A stretch of DNA of 64,000 bases. It comes from an uncultured Clostridia bacterium. Lineage in GTDB: Bacteria > Bacillota > Clostridia > Oscillospirales > Ruminococcaceae. Of this stretch, positions 1 through 64,000 are shown piece after piece (positions within the stretch are counted from its first letter, which is position 1; each line of letters begins with the position of its first letter). Location of the stretch: contig CANRJB010000009.1 in assembly GCA_947630845.1 (NCBI GenBank), positions 1-64,000 on the forward strand. The letters are read 5' to 3'. The notes beneath the pieces are model-generated. The model ran no database searches. It was not told the DNA's origin and saw only the letters and a program-made list of their open reading frames with translations. The translations under genes and the position numbers were made by a program.

Positions 1-63
1 GGAAAAATTTTCTTCGGAACTATTTTAGCACATTTTTCTGCCGCTGACAACGTTATGGAATGA

Positions 64-567
64 TTGGCGCTTACGAAAAAAACGCTCCCTGAACAGGAAA
101 GCACAGATTTTCCGGAATTTCCCACGGAAGAAGATTTATTTTCCCGTTATGAAACGCCCACCGAAGCGCTTTTCCGGACGGAGGACGGGGAGTTTGTGGC
201 AATTATATCAATTCCCGATTTAGGGATAGAATTGCCAGTGCAGTCAGAATGGAGTTATCCTGCGCTGAAATATTCTCCATGCCGTTACAAAGGAAGTTAT
301 TTAACGGGAGATCTGATTCTTGCGGCACACAACTATCAGTCGCATTTCGGGCGGATACGGGAACTGAACACAGGTGCGGAGATTCTTTTAACGGACGGAA
401 CCGGGAAAATCCATCATTATGAAGTTGTCCAGACGGAAATTATCCCCGGTCAGGACGTGGAAGCAATGGAATTTGGCTCAGCGGAAAACTGGGATCTGAC
501 GTTATTTACCTGCACATTAAGCGGACAAAGCCGTGTGACCGTCCGGGCAGTGGAGCAGACAGCGTGA
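64..567 (+). CDS. sortase (class B/D-like), N-terminus short or truncated
   Basis: Catalytic H in LAAHNY, TLFTC and downstream R (SRVTVRA); TTG start; no N-terminal TM helix in this ORF. Confidence 0.75.
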   Translation: MALTKKTLPEQESTDFPEFPTEEDLFSRYETPTEALFRTEDGEFVAIISIPDLGIELPVQSEWSYPALKYSPCRYKGSYLTGDLILAAHNYQSHFGRIRELNTGAEILLTDGTGKIHHYEVVQTEIIPGQDVEAMEFGSAENWDLTLFTCTLSGQSRVTVRAVEQTA

Positions 568-584
568 CGGCGGCGCAGGCAGCG

Positions 585-1958
585 TCACGCTGTAAAATAA
601 AGTGTTCTCCCGTCGATCAGTTCATATTCCCCTGTATTTTCAAACGCAAATCCACCCGTGCAGACAAATCCCACGCCCGAAACGGCAAGACCCCTGATAC
701 TGTCAAGCTGTGCCTTTTCCTGACGGCATTCCGCAAGAGTCATCGGTCTGTCAAAATACTTGCATTCGTAGAGATCATACTGCTCCCCTCGCCGTATCAC
801 GCAGTCAAATTCACCATTGGTTTTCGTGATCGGGTCATCATACCAATAGCTTCCAAAGTCGTCCATATTGGGATATTTGCCAAGCAGGGCGGCTCTGTGA
901 AAATATTGCAGGGCGATACCCTCCAGCCGTCTGCTGACAAATTGCTCCAGTACAGCATCGATATTCCGGCTGTAAAACTGCTCTTCACCAATTCGAGCGA
1001 TCGTTCCCGCCTTGCCGAAAATGAACGTAAAATAAAACCGCATCAGATTATCCACGATTTCATAAAATTGCTTTTTCTTGTCATTACGGCGGTTAATTGG
1101 CTCGGTCTTTTGGATCGTTTCCATATCAAGGAGAATTTTCAATTGCTTGTCAAGCAGACCTGTTTCACTGTTTGCAATTTTATCCCGTATCTCGCTGTAA
1201 CGATTTTTGCCGTTGCCGAGGATTTCCAGTATCCGTGCATCAAAAGTTTTCTGAATTTCCCTGAGCATGACATTTTCGATATGTGACCGCACCAGACCTG
1301 TTTCGGGCAAAAGCAAATGTTCGATATTTTCACGGAGCGTCCGGCTTGTGTCGAGATTTTCCAGAACATAGGGACTTCCGCCGAACACGGCATAGAAAGC
1401 GACTTTGTCACGCACGGAAAGTTCGGGATAGAATTTTGCCGCATCCAAATAATCAAAATCACGGATATGCTGTATCAGCGAGAACCTACCGAACAGCGGA
1501 TCACCCTCTTCAAGCAGCTCTTTCATGACTGTGATATACGAACCACAGAGGATCAGCTTGACATTTTCGGGAAGTTTGTCGATGACCGCCTGCATATAGG
1601 AATCGACCTCGTTTTTCTTTTTGGTTTGCTTGAGGTAGGGATATTCGTCGATGATGAGCAGTATTTTTTTGTCAAGCGTTTTCAGGTAGTCCATCATTTC
1701 AGACAGCGAACCGAAGCGGATATCCGGCAGTCCCAGACCTTCCGAAACGCTCCGGTAGATCAGTTCGAGATTGCCCTCAAAAGTGCTTGTCACGCACATA
1801 TGGTTGATGACGGTGCCGTCAAAACTCTTTGCGGCTTCACGGAGCAGTGTGGTTTTCCCGACTCTGCGCTTGCCGTAGACCAGTACCGCTGTCCTGCGTT
1901 TCCACGAGGATAATTCTGCGGTAAGCTGTCGGAGTTCTTTTTCTCTGCCGATGAACAT
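585..1958 (-). CDS. AAA ATPase of the archaeal-type/DUF234 family
   Basis: FIGREKEL start, Walker A GKRRVGKTTLL, Walker B ILLIIDEYPYL, C-terminal nuclease-like domain (FDCVIRRGEQYDLYECKY). Confidence 0.8.
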   Translation of the reverse strand: MFIGREKELRQLTAELSSWKRRTAVLVYGKRRVGKTTLLREAAKSFDGTVINHMCVTSTFEGNLELIYRSVSEGLGLPDIRFGSLSEMMDYLKTLDKKILLIIDEYPYLKQTKKKNEVDSYMQAVIDKLPENVKLILCGSYITVMKELLEEGDPLFGRFSLIQHIRDFDYLDAAKFYPELSVRDKVAFYAVFGGSPYVLENLDTSRTLRENIEHLLLPETGLVRSHIENVMLREIQKTFDARILEILGNGKNRYSEIRDKIANSETGLLDKQLKILLDMETIQKTEPINRRNDKKKQFYEIVDNLMRFYFTFIFGKAGTIARIGEEQFYSRNIDAVLEQFVSRRLEGIALQYFHRAALLGKYPNMDDFGSYWYDDPITKTNGEFDCVIRRGEQYDLYECKYFDRPMTLAECRQEKAQLDSIRGLAVSGVGFVCTGGFAFENTGEYELIDGRTLYFTA

Positions 1959-2308
1959 AGCATCACACCTTTTCTGAAAATATTTTCTCTGAATTATTTT
2001 TCAGTATGTTTATATTATACCATGATAAATTGATGTTGTCAAGGTTTTTCATATAAATTCAGTGAAAAGTGATCCGGAAAACAATTTCACTGATCTGTTG
2101 TTCATAGTATGTCGTCGGCACGCTGTCGGTGCAGAGCTTGCGCTCCCATCTTCCTCCCACCGGCAAGCTGCCGGCTCCGTTCTGCCTCCCAATGCCGCCT
2201 TTGGCGGCAAAGGTCGGCTTGCTCGACTGTTACGTAAACTTACCTGAGAGCAGTCGCCCTTTGCGCCGTAAGGCGCATTGGGCGACAGATGGGTGCACAG
2301 GCACTGTG

Positions 2309-2352
2309 TCGCTATGAGAGATGTTGCGGAGAGGCTGCATATAAAGGCATAA
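2309..2352. repeat. 44-bp direct repeat, copy 1
   Basis: tcgctatgagagatgttgcggagaggctgcatataaaggcataa; 39/44 identical to 7454-7497. Confidence 0.8.
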
Positions 2353-2353
2353 C

Positions 2354-2448
2354 AAACGCAGAATTAAACGCAGAATTCTGCGTTTAGCGGTATTGACATA
2401 ACGCAGATTATGTGTTATAATAGTATAAACAACCTATATTCTGCGTTT
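2354..2448. promoter_or_regulatory. operator cluster of AAACGCAGAATT half-sites with perfect 20-bp palindrome AAACGCAGAATTCTGCGTTT (2366-2385)
   Basis: Half-sites at 2354, 2366-2385 (palindrome), 2400 (in promoter spacer), 2438-2448 overlapping the leader of the AlbA_2 gene. Confidence 0.75.
2393..2421 (+). promoter_or_regulatory. sigma70-type promoter of the AlbA_2 gene
   Basis: TTGACA - 17 bp - TATAAT. Confidence 0.85.
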
Positions 2449-2460
2449 GGAGGTACGAAA

Positions 2461-4101
2461 ATGAATATTGGATTTCAGGAAGATCTGTTGAACGAGTTTA
2501 AGAGCGACCGGAAAAAACTCAGTGATTCGGAGATCATAGATGCCATTGTTGCTTTTGCAAATACGGATGGGGGTAACTTTTATCTGGGTATTGAAGATAA
2601 CGGTGAGATCACTGGACTGCATACAGCTCATCAGGATACCACACAGCTTGCGGCTTATATCGCCAACAAAACGGTTCCCCCTGTCGCTGTCAGAATTGAA
2701 AAACAGGAGGATAATTCCTACCTTAAAATCATTGTCACCAAATCCCGCAATGTTGTGGCAGCATCTTCCGGTAAGGTGCTGCGCAGGAGATCAAAAGCGG
2801 ACAGCACGCCTGAAAATGTGCCAATGTACCCGTTTGAGATCAATTCAAGGCTTTCTGATCTGGGTATGCTGGACTTCTCCTCGCTTCCGGTACCGGATTC
2901 GGAATATTCCGATCTGGACAGTATAGAGCGGGAAAGGCTTAGAAATATTATCCGCAAAAACCATGGTGAAGCAAATCTTCTGGAATTGACGGACGAGGAA
3001 TTGGACAAATCTCTGCGGCTGGCTGTATCTGTAAACGGAAAGCTCATGCCGACTTATTGCGGTATGCTTCTCATAGGGCGACAGGATAAGCTCAAAGAGC
3101 ATATGCCGACTGCCGAAAGTGCGTTTCAGGTAATGAGCGGCACAGAGGTAATTATGAATGAAACGTATGTTATGCCAATTCTCTCTGTTTTTGAAAAAAT
3201 CGAATTGAATATGAGTGCAAGAAATTCTGAAATGGAAATTGAGGACGGATTGTTCAGAATATCCGTACCGGATTTTGACAAGCGGGCTTTCAGAGAGGCT
3301 GTTGTAAATGCCTTTTCGCATCGGGATTATACGATGATGGGAATGGTCAGAATACTGCTCGATGATAACGGTCTGACCATAAGCAATCCGGGTGGATTTA
3401 TCGAAGGAATATCCATGGACGATCTGCTCAATGCAGAACCACGAGGACGAAATCCTGCACTTGCGGATGTACTCAAGCGGATAGGTCTTGCAGAAAGAAC
3501 AGGCAGAGGTATTGACAGAATATATGAGGGTTCTTTGGTGTACGGTCGCCCGCTTCCCGATTATTCGGAGTCATCCGGTGTTATGGTAAAGCTGTTCATT
3601 CCGAGAAGTCTGCCGGATGAAACATTTATTAAAATGATTTCTGAAGAACAACGTCGGCTGGGACATTCACTTCCCATCAATACGCTTCTGATTCTGAACG
3701 AGCTGAAGCGTAACAGAAAAGCGACGATAGCAGAATTATCACGCTCCATTCATATAGGTGAAGCGAGAGTGAGAAATTCAGCCGAAAGTCTTGTCGAAAC
3801 AGGAATTCTGGAAGCGACAGGGCAAGGCAGGAGCAGGGCATATATGCTCAGTGCAAAGATATATAAACGCTCCGATAATGTGGAGGGTTACGTCCGCCAA
3901 AAGGGAATAGACAGGGTGCGTTTTCCTGAAATGATCATGCAGTTTGCAGAAGCCAACCATGGTCAGATCAGCCGGGGGGAAGCGGTAGATCTTTTGCGGA
4001 TAAACGAGGCACAAGCCTATTATCTGCTCAAAAAATTGGTAAAGGATAACAGGCTCAGATCCGTGGGAAAAGGCAAGAATGCCCATTACGAAGTGGTGTG
4101 A
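2461..4101 (+). CDS. AlbA_2/Schlafen-type putative DNA-binding protein with HATPase_c_4-like and C-terminal winged-helix regions
   Basis: NEFKSDRKKLSDSEIIDAIVAFANTDGGNFYLGIEDNGEITGL; EAVVNAFSHRDY; RGRNPALADVLKRIGLAERTGRGIDRI; RBS ggagg. Confidence 0.85.
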   Translation: MNIGFQEDLLNEFKSDRKKLSDSEIIDAIVAFANTDGGNFYLGIEDNGEITGLHTAHQDTTQLAAYIANKTVPPVAVRIEKQEDNSYLKIIVTKSRNVVAASSGKVLRRRSKADSTPENVPMYPFEINSRLSDLGMLDFSSLPVPDSEYSDLDSIERERLRNIIRKNHGEANLLELTDEELDKSLRLAVSVNGKLMPTYCGMLLIGRQDKLKEHMPTAESAFQVMSGTEVIMNETYVMPILSVFEKIELNMSARNSEMEIEDGLFRISVPDFDKRAFREAVVNAFSHRDYTMMGMVRILLDDNGLTISNPGGFIEGISMDDLLNAEPRGRNPALADVLKRIGLAERTGRGIDRIYEGSLVYGRPLPDYSESSGVMVKLFIPRSLPDETFIKMISEEQRRLGHSLPINTLLILNELKRNRKATIAELSRSIHIGEARVRNSAESLVETGILEATGQGRSRAYMLSAKIYKRSDNVEGYVRQKGIDRVRFPEMIMQFAEANHGQISRGEAVDLLRINEAQAYYLLKKLVKDNRLRSVGKGKNAHYEVV

Positions 4102-4121
4102 ATGATTTGTATTCTTAATGA

Positions 4122-4149
4122 ATGCCGTGCAGGTTTTTCTGCACGGCAT
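4122..4149 (+). terminator. intrinsic terminator of the AlbA_2 gene
   Basis: ATGCCGTGCAG-gttttt-CTGCACGGCAT followed by a T-rich stretch. Confidence 0.8.
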
Positions 4150-4170
4150 ACTTTTCTACTGTTTTATGGA

Positions 4171-5443
4171 TCATTGCAAATCAGGAGAATGCCGGTGCAG
4201 ATGCAGTTCGGGGAGTACGAGTGCGTATTCATTGGTGTCGGAAATTTCCGTGCTTCTCCACGCAACAATAAATCGTATCTTTGCGGCTGTGACCTGATAG
4301 CCTTTTTGATTCAGCTTTTCAAGCTTTTCCCGTGCTTTCGCTGAAAGTTTGACAACCGGAGGATTTTTGCTGTTATTTTTAACGCAAAGATAACAGCCAT
4401 TCAGATATAAAGGCTCACCACTCTGGAATTTCAGAATCAAATTCTTTTTATTTTTAATAAAATCAAGAACAACATCCCTGTGTGTGAGCTGCAAGATCAT
4501 TTCATCCGGTTCCGGATACAGTGTCATATCACGGCTGACCGGATAGCCGGAATCCTCAAAAAGGCCATTATTATAGTGTATGTACAATTCCGAACGTGCC
4601 CTTGTCATAGCAACATAGAGCATACGTTTATTTTCAAGAATACTGCTGTCAATGCGGTTCAGCAGCATATAAACGCAGTCAAATTCATGCCCCTTTGCTT
4701 TGTGCATGGTTGAAACAGTGACTTCCTTTTTCGTGGGGTGACACAAGTCCGAAAGATTGGATTCCCGGATAAACGTCTCTAAATCTGAACGGTATTTCTT
4801 TTCATTCACGCTTGCAAATTGGGCAAGCAAATCAAGACACAGGGCAAGACATTCGCTCTTGCTGTAATATTCTTTTAAGCCGATTATTGCAGATTCCCAT
4901 TGTGCATCGCTGATAACAGGCTGCATTTCACCATTTTCTGTGAGTTTCAGAAACATCCGCAATTCAGCAAGATCATACAGCGAAAAGCCGTCATTCGACT
5001 GGATCAGCCTGCACGGGATGCCCCTTTGATGCAACGATCCTATAACGCTCAGGGCTTCTTCATGCAGCGACCTCGTCCATGAACAGCTCCATGGATTTTA
5101 TGGAATCATCCAGCGGATTGCTGAGCATATCGGTCTGCAATTTATCATCTTTCAGCAAACGGTGATACGGTTTTTTCGGGAACAAAAGCGGAGACAGACA
5201 CAGGGTGTCGATGTAATGCACAGTTTGATTTTTGGGCATTGCCGAACCGAGATATTCCAGATCACAGGCAAAAATATTATGTCCGCCTATGTAATCATAC
5301 TTCGCTATAAAATCAGTAAAATCGGCAATTTTTATGCTGTGAAATTCTTTCCCGTCAAGGTCTGCCGCACCAATGTCCAGAATTTTTCCGCTTTCGGGAT
5401 CTATTTCCGAATCAAAAAATACGATCGGTTTCATCAAGATCAA
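4171..5443 (-). pseudogene. remnant of a DEDD exonuclease - helicase fusion (RecQ/UvrD-like); N-terminal exonuclease (5060-5443) and C-terminal UvrD-like part (4171-~5060) joined by an internal deletion and frameshift
   Basis: N part MKPIVFFDSEIDPESGKILDIGA...IGGHNIFACDLEYLG; C part VTVSTMHKAKGHEFDCVYM...KRMLYVAMTRARSELYIHY; different frames, central helicase motifs missing. Confidence 0.75.
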
Positions 5444-7249
5444 CTCCCGTAATTTGTGTGGCTTGTTGGATGATGGAATGATTTTCTGCCTTGTTCAATA
5501 TCCACAGAATTGGTGGTCTATTGTTTATGTCGTGACTTTCTGCAAGGATGGAATAGCAGTCCCGGCGGTGTGTCAGGATAAAAAGTTGTGCAATCGTATC
5601 TGAACAGATCAGTTTTTTCAGCATGGCAATTACTATATTTGCAGTTTCTCTGTCAAGCCCTGTAAACGGGTCGTCGATCACAGCAATTCTTTTCGTGTTT
5701 CCTTTTAATTCAGAACCGAGCAGATCATAAAAATATAAAAATGCAAGAAACCGCTGTTCGCCCTCGCTAAGCTGCGAAACAAGCGCACCGTTTTCACGAA
5801 TGACCTCATAAGTATGATCGTATCGTGTGCTTTGTCTAAGTGAGAATCCGGTAAATCCTGCTTTGGCAAGCAGTGTGTTGATATGTGATACAGCATCGGC
5901 AGTGTTTGTGATTTGATTTTCAATTTGAACAAGCTGATCTGAAATGATCCGGCAGCTCTCCTGAAAGTTTTTGAGCTTTCCTGTATAGGTGTGCTTTTTT
6001 GCCGATAACTCCTATTTTTTTATTCTGTACTCTCTGATTTCATTTTGCAGACAATAGGCCATATATGCCATAATATTGTTTTTACAAGTCTCCTGTGCAT
6101 TTTTTATGTTGTCAGCCATTTTGTTATGATTTTCAATTTCAGTATTGATCGCAGCTATTTCCGTGTTGATCTGTTCCATCAGTTCATGCGTATGTTCCAG
6201 TGTAATGACCGAGGACGGGCTTTCGATTTTCTTCCGTATGCTTTCCAGATTCGAGCTGATGATTTGTTTCAGGAGTTTCATCAGACTGATCAATCTGGCA
6301 TGGTCTGTTTTTTCAAAACGGCTGTATTCTTTCAGATTGTTCTGTAGTGGGATGAACATTTCATTTGCCGATCTACGGTACCGTTCCAGAATTTTTTGCA
6401 GATCATCCAGAGAACGCTTGTATGCCTCATCAAAACAGGCGGCAAGCTGTTCCTCAAAATCGTCAGGAAGTGCCTGCTGACAATAGGGGCAGATATTTCC
6501 TGCCTTGTGCAAAAAATTGGCATGACCGTTTTTTACCCAATCCACGGCATGAATTTTTTCATAAATGCCGAAAAGAGCGAATCACCGCTTCCAAGCAGCG
6601 GCGTGCGAAGAAGTTCGTCTTCGTCTATTGTGTCCAGTACCATCGTGTCCGATATCATATAGTAAAACGGAAACGGTTTTATTTCAGAAATAAAGACTGC
6701 ATCATAGAGCTGTGACAGTTTCATTTTGTCTTGCTGCTGCGGTGAAATACAGACACAAGCCTCTGCAAATTTCTGCTTTGTTTTTTTGCCGCTTAGAGCC
6801 TTTTCAAATTCTTTTCGCAATTCTTTTGTTCTTCTCCAACATTTTTCCCGGAATTGTTCATCTGAATTCGCACACGCTTTATTCAGTGAACTGATCATAT
6901 CCGTCAGGATGCGGATATCCGTTTCTTCTTCCTGAAGCTGTTCTTTCAATGCCTTCTGTTCACGAAGCAATTCGGCATTCTGTGTACTGACGGTCACAAT
7001 GCCGGGCATTCCCGCATAATGCTGTATGTTATGCTCTATAAACTGCTTGTCAAAAATGAAAAATTCGCAGTCCTCACCCGCATTATTTTCACCGAAAGTG
7101 AACCTGTCTGTATGATAAAATAGATTTGCGATCGTTGATTTGCCGGTGCCGTTTCTTCCGAAGATAATGTTGATTTTTTGGGGAGAAAATTTGTCGGTGA
7201 GAAAAATTTCGGGCGGCAGTGCAATTTGAAAAATGATATTTGCTGTCAT
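5412..7249 (-). pseudogene. AAA_13-like (RloC/PrrC-type) zinc-hook ATPase, broken by one frameshift (~6540-6560) and one in-frame TAG (6012-6014)
   Basis: Walker A FGRNGTGKSTIANLF, CPYCQQ zinc-hook motif, LVSQLSEGEQRFLAFLYFYDLLG signature, IAVIDDPFTGLD Walker B/D-loop across three ORFs. Confidence 0.8.
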
Positions 7250-7396
7250 ATATCTACCTCCATGTGAAACATAAGGTATTGCTATATACATTATACCACA
7301 TCGCCATGGATTTGTCAATATAATTTACGGAAAGCTTTTACGATATATTCGTGAATTCCTATAACTGCGGACATCGGGATTGGCAGACACTTCGCT

Positions 7397-7427
7397 GAAT
7401 ATTTCGGAAATTTCGGTAAATACTAAC
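7397..7427. repeat. 31-bp dispersed repeat, copy 1
   Basis: gaatatttcggaaatttcggtaaatactaac; 27/31 identical to 8355-8385. Confidence 0.7.
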
Positions 7428-7453
7428 TTTGCAGACGGAATACTCCTGCTGCA

Positions 7454-7497
7454 TCGCTATGAGGGATGTTGCGGAGGGACTACATATAAAAGCATAA
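7454..7497. repeat. 44-bp direct repeat, copy 2
   Basis: tcgctatgagggatgttgcggagggactacatataaaagcataa; all five differences are transitions. Confidence 0.8.
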
Positions 7498-7526
7498 AAA
7501 AGCACCCGAAATATTTTCCGAGTGCT
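7494..7526 (-). terminator. intrinsic terminator downstream of the DUF1893 gene
   Basis: AGCACTCGGAAAATATTTCGGGTGCT followed by TTTTTTAT on the minus strand. Confidence 0.75.
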
Positions 7527-7544
7527 GTTAAATATTCTGTTGTA

Positions 7545-7967
7545 TTATTTTGAAAGAACAGCGAGTTTATTTTTTATTGCCTTTGCTCCCAAAACAGGGT
7601 CGTCAATTTCCTGATCCGCTTGTTCCATAGGGCAAATTCCGTCGCCTTTTCGGTTGATGATGTTTTCGGTAAGCTCACCGCATTCGTAAGCAATTTTATA
7701 TTTTGAAAAAACTTCCGCTCCCGCACGGCTTAACACTTGTGCGTAAACTTCTTTCACGCCCAACAGAACGTAAAGCATCGCTGCCGCTTTTCCGACGATT
7801 TTATCAGCAGCCGAAAATCCGTTCAGATTTTCAGTACCGTCCAGCATATCCACAAGCGGCTTTACATCACGCTTTGTGCTTGTCATAATTGTCTCGCCCC
7901 TGCACAAAACGCAGGTGTAATTTTCATCTTCGAGCAGGGTTTTCGCACGTTGCAGATCAGTCATCAT
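7545..7967 (-). CDS. DUF1893 domain-containing protein
   Basis: LQRAKTLLEDENYTCVLCRGETIMTSTKRDVKPLVDML...DKIVGKAAAMLYVLLGVKEVYA. Confidence 0.8.
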   Translation of the reverse strand: MMTDLQRAKTLLEDENYTCVLCRGETIMTSTKRDVKPLVDMLDGTENLNGFSAADKIVGKAAAMLYVLLGVKEVYAQVLSRAGAEVFSKYKIAYECGELTENIINRKGDGICPMEQADQEIDDPVLGAKAIKNKLAVLSK

Positions 7968-8037
7968 TTTTCTTCAGATTCTCCACACGGTAGACGATAA
8001 GCGGCAGTAACGCCCATTGCAGTGCAAGTCCGAACAG
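7957..8037 (-). pseudogene. C-terminal fragment of a membrane protein, overlapping the DUF1893 start
   Basis: LFGLALQWALLPLIVYRVENLKKNDD*; stop overlaps ATGATGACTGA. Confidence 0.45.
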
Positions 8038-8040
8038 TCC

Positions 8041-8179
8041 GTTACATCGCCGAAATGCTCACTGTCCAGAAACGTCTCTTTTCTTCCCGTCAGAATCTAT
8101 GCGGATAGCACTGGTGCGACACGTCAAACACCATTTTATCTTTGGGAGAATCAAAAACATAGTGGAGTGCAACTGCTAT
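8041..8179 (-). pseudogene. internal fragment of a dxs-like (1-deoxyxylulose-5-phosphate synthase/transketolase-like) gene with a 1-nt deletion
   Basis: [26 protein letters not shown] then, after frameshift, [19 protein letters not shown]. Confidence 0.7.
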
Positions 8180-8301
8180 TTCGAACATGTGCCGTTCGAT
8201 ACACCGCAGGCTTTTGTTATTTCTTCAATTGATGTGTTCACCAATCCCCTTTCGGATATGATTTTTTTTGCCGCTTCAATCAGTTTCTTTCTGGTTTCCA
8301 T
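8176..8301 (-). pseudogene. 5' fragment of a TetR-family regulator gene
   Basis: [41 protein letters not shown]: helix-turn-helix only. Confidence 0.7.
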
Positions 8302-8354
8302 AGCGGCAAGCTGCCGGTGGGAGGCAGATGGGTGCAGCGTCACGCTGCCTCCAC

Positions 8355-8385
8355 GAATATTCTGTAAATTTCGGCAAATACTAAC
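8355..8385. repeat. 31-bp dispersed repeat, copy 2
   Basis: gaatattctgtaaatttcggcaaatactaac. Confidence 0.7.
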
Positions 8386-8438
8386 ACCGCAGGGTAATTC
8401 CCGGCAGAATTTCAGTTAAATCTTACGGAGGTAATATC

Positions 8439-8975
8439 ATGAAAGCAACAGGCATTGTCAGACGAATTGATGACCTCGGCAGGGTCGTCATCCCCAAGGA
8501 GATCCGCCGCACCATGCGGATCAGGGAGGGCGACCCCCTCGAGATCTACACAAGCAGCGATGGCGAAGTGATCTTCAAGAAATACTCTGCCATTGGTGAG
8601 CTGAGTGAAAATGCCAATCAGGTCGCTGACATCATGCATAAACTTGCCGGATGTCCGGTGGTGGTGTTTGACAGAGATCACGTGGTGGCAACTTCGGGCG
8701 TGACAAAGCGTGAGTTTCAGGAGCGACGTGTCTCGCCGGAACTCGAAGAACTGATGGAGACACGCAGACAGTATTTTGCGGAGGACAGCGAGCATATGCT
8801 CCATCCGGTCGAGGGAATGGAGCAGACCTCGCTTGCAGCGATGCCGATTCTGTCGGCAGGGGACGTGACCGGAGCGGTGACGTTCCTGTCGAACGGCAGC
8901 AAACAGACCGTATCGGAACTGCAAAAATCTCTGGTGAATGCAGCGGCACAGTTTCTCGGCAGACAGGTGGAATAA
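8439..8975 (+). CDS. spoVT: stage V sporulation protein T (AbrB N-terminus + GAF-like C-terminus)
   Basis: MKATGIVRRIDDLGRVVIPKEIRRTMRIREGDPLEIYTSSDGEVIFKKY. Confidence 0.93.
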   Translation: MKATGIVRRIDDLGRVVIPKEIRRTMRIREGDPLEIYTSSDGEVIFKKYSAIGELSENANQVADIMHKLAGCPVVVFDRDHVVATSGVTKREFQERRVSPELEELMETRRQYFAEDSEHMLHPVEGMEQTSLAAMPILSAGDVTGAVTFLSNGSKQTVSELQKSLVNAAAQFLGRQVE

Positions 8976-8981
8976 TGCACG

Positions 8982-9006
8982 ATGCCCCCATGCAGCATGG
9001 GGGCAT
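8982..9006. terminator. bidirectional hairpin between convergent spoVT and Na/Pi transporter genes
   Basis: ATGCCCCCATGCAGCATGGGGGCAT. Confidence 0.6.
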
Positions 9007-9010
9007 TCCT

Positions 9011-10807
9011 TTATATTGTGGAGATTTTATATTTTTCAGAAAACCGCTCGAAATTGTCATTGAAGTTTTTATTGCCGAATTTGACTTTGCTGAGGTAGTT
9101 GTGTGTCTCGAACATGTTGTGGGAAGTCTCGATGACGGAGACGGCAATATTGGAGCAATGGTCGGACACACGCTCATAATTGTTCAGGATATCGGCAAGC
9201 ACAAAACCAGTTTCGATGGTACATGTGCCTTTCTGGAGACGTTTGACATGATTTGCCTTGATGTCCCGGGTGAGATAGTCAATGACCTGTTCCAGCGGCT
9301 CGATATTGGCAGCATCCTTTTCATTGAGACTGGTGTAGACCTCACAGGTATTGGTGAGAATTTCATTGATGGCATCGGTCAGGGTACTCATTTCTTTTGT
9401 TGCGCCGTCGGAGAAGTTGAGCTGTTTGTCATGAATTTCCTTTGCATTTTCAGCTAAATTGATGGCATGGTCGCCAAGCCGTTCAAAGTCACCGATGGCA
9501 CGCAGCACACGAGTGGAGATCTGGCTGTCATGTTCTGAGAGGGCTTTGGTGCTGAGCTGGACGAGGGTCGAACCGATCCTGTCCTCATAGCTGTCGAGCT
9601 TGTCCTCATTTTTATAGACATTCTTTGCGATTTTTTCGTCATAATTTTTCAGGAGAGAAATACTCATCATGACAGTTTCTCTGGCAAGCTGTGCCATTCT
9701 CCGGGAAGCTGCCTCACATTCCGCAACGGCAACAGAGGGCGTTGTCAGCACACGTTTGTCAAGCAAGGTATGCTGCCGTTTCGGCGTTTCGCTTTCCGTG
9801 GTCTTGTCACGCAAAATCTGGTTCGCCATGCGTTCAAGCTGTTTCGTAAAGGGAAGCAGAAGTACCATTGTTGCCATATTGAACACGGTGTGTACCACGG
9901 CGATTCCCACCGCATCGACCGGCATGGAGGAGAATGCAAACCCGACTGTCTTATCAATTACCTCATAGAGTGTGAGAAGTATGGCTGTCCCGATGATATT
10001 GAAGGCAATATGAATCGCACTGACCTTCTTGGCATTTCGGTTGACACCGATAGCGGAGAGCAGTGCCGTCACGCAAGTACCGATGTTCTGCCCCATGATG
10101 ATGGGAATTGCCATCGAGAAGGTGATGGTATCTGTGCTTTCGGCGAGGGTCTGGAGGATGCCGATGGAAGCAGCAGAACTCTGGATGATGCCGGTCACGA
10201 CCGTACCGACGAGGACACCGAGGATGGGATTGTCAAAGCGGGTCAGGAGATTCTGGAAGTCGGGGGAGTTTTTCAGCGGTTCAACGGCATCCTTCATGAG
10301 TACCATACCATACATCAGCACGGCAAAGCCGACAAGGATGCTGCCGATATCTTTCTTTTTGCTGTTGTCAGAGTTTTTGGACATCATCAGAATTGTACCG
10401 ATGAGTGCAAAGATGAGGGAGAAATATTCAGGATTGAGCAGCGACAGCCACAAAGGTCCTCCCGTATCCACACCCATAAGGCAAAGCAGCCATGTTGTGA
10501 AGGTCGTACCGATATTGGCACCCATGATGACGAGTACTGTCTGACTGACCTCCATCACGCCGCAGTTGACAAGCCCCACGAGCATGACGGTCAGGGAGGA
10601 GGAGGATTGCAGGACGATGGTGATGCCTGTCCCGAGGAGGAGACTGAGAAGCCAGTTGGAGGTCAGTTTTTTGAGAGCCTGCTCCATTCTGCCGCCTGCC
10701 ATCTTTTCCAGTCCTGCGGACATGACATGCATGCCGTACAGAAAAAAAGCAAGTCCCCCGATCACCATGATGATCGCAAGCACGACATCCTTATAATCCA
10801 TTGACAT
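9011..10807 (-). CDS. Na/Pi cotransporter family protein with C-terminal PhoU domain
   Basis: GLAFFLYGMHVMSAGLEKMAGGRM, GTGITIVLQSSSSLTVMLVGLVNCG repeats, PhoU-like C-terminus. Confidence 0.93.
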   Translation of the reverse strand: MSMDYKDVVLAIIMVIGGLAFFLYGMHVMSAGLEKMAGGRMEQALKKLTSNWLLSLLLGTGITIVLQSSSSLTVMLVGLVNCGVMEVSQTVLVIMGANIGTTFTTWLLCLMGVDTGGPLWLSLLNPEYFSLIFALIGTILMMSKNSDNSKKKDIGSILVGFAVLMYGMVLMKDAVEPLKNSPDFQNLLTRFDNPILGVLVGTVVTGIIQSSAASIGILQTLAESTDTITFSMAIPIIMGQNIGTCVTALLSAIGVNRNAKKVSAIHIAFNIIGTAILLTLYEVIDKTVGFAFSSMPVDAVGIAVVHTVFNMATMVLLLPFTKQLERMANQILRDKTTESETPKRQHTLLDKRVLTTPSVAVAECEAASRRMAQLARETVMMSISLLKNYDEKIAKNVYKNEDKLDSYEDRIGSTLVQLSTKALSEHDSQISTRVLRAIGDFERLGDHAINLAENAKEIHDKQLNFSDGATKEMSTLTDAINEILTNTCEVYTSLNEKDAANIEPLEQVIDYLTRDIKANHVKRLQKGTCTIETGFVLADILNNYERVSDHCSNIAVSVIETSHNMFETHNYLSKVKFGNKNFNDNFERFSEKYKISTI

Positions 10808-10961
10808 TACCGCCTTTCACATTTTACATGATACCTGTATTATCGCACGGAAAGCTGAAACCAATCTTGATTTCCATCATAGTTTAGCATAGTTATGTAA
10901 AGATACGGGGAAGTTTATGTTAAATCCATGTAAAATGATGAAAAGAAATTGAAAAAACCCC

Positions 10962-10990
10962 TTGACAAATGTAAAAAAGTATGATATACT
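10962..10990 (+). promoter_or_regulatory. promoter of the GntR-ABC operon
   Basis: TTGACA - 17 bp - TATACT. Confidence 0.8.
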
Positions 10991-11040
10991 ATATCTGTAT
11001 TACAACAAACAACACAACTATTGCAGAAAGGAGGAGTACG

Positions 11041-11421
11041 ATGTTTGACATTGATATGATGAGCCGCATCCCCATTTATGAGCAGCTTTGCCGGAAAGTG
11101 ACAGAGCTGATCCTGAAAGGTGTCCTGAAAGAGCATGACAAACTCCCTTCCGTCCGCAGCCTTGCGGCTGAACTGGGAGTGAACCCGAACACCGTCGCCA
11201 AGGCATATGCCTTGCTCGAACGGGACGGCATCATCTATTCCCTGCCCGCACGTGGCAGCTTCATCGCAACGCCCAATCTTGAGATCACGCATGCGATCAT
11301 GCTGAAAGATTTTGACGAATCCGTCCGGCATGCGCTCAGTACGGGCATCAGCAAGGATGTCCTGACCAAAAGAATCGAAACTCTGGAACAAGAAATCGAA
11401 AAGGAGGATACGTCAACATGA
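11041..11421 (+). CDS. GntR-family (YtrA-type) regulator
   Basis: IPIYEQLCRKVTELILKGVLKEHDKLPSVRSLAAELGVNPNTVAKAYALLERDGII. Confidence 0.92.
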   Translation: MFDIDMMSRIPIYEQLCRKVTELILKGVLKEHDKLPSVRSLAAELGVNPNTVAKAYALLERDGIIYSLPARGSFIATPNLEITHAIMLKDFDESVRHALSTGISKDVLTKRIETLEQEIEKEDTST

Positions 11422-12326
11422 TGACATTGAAGGGAACGGTCAAGCGATTCGGCGAATTTGCGGCACTTGACGGTGTAGACCTGGAGATACCAAAGGGGAC
11501 AGCCTTCGGATTGCTCGGGTCGAATGGTGCAGGAAAATCAACGATCCTGCGTCTGTTCAGCGGTATCTATCAGGCAGAGAACGGCGAGGTACTGATCGAC
11601 GGAGAGAATGTCTATGACAATGTGAATGCCAAGCAGAAGGTCTTTTTCATTAACGACGAAACCGTGCAGTTTTCCAACTTCACGCTCATTCAGCTCAAAA
11701 ATTTCTATAAGCAGTTTTATCCGAATTTCTCAGAGGATATCTTTGCCCATTTGCAGGGCATCATCCGTCTGCCTGCCAACCGCCGCATCAGCACCTATTC
11801 CAAAGGCATGAAGCGGCAGGCGATCGTCATTACCGGCATTGCCTGCTGTACGCCGTATCTGCTGCTTGATGAGGCGTTTGACGGACTTGACCCGACCATG
11901 CGTATCATCGTCAAGCGTATGCTTGTGGATGCGATGTGTGAACGGGAGCTGACTGTCGTCATCTCCTCCCATAACCTGAAAGAGATCAACGAACTCTGCG
12001 ACACCGCCGCCCTCCTCCACCACGGCAAGATCGTTTTCAACCGGCAGCTTGACAGCCTCAAAGGCGCAGTCCATAAGGTGCAGGTGGCATTTGCCGACAG
12101 GGAGCGTGTGTTCACAAAGGACGATTTTAAGGAGCTTCCCGATATTCTGCACTTTTCACAGTCGCAGAGCATTTACCACATCATCGCCAAGGGCAGCGAG
12201 GAGGACATCCGGAAGGCACTCGAACCCTTCCATCCTGTGGTGGCAGACATGATACCGCTGACACTGGAGGAGATCTTTATTTATGAACTGGAGGTGCTTG
12301 GCTATGACAGCAAAGTTTTTGCATAG
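11418..12326 (+). CDS. ABC transporter ATP-binding protein
   Basis: GLLGSNGAGKSTILRL; LLLDEAFDGLDP. Confidence 0.93.
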   Translation: MMTLKGTVKRFGEFAALDGVDLEIPKGTAFGLLGSNGAGKSTILRLFSGIYQAENGEVLIDGENVYDNVNAKQKVFFINDETVQFSNFTLIQLKNFYKQFYPNFSEDIFAHLQGIIRLPANRRISTYSKGMKRQAIVITGIACCTPYLLLDEAFDGLDPTMRIIVKRMLVDAMCERELTVVISSHNLKEINELCDTAALLHHGKIVFNRQLDSLKGAVHKVQVAFADRERVFTKDDFKELPDILHFSQSQSIYHIIAKGSEEDIRKALEPFHPVVADMIPLTLEEIFIYELEVLGYDSKVFA

Positions 12327-14760
12327 TTTCCCTGCCCGGAACACGCTCCGGGTGGTGAACCAGAACCTGAAAATGACCATCGTGACGGGCATTCTGTACA
12401 TCCTCGGCATTCCGCTCGGCATGGGTGCATTCATGCTGGAGATGATTTTTGAAAGCAGGGATACCCCCTACAGCATCATGATCGCTCCGTATTTCCTGAT
12501 CGCATCGACATGTCTGACCGGAGCGGTATTCATGGGCTTGATCGCCGCCATCAATTCCTTCACGGAGCTGCACAACAAGACCAAGGTTGACATGCTCTAT
12601 TCACTCCCCCTGACCGGACGGCAGCGGTTCTTCTCCGACTACATAGGTGGGATATGCATGTACATCCTGCCCTATGTGCTGTCGGTCATCTTAGGGTGGA
12701 TCGTGATCGGTGTCATGTATCCGTTCATTGACAGAGAATCGGCAGATATGGTCATGGAAGAAGGGACATTACTCGGCGAGATCAGCAAGTATTATGCGCT
12801 GCTTTCCTTTGGTCTGCTTGCGCTGATGCTGCTGTACTATGCGCTGAGTGCGTTTGTGACAGTCTGCTGCGGCACACTGTTTGAGAGCATCTACACCAAC
12901 CTGCTGCTGAATCTGCTCATTCCGGGCACGATCGCAGCGGTCACCGGCGTGATCTCAGCGAATGTGGAGCTTGACTTTTCCTACATGTGGCAGATCATCG
13001 GCTTTATTTCGCCCATCGGCGGACTGATCTACATGTTTTACATCATACTGGATTTTCCGCTCGAATTCTATAGCAGCAATTATGCGATCTCGGCAACACA
13101 GACCACACAGCATGAAATGCTGCCGTCCTATCTGCGGTGGATCGCTGTCATCGTGGCGGTGGCAGTCCTGCTGACAATTGCGGCATGGCAGCTCTATGTC
13201 CGCCGCAAGGCAGAGCATGTCGGCAAGCCCTTTGTTTACCTTGCAGCCTACTATGTCATGCTGACACTCGGCACATGCCTCATCCTTTGTCTGATGGAGA
13301 CAGGCGTGGTCGGCGCAGCCATTCTGTTTGCAGCGATCGTGTACTTCGTGATGGAAGTCATCCGCAAGCGTGGATTCAGGCGGTTCTGGGTGTCCCTCAT
13401 CACCTTCGCTGTCACTGTCGGCGCAGCGGTCGGCATGTACCTGCTGATCGTGAATACCGGATGCTTTGGCAGGGTGAACTATGTTCCGGCATCTGCGGCA
13501 GTCAATTCCGTCAGGGTGAAAATGGATCTGTCTGATTATTGGTATTATCATAATGAACTCGTACTGGAATATACAGACCGGGATGTGATCTCTGCCGTCA
13601 CTGCCGCACACAAGGAGATCGTGAATGCCCGGAAGAAGGGTAACGACCCCGTCAAGGACATCAACCAGAAACTCTCTGATGAGCGGATGTACAATATGAC
13701 GTGGAACGAGTCTGACTATACGCTGTATGCACCTGATCTGACTCTGATGATCGATGACTGTGACGAATACTGGGATACCTACGATTACTATGACCAGAGT
13801 CCGTCTGAATACGAAAAGGCACTTGGGGAAGGTCAGATCGGCGATTACTGCGAAACGATCGGCGTGCAGATCGACTACTACACCCTGACAGGCAGTGTCA
13901 TTCACCGGTCTTATGATGTGACACTGGATGAGTATGTCTCACTTCTCCTTGCGGTACAGGGAACGGAGCTGAGTGCGCAGGCATATGGCGATGCCCTGAA
14001 ATCACGCATCACAGATGCAGTGGAAGTGTACAGCGATGTCACACATACCTACAAGATTCCGGAAAAAGCTGATCTGACGATCAAGAGCAATTATGCCAAT
14101 GACAAAACGATACAGATCACGAATGTGCAGAATTTTATTGACAAGCTGACGGAAACGTATGTGAAAGAGCTGTCTGCCATGACCGCAGAGCAGCTTCTGA
14201 AAGAGAAGGTCGCATGCCGCATAGAATCCATACCGGTATACGAAACCTGCACGGAGACGCTGACACTGCTGAAAACCTATGGATTTGAGGAATACAGTCT
14301 GATGGACAGATATGGACTGAACAGCACAGGTACGTCAGCCGCTGCCATCCGGATCTATCAGCCGGGGACATATTCGGTTCCGTCGATGGCATACCCCTGT
14401 TCCACATCGACGCTTGCGACCACCTATGTCAAGAATGTGGAACCTGCCTATGAGGATGTTTGCCCCTATCCTGCGAGCATACTTTACTCCTATCCGGAAA
14501 TGACAGAGCTGATGAAGGCAGCACGGACGGATTACATCACAGCCGATGACTGCTATCTGCTTGTGGTGAACGGGAATTACTTCACCATTCCGGCAGAGGA
14601 CAGCGACCTTGCCGAAGCGGTCATTGCCAAGGGGAGCGGCTATCTCATGAGCGATGCATTTGAGCCGGACATGGGTGCGTATTCTGATGGCACAGAATCA
14701 CCTTACGGCTTCTGGGATTACAACAGCGACTGGTACGGCAGCGTTGGTTCTGAGGCATAA
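12304..14760 (+). CDS. large ABC transporter permease with extracytoplasmic domain
   Basis: Multiple TM segments, overlaps ATPase gene, long C-terminal soluble domain. Confidence 0.85.
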   Translation: MTAKFLHSFPARNTLRVVNQNLKMTIVTGILYILGIPLGMGAFMLEMIFESRDTPYSIMIAPYFLIASTCLTGAVFMGLIAAINSFTELHNKTKVDMLYSLPLTGRQRFFSDYIGGICMYILPYVLSVILGWIVIGVMYPFIDRESADMVMEEGTLLGEISKYYALLSFGLLALMLLYYALSAFVTVCCGTLFESIYTNLLLNLLIPGTIAAVTGVISANVELDFSYMWQIIGFISPIGGLIYMFYIILDFPLEFYSSNYAISATQTTQHEMLPSYLRWIAVIVAVAVLLTIAAWQLYVRRKAEHVGKPFVYLAAYYVMLTLGTCLILCLMETGVVGAAILFAAIVYFVMEVIRKRGFRRFWVSLITFAVTVGAAVGMYLLIVNTGCFGRVNYVPASAAVNSVRVKMDLSDYWYYHNELVLEYTDRDVISAVTAAHKEIVNARKKGNDPVKDINQKLSDERMYNMTWNESDYTLYAPDLTLMIDDCDEYWDTYDYYDQSPSEYEKALGEGQIGDYCETIGVQIDYYTLTGSVIHRSYDVTLDEYVSLLLAVQGTELSAQAYGDALKSRITDAVEVYSDVTHTYKIPEKADLTIKSNYANDKTIQITNVQNFIDKLTETYVKELSAMTAEQLLKEKVACRIESIPVYETCTETLTLLKTYGFEEYSLMDRYGLNSTGTSAAAIRIYQPGTYSVPSMAYPCSTSTLATTYVKNVEPAYEDVCPYPASILYSYPEMTELMKAARTDYITADDCYLLVVNGNYFTIPAEDSDLAEAVIAKGSGYLMSDAFEPDMGAYSDGTESPYGFWDYNSDWYGSVGSEA

Positions 14761-14771
14761 TGCAGACAATC

Positions 14772-14795
14772 AGGGCGGAGCAAATGCTCCGCCCT
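14772..14795 (+). terminator. intrinsic terminator
   Basis: AGGGCGGAGC-aaat-GCTCCGCCCT followed by gttcctgttt. Confidence 0.7.
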
Positions 14796-14818
14796 GTTCC
14801 TGTTTATGTTGATCCGTA

Positions 14819-15415
14819 TCAGACGGATGAAGGGGACTTGGAATCGGAGCGACCTTGGATCGGTGAATATTCATCCGAGATCAGACCGCCCGCATACTTG
14901 AACTTGATGAGTACGCCCTTCTTATGGGTCAATGCGCCCTCCTGATTGAAGGGGACTTCCTTGAATGCTGCACGGGAGGTGACGAGATGCAGGGTTTCGC
15001 CCTTCTTCGTCTCAAACACCAGCTCGAAGTATTCATCATACAGTGTCGAATGTCCGCTGCTGTCCACCACTCTGCGCCTTTCATCAATTTTCTGCTGCAA
15101 GAGTGCCATTTCCGTATAAGCCTGCTTGGGATTGCGGCGAACGGTTCTGGATGCAGACTTTCCGTTCTTACCGGACGCACCCTTTCTGCCCGGTTTCTGC
15201 GCAGCTTTCCCATCCGGACGGATGCCCTGCCGCAGATTCTGAAAGGAGAGATAGGGCTTTGACGGCGGCATATCCGCATCCTCTACAAAAAAACCAATGA
15301 CCTTCGCCCTGTTCTGCTTACCGCTGAACGCAAACACCAACAGCAGCAGCACACAGACGATCAGTAATATGATAAAAAACAAAAGCATGTTCGGGATTCC
15401 CTTCTTCCGGATCAC
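14819..15415 (-). CDS. membrane-anchored DUF2500-like protein
   Basis: N-terminal TM, basic linker, YFELVFETKKGETLHLVTSRAAF...GVLIKFKYAGGLI. Confidence 0.55.
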   Translation of the reverse strand: MIRKKGIPNMLLFFIILLIVCVLLLLVFAFSGKQNRAKVIGFFVEDADMPPSKPYLSFQNLRQGIRPDGKAAQKPGRKGASGKNGKSASRTVRRNPKQAYTEMALLQQKIDERRRVVDSSGHSTLYDEYFELVFETKKGETLHLVTSRAAFKEVPFNQEGALTHKKGVLIKFKYAGGLISDEYSPIQGRSDSKSPSSV

Positions 15416-16422
15416 AGACCGTTTGGATTCTGCTGCATGAACCGCCAGCTGTCTTCACACATCGTTTCAAGCGTTTCCTGTGCCTCCCAACCGAGCAGCT
15501 CTTTTGCACGGCTTGCATCCGCATAGGATGTGGCAATATCTCCTGCACGCCGTGGAGCGATGCGGTAGCTGATGGCATGACCGCAAGCCTTTTCGTAGGC
15601 ATGCACCATCTCCAGTACGGAGACACCATTGCCAGTGCCGAGATTGATCGGCATGAATCCCTCATGCGCCATCGCATAGGCGATCGCACATACATGTCCC
15701 TTAGCCAGATCGACAACATGGATATAATCACGCACACCCGTCCCATCCGGCGTATCGTAATCATCACCAAAGACGGACAGCTGTTGCAGTTTCCCCACAG
15801 CGACCTGACCGATGTAGGGGAGCAGGTTGTTCGGGATGCCGTTCGGGTCTTCGCCGATCAGACCGCTCTTGTGTGCGCCGATGGGGTTGAAGTACCGCAG
15901 TGCAACGGCAGAGAAGTCCGGCTGGGCATGGCAGATATCCTGTAACATCTGCTCGATCATGACCTTTGTATAGCCATAGGGATTGGTTGCCGAGGTCGGC
16001 ATATTCTCCACATACGGAACGGGGTTATGCATGCCGTAGACCGTTGCGGACGAGGAGAATACAATTCGCTTGCATCCTGCCTCATGCATGGCATTGAGCA
16101 GCACAAACGTGCCGTTCAGGTTATTCTCATAATAGGCAAGCGGCTTCTCCACGGATTCACCGACCGCTTTCAGCCCTGCAAAATGGACAACTGCGTCGAT
16201 CGGGTGCGCCTTGAAGATGGCACGCACTGCCGCAGCATCACGCATATCTGCCCGATAGAACTTCACATGTTTCCCCGTGATCTGTTCGATGCGGCGGATG
16301 CTTTCCTCCTTGGAATTACTGAGGTTGTCGAGTACAACGACCTCATAGCCACGTTCTAAAAATTCCACGCATGTATGACTGCCGATAAAGCCGGCACCGC
16401 CTGTGACAAGAATTTTTCCCAT
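15412..16422 (-). CDS. galE: UDP-glucose 4-epimerase
   Basis: MGKILVTGGAGFIGSHTCVEFLERGYEVVVLDNLSNS; YGYTKVMIEQ. Confidence 0.95.
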   Translation of the reverse strand: MGKILVTGGAGFIGSHTCVEFLERGYEVVVLDNLSNSKEESIRRIEQITGKHVKFYRADMRDAAAVRAIFKAHPIDAVVHFAGLKAVGESVEKPLAYYENNLNGTFVLLNAMHEAGCKRIVFSSSATVYGMHNPVPYVENMPTSATNPYGYTKVMIEQMLQDICHAQPDFSAVALRYFNPIGAHKSGLIGEDPNGIPNNLLPYIGQVAVGKLQQLSVFGDDYDTPDGTGVRDYIHVVDLAKGHVCAIAYAMAHEGFMPINLGTGNGVSVLEMVHAYEKACGHAISYRIAPRRAGDIATSYADASRAKELLGWEAQETLETMCEDSWRFMQQNPNGL

Positions 16423-16592
16423 GATATCCTCCCTTATACGATAACCAAAGTCCGTCCATGCCATGCAGGACGGGTTCACCATTTATAAGTATATAACACT
16501 CACGTTTTTTTTGCAAGTCTTTTGTTACGATATCGTAAGCTTTTCGGCATTTCTCCCAAAATTTCAGAAAAAACAGGCTGTACTTTGGGCAG

Positions 16593-17195
16593 CTACATCT
16601 CGCTGCGATTCTCCAGTGCCTTATAGAGCGTGACTTCGTCCGCATACTCCAGCATGCCGCCGACCGGCAGACCGAATGCCAGTCTTGTCACACTCACGCC
16701 CAATGGTTTGAGAAGCTGTGAAATGTAGGCAGCCGTTGTATCTCCCTCGACCGTGGGATTTGTCGCCATGATGACTTCCGAAATACCGCCCTCACGCACC
16801 CTGTCGATAAGGGAGCGGATGCGCAGATCATCCGGCATCACGCCACGCAGCGGCGAGATCAGCCCATGCAGGACATGGTACAGCCCCTTGTATTCTCCCG
16901 TGCGTTCAAACGCCGAGATATCCTTCGGTGATTCCACCACGCAGACCGTGGACGGGTCACGTGAAGGGTCGTCGCAGATCGGACACAGCTCACGGTCAGT
17001 CAGGTTCTCACAGCACCGGCAGTAATGCAGTGTGTTCCGGGCATTGAGGAGTGCCTGTGCAAATTCCTCCACCTCACTGCTGTCCATCGACATCACATGA
17101 TACGCAAGCCGGGCAGCGGATTTCATCCCGATACCCGGCAGCTTTGCAAATTGTTCTGTCAGAACGACCAGCGGCAATGCGTCATGATTCGCCAT
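16593..17195 (-). CDS. recR: recombination protein RecR
   Basis: FAKLPGIGMKSAARLAYHV; zinc-finger CRCCENLTDRELCPIC; TOPRIM. Confidence 0.96.
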   Translation of the reverse strand: MANHDALPLVVLTEQFAKLPGIGMKSAARLAYHVMSMDSSEVEEFAQALLNARNTLHYCRCCENLTDRELCPICDDPSRDPSTVCVVESPKDISAFERTGEYKGLYHVLHGLISPLRGVMPDDLRIRSLIDRVREGGISEVIMATNPTVEGDTTAAYISQLLKPLGVSVTRLAFGLPVGGMLEYADEVTLYKALENRSEM

Positions 17196-17197
17196 AC

Positions 17198-17545
17198 TTA
17201 AAACAGACCCGGCAGAGAAACACCGCCCGTGATCTTGCTCATTTCTTCCTCGGTGGTGTTCTCGATCTGTGCAACGGCATCATTGACGGCACTGATGATG
17301 AGATCCTGAAGCATTTCAATATCTTCGGGATCAACGATCTCAGGCTTGAGGGTCAGGGACTTGAGGGTCTTTTTCCCCGTCATCACCAGCTCAACCGCAC
17401 CGCCGCCGGCGGTCGTTGAAAATTCACGGCTCTCGATATCGTCCTGAAGATCAGTGATCTGATCCTGCATCTTCTGTGCCTGACGGATCATCTGATTCAT
17501 GTTCTGTGCGTTATTTCCCGCACCCTTCGGAACTCTTGCTTTCAT
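17198..17545 (-). CDS. YbaB/EbfC nucleoid-associated protein
   Basis: QMIRQAQKMQDQITDLQDDIESREFSTTAGGGAVELVMTGKKTLKSL. Confidence 0.95.
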   Translation of the reverse strand: MKARVPKGAGNNAQNMNQMIRQAQKMQDQITDLQDDIESREFSTTAGGGAVELVMTGKKTLKSLTLKPEIVDPEDIEMLQDLIISAVNDAVAQIENTTEEEMSKITGGVSLPGLF

Positions 17546-17573
17546 ACTCGCTTCTCCTTTTGATTAAATTCAT

Positions 17574-19130
17574 TTATGTGACAGCGGTCGTCTTGATACC
17601 GCTGTTTTTCGCTTTTTCAAGCATCTCCTCCGATGCATTGGGTCTGACGGCAGCCTGTGAGCATTTTGCCCGGATGACATAGCGTTTTCCTGTTACCTTC
17701 TGGATGGCATCGCCGAGAGAGACAGCATTCTCCTTGACCTTGAACATATCCAGAAAGAACCGGTTCTCTGCCACAATGAGCATGACATTGGCATACTCCA
17801 CAGCATTGGAACCTTTGAGCGTTCCCTGCACCGCAGGGTTGATCCTGCCGCATTCTTCGAGGATCTCCTGCCATTGTAAGACGGGCTTGAAATCCGAAGT
17901 ACGGAGCTTACGGATATCGACTTCCGGCACAGGTTCAGGCACAGGCGGCGGCTGCGGCTTTGTCAGCTCTGATGGAACCGTTTCCACAGGTCTGTTTTCA
18001 AGGGCAGTGATGCGGTCGCTGATCGCCTGTATCTCCGCAGCAGGGATATCCGCATTCTGTGTGATGCGGATCAGTGTCATCTCCATCTCCACACGGCGGT
18101 TGACGGCACGTCCCATGCGTTCCCGGCAGCTCTGGAGTTTCCGGAGCGCATCCATGATCTGCGGCATTCCGGTTTCCTGCGCAAGCCTTTGCAGCACAGT
18201 CAGCTCCTCTCCCATGCAGTTGGTCAGATTCGTACTGCCGCCGGCTTTCAGCAGCATCATATCCCGGTACATCAGAATCAGCTCATCGCAGAGTCTTGTC
18301 AGGTCTTTCGATGCATTGTGCATCTCCGAGACAAGAGCCATGGCGTTAGCCGTATCCTTTGTATGGAGTGCTTCCATGAGTTTCAGGATGTCGCCCCTTC
18401 CGGCAGCACCCGCAGCTTCGGCAGTGAGCTGTGCGGTGATGGTATCGCCGAGTGCGGCGCATCTGTCGAGCAGTGAGATGGCATCACGCATACCGCCGTC
18501 TGCCAGTCTTGCCATCAATTCGGCAGCATCCGGTTCAAGGGCGATATGCTCCTCTCCGGCGATATATTCCAGCCTTGTGACAAGATCTTCCAGCCGGATA
18601 CGGCGGAAGTCATAACGCTGACATCGGGAGATGATGGTTGCAGGGACTTTATGAATTTCCGTCGTGGCAAGGATGAACTTGACATAATCCGGCGGTTCTT
18701 CCATAATTTTCAGCAATGCATTGAAGGCACTTGGCGAGAGCATGTGTACCTCGTCGATGATGTAGACCTTGAACCGGCAGCGTTCCGGCGTATAGACAGT
18801 TGCTTCCCGGAGATCACGGATATCCTCGACACTGTTGTTAGAGGCAGCATCAATTTCAATGAGGTCGGACAGCACACCGGCTTCGGCATCCTTACAGATG
18901 CTGCATTTCAGGCAGGGATTGCCGTCCGCATCCGGATGCTCACAATTCACAGCCTTTGCAAGGATCCTTGCGCAGGTCGTCTTACCCGTACCCCGTGAGC
19001 CTGTGAACAGGTAGGCATGTGCAGTTGTGCTGTGCCGCACCTGATTACGCAAAGTCGTTGTGACCTGCGGCTGGGACAGGACATCATCAAATGTCATTGG
19101 TCTCCATTTCCGGTACAGTGCCTGATACAC
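17574..19130 (-). CDS. dnaX: DNA polymerase III subunit gamma/tau
   Basis: VYQALYRKWRPMTFDDVLSQPQVTTTLRNQV...GSRGTGKTTCARI; GTG start with gggagg RBS. Confidence 0.96.
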   Translation of the reverse strand: MYQALYRKWRPMTFDDVLSQPQVTTTLRNQVRHSTTAHAYLFTGSRGTGKTTCARILAKAVNCEHPDADGNPCLKCSICKDAEAGVLSDLIEIDAASNNSVEDIRDLREATVYTPERCRFKVYIIDEVHMLSPSAFNALLKIMEEPPDYVKFILATTEIHKVPATIISRCQRYDFRRIRLEDLVTRLEYIAGEEHIALEPDAAELMARLADGGMRDAISLLDRCAALGDTITAQLTAEAAGAAGRGDILKLMEALHTKDTANAMALVSEMHNASKDLTRLCDELILMYRDMMLLKAGGSTNLTNCMGEELTVLQRLAQETGMPQIMDALRKLQSCRERMGRAVNRRVEMEMTLIRITQNADIPAAEIQAISDRITALENRPVETVPSELTKPQPPPVPEPVPEVDIRKLRTSDFKPVLQWQEILEECGRINPAVQGTLKGSNAVEYANVMLIVAENRFFLDMFKVKENAVSLGDAIQKVTGKRYVIRAKCSQAAVRPNASEEMLEKAKNSGIKTTAVT

Positions 19131-19159
19131 GACCGATCCCTCCCATCTTCCGGATAGCA

Positions 19160-19291
19160 CAATTCGGAACATAGGTGTGCAGGCTTGCTGCGGCACATGA
19201 AACGATCCGCTTAATGCTGCTCGGTTCCCCGCCTGACATGGTTCACAGTGCTCCATTGCACAGGGCCCGCACACCTATATTCCGAACACTT
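19160..19291 (-). ncRNA. ffs: signal recognition particle RNA
   Basis: Domain IV motif AUGUCAGGCGG-GGAA-CCGAGCAGCAU; 5'/3' arms ataggtgtgcgggc / gcctgcacacctat pair; just upstream of dnaX. Confidence 0.88.
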
Positions 19292-19320
19292 TTGCTCTTG
19301 CTCTGACATTATCCTTCATG

Positions 19321-19349
19321 ATTATAACATATTCTCAGACTTTTTGCAA
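19321..19349 (-). promoter_or_regulatory. promoter of the SRP RNA
   Basis: TTGCAA - 17 bp - TATAAT on the minus strand. Confidence 0.75.
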
Positions 19350-19437
19350 GTGCAAACCACAAATTCGGATATTATATACAAAAAATATACATGCGTTTTG
19401 TGCATCTATACAATCTTTTTGTTTTTTTCAAAATCTC

Positions 19438-19466
19438 TTGTAATATACAAAATTTTCTGGTATAAT
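19438..19466 (+). promoter_or_regulatory. orphan promoter reading into a short terminated transcript
   Basis: TTGTAA - 17 bp - TATAAT, terminator ~45 bp downstream. Confidence 0.5.
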
Positions 19467-19510
19467 GAAAAAGGAAAATGATTTCTAACCTCTTTCTCTT
19501 ACTTTAGTTG

Positions 19511-19540
19511 GAAAAGACACGGTTTCGACCGTGTCTTTTT
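19511..19540. terminator. intrinsic hairpin terminator (probably bidirectional)
   Basis: GAAAAGACACGG-tttcga-CCGTGTCTTTTT. Confidence 0.8.
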
Positions 19541-19598
19541 CATTTTTCTGCAACTGAAAAAATATCCTCTGCCGGAGCAGAGGATACAGGATCTTATC

Positions 19599-20411
19599 TT
19601 ACTTCTTGGTACTCTTTCTGCCTCTCTTCTTCGGAGCAGCAGTTTCCTCTGCCTTCTTGGCAGCAGGCTTTCTGCCTCTTTTCTTCGGTGCAGCTTCCGC
19701 AGCAGCGGTTTCTTCTGCCTTCTTAGCGGCAGGTTTTCTGCCTCTCTTTTTCGGAGCAGCCGGAGCAGCTTCCACCGGAGCAGCAGCTTCCACCGGAGCA
19801 GTCTCGACCGGAGCAGCAACTTCTGCCGGAGCGGCTTCCACCGGAGCAGTTTCGACCGGTGCAGCTTCTGCCACAACAGTCTCCTCGACTTTCTTAGCAG
19901 GTTCTTCTGCCTTCTTAGCGGTTTCTTCTACCTTCTTGGCAGCAGGTTTTCTGCCTCTTTTCTTCGGAGCAGCTTCCGCAGCAGTCTCTTCTGCCTTCTT
20001 GGCAGCAGGCTTTCTGCCTCTCTTTTTCGGAGCAGCCGGAGCAGCTTCTGCTGCAGTCTTCTTTGTCTCCTTCTTGGCAGCCGTCTTTTTCATCGGGATC
20101 GTGTCGCCGAGTACCAGTGTCTTTTCCCAGTCACCCTCATGAGAGATCTTGCCCTCATTCACAGCATCTTCGAGGGAGACTTTGCCCTGTGCAACAGCAA
20201 GCACATCTGCGCCGTCTGCTGTCAGCAGTGCATCACGGTCATTGTAGTCATAGGGGGCAACATAGAGGACCCCGTCTGCAATTTCCATGTAGAATGCACC
20301 CTGTGCTTCACCGGTCACATTGACCTGTACGGCAACATGTTCCTCTACTTTGGAAGCATCAGCTTTCGCAAGAGCAGTCTGCACTTTTTTTACCAGTTCA
20401 TGATATGTCAT
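19599..20411 (-). CDS. SCP2-like domain fused to an Ala/Lys/Pro-rich H1/AT-hook-like tail
   Basis: MTYHELVKKVQTALAKADASK...AFYMEIADGVLYVAPYDYNDRDALLTADGADVLAVAQGKVSLEDAVNEGKISHEGD; five PKKRGRK(P/S) motifs; RBS gaaaggtg before ATG 20411. Confidence 0.8.
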   Translation of the reverse strand: MTYHELVKKVQTALAKADASKVEEHVAVQVNVTGEAQGAFYMEIADGVLYVAPYDYNDRDALLTADGADVLAVAQGKVSLEDAVNEGKISHEGDWEKTLVLGDTIPMKKTAAKKETKKTAAEAAPAAPKKRGRKPAAKKAEETAAEAAPKKRGRKPAAKKVEETAKKAEEPAKKVEETVVAEAAPVETAPVEAAPAEVAAPVETAPVEAAAPVEAAPAAPKKRGRKPAAKKAEETAAAEAAPKKRGRKPAAKKAEETAAPKKRGRKSTKK

Positions 20412-20729
20412 GTCGATCACCTTTCCTTCATCCGTTTTAGCGGAATGCATAATATAATTTTGCTATGAATATTATACAGGAAATTGCGGATTTCGTCAAT
20501 GAATATTCCGCAATTTCTGCATATCATACAATAAATTGTACTTTATAGCCCTTATTTTTGGGCAAAAGTACGGATTTTACCGGAAAATATTCTGCCTTTT
20601 CATGGAATTTTCCGTCACTGATAAAAGAATGGACAGCAAAAAAAGATTTATACAGCCGGAGTGTTTTTTTTTACGAAAACGTTTTTTGTTGACCTTGAAC
20701 AAAAAAATGAAAAAATGTGAAAAAATCTC

Positions 20730-20758
20730 TTGACGAGAGAAAGGAAAAGGAGTATAAT
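20730..20758 (+). promoter_or_regulatory. glgA promoter
   Basis: TTGACG - 17 bp - TATAAT. Confidence 0.75.
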
Positions 20759-20795
20759 AAAAACAGAAACTTAAATTCAAAAGGAGGGTTTCACC

Positions 20796-22244
20796 TTGAC
20801 CAATATTTTATTTGCAGCATCCGAATGTGTGCCGTTCGTTAAGACCGGAGGTCTGGCTGATGTTGTCGGTGCGCTTCCGAAGTATCTGGATAAGAATCGT
20901 TTTGATGTCCGTGTCATCATTCCGTACTATACCTGTATCCCCGGCAGATACCGCAATTTCTTCCACTATCGCCACCATTTCTATATGGATTATGCAGGGA
21001 GACAGGAACATGTCGGCATCATGGAATATGAGTTTGACGGCGTCAAATTCTATTTCGTTGACAATGAGTATTATTTCAACGGCGAATCTCCCTACAGCAG
21101 TAATCTGAAATGGGATATCGAACGCTTTACTTTCTACTGTAAGGCAGTGCTTGCCATGATGCCTGTCATCGGTTTCCATCCGGAGATCATCCACTGCCAT
21201 GACTGGCAGACAGGTCTTATCCCTGTGCTGCTCCACAGCACCTTTGCGACCCATCCGTTCTATCAGGGCGTGAAGTCCATCATGACCATCCACAATCTGC
21301 GCTTTCAGGGTGTCTGGGACATCAAGACATTCCAGCAGAATACCGGTCTTCCGGGCTATATGTTCACCCCCGATAAGCTTGAATTTCACAAGGATGCCAA
21401 CATGCTCAAAGGCGGTCTGGTCTATGCCGACTATATCACCACCGTCTCCGAAACCTATGCTGAGGAGATCAAGACTCCTGAGTACGGCGAACACCTCAAC
21501 GGTCTGCTCTCTGCCCGGTCGCAGTCACTGCGTGGCATTGTAAACGGCATCGACTACGGCGTGTTTGACCCGGCAACTGACAAGAAAATTTTCTTCAATT
21601 ATAACGCTGAAAACTGCCTGCAGGGCAAAGCAGAAAACAAGCATCAGTTACAGGCTGAACTTGGTCTGCCGCAGGATAACCGCATCATGCTTATCGGCAT
21701 CATCTCCCGTCTGACCGATCAGAAGGGACTGAATCTGCTGGGCGATGTGTTTGAACGGTTTCTGGATGAGAACACGCAGTTTGTGGTCATCGGTACAGGA
21801 GAACCGGGGTATGAGAATATGTTCCGCTACTTTGCCGGACGTTATCCCGATCGCTGCTCTGCCAACATCTGCTACAACGATGCCCTCGCACGCAAGCTCT
21901 ATGCAGGGTCGGATATGATGCTTGTGCCGTCCCGGTTTGAACCCTGCGGACTGACACAGCTCATGGCACTGCGCTACGGTTCTGTGCCGCTCGTGCGTGA
22001 GACAGGCGGTCTGAAAGACACCGTTCAGCCGTACAATGAATTTGATCTGACCGGCACAGGCTTTACCTTCGGTCCGTTCAATTCCGGCGACTTTCTGAAC
22101 ACCGTCAACTACGCAAAATCCGTTTTCTTCAACTACCGTGACAACTGGAATGCCATGGTCAGACGTGGCATGGAGACTGATTTCTCGTGGAACAGCTCTG
22201 CAAGACAGTATGAAGGTATGTATGAGTGGCTGCTCGGTAAATAA
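20796..22244 (+). CDS. glgA: glycogen synthase
   Basis: FAASECVPFVKTGGLADVVGALPK; HCHDWQTGLIPV; PSRFEPCGLTQL. Confidence 0.96.
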   Translation: MTNILFAASECVPFVKTGGLADVVGALPKYLDKNRFDVRVIIPYYTCIPGRYRNFFHYRHHFYMDYAGRQEHVGIMEYEFDGVKFYFVDNEYYFNGESPYSSNLKWDIERFTFYCKAVLAMMPVIGFHPEIIHCHDWQTGLIPVLLHSTFATHPFYQGVKSIMTIHNLRFQGVWDIKTFQQNTGLPGYMFTPDKLEFHKDANMLKGGLVYADYITTVSETYAEEIKTPEYGEHLNGLLSARSQSLRGIVNGIDYGVFDPATDKKIFFNYNAENCLQGKAENKHQLQAELGLPQDNRIMLIGIISRLTDQKGLNLLGDVFERFLDENTQFVVIGTGEPGYENMFRYFAGRYPDRCSANICYNDALARKLYAGSDMMLVPSRFEPCGLTQLMALRYGSVPLVRETGGLKDTVQPYNEFDLTGTGFTFGPFNSGDFLNTVNYAKSVFFNYRDNWNAMVRRGMETDFSWNSSARQYEGMYEWLLGK

Positions 22245-22264
22245 CCGGGATAACAACTGATGAT

Positions 22265-22295
22265 AAGGATGCTGGTGTTTCCGGCATCCTTTTTC
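22265..22295 (+). terminator. glgA terminator
   Basis: AAGGATGCtgg...ccGGCATCCTTTTT. Confidence 0.8.
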
Positions 22296-22380
22296 TGTTA
22301 TGCCATATTTTTGCGTTTCTGTTGACTTTACGGAAATTTTGGGGTATAATATCATTGATATGAAGGAAAGGAGGGTCTGC

Positions 22381-23160
22381 ATGATACAGCAGATCAGAGA
22401 ACTTTTTGCCTACAGACAGATGATCATCAGCCTTGTCCGGAAAGATCTGCGTGGACGCTACAAGGGCAGTGTGCTTGGATTCCTGTGGACATTCATCAAT
22501 CCGCTGTTTCAGCTTGTGGTGTATACATTGGTGTTCTCCTTCATTCTGAAAAGCAATATCGACAAATACTATCTCTATCTCTTTGTGGCACTCATCCCGT
22601 GGATTTTCTTTTCTGCCTCCATCACAGGCGGCTCATCAAGCATCATCGCACAGAAAGATCTGGTCAAGAAGATCTACTTCCCCCGGCAGGTCATCCCCAT
22701 TTCCTATGTGACAAGCTGTTTTGTGAACATGCTGCTGTGCTTCCTTGTCATCATGGCAGTGGTGCTGCTGTCAGGCATCCGGCTGCATCCGGTCGGGCTG
22801 CTCTGTCTTCCGGTCATCATGGCAGTGGAATACCTGCTTGCGCTCGGCATGGCACTGCTTGCATCGGCAGTGACCGTGTATTTCAAGGATTTAGAGCATA
22901 TCCTCGGCATTGTCTCCATGGCGTGGATGTACCTCACGCCGATCATGTACGACAAGTCCATTGTCCCCGCAGAGATGCTCCCGTTCTTCAACCTCAATCC
23001 CATGACCCACATCATCGACTGTTACCGTGCTGTGCTGTACAGCGGAGAGGTTCCGCAGCTTGGCTCACTGCTTTCATCTTTTGTGCTGGGGATGTTGTTT
23101 TTGGCGGTGGGATGGATAGTGTTTGCACGGCTGCAAAAGCATTTTGCAGAGGTGCTGTGA
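22381..23160 (+). CDS. ABC-2 type polysaccharide/teichoic acid export permease (Wzm/TagG-like)
   Basis: LVRKDLRGRYKGSVLGFLWTFINPLFQLVVYTLVFSFIL. Confidence 0.93.
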   Translation: MIQQIRELFAYRQMIISLVRKDLRGRYKGSVLGFLWTFINPLFQLVVYTLVFSFILKSNIDKYYLYLFVALIPWIFFSASITGGSSSIIAQKDLVKKIYFPRQVIPISYVTSCFVNMLLCFLVIMAVVLLSGIRLHPVGLLCLPVIMAVEYLLALGMALLASAVTVYFKDLEHILGIVSMAWMYLTPIMYDKSIVPAEMLPFFNLNPMTHIIDCYRAVLYSGEVPQLGSLLSSFVLGMLFLAVGWIVFARLQKHFAEVL

Positions 23161-23176
23161 CCGGATTCTGATACGA

Positions 23177-23211
23177 CCCTGATGAATCTGATGCCTGTCA
23201 GATTATCAGGG
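23177..23211. repeat. palindromic element copy 1 (REP/terminator-like)
   Basis: ccctgatgaatctgatgcctgtcagattatcaggg. Confidence 0.7.
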
Positions 23212-23230
23212 CTTTGTGCCATCCGCAAAT

Positions 23231-23466
23231 TGTCGAATATTGTCGGATAGTGTCGAATATTGTCGGATAGTGTCGTATTTGGATACTGTCGAATATTGTC
23301 GAATGTGAATGTTATCATATTCGAATACTGTCGTATATTGTCGGATAGTGTCGAATAATGTCGAATACTGTCGGATTTGAATGTTATCATATTCGGATAC
23401 TGTCGTATATTGTCGTATAACGTCGAATCATGTCGAATAGTATCGTATTCGGATACTGTCGAATCA
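23231..23466 (+). repeat. array of 18 decamers, consensus TGTCGNATAN, matching the Spo0A box TGTCGAA; 10-bp register
   Basis: Unit starts 23231,41,51,61,71,87,97,23329,39,49,59,69,23401,11,21,31,41,57; 16 exact TGTCGNAT, 8 exact TGTCGAA; 72-bp higher-order repeat. Confidence 0.9.
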
Positions 23467-23490
23467 TAGAAAATGAGGAAAGGAATGCCC

Positions 23491-24456
23491 ATGAAACTTA
23501 TTATTCAGATACCCTGCTTCAACGAGGAGGAAACACTCGGACTTGCCTACAATGACCTGCCCCGGCAGATCGACGGCATTGATACCATCGAATACCTCAT
23601 CATCAACGACGGCAGCACTGATCATACCGTCGAAAAAGCAAGAGAACTCGGTTTTCATCACATCGTCTCCTTCCGCCGCAACAAGGGTCTGGCTATGGGA
23701 TTCATGGCAGGGCTGGACGCTTGTCTGCATCTGGGAGCAGATATCATCGTCAACACCGATGCCGATAATCAGTACTGCGGCGCAGACATTGCAAAGCTTG
23801 TGCGCCCCATCCTTGACGGGAAAGCTGACATCGTCATCGGCGAACGCCCCATTGACCAGACAGAACACTTCTCATGGAAAAAGAAAAAATTCCAGCACAT
23901 CGGCAGTTGGGTGGTGCGTGTGGCATCCAGTACCGACATCCCCGATGCCCCCTCCGGTTTCCGTGCCTATTCAAGAGAAGCCGCACTGCGGATGAATGTC
24001 GTCAATGAGTACACCTATACCCTCGAAACCATCATTCAGGCAGGGCATAACAAAATCGCCATGTCCTCCGTCCCCATCCGCACCAATGCGGAGACTCGCC
24101 CCTCCCGGCTTTTTTCAAGTATGTGGCGATACATGAAGCGTTCTGCTGCCGTCATCATACGGTCATTCGTGATGTACCAGCCGCTGAAATTTTTCACGAT
24201 GCTCGGACTGGTGCTGATCTTGTTCGGGAGCGTGCTTGGGGTGCGGTATCTGATACTGCTGTTTTCCGGCGATGGCGGCGGTCATATCCAGTCGCTGATC
24301 CTGACGGCGATCCTGTTAATGGCAGGATTTCAGACCATCACCATCGGGCTGCTTGGCGACACCATTGCTGCCAACCGCAAGCTCATTGAGGACATGCAGT
24401 ATCGTATCCGCAAGATGGAATGCGGCTCTGCTCACGATGAGGACAAGCGGACATGA
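23491..24456 (+). CDS. GT2 glycosyltransferase with C-terminal TM segments (DPM/polyprenyl-P type)
   Basis: IQIPCFNEEETLGLAYNDLP...IINDGSTD...NTDADNQY. Confidence 0.92.
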   Translation: MKLIIQIPCFNEEETLGLAYNDLPRQIDGIDTIEYLIINDGSTDHTVEKARELGFHHIVSFRRNKGLAMGFMAGLDACLHLGADIIVNTDADNQYCGADIAKLVRPILDGKADIVIGERPIDQTEHFSWKKKKFQHIGSWVVRVASSTDIPDAPSGFRAYSREAALRMNVVNEYTYTLETIIQAGHNKIAMSSVPIRTNAETRPSRLFSSMWRYMKRSAAVIIRSFVMYQPLKFFTMLGLVLILFGSVLGVRYLILLFSGDGGGHIQSLILTAILLMAGFQTITIGLLGDTIAANRKLIEDMQYRIRKMECGSAHDEDKRT

Positions 24457-25397
24457 AAAAAATCCCTGAGCTTGTTCGCATAGCCGGCAATCTGGTCATG
24501 CTCCTTGCACTGGGATTTCTGGTAAAGCGGTTTCTTGGAATGGGACTGCGGTGGACGGATCTCCGGTCATGGGGTGTGATGGGGGCATTTCTGGTGTGCA
24601 TGACCGGGCAGGCGTTTCTGTTCTGCATCCAGTGCATCCCGTGGATGAATTTCACACGCTCACTTTCCGGCGTAAAGATCCCGTTCCGCCGTGCCATGCC
24701 GGTCTACACCCGTTCCAATATCTACAAATATCTGCCCGGCAATGTGTTCCAGTATGTCGGACGCAATCAGCTTGCTGCCGATATGCACATCAGTCATGTG
24801 GATGTGGCATGTGCGACGATTCTGGACATTCTGTTCTGTCTGGTGTGGATGTGTCTGTCAGCGGCAGTTCTGCTCCGGCAGAAGGCAGCGGAATTATTGG
24901 TGCAGTATCTGAACCGTTTCCTCATCATTGGCGGCATCGGTGTGGGGATAGCAGTGGTGGCGTTTGCTGTTTTCTGGCTGAAATTCCGTGACAAACTCAT
25001 TGCCTGTTTCCGGCGTTACAGAAAGGCATTTGCTCCTGAAAACCGGAACGCTCTGCTCTGCGGCATTTTCTATTATCTGCTGCACAGCAGCCTGTTGGCA
25101 GCGATGTATTTTGTCTGCCTGAAGCTCATGTTCCCGGCGGACACGCCGCTCTCCACACTCATCATGCTGACAGGAGCATTTGTGTTTGCATGGATCGTGG
25201 GTTTCATCACACCGGGCGCACCGGGCGGCATCGGCATAAGGGAATCGGTCATGATGCTTGTCAGCGGTGCAGAACATGAGCAGGAAGTGCTGCTGTTTGT
25301 ACTTGTGATGCGTGCAGCATCCGCTGCGGCGGATGTGCTGGCGTTTGCTGCCGGGGCAGTGTATCTGAAATGCAGCGGAGGGAAAAATGAAGAATAG
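24453..25397 (+). CDS. YbhN/UPF0104 lysylphosphatidylglycerol synthase-like membrane protein
   Basis: NIYKYLPGNVFQYVGR; GFITPGAPGGIGIRE. Confidence 0.85.
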   Translation: MKKIPELVRIAGNLVMLLALGFLVKRFLGMGLRWTDLRSWGVMGAFLVCMTGQAFLFCIQCIPWMNFTRSLSGVKIPFRRAMPVYTRSNIYKYLPGNVFQYVGRNQLAADMHISHVDVACATILDILFCLVWMCLSAAVLLRQKAAELLVQYLNRFLIIGGIGVGIAVVAFAVFWLKFRDKLIACFRRYRKAFAPENRNALLCGIFYYLLHSSLLAAMYFVCLKLMFPADTPLSTLIMLTGAFVFAWIVGFITPGAPGGIGIRESVMMLVSGAEHEQEVLLFVLVMRAASAAADVLAFAAGAVYLKCSGGKNEE

Positions 25398-25406
25398 AGA
25401 GTCGTT

Positions 25407-25808
25407 CTATGCTCTGTGGGCATCCTTCAGCCGGAATGCCAGAGGGAGCAATTCTCCGAGGGTATGCACGCCGTCGGCGAGGATGATGCGGAAGTCATCA
25501 TCACACAATTCTGCCAATACCTGACGGCAGGCACCACATGGCGGACAGGACTTGACCGGTGTTTCGCCTTCGGGTGCGCCGCAGATGGCAATTGCACGGA
25601 ATTGCCTGTGCCCTTCTGATACTGCCTTGAAAAAAGCCGTGCGTTCCGCACAGTTGCCGAGCGGATAGGCAGCATTCTCCACATTACATCCTGTAAAGAC
25701 CGTGCCGTCTGCCGTCAGCAAAGCAGCACCGACCGCAAAACGGGAATACGGACACCATGCGTTCTCCCGTGCCTGTAAGGCAATTTCCATCAATTTATCA
25801 TCATTCAT
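25407..25808 (-). CDS. cdd: cytidine deaminase
   Basis: CPYSRFAVGAALLTADGTVFTGCNVENAAYPLGNCAERTA; PPCGACRQVLAE. Confidence 0.95.
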   Translation of the reverse strand: MNDDKLMEIALQARENAWCPYSRFAVGAALLTADGTVFTGCNVENAAYPLGNCAERTAFFKAVSEGHRQFRAIAICGAPEGETPVKSCPPCGACRQVLAELCDDDFRIILADGVHTLGELLPLAFRLKDAHRA

Positions 25809-25858
25809 AACAAATTCTCCCGAAATACTTGCAATTTTCTGACAAATATGCTATAATG

Positions 25859-25884
25859 AAAAGGCAGGTGAAAACCTGCCTTTT
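25859..25884 (-). terminator. ackA terminator
   Basis: AAAAGGCAGG-tgaaaa-CCTGCCTTTT. Confidence 0.75.
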
Positions 25885-25891
25885 CGTATGC

Positions 25892-27091
25892 TTACTTCGT
25901 GATGAGTGCGAGGGTATCTCTTGCAATGAGCAATTCCTCATTGGTAGGAACGACCCAGACTTCAACTTTGGAATCGGACTGAGAGATTTTACAGAGCTTG
26001 CCCCTGACACCGGCATTTGCGACGGTGTCGATCTTGATGCTGAGGACATCCATCTCAGAGCAGACAGCCTCACGCACATCCGGTGCATTCTCACCGATAC
26101 CGCCCGTAAACAGCACGGCATCCAGACCGTTCATGGCAGCGGCATACGAGCCGATGTACTTCTTGATCTCATAGACGAGCATTTCCTTGGTGAGGGCAGC
26201 TTTTTTGTCGCCGTGTTCAGCGGCAGCGGATACGTCCCGGTTGTCAGAACCCACACAGGATACCCCAAGGAAGCCGGACTTCTTGTTCATATAGTCGGAC
26301 ATCTGTTCAGGGGTCATGTTCCGCTTTTCCATGATGTAGGTGACAGCGGACGGGTCAAGACTGCCGCAGCGTGTGCCCATGATAAGACCGTCAAGCGGAG
26401 TGAAGCCCATCGAAGTATCAACGGACTTGCCGCCGTCAATGGCAGTGATGGAAGAACCGTTGCCGAGGTGGCAGGAGACGATTTTCAAGTCCTTGGGTTC
26501 TTTGCCCATCGCCTTGGCAAGGGCAGCGGAGACGAAGCGGTGTGATGTGCCGTGGAAGCCGTACTTTCTGACGTGATATGTCTCATAATCATCATAGGGA
26601 AGGGCATACATGTAAGCCTTCTCCGGCATGGTCTGATGGAAGGCAGTGTCGAATACAGCAGCCATCGGTGTCCCTTCCGGCATCACCTGCTTGCAGGCAC
26701 GCAGTGCAAGGGCATGCGCATGGTTATGTACCGGTGCAAGCTCACGCAGTGCATCAATTTTGTCAATGATCTCATCCGTGATGAGCATCGTTTCGGAGAA
26801 CTGTTCACCGCCGTGTACGATACGATGTCCGACAGCAGCGATCTCGCTCATGTCCTTGATGACAGCGGCATCGCCGGTAGTAAGCACCTCAACGAGTTTC
26901 ATGAAGGCTTCGGTATGGGTCGGGAAAGCGCAGTCTGCGGCATATTCTCTGCCGTCTGCGGTTTTGTGGGCAATGTGTCCGTCAATTCCGATACGGTCGC
27001 AGTTGCCCTTGGCAAGGACGCTTTCATCGTCCATGTTCAGCAGCTGGTATTTGAGAGAGGAGCTGCCGGCGTTGACTACTAAAATCAGCAT
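25892..27091 (-). CDS. ackA: acetate kinase
   Basis: MLILVVNAGSSSLKYQLL; VFDTAFHQTMPEKAYMYALP; FTGGIGENAPDVR. Confidence 0.96.
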   Translation of the reverse strand: MLILVVNAGSSSLKYQLLNMDDESVLAKGNCDRIGIDGHIAHKTADGREYAADCAFPTHTEAFMKLVEVLTTGDAAVIKDMSEIAAVGHRIVHGGEQFSETMLITDEIIDKIDALRELAPVHNHAHALALRACKQVMPEGTPMAAVFDTAFHQTMPEKAYMYALPYDDYETYHVRKYGFHGTSHRFVSAALAKAMGKEPKDLKIVSCHLGNGSSITAIDGGKSVDTSMGFTPLDGLIMGTRCGSLDPSAVTYIMEKRNMTPEQMSDYMNKKSGFLGVSCVGSDNRDVSAAAEHGDKKAALTKEMLVYEIKKYIGSYAAAMNGLDAVLFTGGIGENAPDVREAVCSEMDVLSIKIDTVANAGVRGKLCKISQSDSKVEVWVVPTNEELLIARDTLALITK

Positions 27092-27222
27092 GGGTATTCT
27101 TCCTTTCGGTAACAAATTTGTCCGTTTTGCGGACGTTCCATATAATATTATACACATTTTTTCAAAAAAATCAAGAGTTTTTTGATTTTTTTACAGAAAT
27201 TATATAATTGGAGGTCATCCAA

Positions 27223-28029
27223 ATGGGCTTTGTCGATAAACTCCGGAATGCGCTCGACATCCCGAAGTTCACAGAGGACGGTCTGAAATATCAGGTCGCC
27301 GGAAACGAGATCAGAATTGTCGGATTCAGGAAGAATATCAGTATTTCTGCACTTCCGTCCCATATTGAGGATCTGCCGGTGGGCATCATTTCCGGCTTGC
27401 AGAGTCTTCCGTTTACAGGAGAGCTGTACATTCCGGACACAGTACACACCATTGAGGGCAACTCACTTGATCTCACAAAAGGCATTACCAAAATCTATAT
27501 TCCGGACAGTGTGAAAGAAATCGGAAACAATGCATTTGGTTTCAGCGAGGCACTGGAGGAGATACGTTTTCCGGAGGGCATGGATTTTTCGGATGCGCTG
27601 GAGGGCATTGTCAGCTCATGTGAAAAGCTGAAAATCGTTCATCTTCCGTCCACAATGACAAGGATTCCGATCGGCTTTCTGGGCAGCTGCACAACGCTGG
27701 AGGAGATCGACATCCCAGACGGGGTGACAGTGATCGACGATTGTGCGTTTTCCTACTGCGAAGGTCTGAAAAACGTCCACTTGCCCAAAGCCCTGAAACG
27801 TCTGAATGAAATGACTTTTTCCGACTGCGTAGCACTGGAGGAGATACAGCTCCCGGAGGGATCGGAATACATCGGAAAGCGGGCATTTTCCGGCTGTGAA
27901 AATCTACAGCACATCCATATTCCCTCCACTGTGAAAAAAATTGATAAGTACGCCTTTCAGCAATGCCCGAAGCTCGTCAGACCGGAGATCCCGACAGGCT
28001 GCGAGGTACACGAAAAAGCGTTCGATTGA
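27223..28029 (+). CDS. BspA-like leucine-rich repeat (LRR_5) protein
   Basis: Repeats such as LKNVHLPKALKRLNEMTFSDCVALEEIQLPEGSEYIGKRAFSGC. Confidence 0.85.
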   Translation: MGFVDKLRNALDIPKFTEDGLKYQVAGNEIRIVGFRKNISISALPSHIEDLPVGIISGLQSLPFTGELYIPDTVHTIEGNSLDLTKGITKIYIPDSVKEIGNNAFGFSEALEEIRFPEGMDFSDALEGIVSSCEKLKIVHLPSTMTRIPIGFLGSCTTLEEIDIPDGVTVIDDCAFSYCEGLKNVHLPKALKRLNEMTFSDCVALEEIQLPEGSEYIGKRAFSGCENLQHIHIPSTVKKIDKYAFQQCPKLVRPEIPTGCEVHEKAFD

Positions 28030-28085
28030 CCCGCCATCCGAAAGACAGGGATGGCAAATATTTTATAAAAAAGGAGACAAATACC

Positions 28086-29285
28086 ATGAAAGTCAGTGCC
28101 ATTATCTGTGAATACAATCCGCTCCATAACGGACATCTGTACCACATTCAGGAAACCAGACGGCATGGTGCAACACATATCGTCTGTGTCCTGAGCAGTA
28201 ACTTTGTCCAGAGGGGCGATGCGGCACTGCTGAGCAAATTTGACCGTGCCGGGCTTGCCGTCAAGGCAGGGGCAGACCTTGTACTGGAGCTGCCGACACC
28301 CTTTTCCTGCGCTGCGGCAGAGGTCTATGCTTCGGGGGCAGTGTCTTTGCTTGACCAGCTCGGCATTGTGGATGAGCTGTCGTTCGGCAGCTCCATGGGG
28401 GACATCGAGAGCATTGCGCTGCTCACGGAAGCATCCCTCTCCACCACACGCATTTATGGCGAACGCATCCGGGAGCGGATGAAGCAGGGGGATTCCTATC
28501 CGGCAGCCGTCTGGGAGATCATCCGGCAGCGGTATGGCAGTCAGGTCGCCGACAAGATGCAGGATCCCAACAATCTGCTTGCCATCGAATATATGAAGGC
28601 AATGCAGAAGCAGAAAGTAACTTTCTCTGCCTATACCATCCCACGCCGCATCGTGCTGCATGACAGCGAGAAACCGTCCGGACATTATGCGAGCGCAAGC
28701 TTTATCCGCAAGTCCGTTATGGAGGGGGAGAATTATGCCGACTTCATGCCGCCTTTTGCAGCAAAGCGGCTTGCTGACTGCATCCGTGAGGGGAGCGTGG
28801 CATCGTTCCGGCAGCTTGAACGTGTTTCACTGTACCGGATGCGCACGGCATCGCCGGAGTATCTGCTTGCCCTTCCCGATGCGAACGAAGCACTTGTGAG
28901 CCGCTTTATTGCCGCACGTTCAGCCAACAGCCTTGAGGAGATGCTCATGCAGGTCAAGACCCGGTGCTACACCATGGCACGCATCCGGCGCATCGTGATA
29001 TCCGCACTGCTTGGCATCCGGTCGGATTCCGCCAAGACCCCTGTCCCCTATGCAAGGGTACTGGCATTCAGTGACCGGGGACGGGAACTGATGGGAATAG
29101 CCAAAGGAAAGAGCCGCATTCCCATCAGCACATCCCTTGCCAGACTCCGGCAGGAGGGCGGAACTGCCGAAGCTTTCGTGAAGATGGAGGAGCGTGCATC
29201 CCATGTCTACGGACTTGCACAGCGCCGCATTTCCTCCGCAGAGGAAGATTTCCGGGCACGTATCGTCATGGAGGACAGGGCATGA
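28086..29285 (+). CDS. tmcAL: tRNA(Met) cytidine acetate ligase / UPF0348 nucleotidyltransferase
   Basis: MKVSAIICEYNPLHNGHLYHIQETR; VLSSNFVQRGDAALLSKFDRA. Confidence 0.9.
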   Translation: MKVSAIICEYNPLHNGHLYHIQETRRHGATHIVCVLSSNFVQRGDAALLSKFDRAGLAVKAGADLVLELPTPFSCAAAEVYASGAVSLLDQLGIVDELSFGSSMGDIESIALLTEASLSTTRIYGERIRERMKQGDSYPAAVWEIIRQRYGSQVADKMQDPNNLLAIEYMKAMQKQKVTFSAYTIPRRIVLHDSEKPSGHYASASFIRKSVMEGENYADFMPPFAAKRLADCIREGSVASFRQLERVSLYRMRTASPEYLLALPDANEALVSRFIAARSANSLEEMLMQVKTRCYTMARIRRIVISALLGIRSDSAKTPVPYARVLAFSDRGRELMGIAKGKSRIPISTSLARLRQEGGTAEAFVKMEERASHVYGLAQRRISSAEEDFRARIVMEDRA

Positions 29286-29983
29286 ATTTCCGTGGTGTGA
29301 TCTTTGACATGGACGGAACGCTCATTGACTCCATGCCCATCTGGCATGAGATCGACATCCGGTTTTTTGCGGAGCATGGGCTGGATGTGCCGGAGGGGCT
29401 GTCGGAGATGGTCAACAAGATGTCCATGGAGGAGTGGGCAGACTACTTTGTCCGGGAATTTCCCATTGCTTCCACACCGGCAGAGGTCATCCGCCGCATT
29501 GAGGAAATGGCAGCGGACTATTATCAGGAGCGCATCCCCCTGAAACCCCATGTGCCGGAGCTGCTTGACCTGCTTGATGCAAGGGGCATTCCTTATGGTG
29601 TTGCAACGGCGACCTATCGCAGCTCCGCAGGAGCTGCCCTGAAACGGCTTGGTATTCTTGAACGGATGCAATTCGTTCTCACCGCAGAGGATGTACCCGG
29701 CGGCAAGACGACCCCTGCCATGTACCGGCAGGCTGCTGCGCTGCTCGGGACTGCACCGGAGGAAACACTTGTGATCGAGGATGCTCTGCACTGCGTACAG
29801 ACGGCAGTGGGGGGAGGATTTCCGGTCGCAGGGGTACGGGATGCATGCTGTCCGGCAGAGGAATGGGATGAGATCTGCCGGCTTGCGGTATGTTCCGGAA
29901 ATTCCCTGCATGATATTGCTGTCTGGCTGACGGCGACCGGTGCAGGGGGATCCTGTCAGTCTGAACATCTTCACCGGATGTGA
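29282..29983 (+). CDS. HAD family hydrolase (phosphatase/phosphoglucomutase-like)
   Basis: VIFDMDGTLIDSMPIWHEID; ETLVIEDALHCVQTA. Confidence 0.92.
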   Translation: MNFRGVIFDMDGTLIDSMPIWHEIDIRFFAEHGLDVPEGLSEMVNKMSMEEWADYFVREFPIASTPAEVIRRIEEMAADYYQERIPLKPHVPELLDLLDARGIPYGVATATYRSSAGAALKRLGILERMQFVLTAEDVPGGKTTPAMYRQAAALLGTAPEETLVIEDALHCVQTAVGGGFPVAGVRDACCPAEEWDEICRLAVCSGNSLHDIAVWLTATGAGGSCQSEHLHRM

Positions 29984-29994
29984 TGGGACAAAAT

Positions 29995-30032
29995 GAGCTG
30001 CTGTACTGTTTTCGCAGTGCAGCAGCTTTTTT
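29995..30032. terminator. terminator between convergent genes
   Basis: GAGCTGCTGtACTG-ttttcg-CAGTgCAGCAGCTTTTTT. Confidence 0.8.
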
Positions 30033-31522
30033 CAGGATTCACTTGTCTGTTCCAGTATTTCGGAAAGCTGTTTCTTGACCTTATCATAATTCATGCTCCA
30101 GATGACACAGCGTTTTGTGACTTCCGACCGGAAGTACAGCACGACATGGCATTTGTTTGCCCACTTCTGCCAGAGGAACTGCTGAATGCGCACCTTCACC
30201 ACGCTGTCCGTATCGGCAATGATGGTGTGGAAAGTCAGCCCCTTGCAAAAGCGCACGCAGATGCGCCCCTTTGAGCCGCTGATGCCTGTCGTCAGGAGGG
30301 CTGTGATCTGGATGATCAGCTTCCAGATGATCGGTATCTCAAACATGATCTGAAAGAATGCCAGCACCTCATCAAGCTGTGGGATCAGCTTCCGTGCCAG
30401 AATGACGGCAGGAATTACCCCTGCTGCTGCGATCACCGGCAGCATGGTGTAGGACAGCCATGATGTCCACGGCGGACGCAGGCGGTTTTTCGTGAGATGA
30501 CTGCCCGGAAAGATCATGGGCATTGCCTGCTCCATTTCCTTCTGCGTAAGGATGGGCAGACAGATGGGGATGCTGCCTTTCTGGTTGCCGTAGCCGGGGC
30601 AGTTGACAGCAAGCGAAAAAATGCGGAACAGCTTCGTCAGCAGATTCTGCCGCAGGTCAATGAAATTGATCTTGCGGCTGACCAGATAGAAGTGCCGCCG
30701 TGTCACCAGTCCGCTGCGGACATGCAGCATCCGTTTGTCGCTCTCCATGTCGAAACCGCCGTAACGGATGAGGTTTGCCATGAAGGACAGCAGCCATGTG
30801 GACAGGATCACAATGCCTACCGTCACCGCAGCCGGAGGGATTCCCATGAGCCTTTTTGCCACCTCTTCGGAAACGGTATTCAGGCGTTCTGTGATTTGCA
30901 GCTGCTCAATGATGTCCCGGGCAATGCGTCCGCCCTGAAACCAGAACATTGCCATATAGATCGACCCTGAAAAACTGCTTGAAAAGATGATGGAGAACAG
31001 CAGGATGCGCCACAATCCCACCTGATGCGAAAAATGATGTCTTTTCCCCTGCCGCAGACGGGGCAGTCCGTTCAGAAACATCTGCTCATCACGCTGCCAG
31101 ATGAGCAGCCGCACATCCGTAGACTGTCCCACGCCCGATGCCGTGTCTGCGTAGACGTATGCCCCCCGGAAGGGCTGCAGCCAGAGAGGATGTTCGATGG
31201 TGACGGCAGACAGGTTTTTTACGGGCAGATAGCGGCGGCGTGTGAAAAAGATGCCCTCCTGTACAAAGAGCTGTCCGTCCTTGACGATAAATTCCCGGAA
31301 GAACCAGTTCAGCCACCCGTAGCCGAAGATGGCAAACAGGATCAGCAGCTCAAACCATGTACCCTTCAGCCAGTCGATGATGTCCTCCTGTGTTGCAAAA
31401 TGGTATGCCCCACGGATGATGGGGAAGATCAGCAGCCAGAGATTTTTCAGGCTGTAGCGCATGATGCGCAGCGGATGTTCACGGCACATGGAATACCCCC
31501 TTCTGACAGAGGAATGCCGCAA
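30032..31522 (-). CDS. PH (bPH_2/YdbT-like) domain membrane protein
   Basis: FVQEGIFFTRRRYLPVKNLSAVTIEHPLWLQPF; VRSGLVTRRHFYLVSRKINFIDLRQNLLTK. Confidence 0.85.
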   Translation of the reverse strand: MRHSSVRRGYSMCREHPLRIMRYSLKNLWLLIFPIIRGAYHFATQEDIIDWLKGTWFELLILFAIFGYGWLNWFFREFIVKDGQLFVQEGIFFTRRRYLPVKNLSAVTIEHPLWLQPFRGAYVYADTASGVGQSTDVRLLIWQRDEQMFLNGLPRLRQGKRHHFSHQVGLWRILLFSIIFSSSFSGSIYMAMFWFQGGRIARDIIEQLQITERLNTVSEEVAKRLMGIPPAAVTVGIVILSTWLLSFMANLIRYGGFDMESDKRMLHVRSGLVTRRHFYLVSRKINFIDLRQNLLTKLFRIFSLAVNCPGYGNQKGSIPICLPILTQKEMEQAMPMIFPGSHLTKNRLRPPWTSWLSYTMLPVIAAAGVIPAVILARKLIPQLDEVLAFFQIMFEIPIIWKLIIQITALLTTGISGSKGRICVRFCKGLTFHTIIADTDSVVKVRIQQFLWQKWANKCHVVLYFRSEVTKRCVIWSMNYDKVKKQLSEILEQTSES

Positions 31523-31925
31523 GCTCCTTCCGGTCAGCCTTGCTCAGGAACAACACCGCAAGCTGTCCGCCGTAGACATGAAGAATGACAAAATTCATCC
31601 CCAGTATCCCGTCAAACGGTCCTGAAATGATCTGTACGAACTGCACCGTATTCAGCCGTATGGACTGTTCACGCCGCAGGATGATGCCCGAATGCACCGT
31701 GACCTGTGTCGCTGTCACCACACACCGCAGATTCCGGAACAGCAGCGGCAGCAGGAAAAACCCTGCAAGTACCCCGATGCCTGCGAATATCCCGGCAGCG
31801 ATCCACATAAAAATAGGAAAAGACGAAAGAAACAGAGCAGCCAAAGCCGTCAGTCCGGCTGCCATCAGGCAGAGTATGATCTGAATGGTGCGCAGTGCGG
31901 TAATGTCGGCATGGTATTCCCTCAT
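31479..31925 (-). CDS. PH (YdbS-like) domain membrane protein
   Basis: VTVHSGIILRREQSIRLNTVQFVQIISGPFDGILG. Confidence 0.8.
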   Translation of the reverse strand: MREYHADITALRTIQIILCLMAAGLTALAALFLSSFPIFMWIAAGIFAGIGVLAGFFLLPLLFRNLRCVVTATQVTVHSGIILRREQSIRLNTVQFVQIISGPFDGILGMNFVILHVYGGQLAVLFLSKADRKELAAFLCQKGVFHVP

Positions 31926-32014
31926 GTTCCTTTCCTCCCTTCGCCAGCCTGTTTCTATTATAGCATAAAACGGATGCTGAATGCAAGGGGAAAAGAGAAA
32001 AAAGAGGTGTGTTC

Positions 32015-33328
32015 ATGACAGATCTTTTCGGACGGCTCAATCAGGTGTTGTGGGGGAACGGACTGGTGCTTCTGCTGCTGGGGACGGGGGCATATTGTCT
32101 GGTGCATGACAGATGTGTACCGCTGCGCAGTCTGTTTTCCTTCCGGCGGCACACGCAGGGAAGCGGACATGCGCATTCTCCCTTTCAGGCATGCATGACG
32201 TCATTGGCAGCAGCGATGGGAACGGGAAACATTGCCGGCGTGGCAACGGCATTGACTCTGGGCGGTGCAGGGGCTGTGTTCTGGATGTGGGTGGCTGCCT
32301 TGCTCGGGATGGGGTTGATCTATGCGGAAAATGTCCTGAGCTGCCGTTTCCGGAAGAATGGCATTACGGGTGCTGCGGCATATCTCCGCTATGGTCTGCA
32401 AAGTCCTGCTTTGTCGGGGATATTTGCGGTATGCTGTGTGGCAGCATCGTTTGGCATGGGCAACATGACACAAAGTCATGCGATGGCACAGATCCTTTCC
32501 GATGCATGGCATGTACCTGCGCTTGTGACCGGACTGCTTACGGCAGGAGTTGTGGGGGCAGTCATTTCAGGCGGTGCGAAGCGTATCGGCAGATTTACAG
32601 CAGCAGTCGTTCCGCTGCTTTCCGTGATCTATCTCGGAGCGGCAGTGATCGTGATCTTCCGGTGCAGGGCGCATCTGGGGGATGCGCTCGCATCGGTTTT
32701 CCGGGAGGCGTTCGGGATGGATGCGGTCGGCGGCGGCATCAGCGGTGCAGCCGTCAGCAGGGCAGTTTCAGTCGGGGTACGGCGTGGCGTATTTTCCAAC
32801 GAAGCCGGACTTGGCAGCAGCGGTTTGCTGCATGGTGAGGCAGACAGCAATGACCCGTCCTTTCTGGGGGTATGCGGCATGATCGAGGTGTTTGTTGACA
32901 CCTTTGTCTGCTGTACGGCAACAGCTCTGGCGATCCTCTGTGCAGATGTGCAGGGGGCAGACGGAGCAGGGCTGGTGCTGCTTGCCTTCCGCAGGGGACT
33001 GGGAACTGCTGCGGACTGGATGCTGCCGCCTGTTGTGGCAATGTTTGCACTCTGCACACTTATCGGCTGGTCTTACTGCGGATGCAGCGCACTTGGCAGC
33101 ATTACCGGAGGAAAGTTTCTGATGGTTTACCGGATGGTGTTCTGCATGTCTGCGGTACTTGGTGCAGTGATGCGGCTTGACATGGTCTGGACAATGGCTG
33201 ACATGGCAAATGCATGCATGGCGTACTGTAATCTGCCGGGGTTACTGCTGCTGTATCCGGCAGCATGCAGGACGGCGGAGGACAGAAACGCAGGCACATC
33301 TCATAAAAGCAGGGGGAAAACCGTATAA
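32015..33328 (+). CDS. sodium:alanine/glycine symporter family protein (AGCS)
   Basis: SLAAAMGTGNIAGVATALTLGGAGAVFWMWVAALLGM; RRGVFSNEAGLGSSG. Confidence 0.93.
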   Translation: MTDLFGRLNQVLWGNGLVLLLLGTGAYCLVHDRCVPLRSLFSFRRHTQGSGHAHSPFQACMTSLAAAMGTGNIAGVATALTLGGAGAVFWMWVAALLGMGLIYAENVLSCRFRKNGITGAAAYLRYGLQSPALSGIFAVCCVAASFGMGNMTQSHAMAQILSDAWHVPALVTGLLTAGVVGAVISGGAKRIGRFTAAVVPLLSVIYLGAAVIVIFRCRAHLGDALASVFREAFGMDAVGGGISGAAVSRAVSVGVRRGVFSNEAGLGSSGLLHGEADSNDPSFLGVCGMIEVFVDTFVCCTATALAILCADVQGADGAGLVLLAFRRGLGTAADWMLPPVVAMFALCTLIGWSYCGCSALGSITGGKFLMVYRMVFCMSAVLGAVMRLDMVWTMADMANACMAYCNLPGLLLLYPAACRTAEDRNAGTSHKSRGKTV

Positions 33329-33385
33329 TTTCCTGAAGACTGCCCATACTTATCGAAAAAGGTACGAAAGGCGGTTTTCAGACCC

Positions 33386-35266
33386 ATGCAAGCAATACTA
33401 TTCTGTGAGAAACAGACCGACTGTATCCCCATGCAGGACTGCCCGGAGGCACTCCTGCCCTTCTGCAATGTGCCGCTTCTGGAGCATCTGCTCCGGTATA
33501 TGGAGAAAAGCGGTTTTGAGGAGGCAGTGCTGCTCGCTGCAAATGAGCGCATACGGCGGATGCTGGATGGTCTTTCGCTGCAAATGCCCATCCGGTTTGC
33601 ACGTTCGCTTGCCTCGCTGCGTGCAGAATCTCCCACTTTGCTGATACGGCGGCTCTGTCTGCCGGAATGGGATATGGGGGAGCTGCATGCCCTTTGCGGA
33701 AGAAATGCAGTGCGGCTCATCCATGCAGACGGCAAGCCCTGTTATGCGGAGCTGCATCCGACCGGTTCAGCACTTCTGGAACCGGCAGAGACGGCTGTGG
33801 CGGAGGAATCTTTTTTCCGGCGTGCAGACGATCCCGGCGAGTACAGGGAGCTATGCCGGAAACTGCTTCACGACGGCATGACCCCGAAACGCATTGCTGA
33901 CGGTGTGCGCATCGGCAAGGAGACAGAGATCGACACAGCAACTGTGATCGGAACGGACTGTGTGATCGGCGACAGGGCAGTACTCGAAGGGTGCGTGATA
34001 GGAGATGGTGTACAGGTCGGCGCAGGGGCAGTGCTGCGCAATTGTGTGGTGTGCCGTCATGCACTTGTTGACCGGGAGGCACATCTGGAAAATGGCGTTG
34101 TCCCCGAAGGCAGCATTCTGCCGCCGCATGCCCGTATGACGGAGACACGCCGTCTGCTTGTGCTGCCGGAGGACGGCATCTGCTGGCGTGACCCAAGATG
34201 GAATACAGCAGAAACAGCACTGCGTGCCGGAGCGGCAATGACGGTACTCGGACGGCGGATTGCAATCGGTTATGGCTATCCGGCAGGGGAAGGTCTGGCA
34301 ATGGCAGCCGCCGCAGGGGCAGTGTCGCAGGGAGCGCATGTATGGCAGGTCGGCAGATGTGTGCTGTCGCAGCTCATCTATGCGGCACATCTGACAGGCT
34401 GTGATGCGCTGCTCTGGGTGTCAGGGGAGGACACGGTGCTGCTCTGTCCTTGCGGAGCGGAGGGCATGCCGCTGACCGGCATCCAGACATCCCGGTTACA
34501 GCGTGCGCTTGATGCAGAATTGTCAGCACGTATCGTGGACAGCGGCAGACTGGCGGATGCAGGCGGACTTTTGCCGTTATGGGAAGAATCCTGCCGGGAG
34601 CTGCTGCCGGAACAGATGCCGGAGATCAAGGTGAGCTGTGCCAATGCTGCCCTGCGCACGGCTGCGGAGGAGATCTTCTGTGCGGATGTGCATTCCCCCG
34701 ATGAGCAGCGCATCACCCTCACGCTCTCCGAGGACGGCACGCAGGCAACAGCGTTTTCGATGGAAGCAGGACTGCTCCGGCAGGAACAGCTTCTGCTGTT
34801 GTCGGCACTCTCTTTACAGGAAAGGGGGCAGCCCCTTGTGCTGCCGGAAAGTTTTCATCCGGCTGCGGAGGAATTTGCATCCCGCCACCATGCACGCATT
34901 CTGCGGCTGAACCATAGCAGTTCCTCTGCGGCACGGACACTGTACACGGAACAGGGGGTCTGCACGGATGGGGTGCGGCTGTTTGCGCATGTACTGCGTG
35001 TGCTGCATGGACGCAGACTGACACTCCGGCAGGCATCCGGACTGCTGCCGAAACTCTGCACAGTGAACCGCTCACTTGCCACAGCACTCCCAAGACAGGC
35101 AGTCGAACGCCTCTCACGATGCAATCCGGATGCTGCTGTGCAGATGGTGCTGCCGCCACAGGGGAGACTGCTGCATCTGCGTGTGCATGCGGATTCGATG
35201 GAGGCAGCAGCGGAGCTTTGTGCGTTCTGGGAAAAGAGAGTGCGCAATGCGGAACGAACAGAATAA
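33386..35266 (+). CDS. degenerate NDP-sugar nucleotidyltransferase - LbH - phosphohexomutase fusion (predicted pseudoenzyme)
   Basis: N-terminus MQAILFCEKQTDCIPMQDCPEALLPFCNVPLLEHLLRYM (fold context retained, GGxGTRLRPLT lost); hexapeptide region TATVIGTDCVIGDRAVLEGCVIGDGVQVGAGAVLRNCVV; C-terminal phosphomannomutase-like region without TASHNP. Confidence 0.7.
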   Translation: MQAILFCEKQTDCIPMQDCPEALLPFCNVPLLEHLLRYMEKSGFEEAVLLAANERIRRMLDGLSLQMPIRFARSLASLRAESPTLLIRRLCLPEWDMGELHALCGRNAVRLIHADGKPCYAELHPTGSALLEPAETAVAEESFFRRADDPGEYRELCRKLLHDGMTPKRIADGVRIGKETEIDTATVIGTDCVIGDRAVLEGCVIGDGVQVGAGAVLRNCVVCRHALVDREAHLENGVVPEGSILPPHARMTETRRLLVLPEDGICWRDPRWNTAETALRAGAAMTVLGRRIAIGYGYPAGEGLAMAAAAGAVSQGAHVWQVGRCVLSQLIYAAHLTGCDALLWVSGEDTVLLCPCGAEGMPLTGIQTSRLQRALDAELSARIVDSGRLADAGGLLPLWEESCRELLPEQMPEIKVSCANAALRTAAEEIFCADVHSPDEQRITLTLSEDGTQATAFSMEAGLLRQEQLLLLSALSLQERGQPLVLPESFHPAAEEFASRHHARILRLNHSSSSAARTLYTEQGVCTDGVRLFAHVLRVLHGRRLTLRQASGLLPKLCTVNRSLATALPRQAVERLSRCNPDAAVQMVLPPQGRLLHLRVHADSMEAAAELCAFWEKRVRNAERTE

Positions 35267-35338
35267 CCATCGGTTTTACAGAACATGCAGGAAATTTAGA
35301 CAAACTGCCCAATTCCGGAGGACATTGCAGAAATGTGC

Positions 35339-35367
35339 TTGACAAATGGTAAATTTTATTTTATAAT
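35339..35367 (+). promoter_or_regulatory. promoter upstream of rnj, ~215-nt leader
   Basis: TTGACA - 17 bp - TATAAT. Confidence 0.8.
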
Positions 35368-35583
35368 GAATGTATGTATCATCTTCCGGATCATGAAGAT
35401 GCAGAGCGACAGAAGAAGCCGGTGTTCCGGCTTCATTACTTAAAACAAAAACAGACTACAGCCATCGGAAACAAAGTCGGAACAAATGCCTTAGCTCCCA
35501 TTTGTGCAGCATTTCTGCTTATTTCAAAAAAGAAGAAAATTTGTTCGGACTTATGGATCCCACAATAAAAAGGAGGTTCTCTA

Positions 35584-37419
35584 TTGAATCATAACCAGAC
35601 AAATCCACCCCGTAAAAGCCGCCCTGCCGCACAGACAGGGGGCAGAAAACGCTATGTCGTACAGCGTCCGAAAAAACAGCAGACTGCCAATGCACCGCAT
35701 CGTCCGCCGCATCAGGAGCCTGCACCGCAGAACAAAAACAGATCTGTCCGTGAACAGCGGCGCACTCCTGTCAGGATCATTCCGCTCGGCGGACTGAATG
35801 AGATCGGCAAGAATATGACTGTGTTTGAATGCAGCAATGATATGTTCATCCTTGACTGCGGTCTTGCCTTTCCGGATGCGGAGATGCCGGGCGTGGACAT
35901 CGTCATTCCGGACTTCACCTATGTGGAGCGCAATAAGGATAAGCTCCGGGGCATCGTTATCACCCACGGACATGAGGATCATATCGGCGGACTTGCCTAT
36001 CTCCTGAAAAAGGTCAATGCCCCCGTCTACGGTTCAGGCATGACCATCGGACTCATCAAACACAAGCTTGAAGAACAGGGACTTCTCAACAAAGTTGCTC
36101 TCAATGTTGTGGAATCCCGGAAAACCGTGCGCATGGGCTGCATGGCAGTGGAGTTTATCAAGGTCAACCACTCCATCCCCGGTGCGATGGGTATGGCGAT
36201 CCATACGCCTGCCGGCGTGTTGGTGCATACGGGCGACTTCAAGGTGGACTTCTCTCCGATCGACGGCGGTCCGATCGACCTTGCCCGGTTCGGTGAACTG
36301 GGAAGCAAGGGTGTGCTTGCGCTGATGGCGGATTCCACCAATGCCGAACGCCCCGGCTATACACAGTCCGAACGCAAAGTCGGAGATTCCTTTGAACGGC
36401 TTTTTGCCAAGGCAGGAAACCGCCGCATCATCATTGCAACATTCTCGTCCAACATCCACAGAGTACAGCAGATCATCAATATGGCTTCCAAGACCGGCAG
36501 AAAAGTCGCTGTCCTCGGACGGAGCATGATCAATGTCATCGCAACGGCTCTGGAGCTTGGGTATCTTGATGTGCCGAAGAATACCATCATCGACATCGAA
36601 AACATGAATCAGTATCCGCCTGAACAGATGGTACTCATCACCACCGGCAGTCAGGGCGAACCCATGTCCGCACTTACCCGGATGGCAATGCATGACCACA
36701 AGAAGGTCAACATCACGCCACTTGATTTTATCATCATTTCGGCTACTCCCATCCCCGGTAATGAAAAGCATGTGACGAAGGTCGTCAATGAGCTGCTCAA
36801 ATCCGGTGCGGAGGTCATCTATGAGAGCATGTATGAGGTGCATGTCTCCGGACATGCATGTCAGGAAGAGCTGAAACTCATGCTTGCCCTTACACGCCCG
36901 AAGTATTTCATCCCCGTACACGGCGAATACAAGCATCTCGTCAAGAACCGGGGACTTGCCATTGAAATGGGCATCCCGAAGGCGAATATTTTGCTTGCCT
37001 CCATCGGCAATGTCATTGAGACAGACGGCACAAAGCTTGATGTCGTTGCGCAGGCACCGTCCGGCAGAGTGCTGGTGGATGGGCTTGGCGTGGGCGATGT
37101 AGGGTCGATCGTGCTGCGTGACAGAAAACATCTGTCCGAGGACGGGCTTATCATTGTCGTGGTCGGCATCAATAAGGCATCCGGCGATGTGGTCGCAGGA
37201 CCGGATATTATTTCGAGAGGCTTCTGCTATGTCCGTGAGGCAGAGGAGCTGATCGTACAGGCAAAGCAGCTGATGAGCCATGCCCTTTCGGAATGCTCTG
37301 TCTATGAGCTGAAGGAATGGACGTCCCTGAAGGGAAAACTCCGGGATACGCTGTCGGATTTCATCTTTGAGAAAACCAAGCGCAGCCCGATGATCCTGCC
37401 GATCATCATGGAGGTATGA
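35584..37419 (+). CDS. rnj: ribonuclease J
   Basis: RIIPLGGLNEIGKNMTVFE; ITHGHEDHIGGLAYLL; long basic N-terminal extension. Confidence 0.94.
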   Translation: MNHNQTNPPRKSRPAAQTGGRKRYVVQRPKKQQTANAPHRPPHQEPAPQNKNRSVREQRRTPVRIIPLGGLNEIGKNMTVFECSNDMFILDCGLAFPDAEMPGVDIVIPDFTYVERNKDKLRGIVITHGHEDHIGGLAYLLKKVNAPVYGSGMTIGLIKHKLEEQGLLNKVALNVVESRKTVRMGCMAVEFIKVNHSIPGAMGMAIHTPAGVLVHTGDFKVDFSPIDGGPIDLARFGELGSKGVLALMADSTNAERPGYTQSERKVGDSFERLFAKAGNRRIIIATFSSNIHRVQQIINMASKTGRKVAVLGRSMINVIATALELGYLDVPKNTIIDIENMNQYPPEQMVLITTGSQGEPMSALTRMAMHDHKKVNITPLDFIIISATPIPGNEKHVTKVVNELLKSGAEVIYESMYEVHVSGHACQEELKLMLALTRPKYFIPVHGEYKHLVKNRGLAIEMGIPKANILLASIGNVIETDGTKLDVVAQAPSGRVLVDGLGVGDVGSIVLRDRKHLSEDGLIIVVVGINKASGDVVAGPDIISRGFCYVREAEELIVQAKQLMSHALSECSVYELKEWTSLKGKLRDTLSDFIFEKTKRSPMILPIIMEV

Positions 37420-37451
37420 CCTGAGGAAAACTGCGGAAGGAAGGTGACGGG

Positions 37452-39395
37452 GTGAAACCAAAACTGCATATTGTGATCTGGATCCTTACGGTTCTGATGC
37501 TTGCAGCAGCGATCCTGCCGTCAGCCGTCCTGTTCTGGCGAGGCGATCCGTTCGGGTTCGTCTACTGCATCCCGGAGGCACTGATCGCCATTGTGTCGGC
37601 GATCATGCTGCTGTATGCAAGGAGCAACCAGATCCGCTTTGTGGCAAAACTGGACGAGGACTGTGCCCATACGGAACGTTCTGCCATCCGGCATCTGCCG
37701 ATGGGGTTCTGTGTCCTGAATGACATGGGCATTGTGGTGCAGTGCAATGAGCATTTCCGTTCGGAGATCATGGAAGGTGCGGATATGTTCGGCAGGAATC
37801 TCTATGACCTGATCCTGTTCAATCCCACCGCAGCCGAGCAGGAAGTGAGCTGGCAGCAGCACACTTACCGTGTCCATGCTCTGCCCTATGAAGAAGGGGA
37901 AAACAAGCTTGCAGCATTTCTCTGGACGGATGTGACCGAACAGGAGAATTTGCGGCAGGAGTATGAAAACACCCGTCCCTGCGTGATGCTGATCGTTGTG
38001 GACAATTATGAGGATCTCATCCAGACCGCCAAGGAAAGCGAACGTTTGCAGGCAGGCGTTGCCATCGAAAAGCTCATGGAGGACTTCATCTCCCAGACAA
38101 ACGGTATTCTGCGGCGGCTCAAAAATGACAGGTTCATTGCTGTCATCGAGGAACAATATGTGCAGCAGCTCATCGCCGGAAAGTTCAAGCTCCTTGACGA
38201 TGCACGGAACATCCATGTCAACGAGCGCAACTGTGTGACATTTTCCATTGGCGTGGGGCATGGGGCTGCAAGCTTGCAGGAGAGCGATGCCTATGCGGCG
38301 CAGTCGCTGGACATGGCACTCGGCAGAGGCGGCGATCAGGCTGCCGTCAAGACTGAAAACGGCTTCCGGTTCTTCGGCGGTGTCTCGAAGGGCATCGAAA
38401 AGAAATCCCGTGCCAAGACCCGTATTGTTGCCGGAGCGATTCAGGAGCTGATACAGGACAGCCGTCAGGTCTATCTTATGGGGCACAGGTTCGGCGATCT
38501 TGATTCCGTGGGCGGATGCTGCGGACTTGCCGGAGCGATCCGTATGATGGACGTGCCGGTGTATGTCGTGGTCGATCCGCAGAAGAATCTGTCAGGACAG
38601 CTCATTGACCTTGTGGATTTTGAGGTCGGGTCGGATCTGTTCCTGACACCGGAGGAGGCACTTGACTCCCTCACCAATGACACCCTCCTGATCATCGTGG
38701 ATACCCACAACAAGGATATCCTCGAAAGCATGGAGCTGTATAAGGCAGCAAAGCGTCTGGTCGTGATCGACCATCATCGGAAAACCGTTAATTTTGTCGA
38801 TAATGCCGTGGTGTTCCACCATGAACCATATGCTTCTTCTGCCTGTGAGATGATCACAGAGCTGATTCAGTATTTTAAGCTGAATGAAACAGTGGATTCG
38901 GTCTATGCGGACTGTCTGCTTGCCGGCATCACGCTTGATACCAAGAATTTTGTGATGCGCACGGGCGTGCGGACATTTGAGGCAGCGGCATATCTGCGGA
39001 AGATCGGGGCAGATACCGTCAGGGTGAAAAACCTCTTTTCCGGCACGATCGAAGCCTACCGCAGCAGGACGGATATTGTCGGTTCTGCGGAGTTTCATGG
39101 CTGCCATGCTGTTGCCGTCGTGCCGCCGGACACACCGGATATCCGTCTGGTCGCTCCGCAGGCAGCGGATGAGCTGCTGAGTATCTCCGGCATTTCGGCA
39201 GCGTACGTCATTTACAGCGTGAATAAGGTCGTGAACATATCTGCACGTTCCTTCGGCACGGTCAATGTACAGGTCATCATGGAACAGCTCGGCGGCGGCG
39301 GACACCAGTCCATGGCTGCCACCCAGATACCGAACAGCACGGTGATCGAAGCAAAGAACAGATTGCTGAATGTGCTGTCGGAATTGTCAACATAA
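37452..39395 (+). CDS. gdpP: GdpP-like DHH/DHHA1 phosphodiesterase (c-di-AMP)
   Basis: TM + PAS-like + degenerate GGDEF + [33 protein letters not shown]. Confidence 0.9.
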
Positions 39396-39397
39396 GA

Positions 39398-39432
39398 CCC
39401 TGATGATCTGGCAGATAGCAGATCCATCAGGG
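39398..39432. repeat. palindromic element copy 2
   Basis: ccctgatgatctggcagatagcagatccatcaggg. Confidence 0.7.
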
Positions 39433-39459
39433 AACGGTACAAGGAAAGGAGAAACCGGG

Positions 39460-39906
39460 ATGAAAGTCATTTTTACACAGGATGTCAAGGGCTCCGGCAA
39501 AAAGGGAGAAATGAAGGAAGTCTCCGATGGCTACGCTCGCAACATGCTCCTGAAAAAGGGGCTTGCTGTTGAGGCAACACCGGAGAATATCAACCATCTC
39601 AAGGGACAGCAGGCATCCGCACAGCATAAGATCGACACCGAGAAGGCAGCTGCACAGGCTGCCAGAGAAAAGCTTGACGGCAAGACTGTCACCATCAAAG
39701 CCAAAGCTGGTACGGGCGGCAGACTGTTCGGTTCTGTCACTTCCGGTCAGGTCGCACAGGCGATCAGTGAACAGTATGACTGCCCGATCGACAAAAAGAA
39801 GATCACACTCAAATCGGAAATCAAGGCATTCGGTACTTTTTCCGCAGAGCTGCGGCTCTATACGGGCATCGCAGCTACGGTTACGGTAGAGGTCACTGAA
39901 GCCTGA
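39460..39906 (+). CDS. rplI: 50S ribosomal protein L9
   Basis: [36 protein letters not shown]. Confidence 0.96.
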
Positions 39907-40039
39907 ACATATTGTGTCAAAAGCAGTCCGACGGGCTGTTTTTGGCATGTCTGTACTGTCCCTCTCCATGCCGTCGGCATGAACCTTACAGTGTCTGCTG
40001 TACGGGAGGTATCACAGTTTTTCTGAACGGAGGTTTGTC

Positions 40040-41386
40040 ATGCCAGAGCTAAATGCCAGTGATATGCCTTACAGTCTTGAAACCGAACAGGCTGTGCTTG
40101 GTGCTATCCTTATCGATCCGGAGGTACTCAGTACGGTGCTTGAACAGGTCAAGCCGGAATGCTTCTACATTGAACAGCACAGAAATCTGTTCGTCATCAT
40201 GGTGCAGATGTTCACAAGCGGTGAAAAAGCCGATGTGGTGACTGTCCTTGATGAAGCACTTTCCATGCATATCTTTGAAACGGCACAGGAAGGCAGAAAT
40301 TACCTTGCCAACCTTGTCAATACCGTGCCGGCAGTTTCAGGCATCAGTAAATACTGCCAGATCATCGTCAACAAATATTACATCCGTTCTCTTGCAGAGA
40401 CGGCAAAGAGTATCCTGACCGATATCCAGAGCGGTGAGTCCGATGCACAGCTTCTGCTCGATGCCGCAGAGCAGCGCATCTATGACATCCGGCAGGGGCG
40501 TGATGTGACGGGACTGGTTCCGCTGCGTGAAGCGGTTTCGGACACCTATGTCCATGTCGGACAGCTTGCATCGCCGGACAGGGAGAAATACCTTGGCATC
40601 CGCTCCGGATTTTCCTATCTGGACTCCATGATCTCCGGACTGAACCGCTCCGATCTCATTCTGATCGCAGCAAGACCTGCAATGGGAAAGACAGCCTTTG
40701 CCTTGAATATTGCACAGAATGTTGCAAAAAATAATGCGGACAAGGCAGTGTGTATCTTCTCGCTGGAGATGCCACGGGAGCAGCTTGCCTCCCGTCTGCT
40801 GTCATCGGCATCACAGGTGGATTCCTTCAAGCTGCGCAACGGCAGACTAAACGGCGATGAATGGGTGCGGCTTGCCGCAGGGGCATGCTACCTCAGCGAT
40901 CTGCCGATCTATATTGATGACACAGCAAGCATCACCGTGCAGCAGATCAAAGCAAAGCTGCGCCGGATGAAGAATCTCGGACTGGTCGTCATTGACTATC
41001 TCGGTCTTATCCAGACCACCCTGCGCACGGAAAACCGGGTGCAGATCGTCGGCGAGATCACAAGACAGCTCAAGATCATGGCAAAAGAACTTGATGTGCC
41101 GGTCATCCTGCTGTCGCAGCTCAGCCGTGGACCGGAGAGCCGGACGGATAAGCGTCCGATGCTTTCGGATCTGCGTGATTCCGGTTCGATCGAGCAGGAT
41201 GCGGACATTGTCATGTTCCTCTATCGGGATGCCTACTACAACAAGGACTCCCAGCAGCAGAATGTGGCAGAATGCATCGTGGCGAAAAACCGGCATGGTG
41301 AGACAGGCACGATCAAGCTCATCTGGGATGGGCAGTATACACGTTTCACCACGATGGAGACTTCTGATGCAGTACCTGCACCGTGA
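40040..41386 (+). CDS. dnaB: replicative DNA helicase
   Basis: PYSLETEQAVLGAILIDPE; ARPAMGKTAFALNIAQN. Confidence 0.96.
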   Translation: MPELNASDMPYSLETEQAVLGAILIDPEVLSTVLEQVKPECFYIEQHRNLFVIMVQMFTSGEKADVVTVLDEALSMHIFETAQEGRNYLANLVNTVPAVSGISKYCQIIVNKYYIRSLAETAKSILTDIQSGESDAQLLLDAAEQRIYDIRQGRDVTGLVPLREAVSDTYVHVGQLASPDREKYLGIRSGFSYLDSMISGLNRSDLILIAARPAMGKTAFALNIAQNVAKNNADKAVCIFSLEMPREQLASRLLSSASQVDSFKLRNGRLNGDEWVRLAAGACYLSDLPIYIDDTASITVQQIKAKLRRMKNLGLVVIDYLGLIQTTLRTENRVQIVGEITRQLKIMAKELDVPVILLSQLSRGPESRTDKRPMLSDLRDSGSIEQDADIVMFLYRDAYYNKDSQQQNVAECIVAKNRHGETGTIKLIWDGQYTRFTTMETSDAVPAP

Positions 41387-42710
41387 CCCCATACAGGCAG
41401 TCAGGACGTTCCTGATGCAGGAGCGCATCCGGGATACTGTCATCACAGCAGCACTTTCGGGTGGGGCAGACAGCGTATGCCTGCTGTACTGTCTGCTTGC
41501 GCTGCGTGAGGAATGCGGTCTGACGATCAGGGCACTTCATGTACAGCATGGACTGCGTGGGGAGGAGAGCATACGGGATGAGCAATTCTGCCGGAAACTT
41601 GCGGCGGAGTGGCATGTGGAGCTGACGGTCGTTCCGGTGGATGTGGCAGGATACCGCAGGGAGCATGGCGGTTCGGTCGAGGAGGCAGCAAGAGTATGCC
41701 GGTACAAGGCATTTTCGGAATGTGCGGATGGCTTTGTTGCGACGGCACATACGGCATCGGATAATTTTGAGACGATGCTGTTCCGGCTTACAAGGGGTTC
41801 GGGTCTGAAAGGTCTTGGCGGCATCCCTCCTGTGCGTGACCGTTACCTGCGTCCGCTCCTTACCGTCACACGGGGGGAGATCGAACAGTTTCTTCTCGGA
41901 AAGGAAATTCCCTGCGTGACCGATTCCACCAACTTTTCGCCGGAATACACACGCAGCTATCTGCGGCAATATGTTGTCCCCATGCTTCGGGATGTCAATC
42001 CTGCCCTTGACAGGACGGCTTGTGAAACGGCTGCACTGCTCCGGGATGAAGAGGATTATCTTGCAGCACAGGCAGATGCGGCATATGAACAGGCAAGGCA
42101 GCCGGACGGTTCGCTCCGGGGTCTGACTTTGCTGCATCCGGCATTACAGCGGCGGTGTGTGCGGCGGTTCTTGCAGGAACAGGGGCTTCCGGACGGCTTT
42201 ACACAGGTGGCAGCGATCCTTTCCCTGATGCAGAAGGGCGGCAGAACAGAGCTGAACGGCATCTGGATCTGTTTCAGCAGGGGACATCTGTTTGCGGAAC
42301 GGCAGATAAATGCAGTGGAGACTGTGCTGAAAATCGGGGAAAACAGTATTTTTCCGGGGCATTTCGTCAGGGCAGAGCTGATTTTGCGCTCGGATGCAGA
42401 GAAATTTTCAAATGTTCACAAAAAGTTTACAGATTCTGTCCTCGATTATGATACAATAAAAGGGTATGCTGTATTGCATGCACGGAAGCCGGGACTGAAG
42501 ATACGGACAGATGGACGGCAGCATCATGTCTCCGTCAAGAAATGGCTGAATGATTCCTGCTTACCGGCAAGGCGGCAGACACTTCATTTCCTTTCGGATG
42601 CACAGGGGCTGCTCTGGGTCGAAGGGCTTGGGACTGCAGCACATGCGGCTGTCACGGAACAGACACAGACAATGCTTCTGCTCCGGGTCTGTCACAATTT
42701 TAACACATGA
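41367..42710 (+). CDS. tilS: tRNA(Ile)-lysidine synthase
   Basis: VITAALSGGADSVCLLYCLLALREECGLTIRALHVQHGLRGEES. Confidence 0.93.
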   Translation: MQYLHRDPIQAVRTFLMQERIRDTVITAALSGGADSVCLLYCLLALREECGLTIRALHVQHGLRGEESIRDEQFCRKLAAEWHVELTVVPVDVAGYRREHGGSVEEAARVCRYKAFSECADGFVATAHTASDNFETMLFRLTRGSGLKGLGGIPPVRDRYLRPLLTVTRGEIEQFLLGKEIPCVTDSTNFSPEYTRSYLRQYVVPMLRDVNPALDRTACETAALLRDEEDYLAAQADAAYEQARQPDGSLRGLTLLHPALQRRCVRRFLQEQGLPDGFTQVAAILSLMQKGGRTELNGIWICFSRGHLFAERQINAVETVLKIGENSIFPGHFVRAELILRSDAEKFSNVHKKFTDSVLDYDTIKGYAVLHARKPGLKIRTDGRQHHVSVKKWLNDSCLPARRQTLHFLSDAQGLLWVEGLGTAAHAAVTEQTQTMLLLRVCHNFNT

Positions 42711-42819
42711 ATACCGCTGACACGTCACATCGGTACAGTATACTATAAACTGCGGTTATCCGTACAGAAGAGAAAAAGCGGTTTCTGCCGCAAGTAATAC
42801 ATGAAAAGGAGTGGATGAT

Positions 42820-44739
42820 TTGACACCAAGAAGAAACAGAGGAATCACTGCGTACCTGTTGGTTGCAGCGATCCTGATTTTCCTTGCAGCCTTCATGCTG
42901 CCCCGCCTTAACCAGAAAGAACCGGAGTACACGTATTCTGAGATCATGCAGCATTTTGATGATCTCGAAGTGACTGCCTATACGCTTGACCTCGGTTCCG
43001 GTGAGCTGAAAATGAAGCTCAAGGGCGGCGAGGAGCTGGAATATGAAGTGCCCTACGTTGCCAAGTTTCTGGATGAAACGGAAAACTACCGCCATGACTA
43101 TAACAAGGCGAATCCCAAAGAGCCGCTCGATCAGGATTATTACAAGATCACAGATAATTCGTGGATCATCACTTATATCCCGACTCTTATCATCCTTATC
43201 ATGGGCATTGTGCTGTTTATCTTCATGATGAGACAGGCTGGCGGCGGAAGATATAACAATTTCGGCAGAGCCAATATCAAGGCACAGCCTTCCAACAAGA
43301 AGGCAAGCTTTGCAGATGTTGCCGGTGCGGAGGAAGAAAAATTCGAGATGGCTGAGGTCGTGGATTATCTCAGAAATCCCCGGAAATATGCCGAGATCGG
43401 CGCACGTATCCCGAAGGGTGTGCTGCTGTTAGGTCCTCCCGGAACCGGTAAGACCCTGCTTGCAAGGGCGGTTGCAGGTGAAGCGGGTGTACCGTTCTAT
43501 CCGATCTCCGGTTCGGATTTTGTGGAGATGTTCGTCGGCGTGGGTGCATCCCGTGTGCGTGACCTCTTTGAGACGGCAAAGCGCAATGCTCCTTCCATCA
43601 TCTTCATTGACGAAATTGATGCGGTCGGCAGACACCGTGGCGCAGGTCTTGGCGGCGGTCATGACGAACGTGAGCAGACCCTGAACCAGTTGCTTGTGGA
43701 GATGGACGGCTTTGCAGGCAATGAGAGCGTCATTGTCATTGCAGCGACCAACCGGCGTGATATTCTTGATCCGGCTTTGCTGCGTCCGGGACGTTTCGAC
43801 AGACAGATCGTTGTGGGGTATCCGGATATCAAGGGGCGTGAGGATATTCTGAAAGTCCACACCAGAAATAAGCCCCTTGCACCCGATGTCAATCTTGCGA
43901 CGATCGCAAAGGGAACTGCCGGCTTTACCGGTGCTGACCTCGAAAACCTTGCCAACGAAGCAGCACTTCTTGCGGCAAGGGCTGACCGTAAGGCGATCAC
44001 CAATGAGGATATTGAGGAAGCGACGATCAAGGTGGTGGCAGGTCCGGAGAAGAAATCACGTGTCAAGACAGAACGTGAGATCAAACTTACTGCCTACCAT
44101 GAAGCAGGTCATGCAGTCTGCACCTATTATTGTCCGCATCAGGATAAGGTGCATCAGGTGTCCATCATCCCGAGAGGTATGGCAGGTGGCTATACGCTGT
44201 CTTTGCCGGAGAATGACAAGTCCTATGTCAGCATGATGGAGATGCATGAAGAGATCATCGTGCTGCTTGGCGGACGTGTGGCAGAAAAGCTCATCATGGA
44301 TGATATTTCCACCGGTGCTTCCAATGACCTCGAACGTGCCACTTCTACAGCACAGAAGATGATAAAGCGTTATGGCTTCAGTGACAAGCTTGGTCCGGTT
44401 GTCTATGGCAACTCCAATAATGAGCCTTTCCTTGGCAGGGATTTAGGCGGTACACCGGATTATTCCGATAAGGTAGCTGCTGAGATCGATGCAGAGGTGC
44501 GCAATTTTGTAGAACAGGGCTATGAGAAGGCAGAGAAGATCCTGACCGAACACATGGATCAGCTCCATCAGGTGGCGCAGTATCTGATCAAGCATGAGAA
44601 AATTGATGCAGATGAATTTGAAGCACTCATGAAGGGAGAACTTGTGGAGACGGACACTGTGCCGGATGCTGCTCCGGCTGCGGATCTGCGTGAGGATACC
44701 GCTCCGGTGACCGAAACGCAGGACTTTACAGAAGAATAA
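42820..44739 (+). CDS. ftsH: ATP-dependent zinc metalloprotease FtsH
   Basis: [55 protein letters not shown]. Confidence 0.97.
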
Positions 44740-44745
44740 GGGGAG

Positions 44746-44786
44746 ATGCTCTGCCCATATGCCGGAAGGTGCATGGGGCAGAGCAT
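44746..44786 (+). terminator. ftsH terminator
   Basis: ATGCTCTGCCC...GGGGCAGAGCAT. Confidence 0.7.
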
Positions 44787-44803
44787 TTGTTTGTGGTGAG
44801 CTG

Positions 44804-45085
44804 CAAAAAGAGCCTCTGCTGTGATGGCAGAGACTCTTCTATCGGAAAGCAGCGTCAGGTGCTTTCCGAATGCGAAAGCGGGCAAGTCTGCGGACACTCC
44901 CGGGGGCGTGTCACCCCCTTTCCGGCAAGCACGATCTTCTGCTGATGTTATTCTATGCAGAAATCCGGATTTTGCGCATGGAAATGTATGGTCATACCGC
45001 TCTCTTTCATCCGATAGGCGAAGTCTGCCGGAATTGAGCTGCCGCAGGCAGTCACAGCAGAAGTTATCCCATCCGCCTGTTTCCA
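44804..45085 (-). ncRNA. candidate structured RNA with 3' intrinsic terminator
   Basis: Several strong hairpins (GGAAAGCAcctgacgcTGCTTTCC; GGGGGTGacaCGCCCCC; CTGCCtgcGGCAG) ending in AGAGTCTCTGCcatcacaGCAGAGGCTCTTTTT. Confidence 0.45.
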
Positions 45086-45146
45086 TAGGGCAATAGAAAA
45101 TGTGTGTGAATCATAAATTTTTTTTGAATTTTTTTTGAATAAAGGG

Positions 45147-45175
45147 TTGCTTTTTCAATGGGAATGTGCTATACT
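45147..45175 (+). promoter_or_regulatory. promoter with upstream phased T-tracts
   Basis: TTGCTT - 17 bp - TATACT; two T8 tracts 11 bp apart at 45118-45136. Confidence 0.7.
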
Positions 45176-45197
45176 AACAATAAGGAGATGATGTGCT

Positions 45198-45560
45198 ATG
45201 AGTTTAGGAATCGGAATTATGATCGCAGGCGGACTGGTTGCTGTGCTGGGTTTGCTGTTGCTGTTCAACCGCAGCGGTACTGGCATGCTGATACTTGGGA
45301 TCGTGCTTGCTGCCGTAGGACTTGGAGGAGTTGGTGTCGGCTATACTATGGATCAGCAGAGGGAAGTCACTTATACTGTAGTGGAGATCACCGATGTCAG
45401 CGTCAGAGACGATAACAAGCAGTATCGTGTCACCCTCAAATCCGAAAGCGGTACAGAAACATGGATCTATGTCAATGACAACCAGCTTATGAATTTCCCG
45501 AAGGATTCGCAGATAACAATGCAGAAACGGGAACTGAAAACTTACAAGGAACAGCAATGA
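45198..45560 (+). CDS. small membrane protein, two TM helices plus OB/SHOCT-like soluble tail
   Basis: 120 aa, clear promoter and RBS (aaggagatg). Confidence 0.75.
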   Translation: MSLGIGIMIAGGLVAVLGLLLLFNRSGTGMLILGIVLAAVGLGGVGVGYTMDQQREVTYTVVEITDVSVRDDNKQYRVTLKSESGTETWIYVNDNQLMNFPKDSQITMQKRELKTYKEQQ

Positions 45561-45589
45561 TCCGTCATGCAGCCTGTGCATCAGACAAT

Positions 45590-45623
45590 CCCTGACAATC
45601 TGGCAGACATCAGATTGTCAGGG
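45590..45623. repeat. palindromic element copy 3
   Basis: CCCTGACAATCTG-gcagacat-CAGATTGTCAGGG, perfect 13-bp arms. Confidence 0.75.
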
Positions 45624-45802
45624 ATTTGTATGAAATCGTATCTTTTATGCTGAGAGCAATTCTATCCGTGGAAAACTACCGGTTGAATTGCTCTTTTTTT
45701 GCCTTGCCTTTATGGATTCGGGTTCTTCCTCTCAATGCTTGAATCCTTCTTGGCGATGATATTTTTGTAGATTGCAATTGCTTTCTTGAGGAAAGTACTG
45801 TC

Positions 45803-46684
45803 TTACAGCAATTCTTCCGTGATCGGCACATCCGGTATTGTGTATTCCTCGGCTCCGTCAGGAAATGCATCATGGGACGGTGAGACAGCCGATTTTTTCT
45901 TCTTATTGAAACGATCAAGTACGGCGATGATATCCTCCGGCAGTCTCCTTCTGCATTCTGCGGACAAATCATCGGGAACACCATAGAAGGCTTCTGCCAT
46001 GCTGCCTGCAATGCAAGTGAGTGTATCACAGTCTCCGCCGAGGGATACTGCTGTACGAATTACGTCTTCAAAGTCCTTCCCTTCCATAAAAGCAGTGATC
46101 GCTTCCGGTACAGTTTCCTGACAACTCTCTACATGATGATATCCCGGTCTGATCTCATCACAGGTGCGTGAGAGGTCGTAACCGAATTCATGGATAATGT
46201 AGCTCCGGATATTTTCCTTGCTTCTGCCGTTTCTGGCAAAAAAGATTGCGCTGGCGACTGCCTCTGCGCCCTTGATGCCCTCCGGATGGTTGTGCGTTAC
46301 CGAAGCGGTAAGTGCTGCCATGTGCCTTGTCGTTTCAATATCGTCAAAGAGCCAGCCTGCCGGAGATACCCGCATTGCAGAGCCGTTGCCGAAGCTGCCA
46401 TACGGCTTTGGTTTTCTGTCATGCAGCCACTTGCTGAATTTCACGCCATATCCGGCATTCGGATATTTCCTGCCCCACTTTTGCATAGAAGCAACCAGTG
46501 CCGCAGTGATTGTTTTATCGGACTGTCCGAGGGTGTCAAGCAGTGCCTCAGCAACAGCAGTTGCCATAACTGAATCATCCGTAAATTCGGAATACTTGCT
46601 GAAAAGCTGAAAGTCCTTTGTTTTGTTGCCCCTGTCAAATTCAAAGGGTGCGCCTATCATATCACCTAATAAAGCTCCGATCAT
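45803..46684 (-). CDS. ADP-ribosylglycohydrolase family protein
   Basis: MIGALLGDMIGAPFEF; TDDSVMATAVAEALL; GGDCDTLTCIAGSMAEAFYG. Confidence 0.94.
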   Translation of the reverse strand: MIGALLGDMIGAPFEFDRGNKTKDFQLFSKYSEFTDDSVMATAVAEALLDTLGQSDKTITAALVASMQKWGRKYPNAGYGVKFSKWLHDRKPKPYGSFGNGSAMRVSPAGWLFDDIETTRHMAALTASVTHNHPEGIKGAEAVASAIFFARNGRSKENIRSYIIHEFGYDLSRTCDEIRPGYHHVESCQETVPEAITAFMEGKDFEDVIRTAVSLGGDCDTLTCIAGSMAEAFYGVPDDLSAECRRRLPEDIIAVLDRFNKKKKSAVSPSHDAFPDGAEEYTIPDVPITEELL

Positions 46685-46729
46685 ATCAAAAGATCTCCTT
46701 TCCTCTGTTGCAGACTATTATAATACAAT

Positions 46730-46763
46730 CCCTAACGATCTGATGACATCAGATCATTAGAGA
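46730..46763. repeat. palindromic element copy 4 (divergent)
   Basis: ccctaacgatctgatgacatcagatcattagaga. Confidence 0.6.
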
Positions 46764-46821
46764 ACGCCTGCTGCGCAAACGATGTTTTCCTGCCATCCCA
46801 TCGGGGTGGGATGATAAGGCA

Positions 46822-48099
46822 TTATTTCAGATATTTGTCCATGATATCGCAGAAATCAAATGTAGCAAAGTAGTCTGCCGGAGTCTCTGCACGGCGAATC
46901 AGCTTCACACTGCCATCCTCACACAGCAGCAGCTCTGCTGAACGAAGTTTGCCGTTATAGTTGTAGCCCATGGAGAACCCATGCGCACCGGTATCATGGA
47001 TGACAAGCAGATCACCGATCTCTGTCGGGGGCAGCATACGGTCTATGGCGAATTTGTCGTTATTCTCACAAAGTCCGCCAGTTACATCACACTTGTAAGT
47101 ACATGGTTCATGCTCCTTCCCCAGTACAGTGATGTGATGATAAGCTCCATACATCGCCGGACGCATGAGATTGGCAGCACAGGCATCCACACCAACATAT
47201 TCTTTGTAGATGTGCTTCTTGTGCAGTACCCTTGTCACAAGCTGTCCGAAGGGAGCAAGCATGAAACGCCCCATCTCCGTGAAGATCTTCACATGCCCCA
47301 GTCCGGCAGGGACAAGGATCTCATCAAATGCCTTGTGTACCCCCTCACCGATTGCCATGATGTCATTGGGCGTATCCTCCGGACGATATGCCACACCTAC
47401 GCCGCCGGAAAGATTGATGAACTGAATGTCTGCGCCGGTTTCCTGTTTGAGTGCGGCAGCAAGCTCAAACATCTGCCGTGCAAGGGTGGGATAGTAATCG
47501 TTGGTCAGTGTGTTGGATGCAAGGAAAGCATGGATGCCAAAATGCTTTGCCCCCTTCTTCATGAGCATGCGGAAGCCTTCAAACATCTGCTCTCGTGTGA
47601 AGCCATATTTCGCATCCTCAGGGCTGTCCATGATCTGTGTGGAGATGGTGAACTTACCGCCTGCATTGAAACGGCAGGAAATCGTCTCCGGGATACCGGT
47701 GAGCTGTTCAAGATAATCAATATGTGTGATGTCGTCGAGGTTGATGTACGCACCGAGTGCATAGGCAAGCTGATAATCCTTTGCAGGGGTGACATTGGAC
47801 GAAAACATGATGTCGCTCCCCGAAAAGCCGCAGGCATCACTCATTTGCAGCTCCGTGTAAGATGAGCAGTCCACACCGCAGCCTTCCTCTTTGAGTATCT
47901 TCAGAAGAAAAGGATTGGGGGTCGCCTTGACAGCGAAGTATTCCTTGTAGCCTTTGTTCCATGCAAATGCCTTCTGGACGAGCCGTGCATTCTCACGGAT
48001 GCGCTTCTCATCATAGATATGGAAGGGGGTAGGATAGGTTTTGCAGATCTCCTCCGCCTGTGCTTTTGTCAGAAAAGGAATTTTTTCCACTTCACTCAC
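46822..48099 (-). CDS. lysA: diaminopimelate decarboxylase-like PLP enzyme
   Basis: YFAVKATPNPFLLKILKEEGCGVDCSS; GHVKIFTEMGRFM; HDTGAHGFSMGYNYNGKLR. Confidence 0.88.
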   Translation of the reverse strand: MSEVEKIPFLTKAQAEEICKTYPTPFHIYDEKRIRENARLVQKAFAWNKGYKEYFAVKATPNPFLLKILKEEGCGVDCSSYTELQMSDACGFSGSDIMFSSNVTPAKDYQLAYALGAYINLDDITHIDYLEQLTGIPETISCRFNAGGKFTISTQIMDSPEDAKYGFTREQMFEGFRMLMKKGAKHFGIHAFLASNTLTNDYYPTLARQMFELAAALKQETGADIQFINLSGGVGVAYRPEDTPNDIMAIGEGVHKAFDEILVPAGLGHVKIFTEMGRFMLAPFGQLVTRVLHKKHIYKEYVGVDACAANLMRPAMYGAYHHITVLGKEHEPCTYKCDVTGGLCENNDKFAIDRMLPPTEIGDLLVIHDTGAHGFSMGYNYNGKLRSAELLLCEDGSVKLIRRAETPADYFATFDFCDIMDKYLK

Positions 48100-48121
48100 T
48101 CCTTATTGATTTTCTACCACT

Positions 48122-48373
48122 TTACCGGTTCGCTTTACCACGTGCCATGACAATGTCTGCCATTTCACCGACATTCTTCATGCCGCTGACTTCTTTCATG
48201 GTGAAACGCATCCGGAAAGCCTTCTCCACGGCTGCGATCAGGTTGATATGTTCAAGACTGTCCCAGTCTTCAATATCCTTTGCACTGGTGTTTACTGTGA
48301 GTACGATGCTTTCATCATCAAACACATCCCGGAAAATCTCCGTCAGCCTTTCCATTACCTGTTCCCTGTTCAT
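48122..48373 (-). CDS. acyl carrier protein
   Basis: IEDWDSLEHINLIAAVEKAFRM phosphopantetheine site. Confidence 0.93.
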   Translation of the reverse strand: MNREQVMERLTEIFRDVFDDESIVLTVNTSAKDIEDWDSLEHINLIAAVEKAFRMRFTMKEVSGMKNVGEMADIVMARGKANR

Positions 48374-50160
48374 AATATAGCCTCCTCCTTGATTCGTATC
48401 ACTTGATTTTTCGGCACATAGTCTGTGACCGCCAGCTCCCAGACGGTGTTCCCGTCCGCATCTTCGGATACCTTCGTGAATCCGAAACTCTCGTACAGAT
48501 CTTTTACCATGCCGTTTTTCGGAGTCGGGAAATAATACCCGAAAATTCTGCTTATATTCTGCTCCCGTGCGGTTCTGACCAACTCATCGAGCATCGCAAG
48601 CTCCATGTCCCGTTTCAGTACCCGGCAGCTCATGAGCCATAGCTCCATGTGCAGTGTGTCTCCTTCTTTCCTGCCGATCACAACAGACACAATGCCGTTG
48701 TCCCCGAACTTATCCTTCAGCCGTCCGCACAGCCGGATGTACTCACTGCTTGCGGCAGTTTCTTCCATTTCGGACTGGGTATAGCGTTTGGTCGTAAGGT
48801 TAAACTGGTTGCTCTTGTTGGTGAGCTGTGTGATCCTCGGCAGACTGATGGCATCAAAATCCTGTATCTCTGCTGTCATCTCCAGACTTTTCAGAAAGTC
48901 CGCATAGTTGGCAAACTGCTGTGCTGCTGCCTGACGCTGTGCATTTTCCTTGTACATGGCATTGCGCTTGGCATCATCGGCAGACAGGGTCGTCACCTCA
49001 AAATAACCGCTCCTGTCCAGCGCAAGAATGCAGTCCTCTACAGAAGAAAATGCCACCACTGCCGTATCCGGCAGCTGCGCCTGCACGATCGCACGCTCTG
49101 CCGGGTTATCATCCACAAACACAAAACTCTCCGGCAGCAGATTCAACTCATTGGCACTGTCAAGAAGATTCTGTGATTTTGGCTCCCAGTTTGCCTTGAT
49201 GAGGGTGAAGTCATCCGGTTTCAGGATGCCGTCGGGATGGTTAAGTCCGGAAATGGCATTTTCGGGGTCATTTTTAGAGCAGACTGTCAGCAGCACGCCA
49301 ATGTCCTCATGGGCTTTGAGATAGCCCTGCAATTCTGCATATGCCTGTCCGACGGAAGTTTCTTGTCCGATCTCGATGCCTGCCTGTCCGTCGTCGCCGA
49401 TCACGCCGCCCCAGAGCGTATTGTCCAGATCAAGAGCAAGCACCTTTTTGTTTCTGCCCATGAGGGAACAGATGATATTGCTCAGATTGTAGGCAAATTC
49501 CGGTATTGCCGGAACTGCAAGGGCATATTTGTACAGATGCCAGTAGGTGGGATCCAGCCACTTGTCCAATCCATAGCATGCCGACAGATACTGGATATCA
49601 TGGATGTAGAAGTTGTTATGGGATGCGGCATAGTCATAGAACATAACATTCAGCCGGCTGATGAAGTCGATTCTTCCCTGTGGACAGCCGACTTCCCGGT
49701 TTCCAAGAAGTCTCGTCATGGGCAGCTCAAAATTATTCTGGATGACAGGGCAGCCATAGACGGCATTCAGGTGTTCCCACATCTGCTCAAAATGCGTATA
49801 GGTCTGGTGGAGCTTGTGTTCGCATAGCTCCGCAGAATCCCTTACCTGCGGAAATTCCCGGATGTTGCGGCTTGAAGTGTGGATGAAGATCAGCTCCGGA
49901 TGAAATGCCGCAAGCTCTGGATTGTCAAACATGGCATCTTCCCAGTACTGTGCATACTCCGACTCGTAAAATTCCGGTACGATCCCACGGTTGCGCAGAA
50001 ACAGCTCCAGCATCTTCACAATGTCACTTGTTGTGGAACCGCCCAACACGGCAATGCGCAGATTCACACCGCCCTGCTGCTCCTTTAGCTGCCGCAGGAG
50101 TCTGCGGCGTTTCTGCATAATGGCATCAGCATCGAACGGATAACAAAGTTCTTGCAGCAT
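48370..50160 (-). CDS. FkbH-type HAD-IIIC family protein
   Basis: VLALDLDNTLWGGVIGDDG; VFVDDNPAERAIVQAQLP; C-terminal GNAT-like domain. Confidence 0.93.
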   Translation of the reverse strand: MLQELCYPFDADAIMQKRRRLLRQLKEQQGGVNLRIAVLGGSTTSDIVKMLELFLRNRGIVPEFYESEYAQYWEDAMFDNPELAAFHPELIFIHTSSRNIREFPQVRDSAELCEHKLHQTYTHFEQMWEHLNAVYGCPVIQNNFELPMTRLLGNREVGCPQGRIDFISRLNVMFYDYAASHNNFYIHDIQYLSACYGLDKWLDPTYWHLYKYALAVPAIPEFAYNLSNIICSLMGRNKKVLALDLDNTLWGGVIGDDGQAGIEIGQETSVGQAYAELQGYLKAHEDIGVLLTVCSKNDPENAISGLNHPDGILKPDDFTLIKANWEPKSQNLLDSANELNLLPESFVFVDDNPAERAIVQAQLPDTAVVAFSSVEDCILALDRSGYFEVTTLSADDAKRNAMYKENAQRQAAAQQFANYADFLKSLEMTAEIQDFDAISLPRITQLTNKSNQFNLTTKRYTQSEMEETAASSEYIRLCGRLKDKFGDNGIVSVVIGRKEGDTLHMELWLMSCRVLKRDMELAMLDELVRTAREQNISRIFGYYFPTPKNGMVKDLYESFGFTKVSEDADGNTVWELAVTDYVPKNQVIRIKEEAIL

Positions 50161-50212
50161 AGACCTTTCTCCTTTGAAGAGGAGCAAGAGACGACTGTCC
50201 CTTGCCCCTGCT

Positions 50213-51628
50213 TTATTGATTTAGTAACGTTTGCAGATCATCAGAATTGGTACCTGTTGCACTGAACGTATTCATGGCAAAGAGTACATCTGTCACACCC
50301 TTCTCCTGCATGAAGTCAATGATGTTCGGGGTAAAGAACCGCATGTCGATCACCCAGATCTCCTCAAACGAATTGGTCAGGCATGGTACGAGGGCATTGC
50401 CATAGCTATCCTTGATGATGCAGAGTGTCCTGCCATTCTTGCAGTCTGTCTCTACATGCGTCACCCTCTCATCGCCGCCCATGAACACCAGATACCAGTC
50501 CGAAACATCAAGATGATCCAATGACGACAGCAGCAGTGCCCCCTCACGTTCATTGGTCATATCAATGTCATAGTAAGTGGTCGTGTAGGAATTTTGGGGT
50601 TTGTAGTAGATGAAATCCTCCGGGTTATCCTTGATATCAGCACTGCCGGTGTAGCCGTAGAGCGTACCGACATAACCCTCGAGGACAACTGTCTCATAGT
50701 CCGAAAGCGGTGCAAACGGCACACCTGCTTCTTCCGCAAATGCCTGTGCTGCGTAGTATGCACCAAGCGGCTGCCAGTGATGATCTGTCCGGGAATAGAT
50801 GGCTTCCGACTTATGCTCCTCCAGCAAGCTGTAAGCATCCACAGGTATCACACCAGACAAACAGCTGTTGATATGGTCAATGTGATCCTTCTCACTTGCA
50901 GAAGCATTCTGAAATTTCTTCGGCAGATAGAAGGAGACTGCTGTAGGTGCGACCATCGAATAGACATTCACATCCGGACCAAGCTTTTCCTTATAGGTAT
51001 TCAGCGTTCTGGCATAAGATTCTCCCTGCTCGTAATTTCCGCCATAGAGCATGATTCCTCTGTGCTTGACAATAAGGATGTTATTGGTCATTTCCCCATC
51101 TGCATCCTCATAGTCATCCTCTGTCTCTGCTTCAGTGGGAGCTATTGTTTCTTCTGTGGACGCTTCTGTCAGCATCTCCGCTTCAGAAGGCTTCACGACC
51201 GGAACGGGTGCATCTGTTGTCGGCGGTTCTGTTTCCTCCGGTTTGGCGGGGCGGCTGCTTTCGATCGTCGGGATATTGCCGATCAGTGTTCCGTCCTCAT
51301 AGGGGATGCCGAGATGTCCCCGGAAATCCGAGATCCATCCCTTGAACACACTGCGCAGCGGCACAGAATCATTGAAAAACGCAGCAAAATTCTCTGTAAA
51401 GCTGCCGTCCAGATAGGCTTCTATCGTGAATTTCGGACATTTCGCCAGATCACGCTTTTCCTCTGCGGAATAGGTGGGGCGTTTTCCAAAAATCAGAAAC
51501 AGACTCAGCAGACAGAACAGGATGCCGATCGTCAGGACATTGATCTTAAACAGCTTGTTTTCCTTACGGCGTTTTTCGGATTCTGCATCTTTGAGCGTCA
51601 CATCGATCTCATGTTCTTGCATCTGCAT
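50213..51628 (-). CDS. DHHW/AlgX-like SGNH membrane-anchored protein
   Basis: Single N-terminal TM, YSRTDHHWQPLGAYYAAQAF, IIKDSYGNALVPCL. Confidence 0.9.
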   Translation of the reverse strand: MQMQEHEIDVTLKDAESEKRRKENKLFKINVLTIGILFCLLSLFLIFGKRPTYSAEEKRDLAKCPKFTIEAYLDGSFTENFAAFFNDSVPLRSVFKGWISDFRGHLGIPYEDGTLIGNIPTIESSRPAKPEETEPPTTDAPVPVVKPSEAEMLTEASTEETIAPTEAETEDDYEDADGEMTNNILIVKHRGIMLYGGNYEQGESYARTLNTYKEKLGPDVNVYSMVAPTAVSFYLPKKFQNASASEKDHIDHINSCLSGVIPVDAYSLLEEHKSEAIYSRTDHHWQPLGAYYAAQAFAEEAGVPFAPLSDYETVVLEGYVGTLYGYTGSADIKDNPEDFIYYKPQNSYTTTYYDIDMTNEREGALLLSSLDHLDVSDWYLVFMGGDERVTHVETDCKNGRTLCIIKDSYGNALVPCLTNSFEEIWVIDMRFFTPNIIDFMQEKGVTDVLFAMNTFSATGTNSDDLQTLLNQ

Positions 51629-51634
51629 GACCTC

Positions 51635-53035
51635 CTAAAAACGATAGTACAGGAACGCTACCGTTGTCGCATCTACCAGCAGCAGGCTGCTCAGCAGCAG
51701 CAGCACTGCACAGCCGACAGTCCCTGCAACGGAAATGCCTGCTTTGAGAGTTCCGTGCTTTTCGGCAAGCTTTTTCGGCAGCTCCAACAGCGGAAAACAA
51801 CATGCGATCGCTGCAATGATGAGGAACAGATTGTTGTAAAGTGACATCTGTTCCGCAAAGCTGAAAAAGCCGTTCGGGTTGAAAATCGTCAGATTGCGCA
51901 GGAACATTCCCAATTTTTTGAAGTCCTCAAAGTAAAAAATGCCGAACCCGATGATAATGACGAGTTTATTATAAATATGTCTTGCCCAGAGGGGAAAGCT
52001 GCGCATTTTCTTTTTTCCTATCTTTGCTTCAAGCAGGATGAATGCGCCGTAATACAGCCCCCAGAGAATGTAGTTCCAGCTTGCGCCGTGCCAGATACCT
52101 GTACACAGCCACACCAGCCCCAGACTCAGGTATTTGTTCCGGATGCCGAATACCGGCAGCGGCAGCAGATAGTCACGGAAAAAGCTGCCCAGCGAAATGT
52201 GCCATCTCTGCCAGAATTCCGTGATGTCCTTGCAGAGGAACGGATGCCGGAAGTTTTCATCAAAGTGAAATCCGAAAATGCGTCCGAGTGCGATCGCCAT
52301 ATCCGAATACCCCGAAAAATCAAAGTAGACATACAGTGAATACAAGATCACACCATACCATGTACCGAGTATCGTCTGACTGTCGATGTTGCCCAGAAAC
52401 TGCTCCACGATCTGAAACAGGTTGTCTGCCAGTATGACTTTCTTTGCCAGACCCACAACGAATCGGGAAAAGCCATAGCTCAGATCTGCCAGTGTTGTCC
52501 TGCGGTCGTCGATCTCCTCTGCAATGGTGCTGTAGCGGACGATCGGTCCGGCGATCAGTTGCGGGAACAGCGACACATACAGCAGAAATTTCAACGGATC
52601 ACGCTGCGGTGTGACCGTCTCCCAGTAGCAGTCGATCACATAGGACATGACCTGAAAGGTATAGAAACTGATGCCGATCATCTGGACGATGCCGGTCAGG
52701 GGGATGTCTTGTCCGAAGATAAAGTTGATGTTACTGATCAGGAAGTCCGCATACTTGAACACGCCGATCATGCAGAGGTTGAACACAAGGCTCACGCCCA
52801 GTGACAGTTTCCGCACCACAGATTTCTGTTCTGCACCTGCACCGATGCCGCATAAGTAATTGACTGCCACGCTGAGCAACAGGTACAGGATCCTTGTCGG
52901 CTCTCCCCACGCATAAAAGAGCAGGGAGAAGATGACAAGCACCAGATTCCTGCTCCTGATCCTTTTGCATGCCGAATAGCTGAGGATGCAGAGCGGCAAG
53001 AAAAGGTACAAAAATATCAGACTCGAAAAAATCAT
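51635..53035 (-). CDS. MBOAT family O-acyltransferase
   Basis: MIFSSLIFLYLFLPLCIL; FWQRWHISLGSFFRDYLLPLPV; CTGIWHGASWNYILWGLYYG. Confidence 0.95.
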   Translation of the reverse strand: MIFSSLIFLYLFLPLCILSYSACKRIRSRNLVLVIFSLLFYAWGEPTRILYLLLSVAVNYLCGIGAGAEQKSVVRKLSLGVSLVFNLCMIGVFKYADFLISNINFIFGQDIPLTGIVQMIGISFYTFQVMSYVIDCYWETVTPQRDPLKFLLYVSLFPQLIAGPIVRYSTIAEEIDDRRTTLADLSYGFSRFVVGLAKKVILADNLFQIVEQFLGNIDSQTILGTWYGVILYSLYVYFDFSGYSDMAIALGRIFGFHFDENFRHPFLCKDITEFWQRWHISLGSFFRDYLLPLPVFGIRNKYLSLGLVWLCTGIWHGASWNYILWGLYYGAFILLEAKIGKKKMRSFPLWARHIYNKLVIIIGFGIFYFEDFKKLGMFLRNLTIFNPNGFFSFAEQMSLYNNLFLIIAAIACCFPLLELPKKLAEKHGTLKAGISVAGTVGCAVLLLLSSLLLVDATTVAFLYYRF

Positions 53036-53291
53036 TTTGCTGCCTCTTGTTCTACATTTTTCGGGTGCAGATTCTCTATCTGTTACTTTTTGCCAAACGT
53101 CAAAAATTGTATATAATTGTACAGTATGGCAAGAAAAATGAAAGCCAACCGCATCGGCGGCATCGGCTTTAGCACCCTGTAATAATATTGTACACCATTT
53201 TCTTTTTTTCTGCAATAGCAAAATAGCAGCTTTGAAAATTTCAGCACTTTATACAGTTTTCCGGCAAAATTGTGGTGATTTCACACAAAAA

Positions 53292-54554
53292 TCAGACATT
53301 TGGCGAAATATCGGCATAAAAATACTCGGCAGCAAACTCCGCCTTCGTCACCAGAAATGCAGGGTCGTCAGAGTATACATAATAGCAGCAGAATGGTGTA
53401 GAAAGCACCAGACATTTACCACGTCCACGGTAATCATACTCCGTCTGCACCGATGTAAGCTGACGTGACGGCAGATGCAGCGGAAAGCGGTCACGGATGC
53501 CTTCCGGCACATTGTCCGGCATAAGGGTAAAGCCCCCGGCATCATGCACCAGCGTTCCTTTCCCCAATGGGATAAATCCCTTCTCATTCGGCAGAGCCTC
53601 AATGCGGACATGTACCTGTAAATGATACCTCCCTGCCTTGCATTCTGCCTGTGTCTGCTGCCGTTCCCATCTGTACCAGTCAGGGATGCGCTGCAATATG
53701 CCTTCCTCCGCTTTCAGATCACCGTCCGGCAGCAGTTCCCATGCCGTGCCGCATGACTTACAAAACAAGCGGCTTCCGCCGCTTGCCATCTGCCCTTCTT
53801 TGCCGCACCGGATACATTGGTACAGCGGCAGATGCAGCCCCTGTGCCCGATCGGGGGAGGATATGAGAAGATGCTGCTCTGCCTGCCATGCGTACTCATC
53901 ATATTGCAGATGCTGTACAATGTTCTTTTGCAGCACATCCGCCGGTATTGCCTGTAGCTCCTCCTGTGTATAGAGCAGCTCCAATGTTGCTGCCATGCGT
54001 GATCTCCGGGTATGCCCTTCATCCCAGAAGGGATTGGCAAGATAGCTCCCATGTGCCGACAGTATCACCAGCGGCACACCGAGTACCTTTACCAGCCGTC
54101 CCAGATTCTCCGGCAGCGTGGATGTCACTCCGGCATCGCAGTGACGGGATTCCGGAAAGAGTACAACGGGCTGATGAAGTGTAAAGAGCGCATAGCGGAT
54201 GTTGTTCATCACGGAGATATCCGGCGTATACCGCCGTTTCCCGATGCATCCTCCATGTCTGTAGAACCATTTGCCGTAGCCTGCAAAGCCCTCCATATCG
54301 GACACATAATTCGCCCGGTACGGAAACAATGCCCTCGGTGCAATGAAATAATCCGAAAATCCCTGATGCGTTGCCAGCACCAGAAAGGGCGGTTTCAACC
54401 CCTTCATGCGGATTTTCCTGATATGCAGCCCGAATCTTGCCGTCATCACCCATGATGCCCCCCATAACAGCGGCATCAGCAAGGGATGCTGTCTGACAGG
54501 CTTTTCCGCCATGTCAAACGGCGTAAAATCGGCATGTTTGTTTACCAGTGCCAT
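53292..54554 (-). CDS. PlsC-like acyltransferase with appended zinc ribbon
   Basis: ATHQGFSDYF (HX4D), FPESRHCD; CIRCG...CKSCG zinc ribbon. Confidence 0.85.
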   Translation of the reverse strand: MALVNKHADFTPFDMAEKPVRQHPLLMPLLWGASWVMTARFGLHIRKIRMKGLKPPFLVLATHQGFSDYFIAPRALFPYRANYVSDMEGFAGYGKWFYRHGGCIGKRRYTPDISVMNNIRYALFTLHQPVVLFPESRHCDAGVTSTLPENLGRLVKVLGVPLVILSAHGSYLANPFWDEGHTRRSRMAATLELLYTQEELQAIPADVLQKNIVQHLQYDEYAWQAEQHLLISSPDRAQGLHLPLYQCIRCGKEGQMASGGSRLFCKSCGTAWELLPDGDLKAEEGILQRIPDWYRWERQQTQAECKAGRYHLQVHVRIEALPNEKGFIPLGKGTLVHDAGGFTLMPDNVPEGIRDRFPLHLPSRQLTSVQTEYDYRGRGKCLVLSTPFCCYYVYSDDPAFLVTKAEFAAEYFYADISPNV

Positions 54555-54575
54555 ACTTTCCCCCTGAAATCTCCG

Positions 54576-55325
54576 TCAGATATCAATTTCCAGTCCCACC
54601 GGACAATGGTCGCTCCCCATAACTTCCGGATAGATCTCTGCCTTTGTGATGCGGTCAGCAATGCGGTTCGACACCAGAAAATAATCGATCCGCCATCCCA
54701 CATTCTTCTCCCTTGCATGCCCCATGTATGACCACCATGAATAGGCATCCTTCTGCTCAGGATGCAGATAACGGAATGTGTCCGTAAAGCCTGCCTTCAG
54801 CAGCTCTCCGAACTTGCCCCTCTCCTGATCGGAAAAGCCGGCATTTCCGACATTTGCCTTTGCGTTTTTCAGGTCGATCTCCTTGTGGGCAACGTTCAGA
54901 TCGCCGCACAGGATAATGGGTTTGTCCTTGTCCAGCTCCGTCAGGAACGCACGCAGATCATCCTCCCACTGCATCCGGTAGTCAATTCTTGTCAGACCAC
55001 GCTGTGCATTGGGAACATAGATATCCACCATCCGGAATTTCTCATACTCTGCAATGATCGCACGCCCCTCGTCGGTATGTCCCTCAAAATTGAAGGTCAC
55101 AGACAGCGGCACTTCCTTTGTGAAAATCGCCGTGCCGGAGTATCCTTTTTTTACCGCACTGTTAAAATACTGCGTCCATCCGGCAAATTCTGTCGTCACC
55201 TGTTCGGGCTGCATCTTTGTTTCCTGAATGCAGAAAATATCCGCATCAAATTTCCGGAACTGCTCCTCGAATCCCTTCGTCAGACATGCCCGGAAACCGT
55301 TCACATTCCACGAGATCAGCTTCAT
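54576..55325 (-). CDS. xth: exodeoxyribonuclease III
   Basis: MKLISWNVNGFRACLTKGF; CIQETKMQ; LCGDLNVAHKEIDL; GSDHCPVGLEI. Confidence 0.95.
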   Translation of the reverse strand: MKLISWNVNGFRACLTKGFEEQFRKFDADIFCIQETKMQPEQVTTEFAGWTQYFNSAVKKGYSGTAIFTKEVPLSVTFNFEGHTDEGRAIIAEYEKFRMVDIYVPNAQRGLTRIDYRMQWEDDLRAFLTELDKDKPIILCGDLNVAHKEIDLKNAKANVGNAGFSDQERGKFGELLKAGFTDTFRYLHPEQKDAYSWWSYMGHAREKNVGWRIDYFLVSNRIADRITKAEIYPEVMGSDHCPVGLEIDI

Positions 55326-55525
55326 CCTTCATCATCCTCCATGATCACGACTGTACAGCGGTTGGTGGAAATCATGTAAATGACCTTGCCTGTGCGATCC
55401 ATGATCAGAATGGTGCTCTGCTTTGACTCTATGGTAACATCCTCAAAGCTCCAGTCCTGCACGCATTCAAATTTGTCATTGTAGGCATACAGGTTGTAAT
55501 TTCCATACCTATACTCTGCATTCAT
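55322..55525 (-). CDS. small hypothetical protein (67 aa)
   Basis: Overlaps xth start, same strand. Confidence 0.5.
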   Translation of the reverse strand: MNAEYRYGNYNLYAYNDKFECVQDWSFEDVTIESKQSTILIMDRTGKVIYMISTNRCTVVIMEDDEG

Positions 55526-55536
55526 GGCTTTCCTCC

Positions 55537-56940
55537 TCAGGATGCCAGAAATGCCCTGAATGCCTGATATGCCGCATAGACATCCGTCTTAGCGACCAGC
55601 TCATAGGGCGCATGCATCGAAAGTACCGGTACACCAATGTCAATGGTGTCAATATCAAGGTTTGCAATATAAGCTGCGACTGTGCCGCCGCCGCCCATGT
55701 CCACTTTGCCAAGCTCTCCGGTCTGCCAGATCACATCCGCATCGTCCAGCATGCGGCGGATCTCTCCGACATATTCCGCAGATGCATCCGATGTGCCTGA
55801 TTTGCCCCTTGCACCTGTGAATTTTGTCACGCAGACACCGTGATTGAAGAAGGCGCAGTTATTCTTTTCCGTCACTTCGGGGAAAGTCGGGTCAAATGCA
55901 GCATTCACATCCGCTGACAGACACTTCGATGCGCTCATCACTGCTCTGCCGTTCAGCCCGAAACAATCTCCCAGATCCATCAGGAAGAATTTCAGATAGG
56001 ATGACTGCAAGCCTGTGTTGCCGTCACTGCCGGTCTCCTCTTTGTCAGTCAGAATGACAACGCTCGTATGCACCGGTGCAGGAGTCGCCAGTGCCGCTGC
56101 AAATGCCGGATATGCACACACTCTGTCATCATGTCCATACGCTCCGATCATGCTCCTGTCAAAGCCCACATCCTGCGCCCTGAATGCCGGAACGGCTTCC
56201 AGCTCAGCGGAGAGAAAGTCCCCCTCAGTGATGCCGTACTTCTCATACAGAAGCTGCATCAGACCAAGCTTGACAAGCTCGCTCCCTTTATCGTCCCGGA
56301 ACGGCATCGAACCGATGACAATGTTCAGCTCCTCGCCCTTGATCCCCTGTGCCAGTTTGCGGTTCATCTGGTCATTGGCAAGATGCGGCAGCAGGTCGGT
56401 GATATAGAACACCGGGTCGCTTTCATCCTCACCAATGCAGACTTCTGCCTTTGTGCCGTCTCTGCGGATGATAACACCGTGCAGTGAGAGCGGTATTGCT
56501 GTCCATTGGTATTTCTTGATACCGCCATAATAATGCGTCTTGAAATAGCCGATTTCCTCCTGCTCATACAGCGGATGCTGTTTCAGGTCAAGACGGGGCG
56601 AATCAATATGTGCCGCACACAGCCGTACTCCCTCTGTCAGGGGTGCTGTTCCGATGGTCGCAAGGATGATCGCCTTCCCACGGTTGTTGAGATACACCTT
56701 GTCGCCTGCATGCAGTTTCATGCCGGGAGTGAACGGCACATAGCCCTGTGCCGTCAGATTTCTTTCAAAAAACGCTGCTGCTTCACGCTCAGTCTTGCAT
56801 GCATTCATGAATGCCTTGTACTCCTCACAGAATGCATCACAAGCTTTGAGCGCATCCTCTGTCATGCGGATACCGGCATGTTTTCTCTGGAGAAAGAGTT
56901 TCTCTTTCCATTCCTGCACCTTGTTGGTTTCTTCTGCCAT
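55537..56940 (-). CDS. M18 family aminopeptidase
   Basis: RLCAAHIDSPRLDLKQHPLYE; AYGHDDRVCAYP; TDKEETGSDGNTG. Confidence 0.94.
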   Translation of the reverse strand: MAEETNKVQEWKEKLFLQRKHAGIRMTEDALKACDAFCEEYKAFMNACKTEREAAAFFERNLTAQGYVPFTPGMKLHAGDKVYLNNRGKAIILATIGTAPLTEGVRLCAAHIDSPRLDLKQHPLYEQEEIGYFKTHYYGGIKKYQWTAIPLSLHGVIIRRDGTKAEVCIGEDESDPVFYITDLLPHLANDQMNRKLAQGIKGEELNIVIGSMPFRDDKGSELVKLGLMQLLYEKYGITEGDFLSAELEAVPAFRAQDVGFDRSMIGAYGHDDRVCAYPAFAAALATPAPVHTSVVILTDKEETGSDGNTGLQSSYLKFFLMDLGDCFGLNGRAVMSASKCLSADVNAAFDPTFPEVTEKNNCAFFNHGVCVTKFTGARGKSGTSDASAEYVGEIRRMLDDADVIWQTGELGKVDMGGGGTVAAYIANLDIDTIDIGVPVLSMHAPYELVAKTDVYAAYQAFRAFLAS

Positions 56941-56972
56941 GATAATTCCACCTTTCTCATAATTCATACAGA

Positions 56973-57590
56973 TCAATTCTCATACAATGCCCCGATCTTA
57001 TCTGCGATCTCCTCTGCCAGAGAGGAGAGCTGTGCAAGATCGGCGTTATTCCGGATCAAAAAATCGGAGTGGCTGATAAAAAAGTCCTCATCATGCTGCG
57101 CATTCATCCGTTCATGTGCAGCCTCCACTGTCAGTCCGTCACGCTCCATGATGCGCTGACACCGCCGCTCCGGTTCTGCCAGCACGGATACGATCACATC
57201 GCAGAGATCCGATGCTCCGCTTTCAAACAGAGTCGGCGCATCCAGTAAAACCAGATGCTTCCCGCTCTCCGCATAATGAGCAATGCGTGACTGGATCTCC
57301 TCCATGATATAAGGATGACAGATGCTGTTCAGCTTTTCCAGCTTTTTCTGATCTGTAAAGACCAGTTTCGCAAGCATCCGGCGGTTCAGCGTGCCGTCAG
57401 GATTGCGGATGGTGTGCCCGAAAAAAGCAAACAGCTCCTCCAGACATGGTTTGCCCAACGCAGCTACCTCCCGGGAAACACGGTCCGCATCGATCAGTTC
57501 AAATCCCTTTCTGACAAATATCTTCGATACCGTACTCTTTCCTGCACCTGTCTGTCCGGTCAGTCCGACGATCATCGTTCGGCTGCTCAT
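56973..57590 (-). CDS. coaE: dephospho-CoA kinase
   Basis: VGLTGQTGAGKSTVSKIFVRKGFELIDADRVSRE. Confidence 0.95.
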   Translation of the reverse strand: MSSRTMIVGLTGQTGAGKSTVSKIFVRKGFELIDADRVSREVAALGKPCLEELFAFFGHTIRNPDGTLNRRMLAKLVFTDQKKLEKLNSICHPYIMEEIQSRIAHYAESGKHLVLLDAPTLFESGASDLCDVIVSVLAEPERRCQRIMERDGLTVEAAHERMNAQHDEDFFISHSDFLIRNNADLAQLSSLAEEIADKIGALYEN

Positions 57591-58603
57591 AGCGTGATCA
57601 CCTCAAATCCTGCTGCCCTCATCAGCCGGTTGTAGACCGACAGGGAAGTGCCTGTCTGCTCCGGCATACGGACATAGACCGTATGCGCTCCGGCTTCGTC
57701 AAGCTCCCGGAACCGCCGGAACAACAGATGTGCCTGCGTCCTGCCGTCATCACCATAGCGCATGGTGGGGATGTTCTCTATCACCGGGTCGCTGTCGAAC
57801 AACAGCACATAGTCCCCTGTCTGTGCATGTGTTGTGACCCATGCCGAAAATGATGCAAAATCAGGCGCATCGACAGGAAGGATCTTTGCATGCGGGGCAT
57901 AGTGGCGGTACTTCATGCCGGGCGAAGCGACCTTTGCCTCCGGAGAGAGCTGCGAATAGACTGCCCTGTCCACATAGACCTTCCCGGCATAGGGGGCAAG
58001 CATTTCTGCCGAAACAAGTCCGGGACGGAGAATATGAATGGTTTCCGGGTCGTCAAAACAGATCACTGTCGATTCCACGCCCCCCTCACAAGCACCGCCA
58101 TCAAGTACGGCAGCGATCCTGCCGTCCATATCCGCCATGACATGGGCAGCTGTCGTGGGGCTGGGTCTGCCGGAACGGTTGGCAGAGGGAGCTGCCACCG
58201 GACAGCCTGCCGCCTTCAGCAGGGCATTTGCTGTCGGATGGGACGGCATCCGGATGCCGACCGTATCCAGTCCGCCGGAAGTCACATAGGGGATGTCCGG
58301 ACGCTTCGGGAGTACCATTGTCAGCGGTCCCGGAAAGAAAACCTGTGCCAGTTTCCATGCGATTTCCGGCACATCCGCTGCGATCTCCGGCAACATGTCG
58401 GCAGATGCGATATGCACGATCAGCGGATTGTCTGCCGGTCTGCCCTTTGCGGCAAAGATGGCATGCACAGCATCCTCCTGTCTGGCATCCGCACCAAGTC
58501 CATAGACTGTCTCCGTCGGAAACGCTACGATCTCACCCTTTTGCAGCAGTGCAGCGGCAAGAGCGATATCTTCCTCCGTATCGTGTAACAGTTTTGTTCT
58601 CAT
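57587..58603 (-). CDS. L-threonylcarbamoyladenylate synthase (Sua5/TsaC)
   Basis: [41 protein letters not shown]-terminal Sua5 domain. Confidence 0.95.
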
Positions 58604-59679
58604 GTCTGCTGCCCTGCCAGTCTTGCTGCCTGATCTGCCGAGCCGAGTGCATCGAACACCTCATCCAGATCACCGTTCATGATCGCTTCCAGACGGTACA
58701 GCGTCAGTCCGATGCGATGGTCTGTCATGCGTCCCTGTGGAAAATTATACGTGCGGATGCGTTCGGAGCGATCTCCCGTCCCAACCTGCATCCGGCGTTC
58801 AGAGGCGATCTGATCATTCTGCTCCTGCAATTTTGCTTCAAACAGCCTTGCACGGAGTACCTTCATTGCCTTGTCCTTATTCTTATGCTGACTGCGTTCA
58901 TCCTGACATTCCACCACCAGTCCTGTTGGCAGATAGGTGATGCGAACGGCAGATTCCGTCTTGTTGATATGCTGACCGCCTGCGCCGCTTGAACGGAACA
59001 CATCAATTTTCAGGTCGGTCGGATTGATCTCCAGTTCCACTTCATCCGCTTCCGGCAGTACTGCAACGGTCACAGTGGAGGTGTGTATCCTGCCCTGTGA
59101 TTCCGTCTCCGGGACTCGCTGCACCCGATGCACACCGCTTTCATATTTCAGACGGGAATACGCACCTTCGCCCTCGATGGAAAAGCTGATTTCCTTGAAG
59201 CCGCCCAATTCCGTGGGATTTGCGTTCATGACCTCCTGTTTCCAATGATGCGCCTCAGCGTACATGCTGTACATCCGGTACAGGGAATTGGCAAAGAGTG
59301 ATGCCTCCTCACCGCCTGCACCGCTGCGTATTTCGACGATGACATTCTTCTCATCGTTGGGGTCTTTGGGGAGCAGTAAAATGCGAAGCTCCTGCTCCAG
59401 CTCCTCCATGTTCCCTTTTTCTTCCTCCATCTGCTGCTGTGCCATTTCCTTCAGCTCAGCATCCTGCTCGCCGGCATCAAGCAGCTCCCTTGCTTCCTCA
59501 CAGCTTGCCTTTGCCGCCTGATACCGCCGGAACACGTCAATGATCGGAGTCAGGTTCTTATGCTCCTTCATAAGCGCAGCATACTGTTCCCGGTCGCTGA
59601 TGATGTCCGGGTCAGACAGATGCTGATTGATCTCCTCATAATGCTCTGCCATCGCAAGGAGCTTTTCATACATACTCAT
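58600..59679 (-). CDS. prfA: peptide chain release factor 1
   Basis: [36 protein letters not shown]. Confidence 0.96.
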
Positions 59680-59870
59680 TCACCATCCTGATGTGTGATC
59701 TTCTTGATATTTTTCTCGATTTTCAGTCTTGGTATCATAAATTCCCTGCCGCAGCCTGTACATCGCAGACGAAAGTCCATCCCGGTGCGCAGGACAAGCA
59801 TTTCCTTTGCGCCGCAGGGATGCTGTTTCTTCATTTGCAGCAAATCATTTACTCTGACATCCATATACAC
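59676..59870 (-). CDS. DUF951 protein
   Basis: [44 protein letters not shown]. Confidence 0.88.
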
Positions 59871-60045
59871 TGCCCCCTTTGTCAGGCATCAGAATGCATA
59901 ACCTTATTTATTATACCGCATTTTTTCTGAAAAGGCAACATCTTCCCTGTATATTTCTTTGTTTTTGTTGAATAATCATAAAAAAATACCCCATAACCTA
60001 TTCAAGGTGACGGCAGGAACTGCCGGAAAGAAAGGATGAAATTCT

Positions 60046-60393
60046 ATGGAACTTTGCAGAGTGCATGGTGAATTTGAATCTGAGGAGATGGCAGAGCTTG
60101 CTGCCGGACGTATCCGGCGCAATGTCAGAGGGATACGGCGCATCACAGTGCATCCGCTCGGTCATGCCGTCCCGGCGGCAAGGGGCAGAGAACGCTTTAC
60201 CATGCTGCCAGCCAATCTGCGGATGATGAACTACGCCACAGATGTGATGTATTCCGACATCAGCAAGGACACTGTCCCCGAACCCATGCGCCGGAAGTCA
60301 ACAGAGCTTCTTGTCATCTGTGATGCACTGTATTCCGGCAATGTGTCTGCCATCATGCAATCCATGGGTGCTGTCCGTATGAGGTTGACATAA
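60046..60393 (+). CDS. hypothetical protein (115 aa)
   Basis: RBS gaaagga, no recognised family. Confidence 0.6.
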   Translation: MELCRVHGEFESEEMAELAAGRIRRNVRGIRRITVHPLGHAVPAARGRERFTMLPANLRMMNYATDVMYSDISKDTVPEPMRRKSTELLVICDALYSGNVSAIMQSMGAVRMRLT

Positions 60394-60483
60394 ATCACGG
60401 AAGCTTTCTGTGCAGATTGTATAAAAACAACAGTTGTTAGACAATATCTGTCTAAAAATTATAAAAAATGACTTAAAAAGCAC

Positions 60484-60512
60484 TTGACAAATCCCTGAAA
60501 ATGTGATAGCAT
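60484..60512 (+). promoter_or_regulatory. promoter of the S1-domain gene
   Basis: TTGACA - 17 bp - TAGCAT. Confidence 0.55.
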
Positions 60513-60616
60513 AAAAGTAATAAGGTTGATGTAAAAAATCCCGGTTCTAACAGGAACTGTCAATGCATAAGATGTATTGGGACTATTCCTGAAATAATAA
60601 ATCGGAGGTCGAAAGC

Positions 60617-61558
60617 ATGTATACTCATATTTTCCGTCCTGAAGGCGCTCTTCTGGATACACCGGAAAACCAGTCTGCCATCTCCTCGCCGCAGACTCTC
60701 GCACAGGCACAGATCACCGGTAAGATCCTCGAAGCAAGAGTCAGCATGTGCGACAGCAGCCATAATCTGTGGGTGGAACTGCCCTGCATGAAAGGCATGA
60801 TCCCCCGTGAGGAGGGAGCGATCGGGATCGCAGAGGGAGAGCTACGGGACATTGCTCTCATCGCAAGAGTCGGGAAGCCTGTCTGTTTTATCGTCCTGCG
60901 CATCGAGACTGATGAAGACGGCAATGCTCTGGCGATCCTGTCCAGAAGAGCAGTACAGGAGCAGTGTCAGAGCCAGTTTCTTGCTGCCCTCATCCCCGGC
61001 GATATCATTGAGGCAAGGGTGACACATCTTGAACCGTTCGGTGCATTTGTGGACATCGGGTGCGGCATTGCTTCCATGATACCCATTGATGCCATCTCGG
61101 TATCACGCATTGCCCATCCTTCCGACCGGTTTACTGTCGGGCAGTGCATCCGGGTCATCATCAGGGGCGTGCAGGGAAAGCGCATCTGCCTGTCCCACAA
61201 GGAGCTGCTCGGTACGTGGGAAGAGAATGCGGCACTCTTTCATGTCGGAGAGACAACGACCGGCGTTGTCCGTTCAGTGGAAAAGTACGGCGTCTTTATT
61301 GAGCTGATGCCGAATCTTGCTGGTCTTGCCGAGCTGCGGCAGCCTGTGGAGATCGGTCAGCGGTGCAGCGTCTACATCAAGGCACTGATTCCCGAAAAGC
61401 TCAAAGTCAAGCTCATCCTTGTGGATGTCTGTGAGCAGAGTACCAAGGCTGCCCCCCTTCATTACTTCTATCATGAAAATCATATTGACAAGTGGGTATT
61501 TACGCCGGAAGGTTCGGGAAAGTACATAGAAACTGTCTTTGACGGCGTGTTGGTATAA
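60617..61558 (+). CDS. S1 RNA-binding domain protein (ribosomal protein S1-like)
   Basis: GDIIEARVTHLEPFGAFVDIGCGIASMIPIDAIS; TTGVVRSVEKYGVFIELMPNLAGL. Confidence 0.9.
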   Translation: MYTHIFRPEGALLDTPENQSAISSPQTLAQAQITGKILEARVSMCDSSHNLWVELPCMKGMIPREEGAIGIAEGELRDIALIARVGKPVCFIVLRIETDEDGNALAILSRRAVQEQCQSQFLAALIPGDIIEARVTHLEPFGAFVDIGCGIASMIPIDAISVSRIAHPSDRFTVGQCIRVIIRGVQGKRICLSHKELLGTWEENAALFHVGETTTGVVRSVEKYGVFIELMPNLAGLAELRQPVEIGQRCSVYIKALIPEKLKVKLILVDVCEQSTKAAPLHYFYHENHIDKWVFTPEGSGKYIETVFDGVLV

Positions 61559-61582
61559 CAGATGCAAAGTGCAATGATAAAA

Positions 61583-61617
61583 GCGGCAGAGTGCGTATTT
61601 CTGCCGCTCTTTTTTTA
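61583..61617 (+). terminator. terminator of the S1-domain gene
   Basis: GCGGCAGA...TCTGCCGC followed by T run. Confidence 0.8.
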
Positions 61618-61649
61618 TTTTTGTATCATGGTGTCAGGCATGCCCACGA

Positions 61650-61997
61650 TCAGCATTGCCGATCGCTGTCTTTCTCCATCTTTAACGCTGCAACTGCAGC
61701 TGCAATGTCCTCTATCCTGATCTCACCTTCCCAACGCTGCTCCGTCCCCCGGTACAGCATCAGTATCACGGGGAGTTTGTCCACGGCATACTGCTCTGCA
61801 ATTTCCGCATCGGTATCGGTATTGACCGCATAGGCAGAAAGCACCTCTGCATAACGATCACTCAATGCATCCAGTGCCGGCGCAAGTGCCCGGCAAGGTG
61901 CGCACCATCCTGCGTAAAATTCCAGCAGTACCGGCTTATTCCGGCTTTCTTCCAACACTTCATGAAAATGTACTTTATTGGTATGAAACAGCATCAT
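61650..61997 (-). CDS. thioredoxin family protein
   Basis: LLEFYAGWCAPCRALAPALDAL. Confidence 0.93.
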   Translation of the reverse strand: MMLFHTNKVHFHEVLEESRNKPVLLEFYAGWCAPCRALAPALDALSDRYAEVLSAYAVNTDTDAEIAEQYAVDKLPVILMLYRGTEQRWEGEIRIEDIAAAVAALKMEKDSDRQC

Positions 61998-62006
61998 GCG
62001 CTCCTT

Positions 62007-64000
62007 TTATCCGACCGGCATCGGCGGCGGTGTCAGATCACCCTGCGGCGGTTCCGGTACAGGCGGCTCTGCAACAGGCGGTGCCTCTGTAGCAGGCGGT
62101 ACATATGGTTCTGTCGGCTGCGGTTCCGGCTCAGCAGGAGGCTCTGTGGCAGGAGGGTATGTCTGTTCAGGTTCAGGTTCTGTTTCCTGTTCCGGCTCTG
62201 TCGTTTCTTCCTCTCCGAAGGTGGGCAGTTCGCCCCCGGTCCATCCGCCTGTGCTTGCCACATGGCTCTCTGTTCCTACGCTTGCTGTCAGCCAAACCTC
62301 TGAACGCACCGGCACAAGTGTCCCTTCCTTGACACTCTGCGTCAGCACACAGTCCATGACATGACTGTCCGATACATAGCACACCATGCAGATCAGCCCA
62401 GCCGATTCAAGCAGCTCCCTTGCTGCATTCGCATTCATCAGCAGAACACCCGGTACTCGTGTGGTCTGCACGCCCTTGCTGACAGTCATATTGATGATCG
62501 TTCCCTGCGGTACTTCCTCCCCTTCGTCAATATCCTGTGAGATGATGACGCCAGCCGGTACATCGGGATCATAGATGGTTTCCGTCTGCATGGCATAGAG
62601 AAAGAGATCGGAAAGCTGTTCCTTCGCTTCCTCAAAATCCATACCCACATAATTGCCGACAGTGGCAGTCTGATCCGGGTCAAGGTCTGTCCGTCCGAGC
62701 GAGACTGTCAGGTGGATCACCGTATCCCGGTTCAGCTTTGTCTCCGGCTTTGCATCCTGCGAAATGACCGTGCCGGGGGCATCGCCGGGACTGATGATCT
62801 CCTCATACTCCACTGTAAAGCCCAATGCCTCCAGTTCCGACTTCGCCTCTCCGATCAGCAGATTGCAGACATCCGGAACATAGCTCGTCCATCCGTCGCT
62901 CAGAGAGAGTGTGACCACATCTCCGGCATGCATCAATGTGCCTGCATCGGGCTGCTGCGTAATGACACAGCCCTCCGGGACGATGGGATTATCCTCACGG
63001 CTCGCAAGGATCACACGCAGCCCCATCTCCTCAAGCTGCTGCATGGCATCCTCCTGTGTTTGGCTCAGCAGCTCCGGCATCCGCAGTTCCCCTTCAGACA
63101 GGGCATAGCTGACATCCGCTACTTTCGTCACAGCCACCGGAATGGCTGCCTGCTTCTCCTCCCGAACCCGTACATGCCACAGCACCAGAGGTACAGCAAT
63201 ACACAGCACACAAAACACAGCAGTTATGATCGGCATAAGCATCTTAGGTGCATGCCTTTCGGGCGGTGTCCCTGCTTTGGTACGGGCAGCAGGCTTAACG
63301 GCATGGAGCTGCTCCCACAGTGCAGCGATCGTCATCTCAGGGTCATACATGCCGTTATAGAGCGCATTCCTGATCACTGCCGGCAATGATGCTGCCGTCA
63401 GACTCCGGTAAACGGTTTCCCCCGTCATCATCTGCCAGAGCAGGAAACTGATTGCCCGGACATCTGTTCCGGCATCTGCTGTCCCCTCATTACTGTTCCA
63501 GTCCCACAGCTCACATCCTGTTTCCGAAAACCGGATGGAGGATGCCGTGATCGCACCATGATACAGCCCTTCATCATGCAGTCCGGCAAGCGTATCCATC
63601 ACAGGTGCCAGCATGCTGACTGCCTTGTCCGGCGCAATGATATGCTCTGCCATCTCCTGACGCAGAGATCGTGTCTCATGGTAAACTGCCGCATACCAGA
63701 TCGTTCCTCTGTCTTCAAACAGTGCGGTCAGCTCCGGCAATGCGCCGTCCTCCTCTCCGGACATACGGTCGATCCTTCTGTATGCTGTATTTTTGATCAG
63801 CTCCCACTGCATCCCGGCATCTTCCTGATAGGGGACAAAATACCCCGTCTCATCAGGCATACACCATTGCAGCGGCAGCAGCTCACAGAGACAGATCTCT
63901 TCCCCCGTTTCGATATCCTGTGCAAGGTAATACAATTCTCTTCCGCTGACATGCAATGCATGCCGGATGCAAAACCGCCCGGCAACATAAGTCCCCTCCG
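62007..64000 (-). CDS. PASTA-domain pseudokinase (N-terminus beyond window)
   Basis: Kinase-like domain with HGAITASSI in place of HRDxxxxN and WDWNS in place of DFG; TM; four PASTA repeats; frame open to the window edge (EGTYVAGRFCIRHA...). Confidence 0.85.
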   Translation of the reverse strand, partial: EGTYVAGRFCIRHALHVSGRELYYLAQDIETGEEICLCELLPLQWCMPDETGYFVPYQEDAGMQWELIKNTAYRRIDRMSGEEDGALPELTALFEDRGTIWYAAVYHETRSLRQEMAEHIIAPDKAVSMLAPVMDTLAGLHDEGLYHGAITASSIRFSETGCELWDWNSNEGTADAGTDVRAISFLLWQMMTGETVYRSLTAASLPAVIRNALYNGMYDPEMTIAALWEQLHAVKPAARTKAGTPPERHAPKMLMPIITAVFCVLCIAVPLVLWHVRVREEKQAAIPVAVTKVADVSYALSEGELRMPELLSQTQEDAMQQLEEMGLRVILASREDNPIVPEGCVITQQPDAGTLMHAGDVVTLSLSDGWTSYVPDVCNLLIGEAKSELEALGFTVEYEEIISPGDAPGTVISQDAKPETKLNRDTVIHLTVSLGRTDLDPDQTATVGNYVGMDFEEAKEQLSDLFLYAMQTETIYDPDVPAGVIISQDIDEGEEVPQGTIINMTVSKGVQTTRVPGVLLMNANAARELLESAGLICMVCYVSDSHVMDCVLTQSVKEGTLVPVRSEVWLTASVGTESHVASTGGWTGGELPTFGEEETTEPEQETEPEPEQTYPPATEPPAEPEPQPTEPYVPPATEAPPVAEPPVPEPPQGDLTPPPMPVG

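Follow-up and report, generated by a model that had tools for sequence, protein, structure and literature searches.

An array of 18 Spo0A-box-like decamers in the leader of a family 2 glycosyltransferase gene: a probable Spo0A-family operator in a Ruminococcus-like rumen bacterium

The stretch of DNA analysed here (64,000 nucleotides in length; hereafter, the window) comes from a Ruminococcus-like rumen bacterium and carries, upstream of a gene for a family 2 glycosyltransferase (GT2), an array of 18 decamers of the form NNTGTCGNAT, all of which lie on the forward strand between positions 23229 and 23466. The features of the locus, including the internal organization of the array, are as follows.

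22300-23160, + strand: ABC-2 permease open reading frame, Wzm/KpsM-like (below the NCBIfam cut-off), upstream of the hairpin
23177-23211, + strand: hairpin CCCTGATGAATCTGATGCCTGTCAGATTATCAGGG, located after the permease gene and before the array (z -4.3)
23229-23466, + strand: whole decamer array, 18 units NNTGTCGNAT in five blocks
23229-23278, + strand: block 1, five units, boxes at 23231, 23241, 23251, 23261 and 23271, followed by the 6-bp divider TTGGAT (23279-23284)
23285-23304, + strand: block 2, two units, boxes at 23287 and 23297
23305-23326, + strand: 22-bp divider GTGAATGTTATCATATTCGAAT, with an imperfect palindrome (12/16) as its core, GAATGTTATCATATTC
23327-23376, + strand: block 3, five units, boxes at 23329, 23339, 23349, 23359 and 23369
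23377-23398, + strand: 22-bp divider, second copy, TTGAATGTTATCATATTCGGAT
23399-23448, + strand: block 4, five units, boxes at 23401, 23411, 23421, 23431 and 23441 (two with one mismatch), followed by the 6-bp divider TCGGAT (23449-23454)
23455-23464, + strand: block 5, the final unit ACTGTCGAAT, box start at 23457
23476-23484, + strand: ribosome-binding site AGGAAAGGA of the GT2 gene
23491-24456, + strand: family 2 glycosyltransferase (PF00535), the presumed target, with its start ATG at 23491
24453-25397, + strand: hydrophobic protein, probably membrane-spanning, overlapping the GT2 stop

The NCBIfam models nearest to the glycosyltransferase, AglJ and PgfS, are of the polyprenyl-phosphate type, with scores below the cut-offs of those models. 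The hydrophobic protein encoded immediately downstream had no family match in searches of the Pfam and NCBIfam type, and the two genes probably form one transcription unit. The hairpin is likely a terminator and, since it separates the permease gene from the array, we take the array to be the leader of the GT2/membrane-protein unit. Sequence resembling this hairpin is found at three other sites of the genome (C11, C20 and C3), as a repeated intergenic palindrome or terminator. Elsewhere in the window, positions 19599-20450 encode a protein whose C-terminal half is made of Lys/Ala/Pro-rich KKRGRKPAAKKAEE repeats, similar to a histone H1-like tail, while a spoVT gene, listed already in the preliminary description of this DNA, lies at about 8439-8975, as judged by sequence motif. 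Coding on the minus strand was considered and rejected: the 156-residue open reading frame found there has no family match and, since decamer pairs seldom give stops in this direction (18 of 972 unit-pair frames), its being open means little.

Counted strand by strand, the pattern TGTCGNAT has 16 exact matches on the forward strand of the array and none on the reverse strand, with 0.022 matches expected in 236 bp at the rate seen in the rest of the window. Eight exact TGTCGAA boxes are present, and two further units with one mismatch each (CGTCGAAT at 23421 and TATCGTAT at 23441) bring the total to 18. The successive steps between unit starts are 10, 10, 10, 10, 16, 10, 32, 10, 10, 10, 10, 32, 10, 10, 10, 10 and 16 bp, i.e. 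exactly 10 bp in 13 of the 17 cases. Tandem Repeats Finder reports periods of 10, 36 and 72 bp, the last of these in 2.7 copies with 85% matches. In particular, the units are grouped in five blocks (5+2+5+5+1) by dividers of 22 bp (twice) or by 6-bp remnants (twice), the 22-bp divider having the form [GT]TGAATGTTATCATATTCG[AG]AT in both of its copies (23305-23326 and 23377-23398). In these respects the preliminary description was accurate: the numbers of decamers, exact matches and perfect boxes, the 10-bp register with exceptions of 16 and 32 bp, the 72-bp higher-order repeat, and the end of the array about 10 bp before the ribosome-binding site were all recovered as it had given them. The unit it had written as TGTCG(A/G/T)ATAN needs some revision, namely, the TGTCG core stands, but the ATAN portion varies, and the constant part is A.TGTCG.AT. 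Not all of the boxes lie on one face of the helix, a point against the operator reading.

How are the differences between the units distributed? Once the 18 units are aligned in register, 24 minority letters are seen. Of these, 21 fall either at the linker base that precedes the box or at position 6 of the box, two of the ten columns, and such a concentration was never reached in 200,000 uniform draws, with the caveat that a shared duplication history weakens this test. Position 6 is A in 9 of the 18 units and G or T in the other half. The columns contacted by Spo0A are kept in 53 of 54 instances (G2 in 17 of 18 units, C4 and G5 in all 18). Namely, it is precisely G2, C4 and G5 that are contacted by Spo0A of C. 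difficile, where changes at these positions cut affinity about ten-fold (PMC3485338). With variation confined mainly to the linker and position 6, and with the contacted bases kept, the pattern is more like that of an operator than of a drifting minisatellite.

Among the prospects unfavourable to a Spo0A site that the preliminary description had raised are a genome without spo0A and an array scattered over unrelated loci. In the present genome (2.03 Mb in 43 contigs, 92% complete), spo0A is present and the array occurs at a single site, all other pairs with 10-bp spacing found in a genome-wide pattern search being isolated. One of these isolated pairs, with a mismatch, lies within the promoter of a further spo0A_C gene (L019/L026), and another lies within a frame which was read by eye as SpoIID-like coding sequence (L150). 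Turning to the relatives, no array is found upstream of the GT2 homologue in any of 80 of them (within 500 bp, or within the shorter stretch available); in the Ruminococcus GT2 loci inspected, other sequence, mostly coding, reaches to near the GT2 start. Consequently, within these collections the array arose or was kept in this lineage only and, having no ortholog, it could be young and unselected. An order-wide search for runs of four or more boxes, allowing up to one mismatch, found an array in this genome alone among 397. The impression of a singleton was overturned once the search was extended to the class with two mismatches allowed, as described below.

Evidence from the genus makes the decamer plausible as a site for the Spo0A family, on account of both its spacing and its presence at spo0A promoters. 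Namely, among 37 other genomes of the genus, 15 of 42 pairs of TGTCGNAT are 10 bp apart, where 25 spacings were possible. The TTCGACA box is common in spo0A promoters of the genus and, in two genomes (G071 and G073), tandem TGTCGNAT-type decamers are located just upstream of spo0A, adjoining spoIVB. A tandem pair in G025 was discarded as a candidate spoVG promoter site, as it lies on the 3' side of spoVG. In another genome (G013; L034, L037, L039 and L335), several runs of two to five decamers precede TTTTTAAGTTTTTCGCCATATATCGCCAT or a sequence close to it, apparently as a repeated intergenic element.

Two proteins of this genome are candidates for reading the array. One is a canonical Spo0A with a receiver and a Spo0A_C domain (TIGR02875, 263.8 bits), which keeps the recognition helix of the Spo0A-C/DNA complex 1LQ1 almost unchanged. 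The other is a paralog of 191 residues (G000:C13:61818-62390; L026, L190) with a Spo0A_C domain and no receiver match. At about one-third identity to the Spo0A_C domain of 1LQ1, its AlphaFold model (mean pLDDT of 85) superimposes on that structure with an rmsd of 1.6 Å and a TM score of 0.88 by target. Seven aligned Spo0A_C proteins all share the motif V-E-R-x-I-R-x-A; the aligned paralogs differ from canonical Spo0A at the residue just before V-E-R (R in the latter) and at that following I-R (H). What is more, the promoter of the paralog itself contains TATTCGACA and TAAATCGACA at a distance of 10 bp together with a third box, ATTCGAC, in the same layout as in the closest relative, G013. The isolated DNA-binding domain of Spo0A binds DNA by itself (PMC3485338), so the paralog would, in principle, have no need of phosphorylation. 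Two smaller contrasts lean towards the paralog, neither of them significantly. Over the usable upstream regions, tandem boxes precede 5 of 13 divergent genes as against 1 of 18 genus spo0A genes (p 0.06, not significant), and, counted likewise, A is found at position 6 in 17 of 21 spo0A-promoter boxes as against 9 of the 18 array units (p 0.09, not significant). That said, sequence alone cannot tell canonical Spo0A from the paralog as the reader. Related short or pseudo-receiver Spo0A_C proteins are seen in several Clostridia genomes; one gene encoding a Spo0A_C domain only, of 136 residues (L264; G479:C1:6910-7398), has four in-register decamers, some of them mismatched, some 100 bp ahead of its start.

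A class-wide sample of 392 genomes, searched for runs of four or more boxes with two mismatches allowed, yielded such arrays in nine, i.e. this one and eight others, and the reversed control pattern gave none. If a genome is called canonical when its best Spo0A_C E-value is 1e-33 or better, a cut-off that was chosen after seeing the data, the sample divides into 282 canonical genomes, this one among them, 31 divergent ones and 79 without a match. Seven of the eight other array genomes have a divergent Spo0A_C only, and the eighth, G730, has none above threshold (E 0.0035 with a relaxed limit). In other words, arrays of at least four boxes occur in 7 of 31 divergent genomes versus 0 of 281 other canonical ones (Fisher 5e-8, with the cut-off being post hoc and the genomes not independent), and the product of the within-family tests over four families is about 0.006. 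With the requirement set at three boxes, the counts are 9 of 31 divergent and 6 of 281 other canonical genomes. Pfam detects no receiver in 9 of the 10 divergent or paralogous Spo0A_C proteins scanned; in G802, arrays are present together with a receiver-bearing Spo0A. As this genome also encodes a receiver-less Spo0A_C protein, and long arrays in Clostridia go with a divergent Spo0A_C and not with the canonical one, phosphorylated Spo0A may be the wrong reader here.

Which genes do these other arrays adjoin? We read 20 array regions, 18 of which were scored for the position of the -10 element. Arrays precede comEA, comM and T2SSE/Tad-type genes (L316, L318, L323, L328, L333 and L334; G712, G730, G603, G668 and G726). 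Specifically, Pfam identifies SLBB and helix-hairpin-helix domains of the ComEA type by the arrays in G712, G730 and, divergently oriented, G668, a Mg-chelatase/ChlI domain of the ComM type in G712, and a T2SSE ATPase in G603 and G726; a PD-(D/E)XK match by the array in G730 is below the cut-off, and the CpaE-like and TadE-like labels (L321, L326, L317 and L327) come from reading by eye, with no match in Pfam. A TATAAT-like hexamer (at least 4/6) starts 22 bp past the last box in 7 of the 18 regions (L319 and L320 being near-duplicates) and 33 bp past it in 6 of the 18 (L329 and L330 being near-duplicates, and L317 having both), with an expectation of about 3% per position. Three regions (L318, L331 and L333) fit neither geometry. 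A competence regulon, defined by runs of TGTCGNA decamers at comEA, comM and T2SSE/Tad genes, is a possible reading of these loci, and the literature we searched on Spo0A in connection with competence, ComEA, the Tad pilus, paralogs and receiver-less homologs describes no such arrays or regulon.

At the locus studied here, the GT2 start codon lies 28 bp past the end of the last box, which makes a -10 element at a spacing of 22 or 33 bp from that box impossible. Searching for a -10 element at the inner units returned weak 4/6 hexamers only, and a consensus promoter scan gave two weak forward-strand candidates inside the array, neither of them convincing. With this spacing absent and no convincing promoter found, the direction of control is a guess. 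Since the geometry of the related arrays is not seen here, cooperative activation is not the favoured mode, while the fact that the array fills the GT2 leader up to about 10 bp before the ribosome-binding site, where bound protein would hinder transcription, makes repression our first choice, ahead of activation and titration as alternatives.

Taking all of this into account, we consider the array quite probably a Spo0A-family operator. A more specific version of this reading, in which the paralog is the main reader and the likely outcome is repression of the GT2/membrane-protein unit, has in our estimation a probability of just under one half. Each TGTCG decamer would be occupied by one Spo0A_C domain, in head-to-tail order with a spacing of roughly one helical turn, as seen in the solved Spo0A-C/DNA complex, with the receiver-less paralog as a more likely main reader than canonical Spo0A. 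With as many as 18 domains bound, any promoter inside the array would be covered or transcription entering it blocked, and the resulting repression would be cooperative and switch-like, to be relieved when the level of the regulator falls. The array with its conservation pattern and uniqueness, the two proteins, the association across genomes and the way in which related arrays are spaced are observations, whereas binding at this site, the identity of the binding protein and the direction of control are inferred. Of the proposals made in the preliminary description, which also named a titration site and a copy-number-variable switch, the Spo0A-box reading draws support from the presence of spo0A, the unscattered array and the boxes at spo0A in G071 and G073, but the reader may be the paralog rather than phosphorylated Spo0A; the proposed cooperative operator would be a Spo0A-family operator, with activation not being its favoured mode.

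Several other explanations need to be weighed against this one. A classical operator read by phosphorylated canonical Spo0A would tie an envelope glycosyltransferase to the starvation or sporulation signal, and it agrees with the near-unchanged recognition helix of the Spo0A encoded here, the eight perfect boxes and the boxes in spo0A promoters of the genus, be they TTCGACA or the tandem ones of G071 and G073. We nevertheless regard it as rather unlikely, given that, in the class sample, none of the 281 other genomes with a canonical Spo0A has an array of four or more boxes, that G or T at position 6 is somewhat more frequent here than in spo0A promoters (p 0.09), and that the modelled spo0A promoter of B. 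subtilis has just a handful of boxes, 0A1-0A4 (PMC12090719). The array might alternatively be a titration (decoy) site which buffers free Spo0A or the paralog, with any control of GT2 being incidental. Indeed, it brings 18 sites together, and tandem pairs in register are few elsewhere in the genome; however, it sits directly in a gene leader, the related arrays are promoter-proximal with a recurrent geometry for which a decoy has no need, and one copy of 18 sites could titrate a scarce protein only, all of which makes this explanation distinctly improbable.

A neutral minisatellite, grown from TGTCG-containing sequence and devoid of a regulatory role, would account for the clear history of slippage, with its 72-bp and 36-bp higher-order repeats, and for the missing ortholog in relatives. 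It is also in line with decamer runs on viral contigs, where TGTCG runs number 13 against 11 for the reversed control and 3 and 3 for scrambled patterns; being about as common as their control, these runs were dropped as a related phenomenon. At L237 and L238, on viral contigs, a TGTCGCA decamer run lies inside a phage gene, in an iteron-like manner. Against a minisatellite speak the crowding of minority letters into two of ten columns, in so far as the shared duplication history leaves that test its force, the coincidence of the conserved bases with those that Spo0A contacts and, in the class genomes, the yield of nine real arrays versus none for the reversed pattern. A dispersed minisatellite in particular would be expected at several unrelated loci, where isolated pairs alone are found. 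On balance, we judge a minisatellite to be improbable. Finally, RemA, the ring-shaped biofilm activator, uses sites with a 10-bp period, and in the epsA region of B. subtilis at least six 7-bp protections are spaced 3 bp apart (PMC8481266). RemA sites are AT-rich and modestly conserved. The likeness lies in the direct repeats of 10-bp period upstream of an envelope polysaccharide operon, with the 18 units here exceeding that minimum of six upstream of an envelope GT2 gene. The TGTCG core, however, is strict, nearly invariant and Spo0A-matching in our case, unlike RemA sites, and a RemA-type operator upstream of an exopolysaccharide gene is accordingly a most improbable description of this locus.

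Among known systems, the 0A-box operators of Spo0A come near to the array. At abrB, tandem 0A boxes lie about one helical turn apart. More generally, the 0A-box operators of B. subtilis spo0A and abrB and of C. difficile spo0A and sigH share with the array the TGTCGAA core, the bases G2, C4 and G5, a cognate protein and the tandem arrangement of boxes. What sets the present array apart is that it has 18 units rather than one to a few, a relaxed position 6 and 72-bp higher-order repeats, that it reaches to the ribosome-binding site, and that a receiver-less Spo0A_C paralog is present in the same genome. The 1LQ1 complex shows a Spo0A_C domain on 0A-box DNA, and both proteins of this genome match that domain; still, the paralog shares only about one-third of its residues with it, and a long run of boxes is seen in no structure. 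The iteron-like TGTCG runs of viral contigs are likewise composed of head-to-tail decamers, some inside phage genes, whereas the neighbours of our array are an ABC permease, GT2 and a membrane-type protein, with no phage or replication gene among them, in contrast to phage and plasmid iterons.

A broader picture, which we put forward tentatively, is that receiver-less or pseudo-receiver Spo0A_C proteins are recurrent regulators in Clostridia which read runs of TGTCGNA. In genomes that have lost canonical Spo0A or carry a divergent one, they may run comEA, comM and T2SSE ATPase genes, i.e. those for DNA uptake and the Tad pilus, from arrays placed 22 or 33 bp before the -10 element; in the present bacterium, in which canonical spo0A is kept, such a paralog may have gained an operator of 18 boxes at the gene of an envelope glycosyltransferase. 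If this is true, Spo0A would not be a sporulation switch only, and its DNA-binding half would, in Clostridia, have repeatedly been freed from phosphorylation and retained as a regulator in its own right. The regulators freed in such a way would have recognisable and countable operators, which would offer a sequence handle on the control of competence in anaerobes, for which the literature we searched describes no such regulator. Moreover, they would provide a natural system for studying how the number of operators sets cooperativity, with the 18-box array as an extreme case that is small enough for direct testing.
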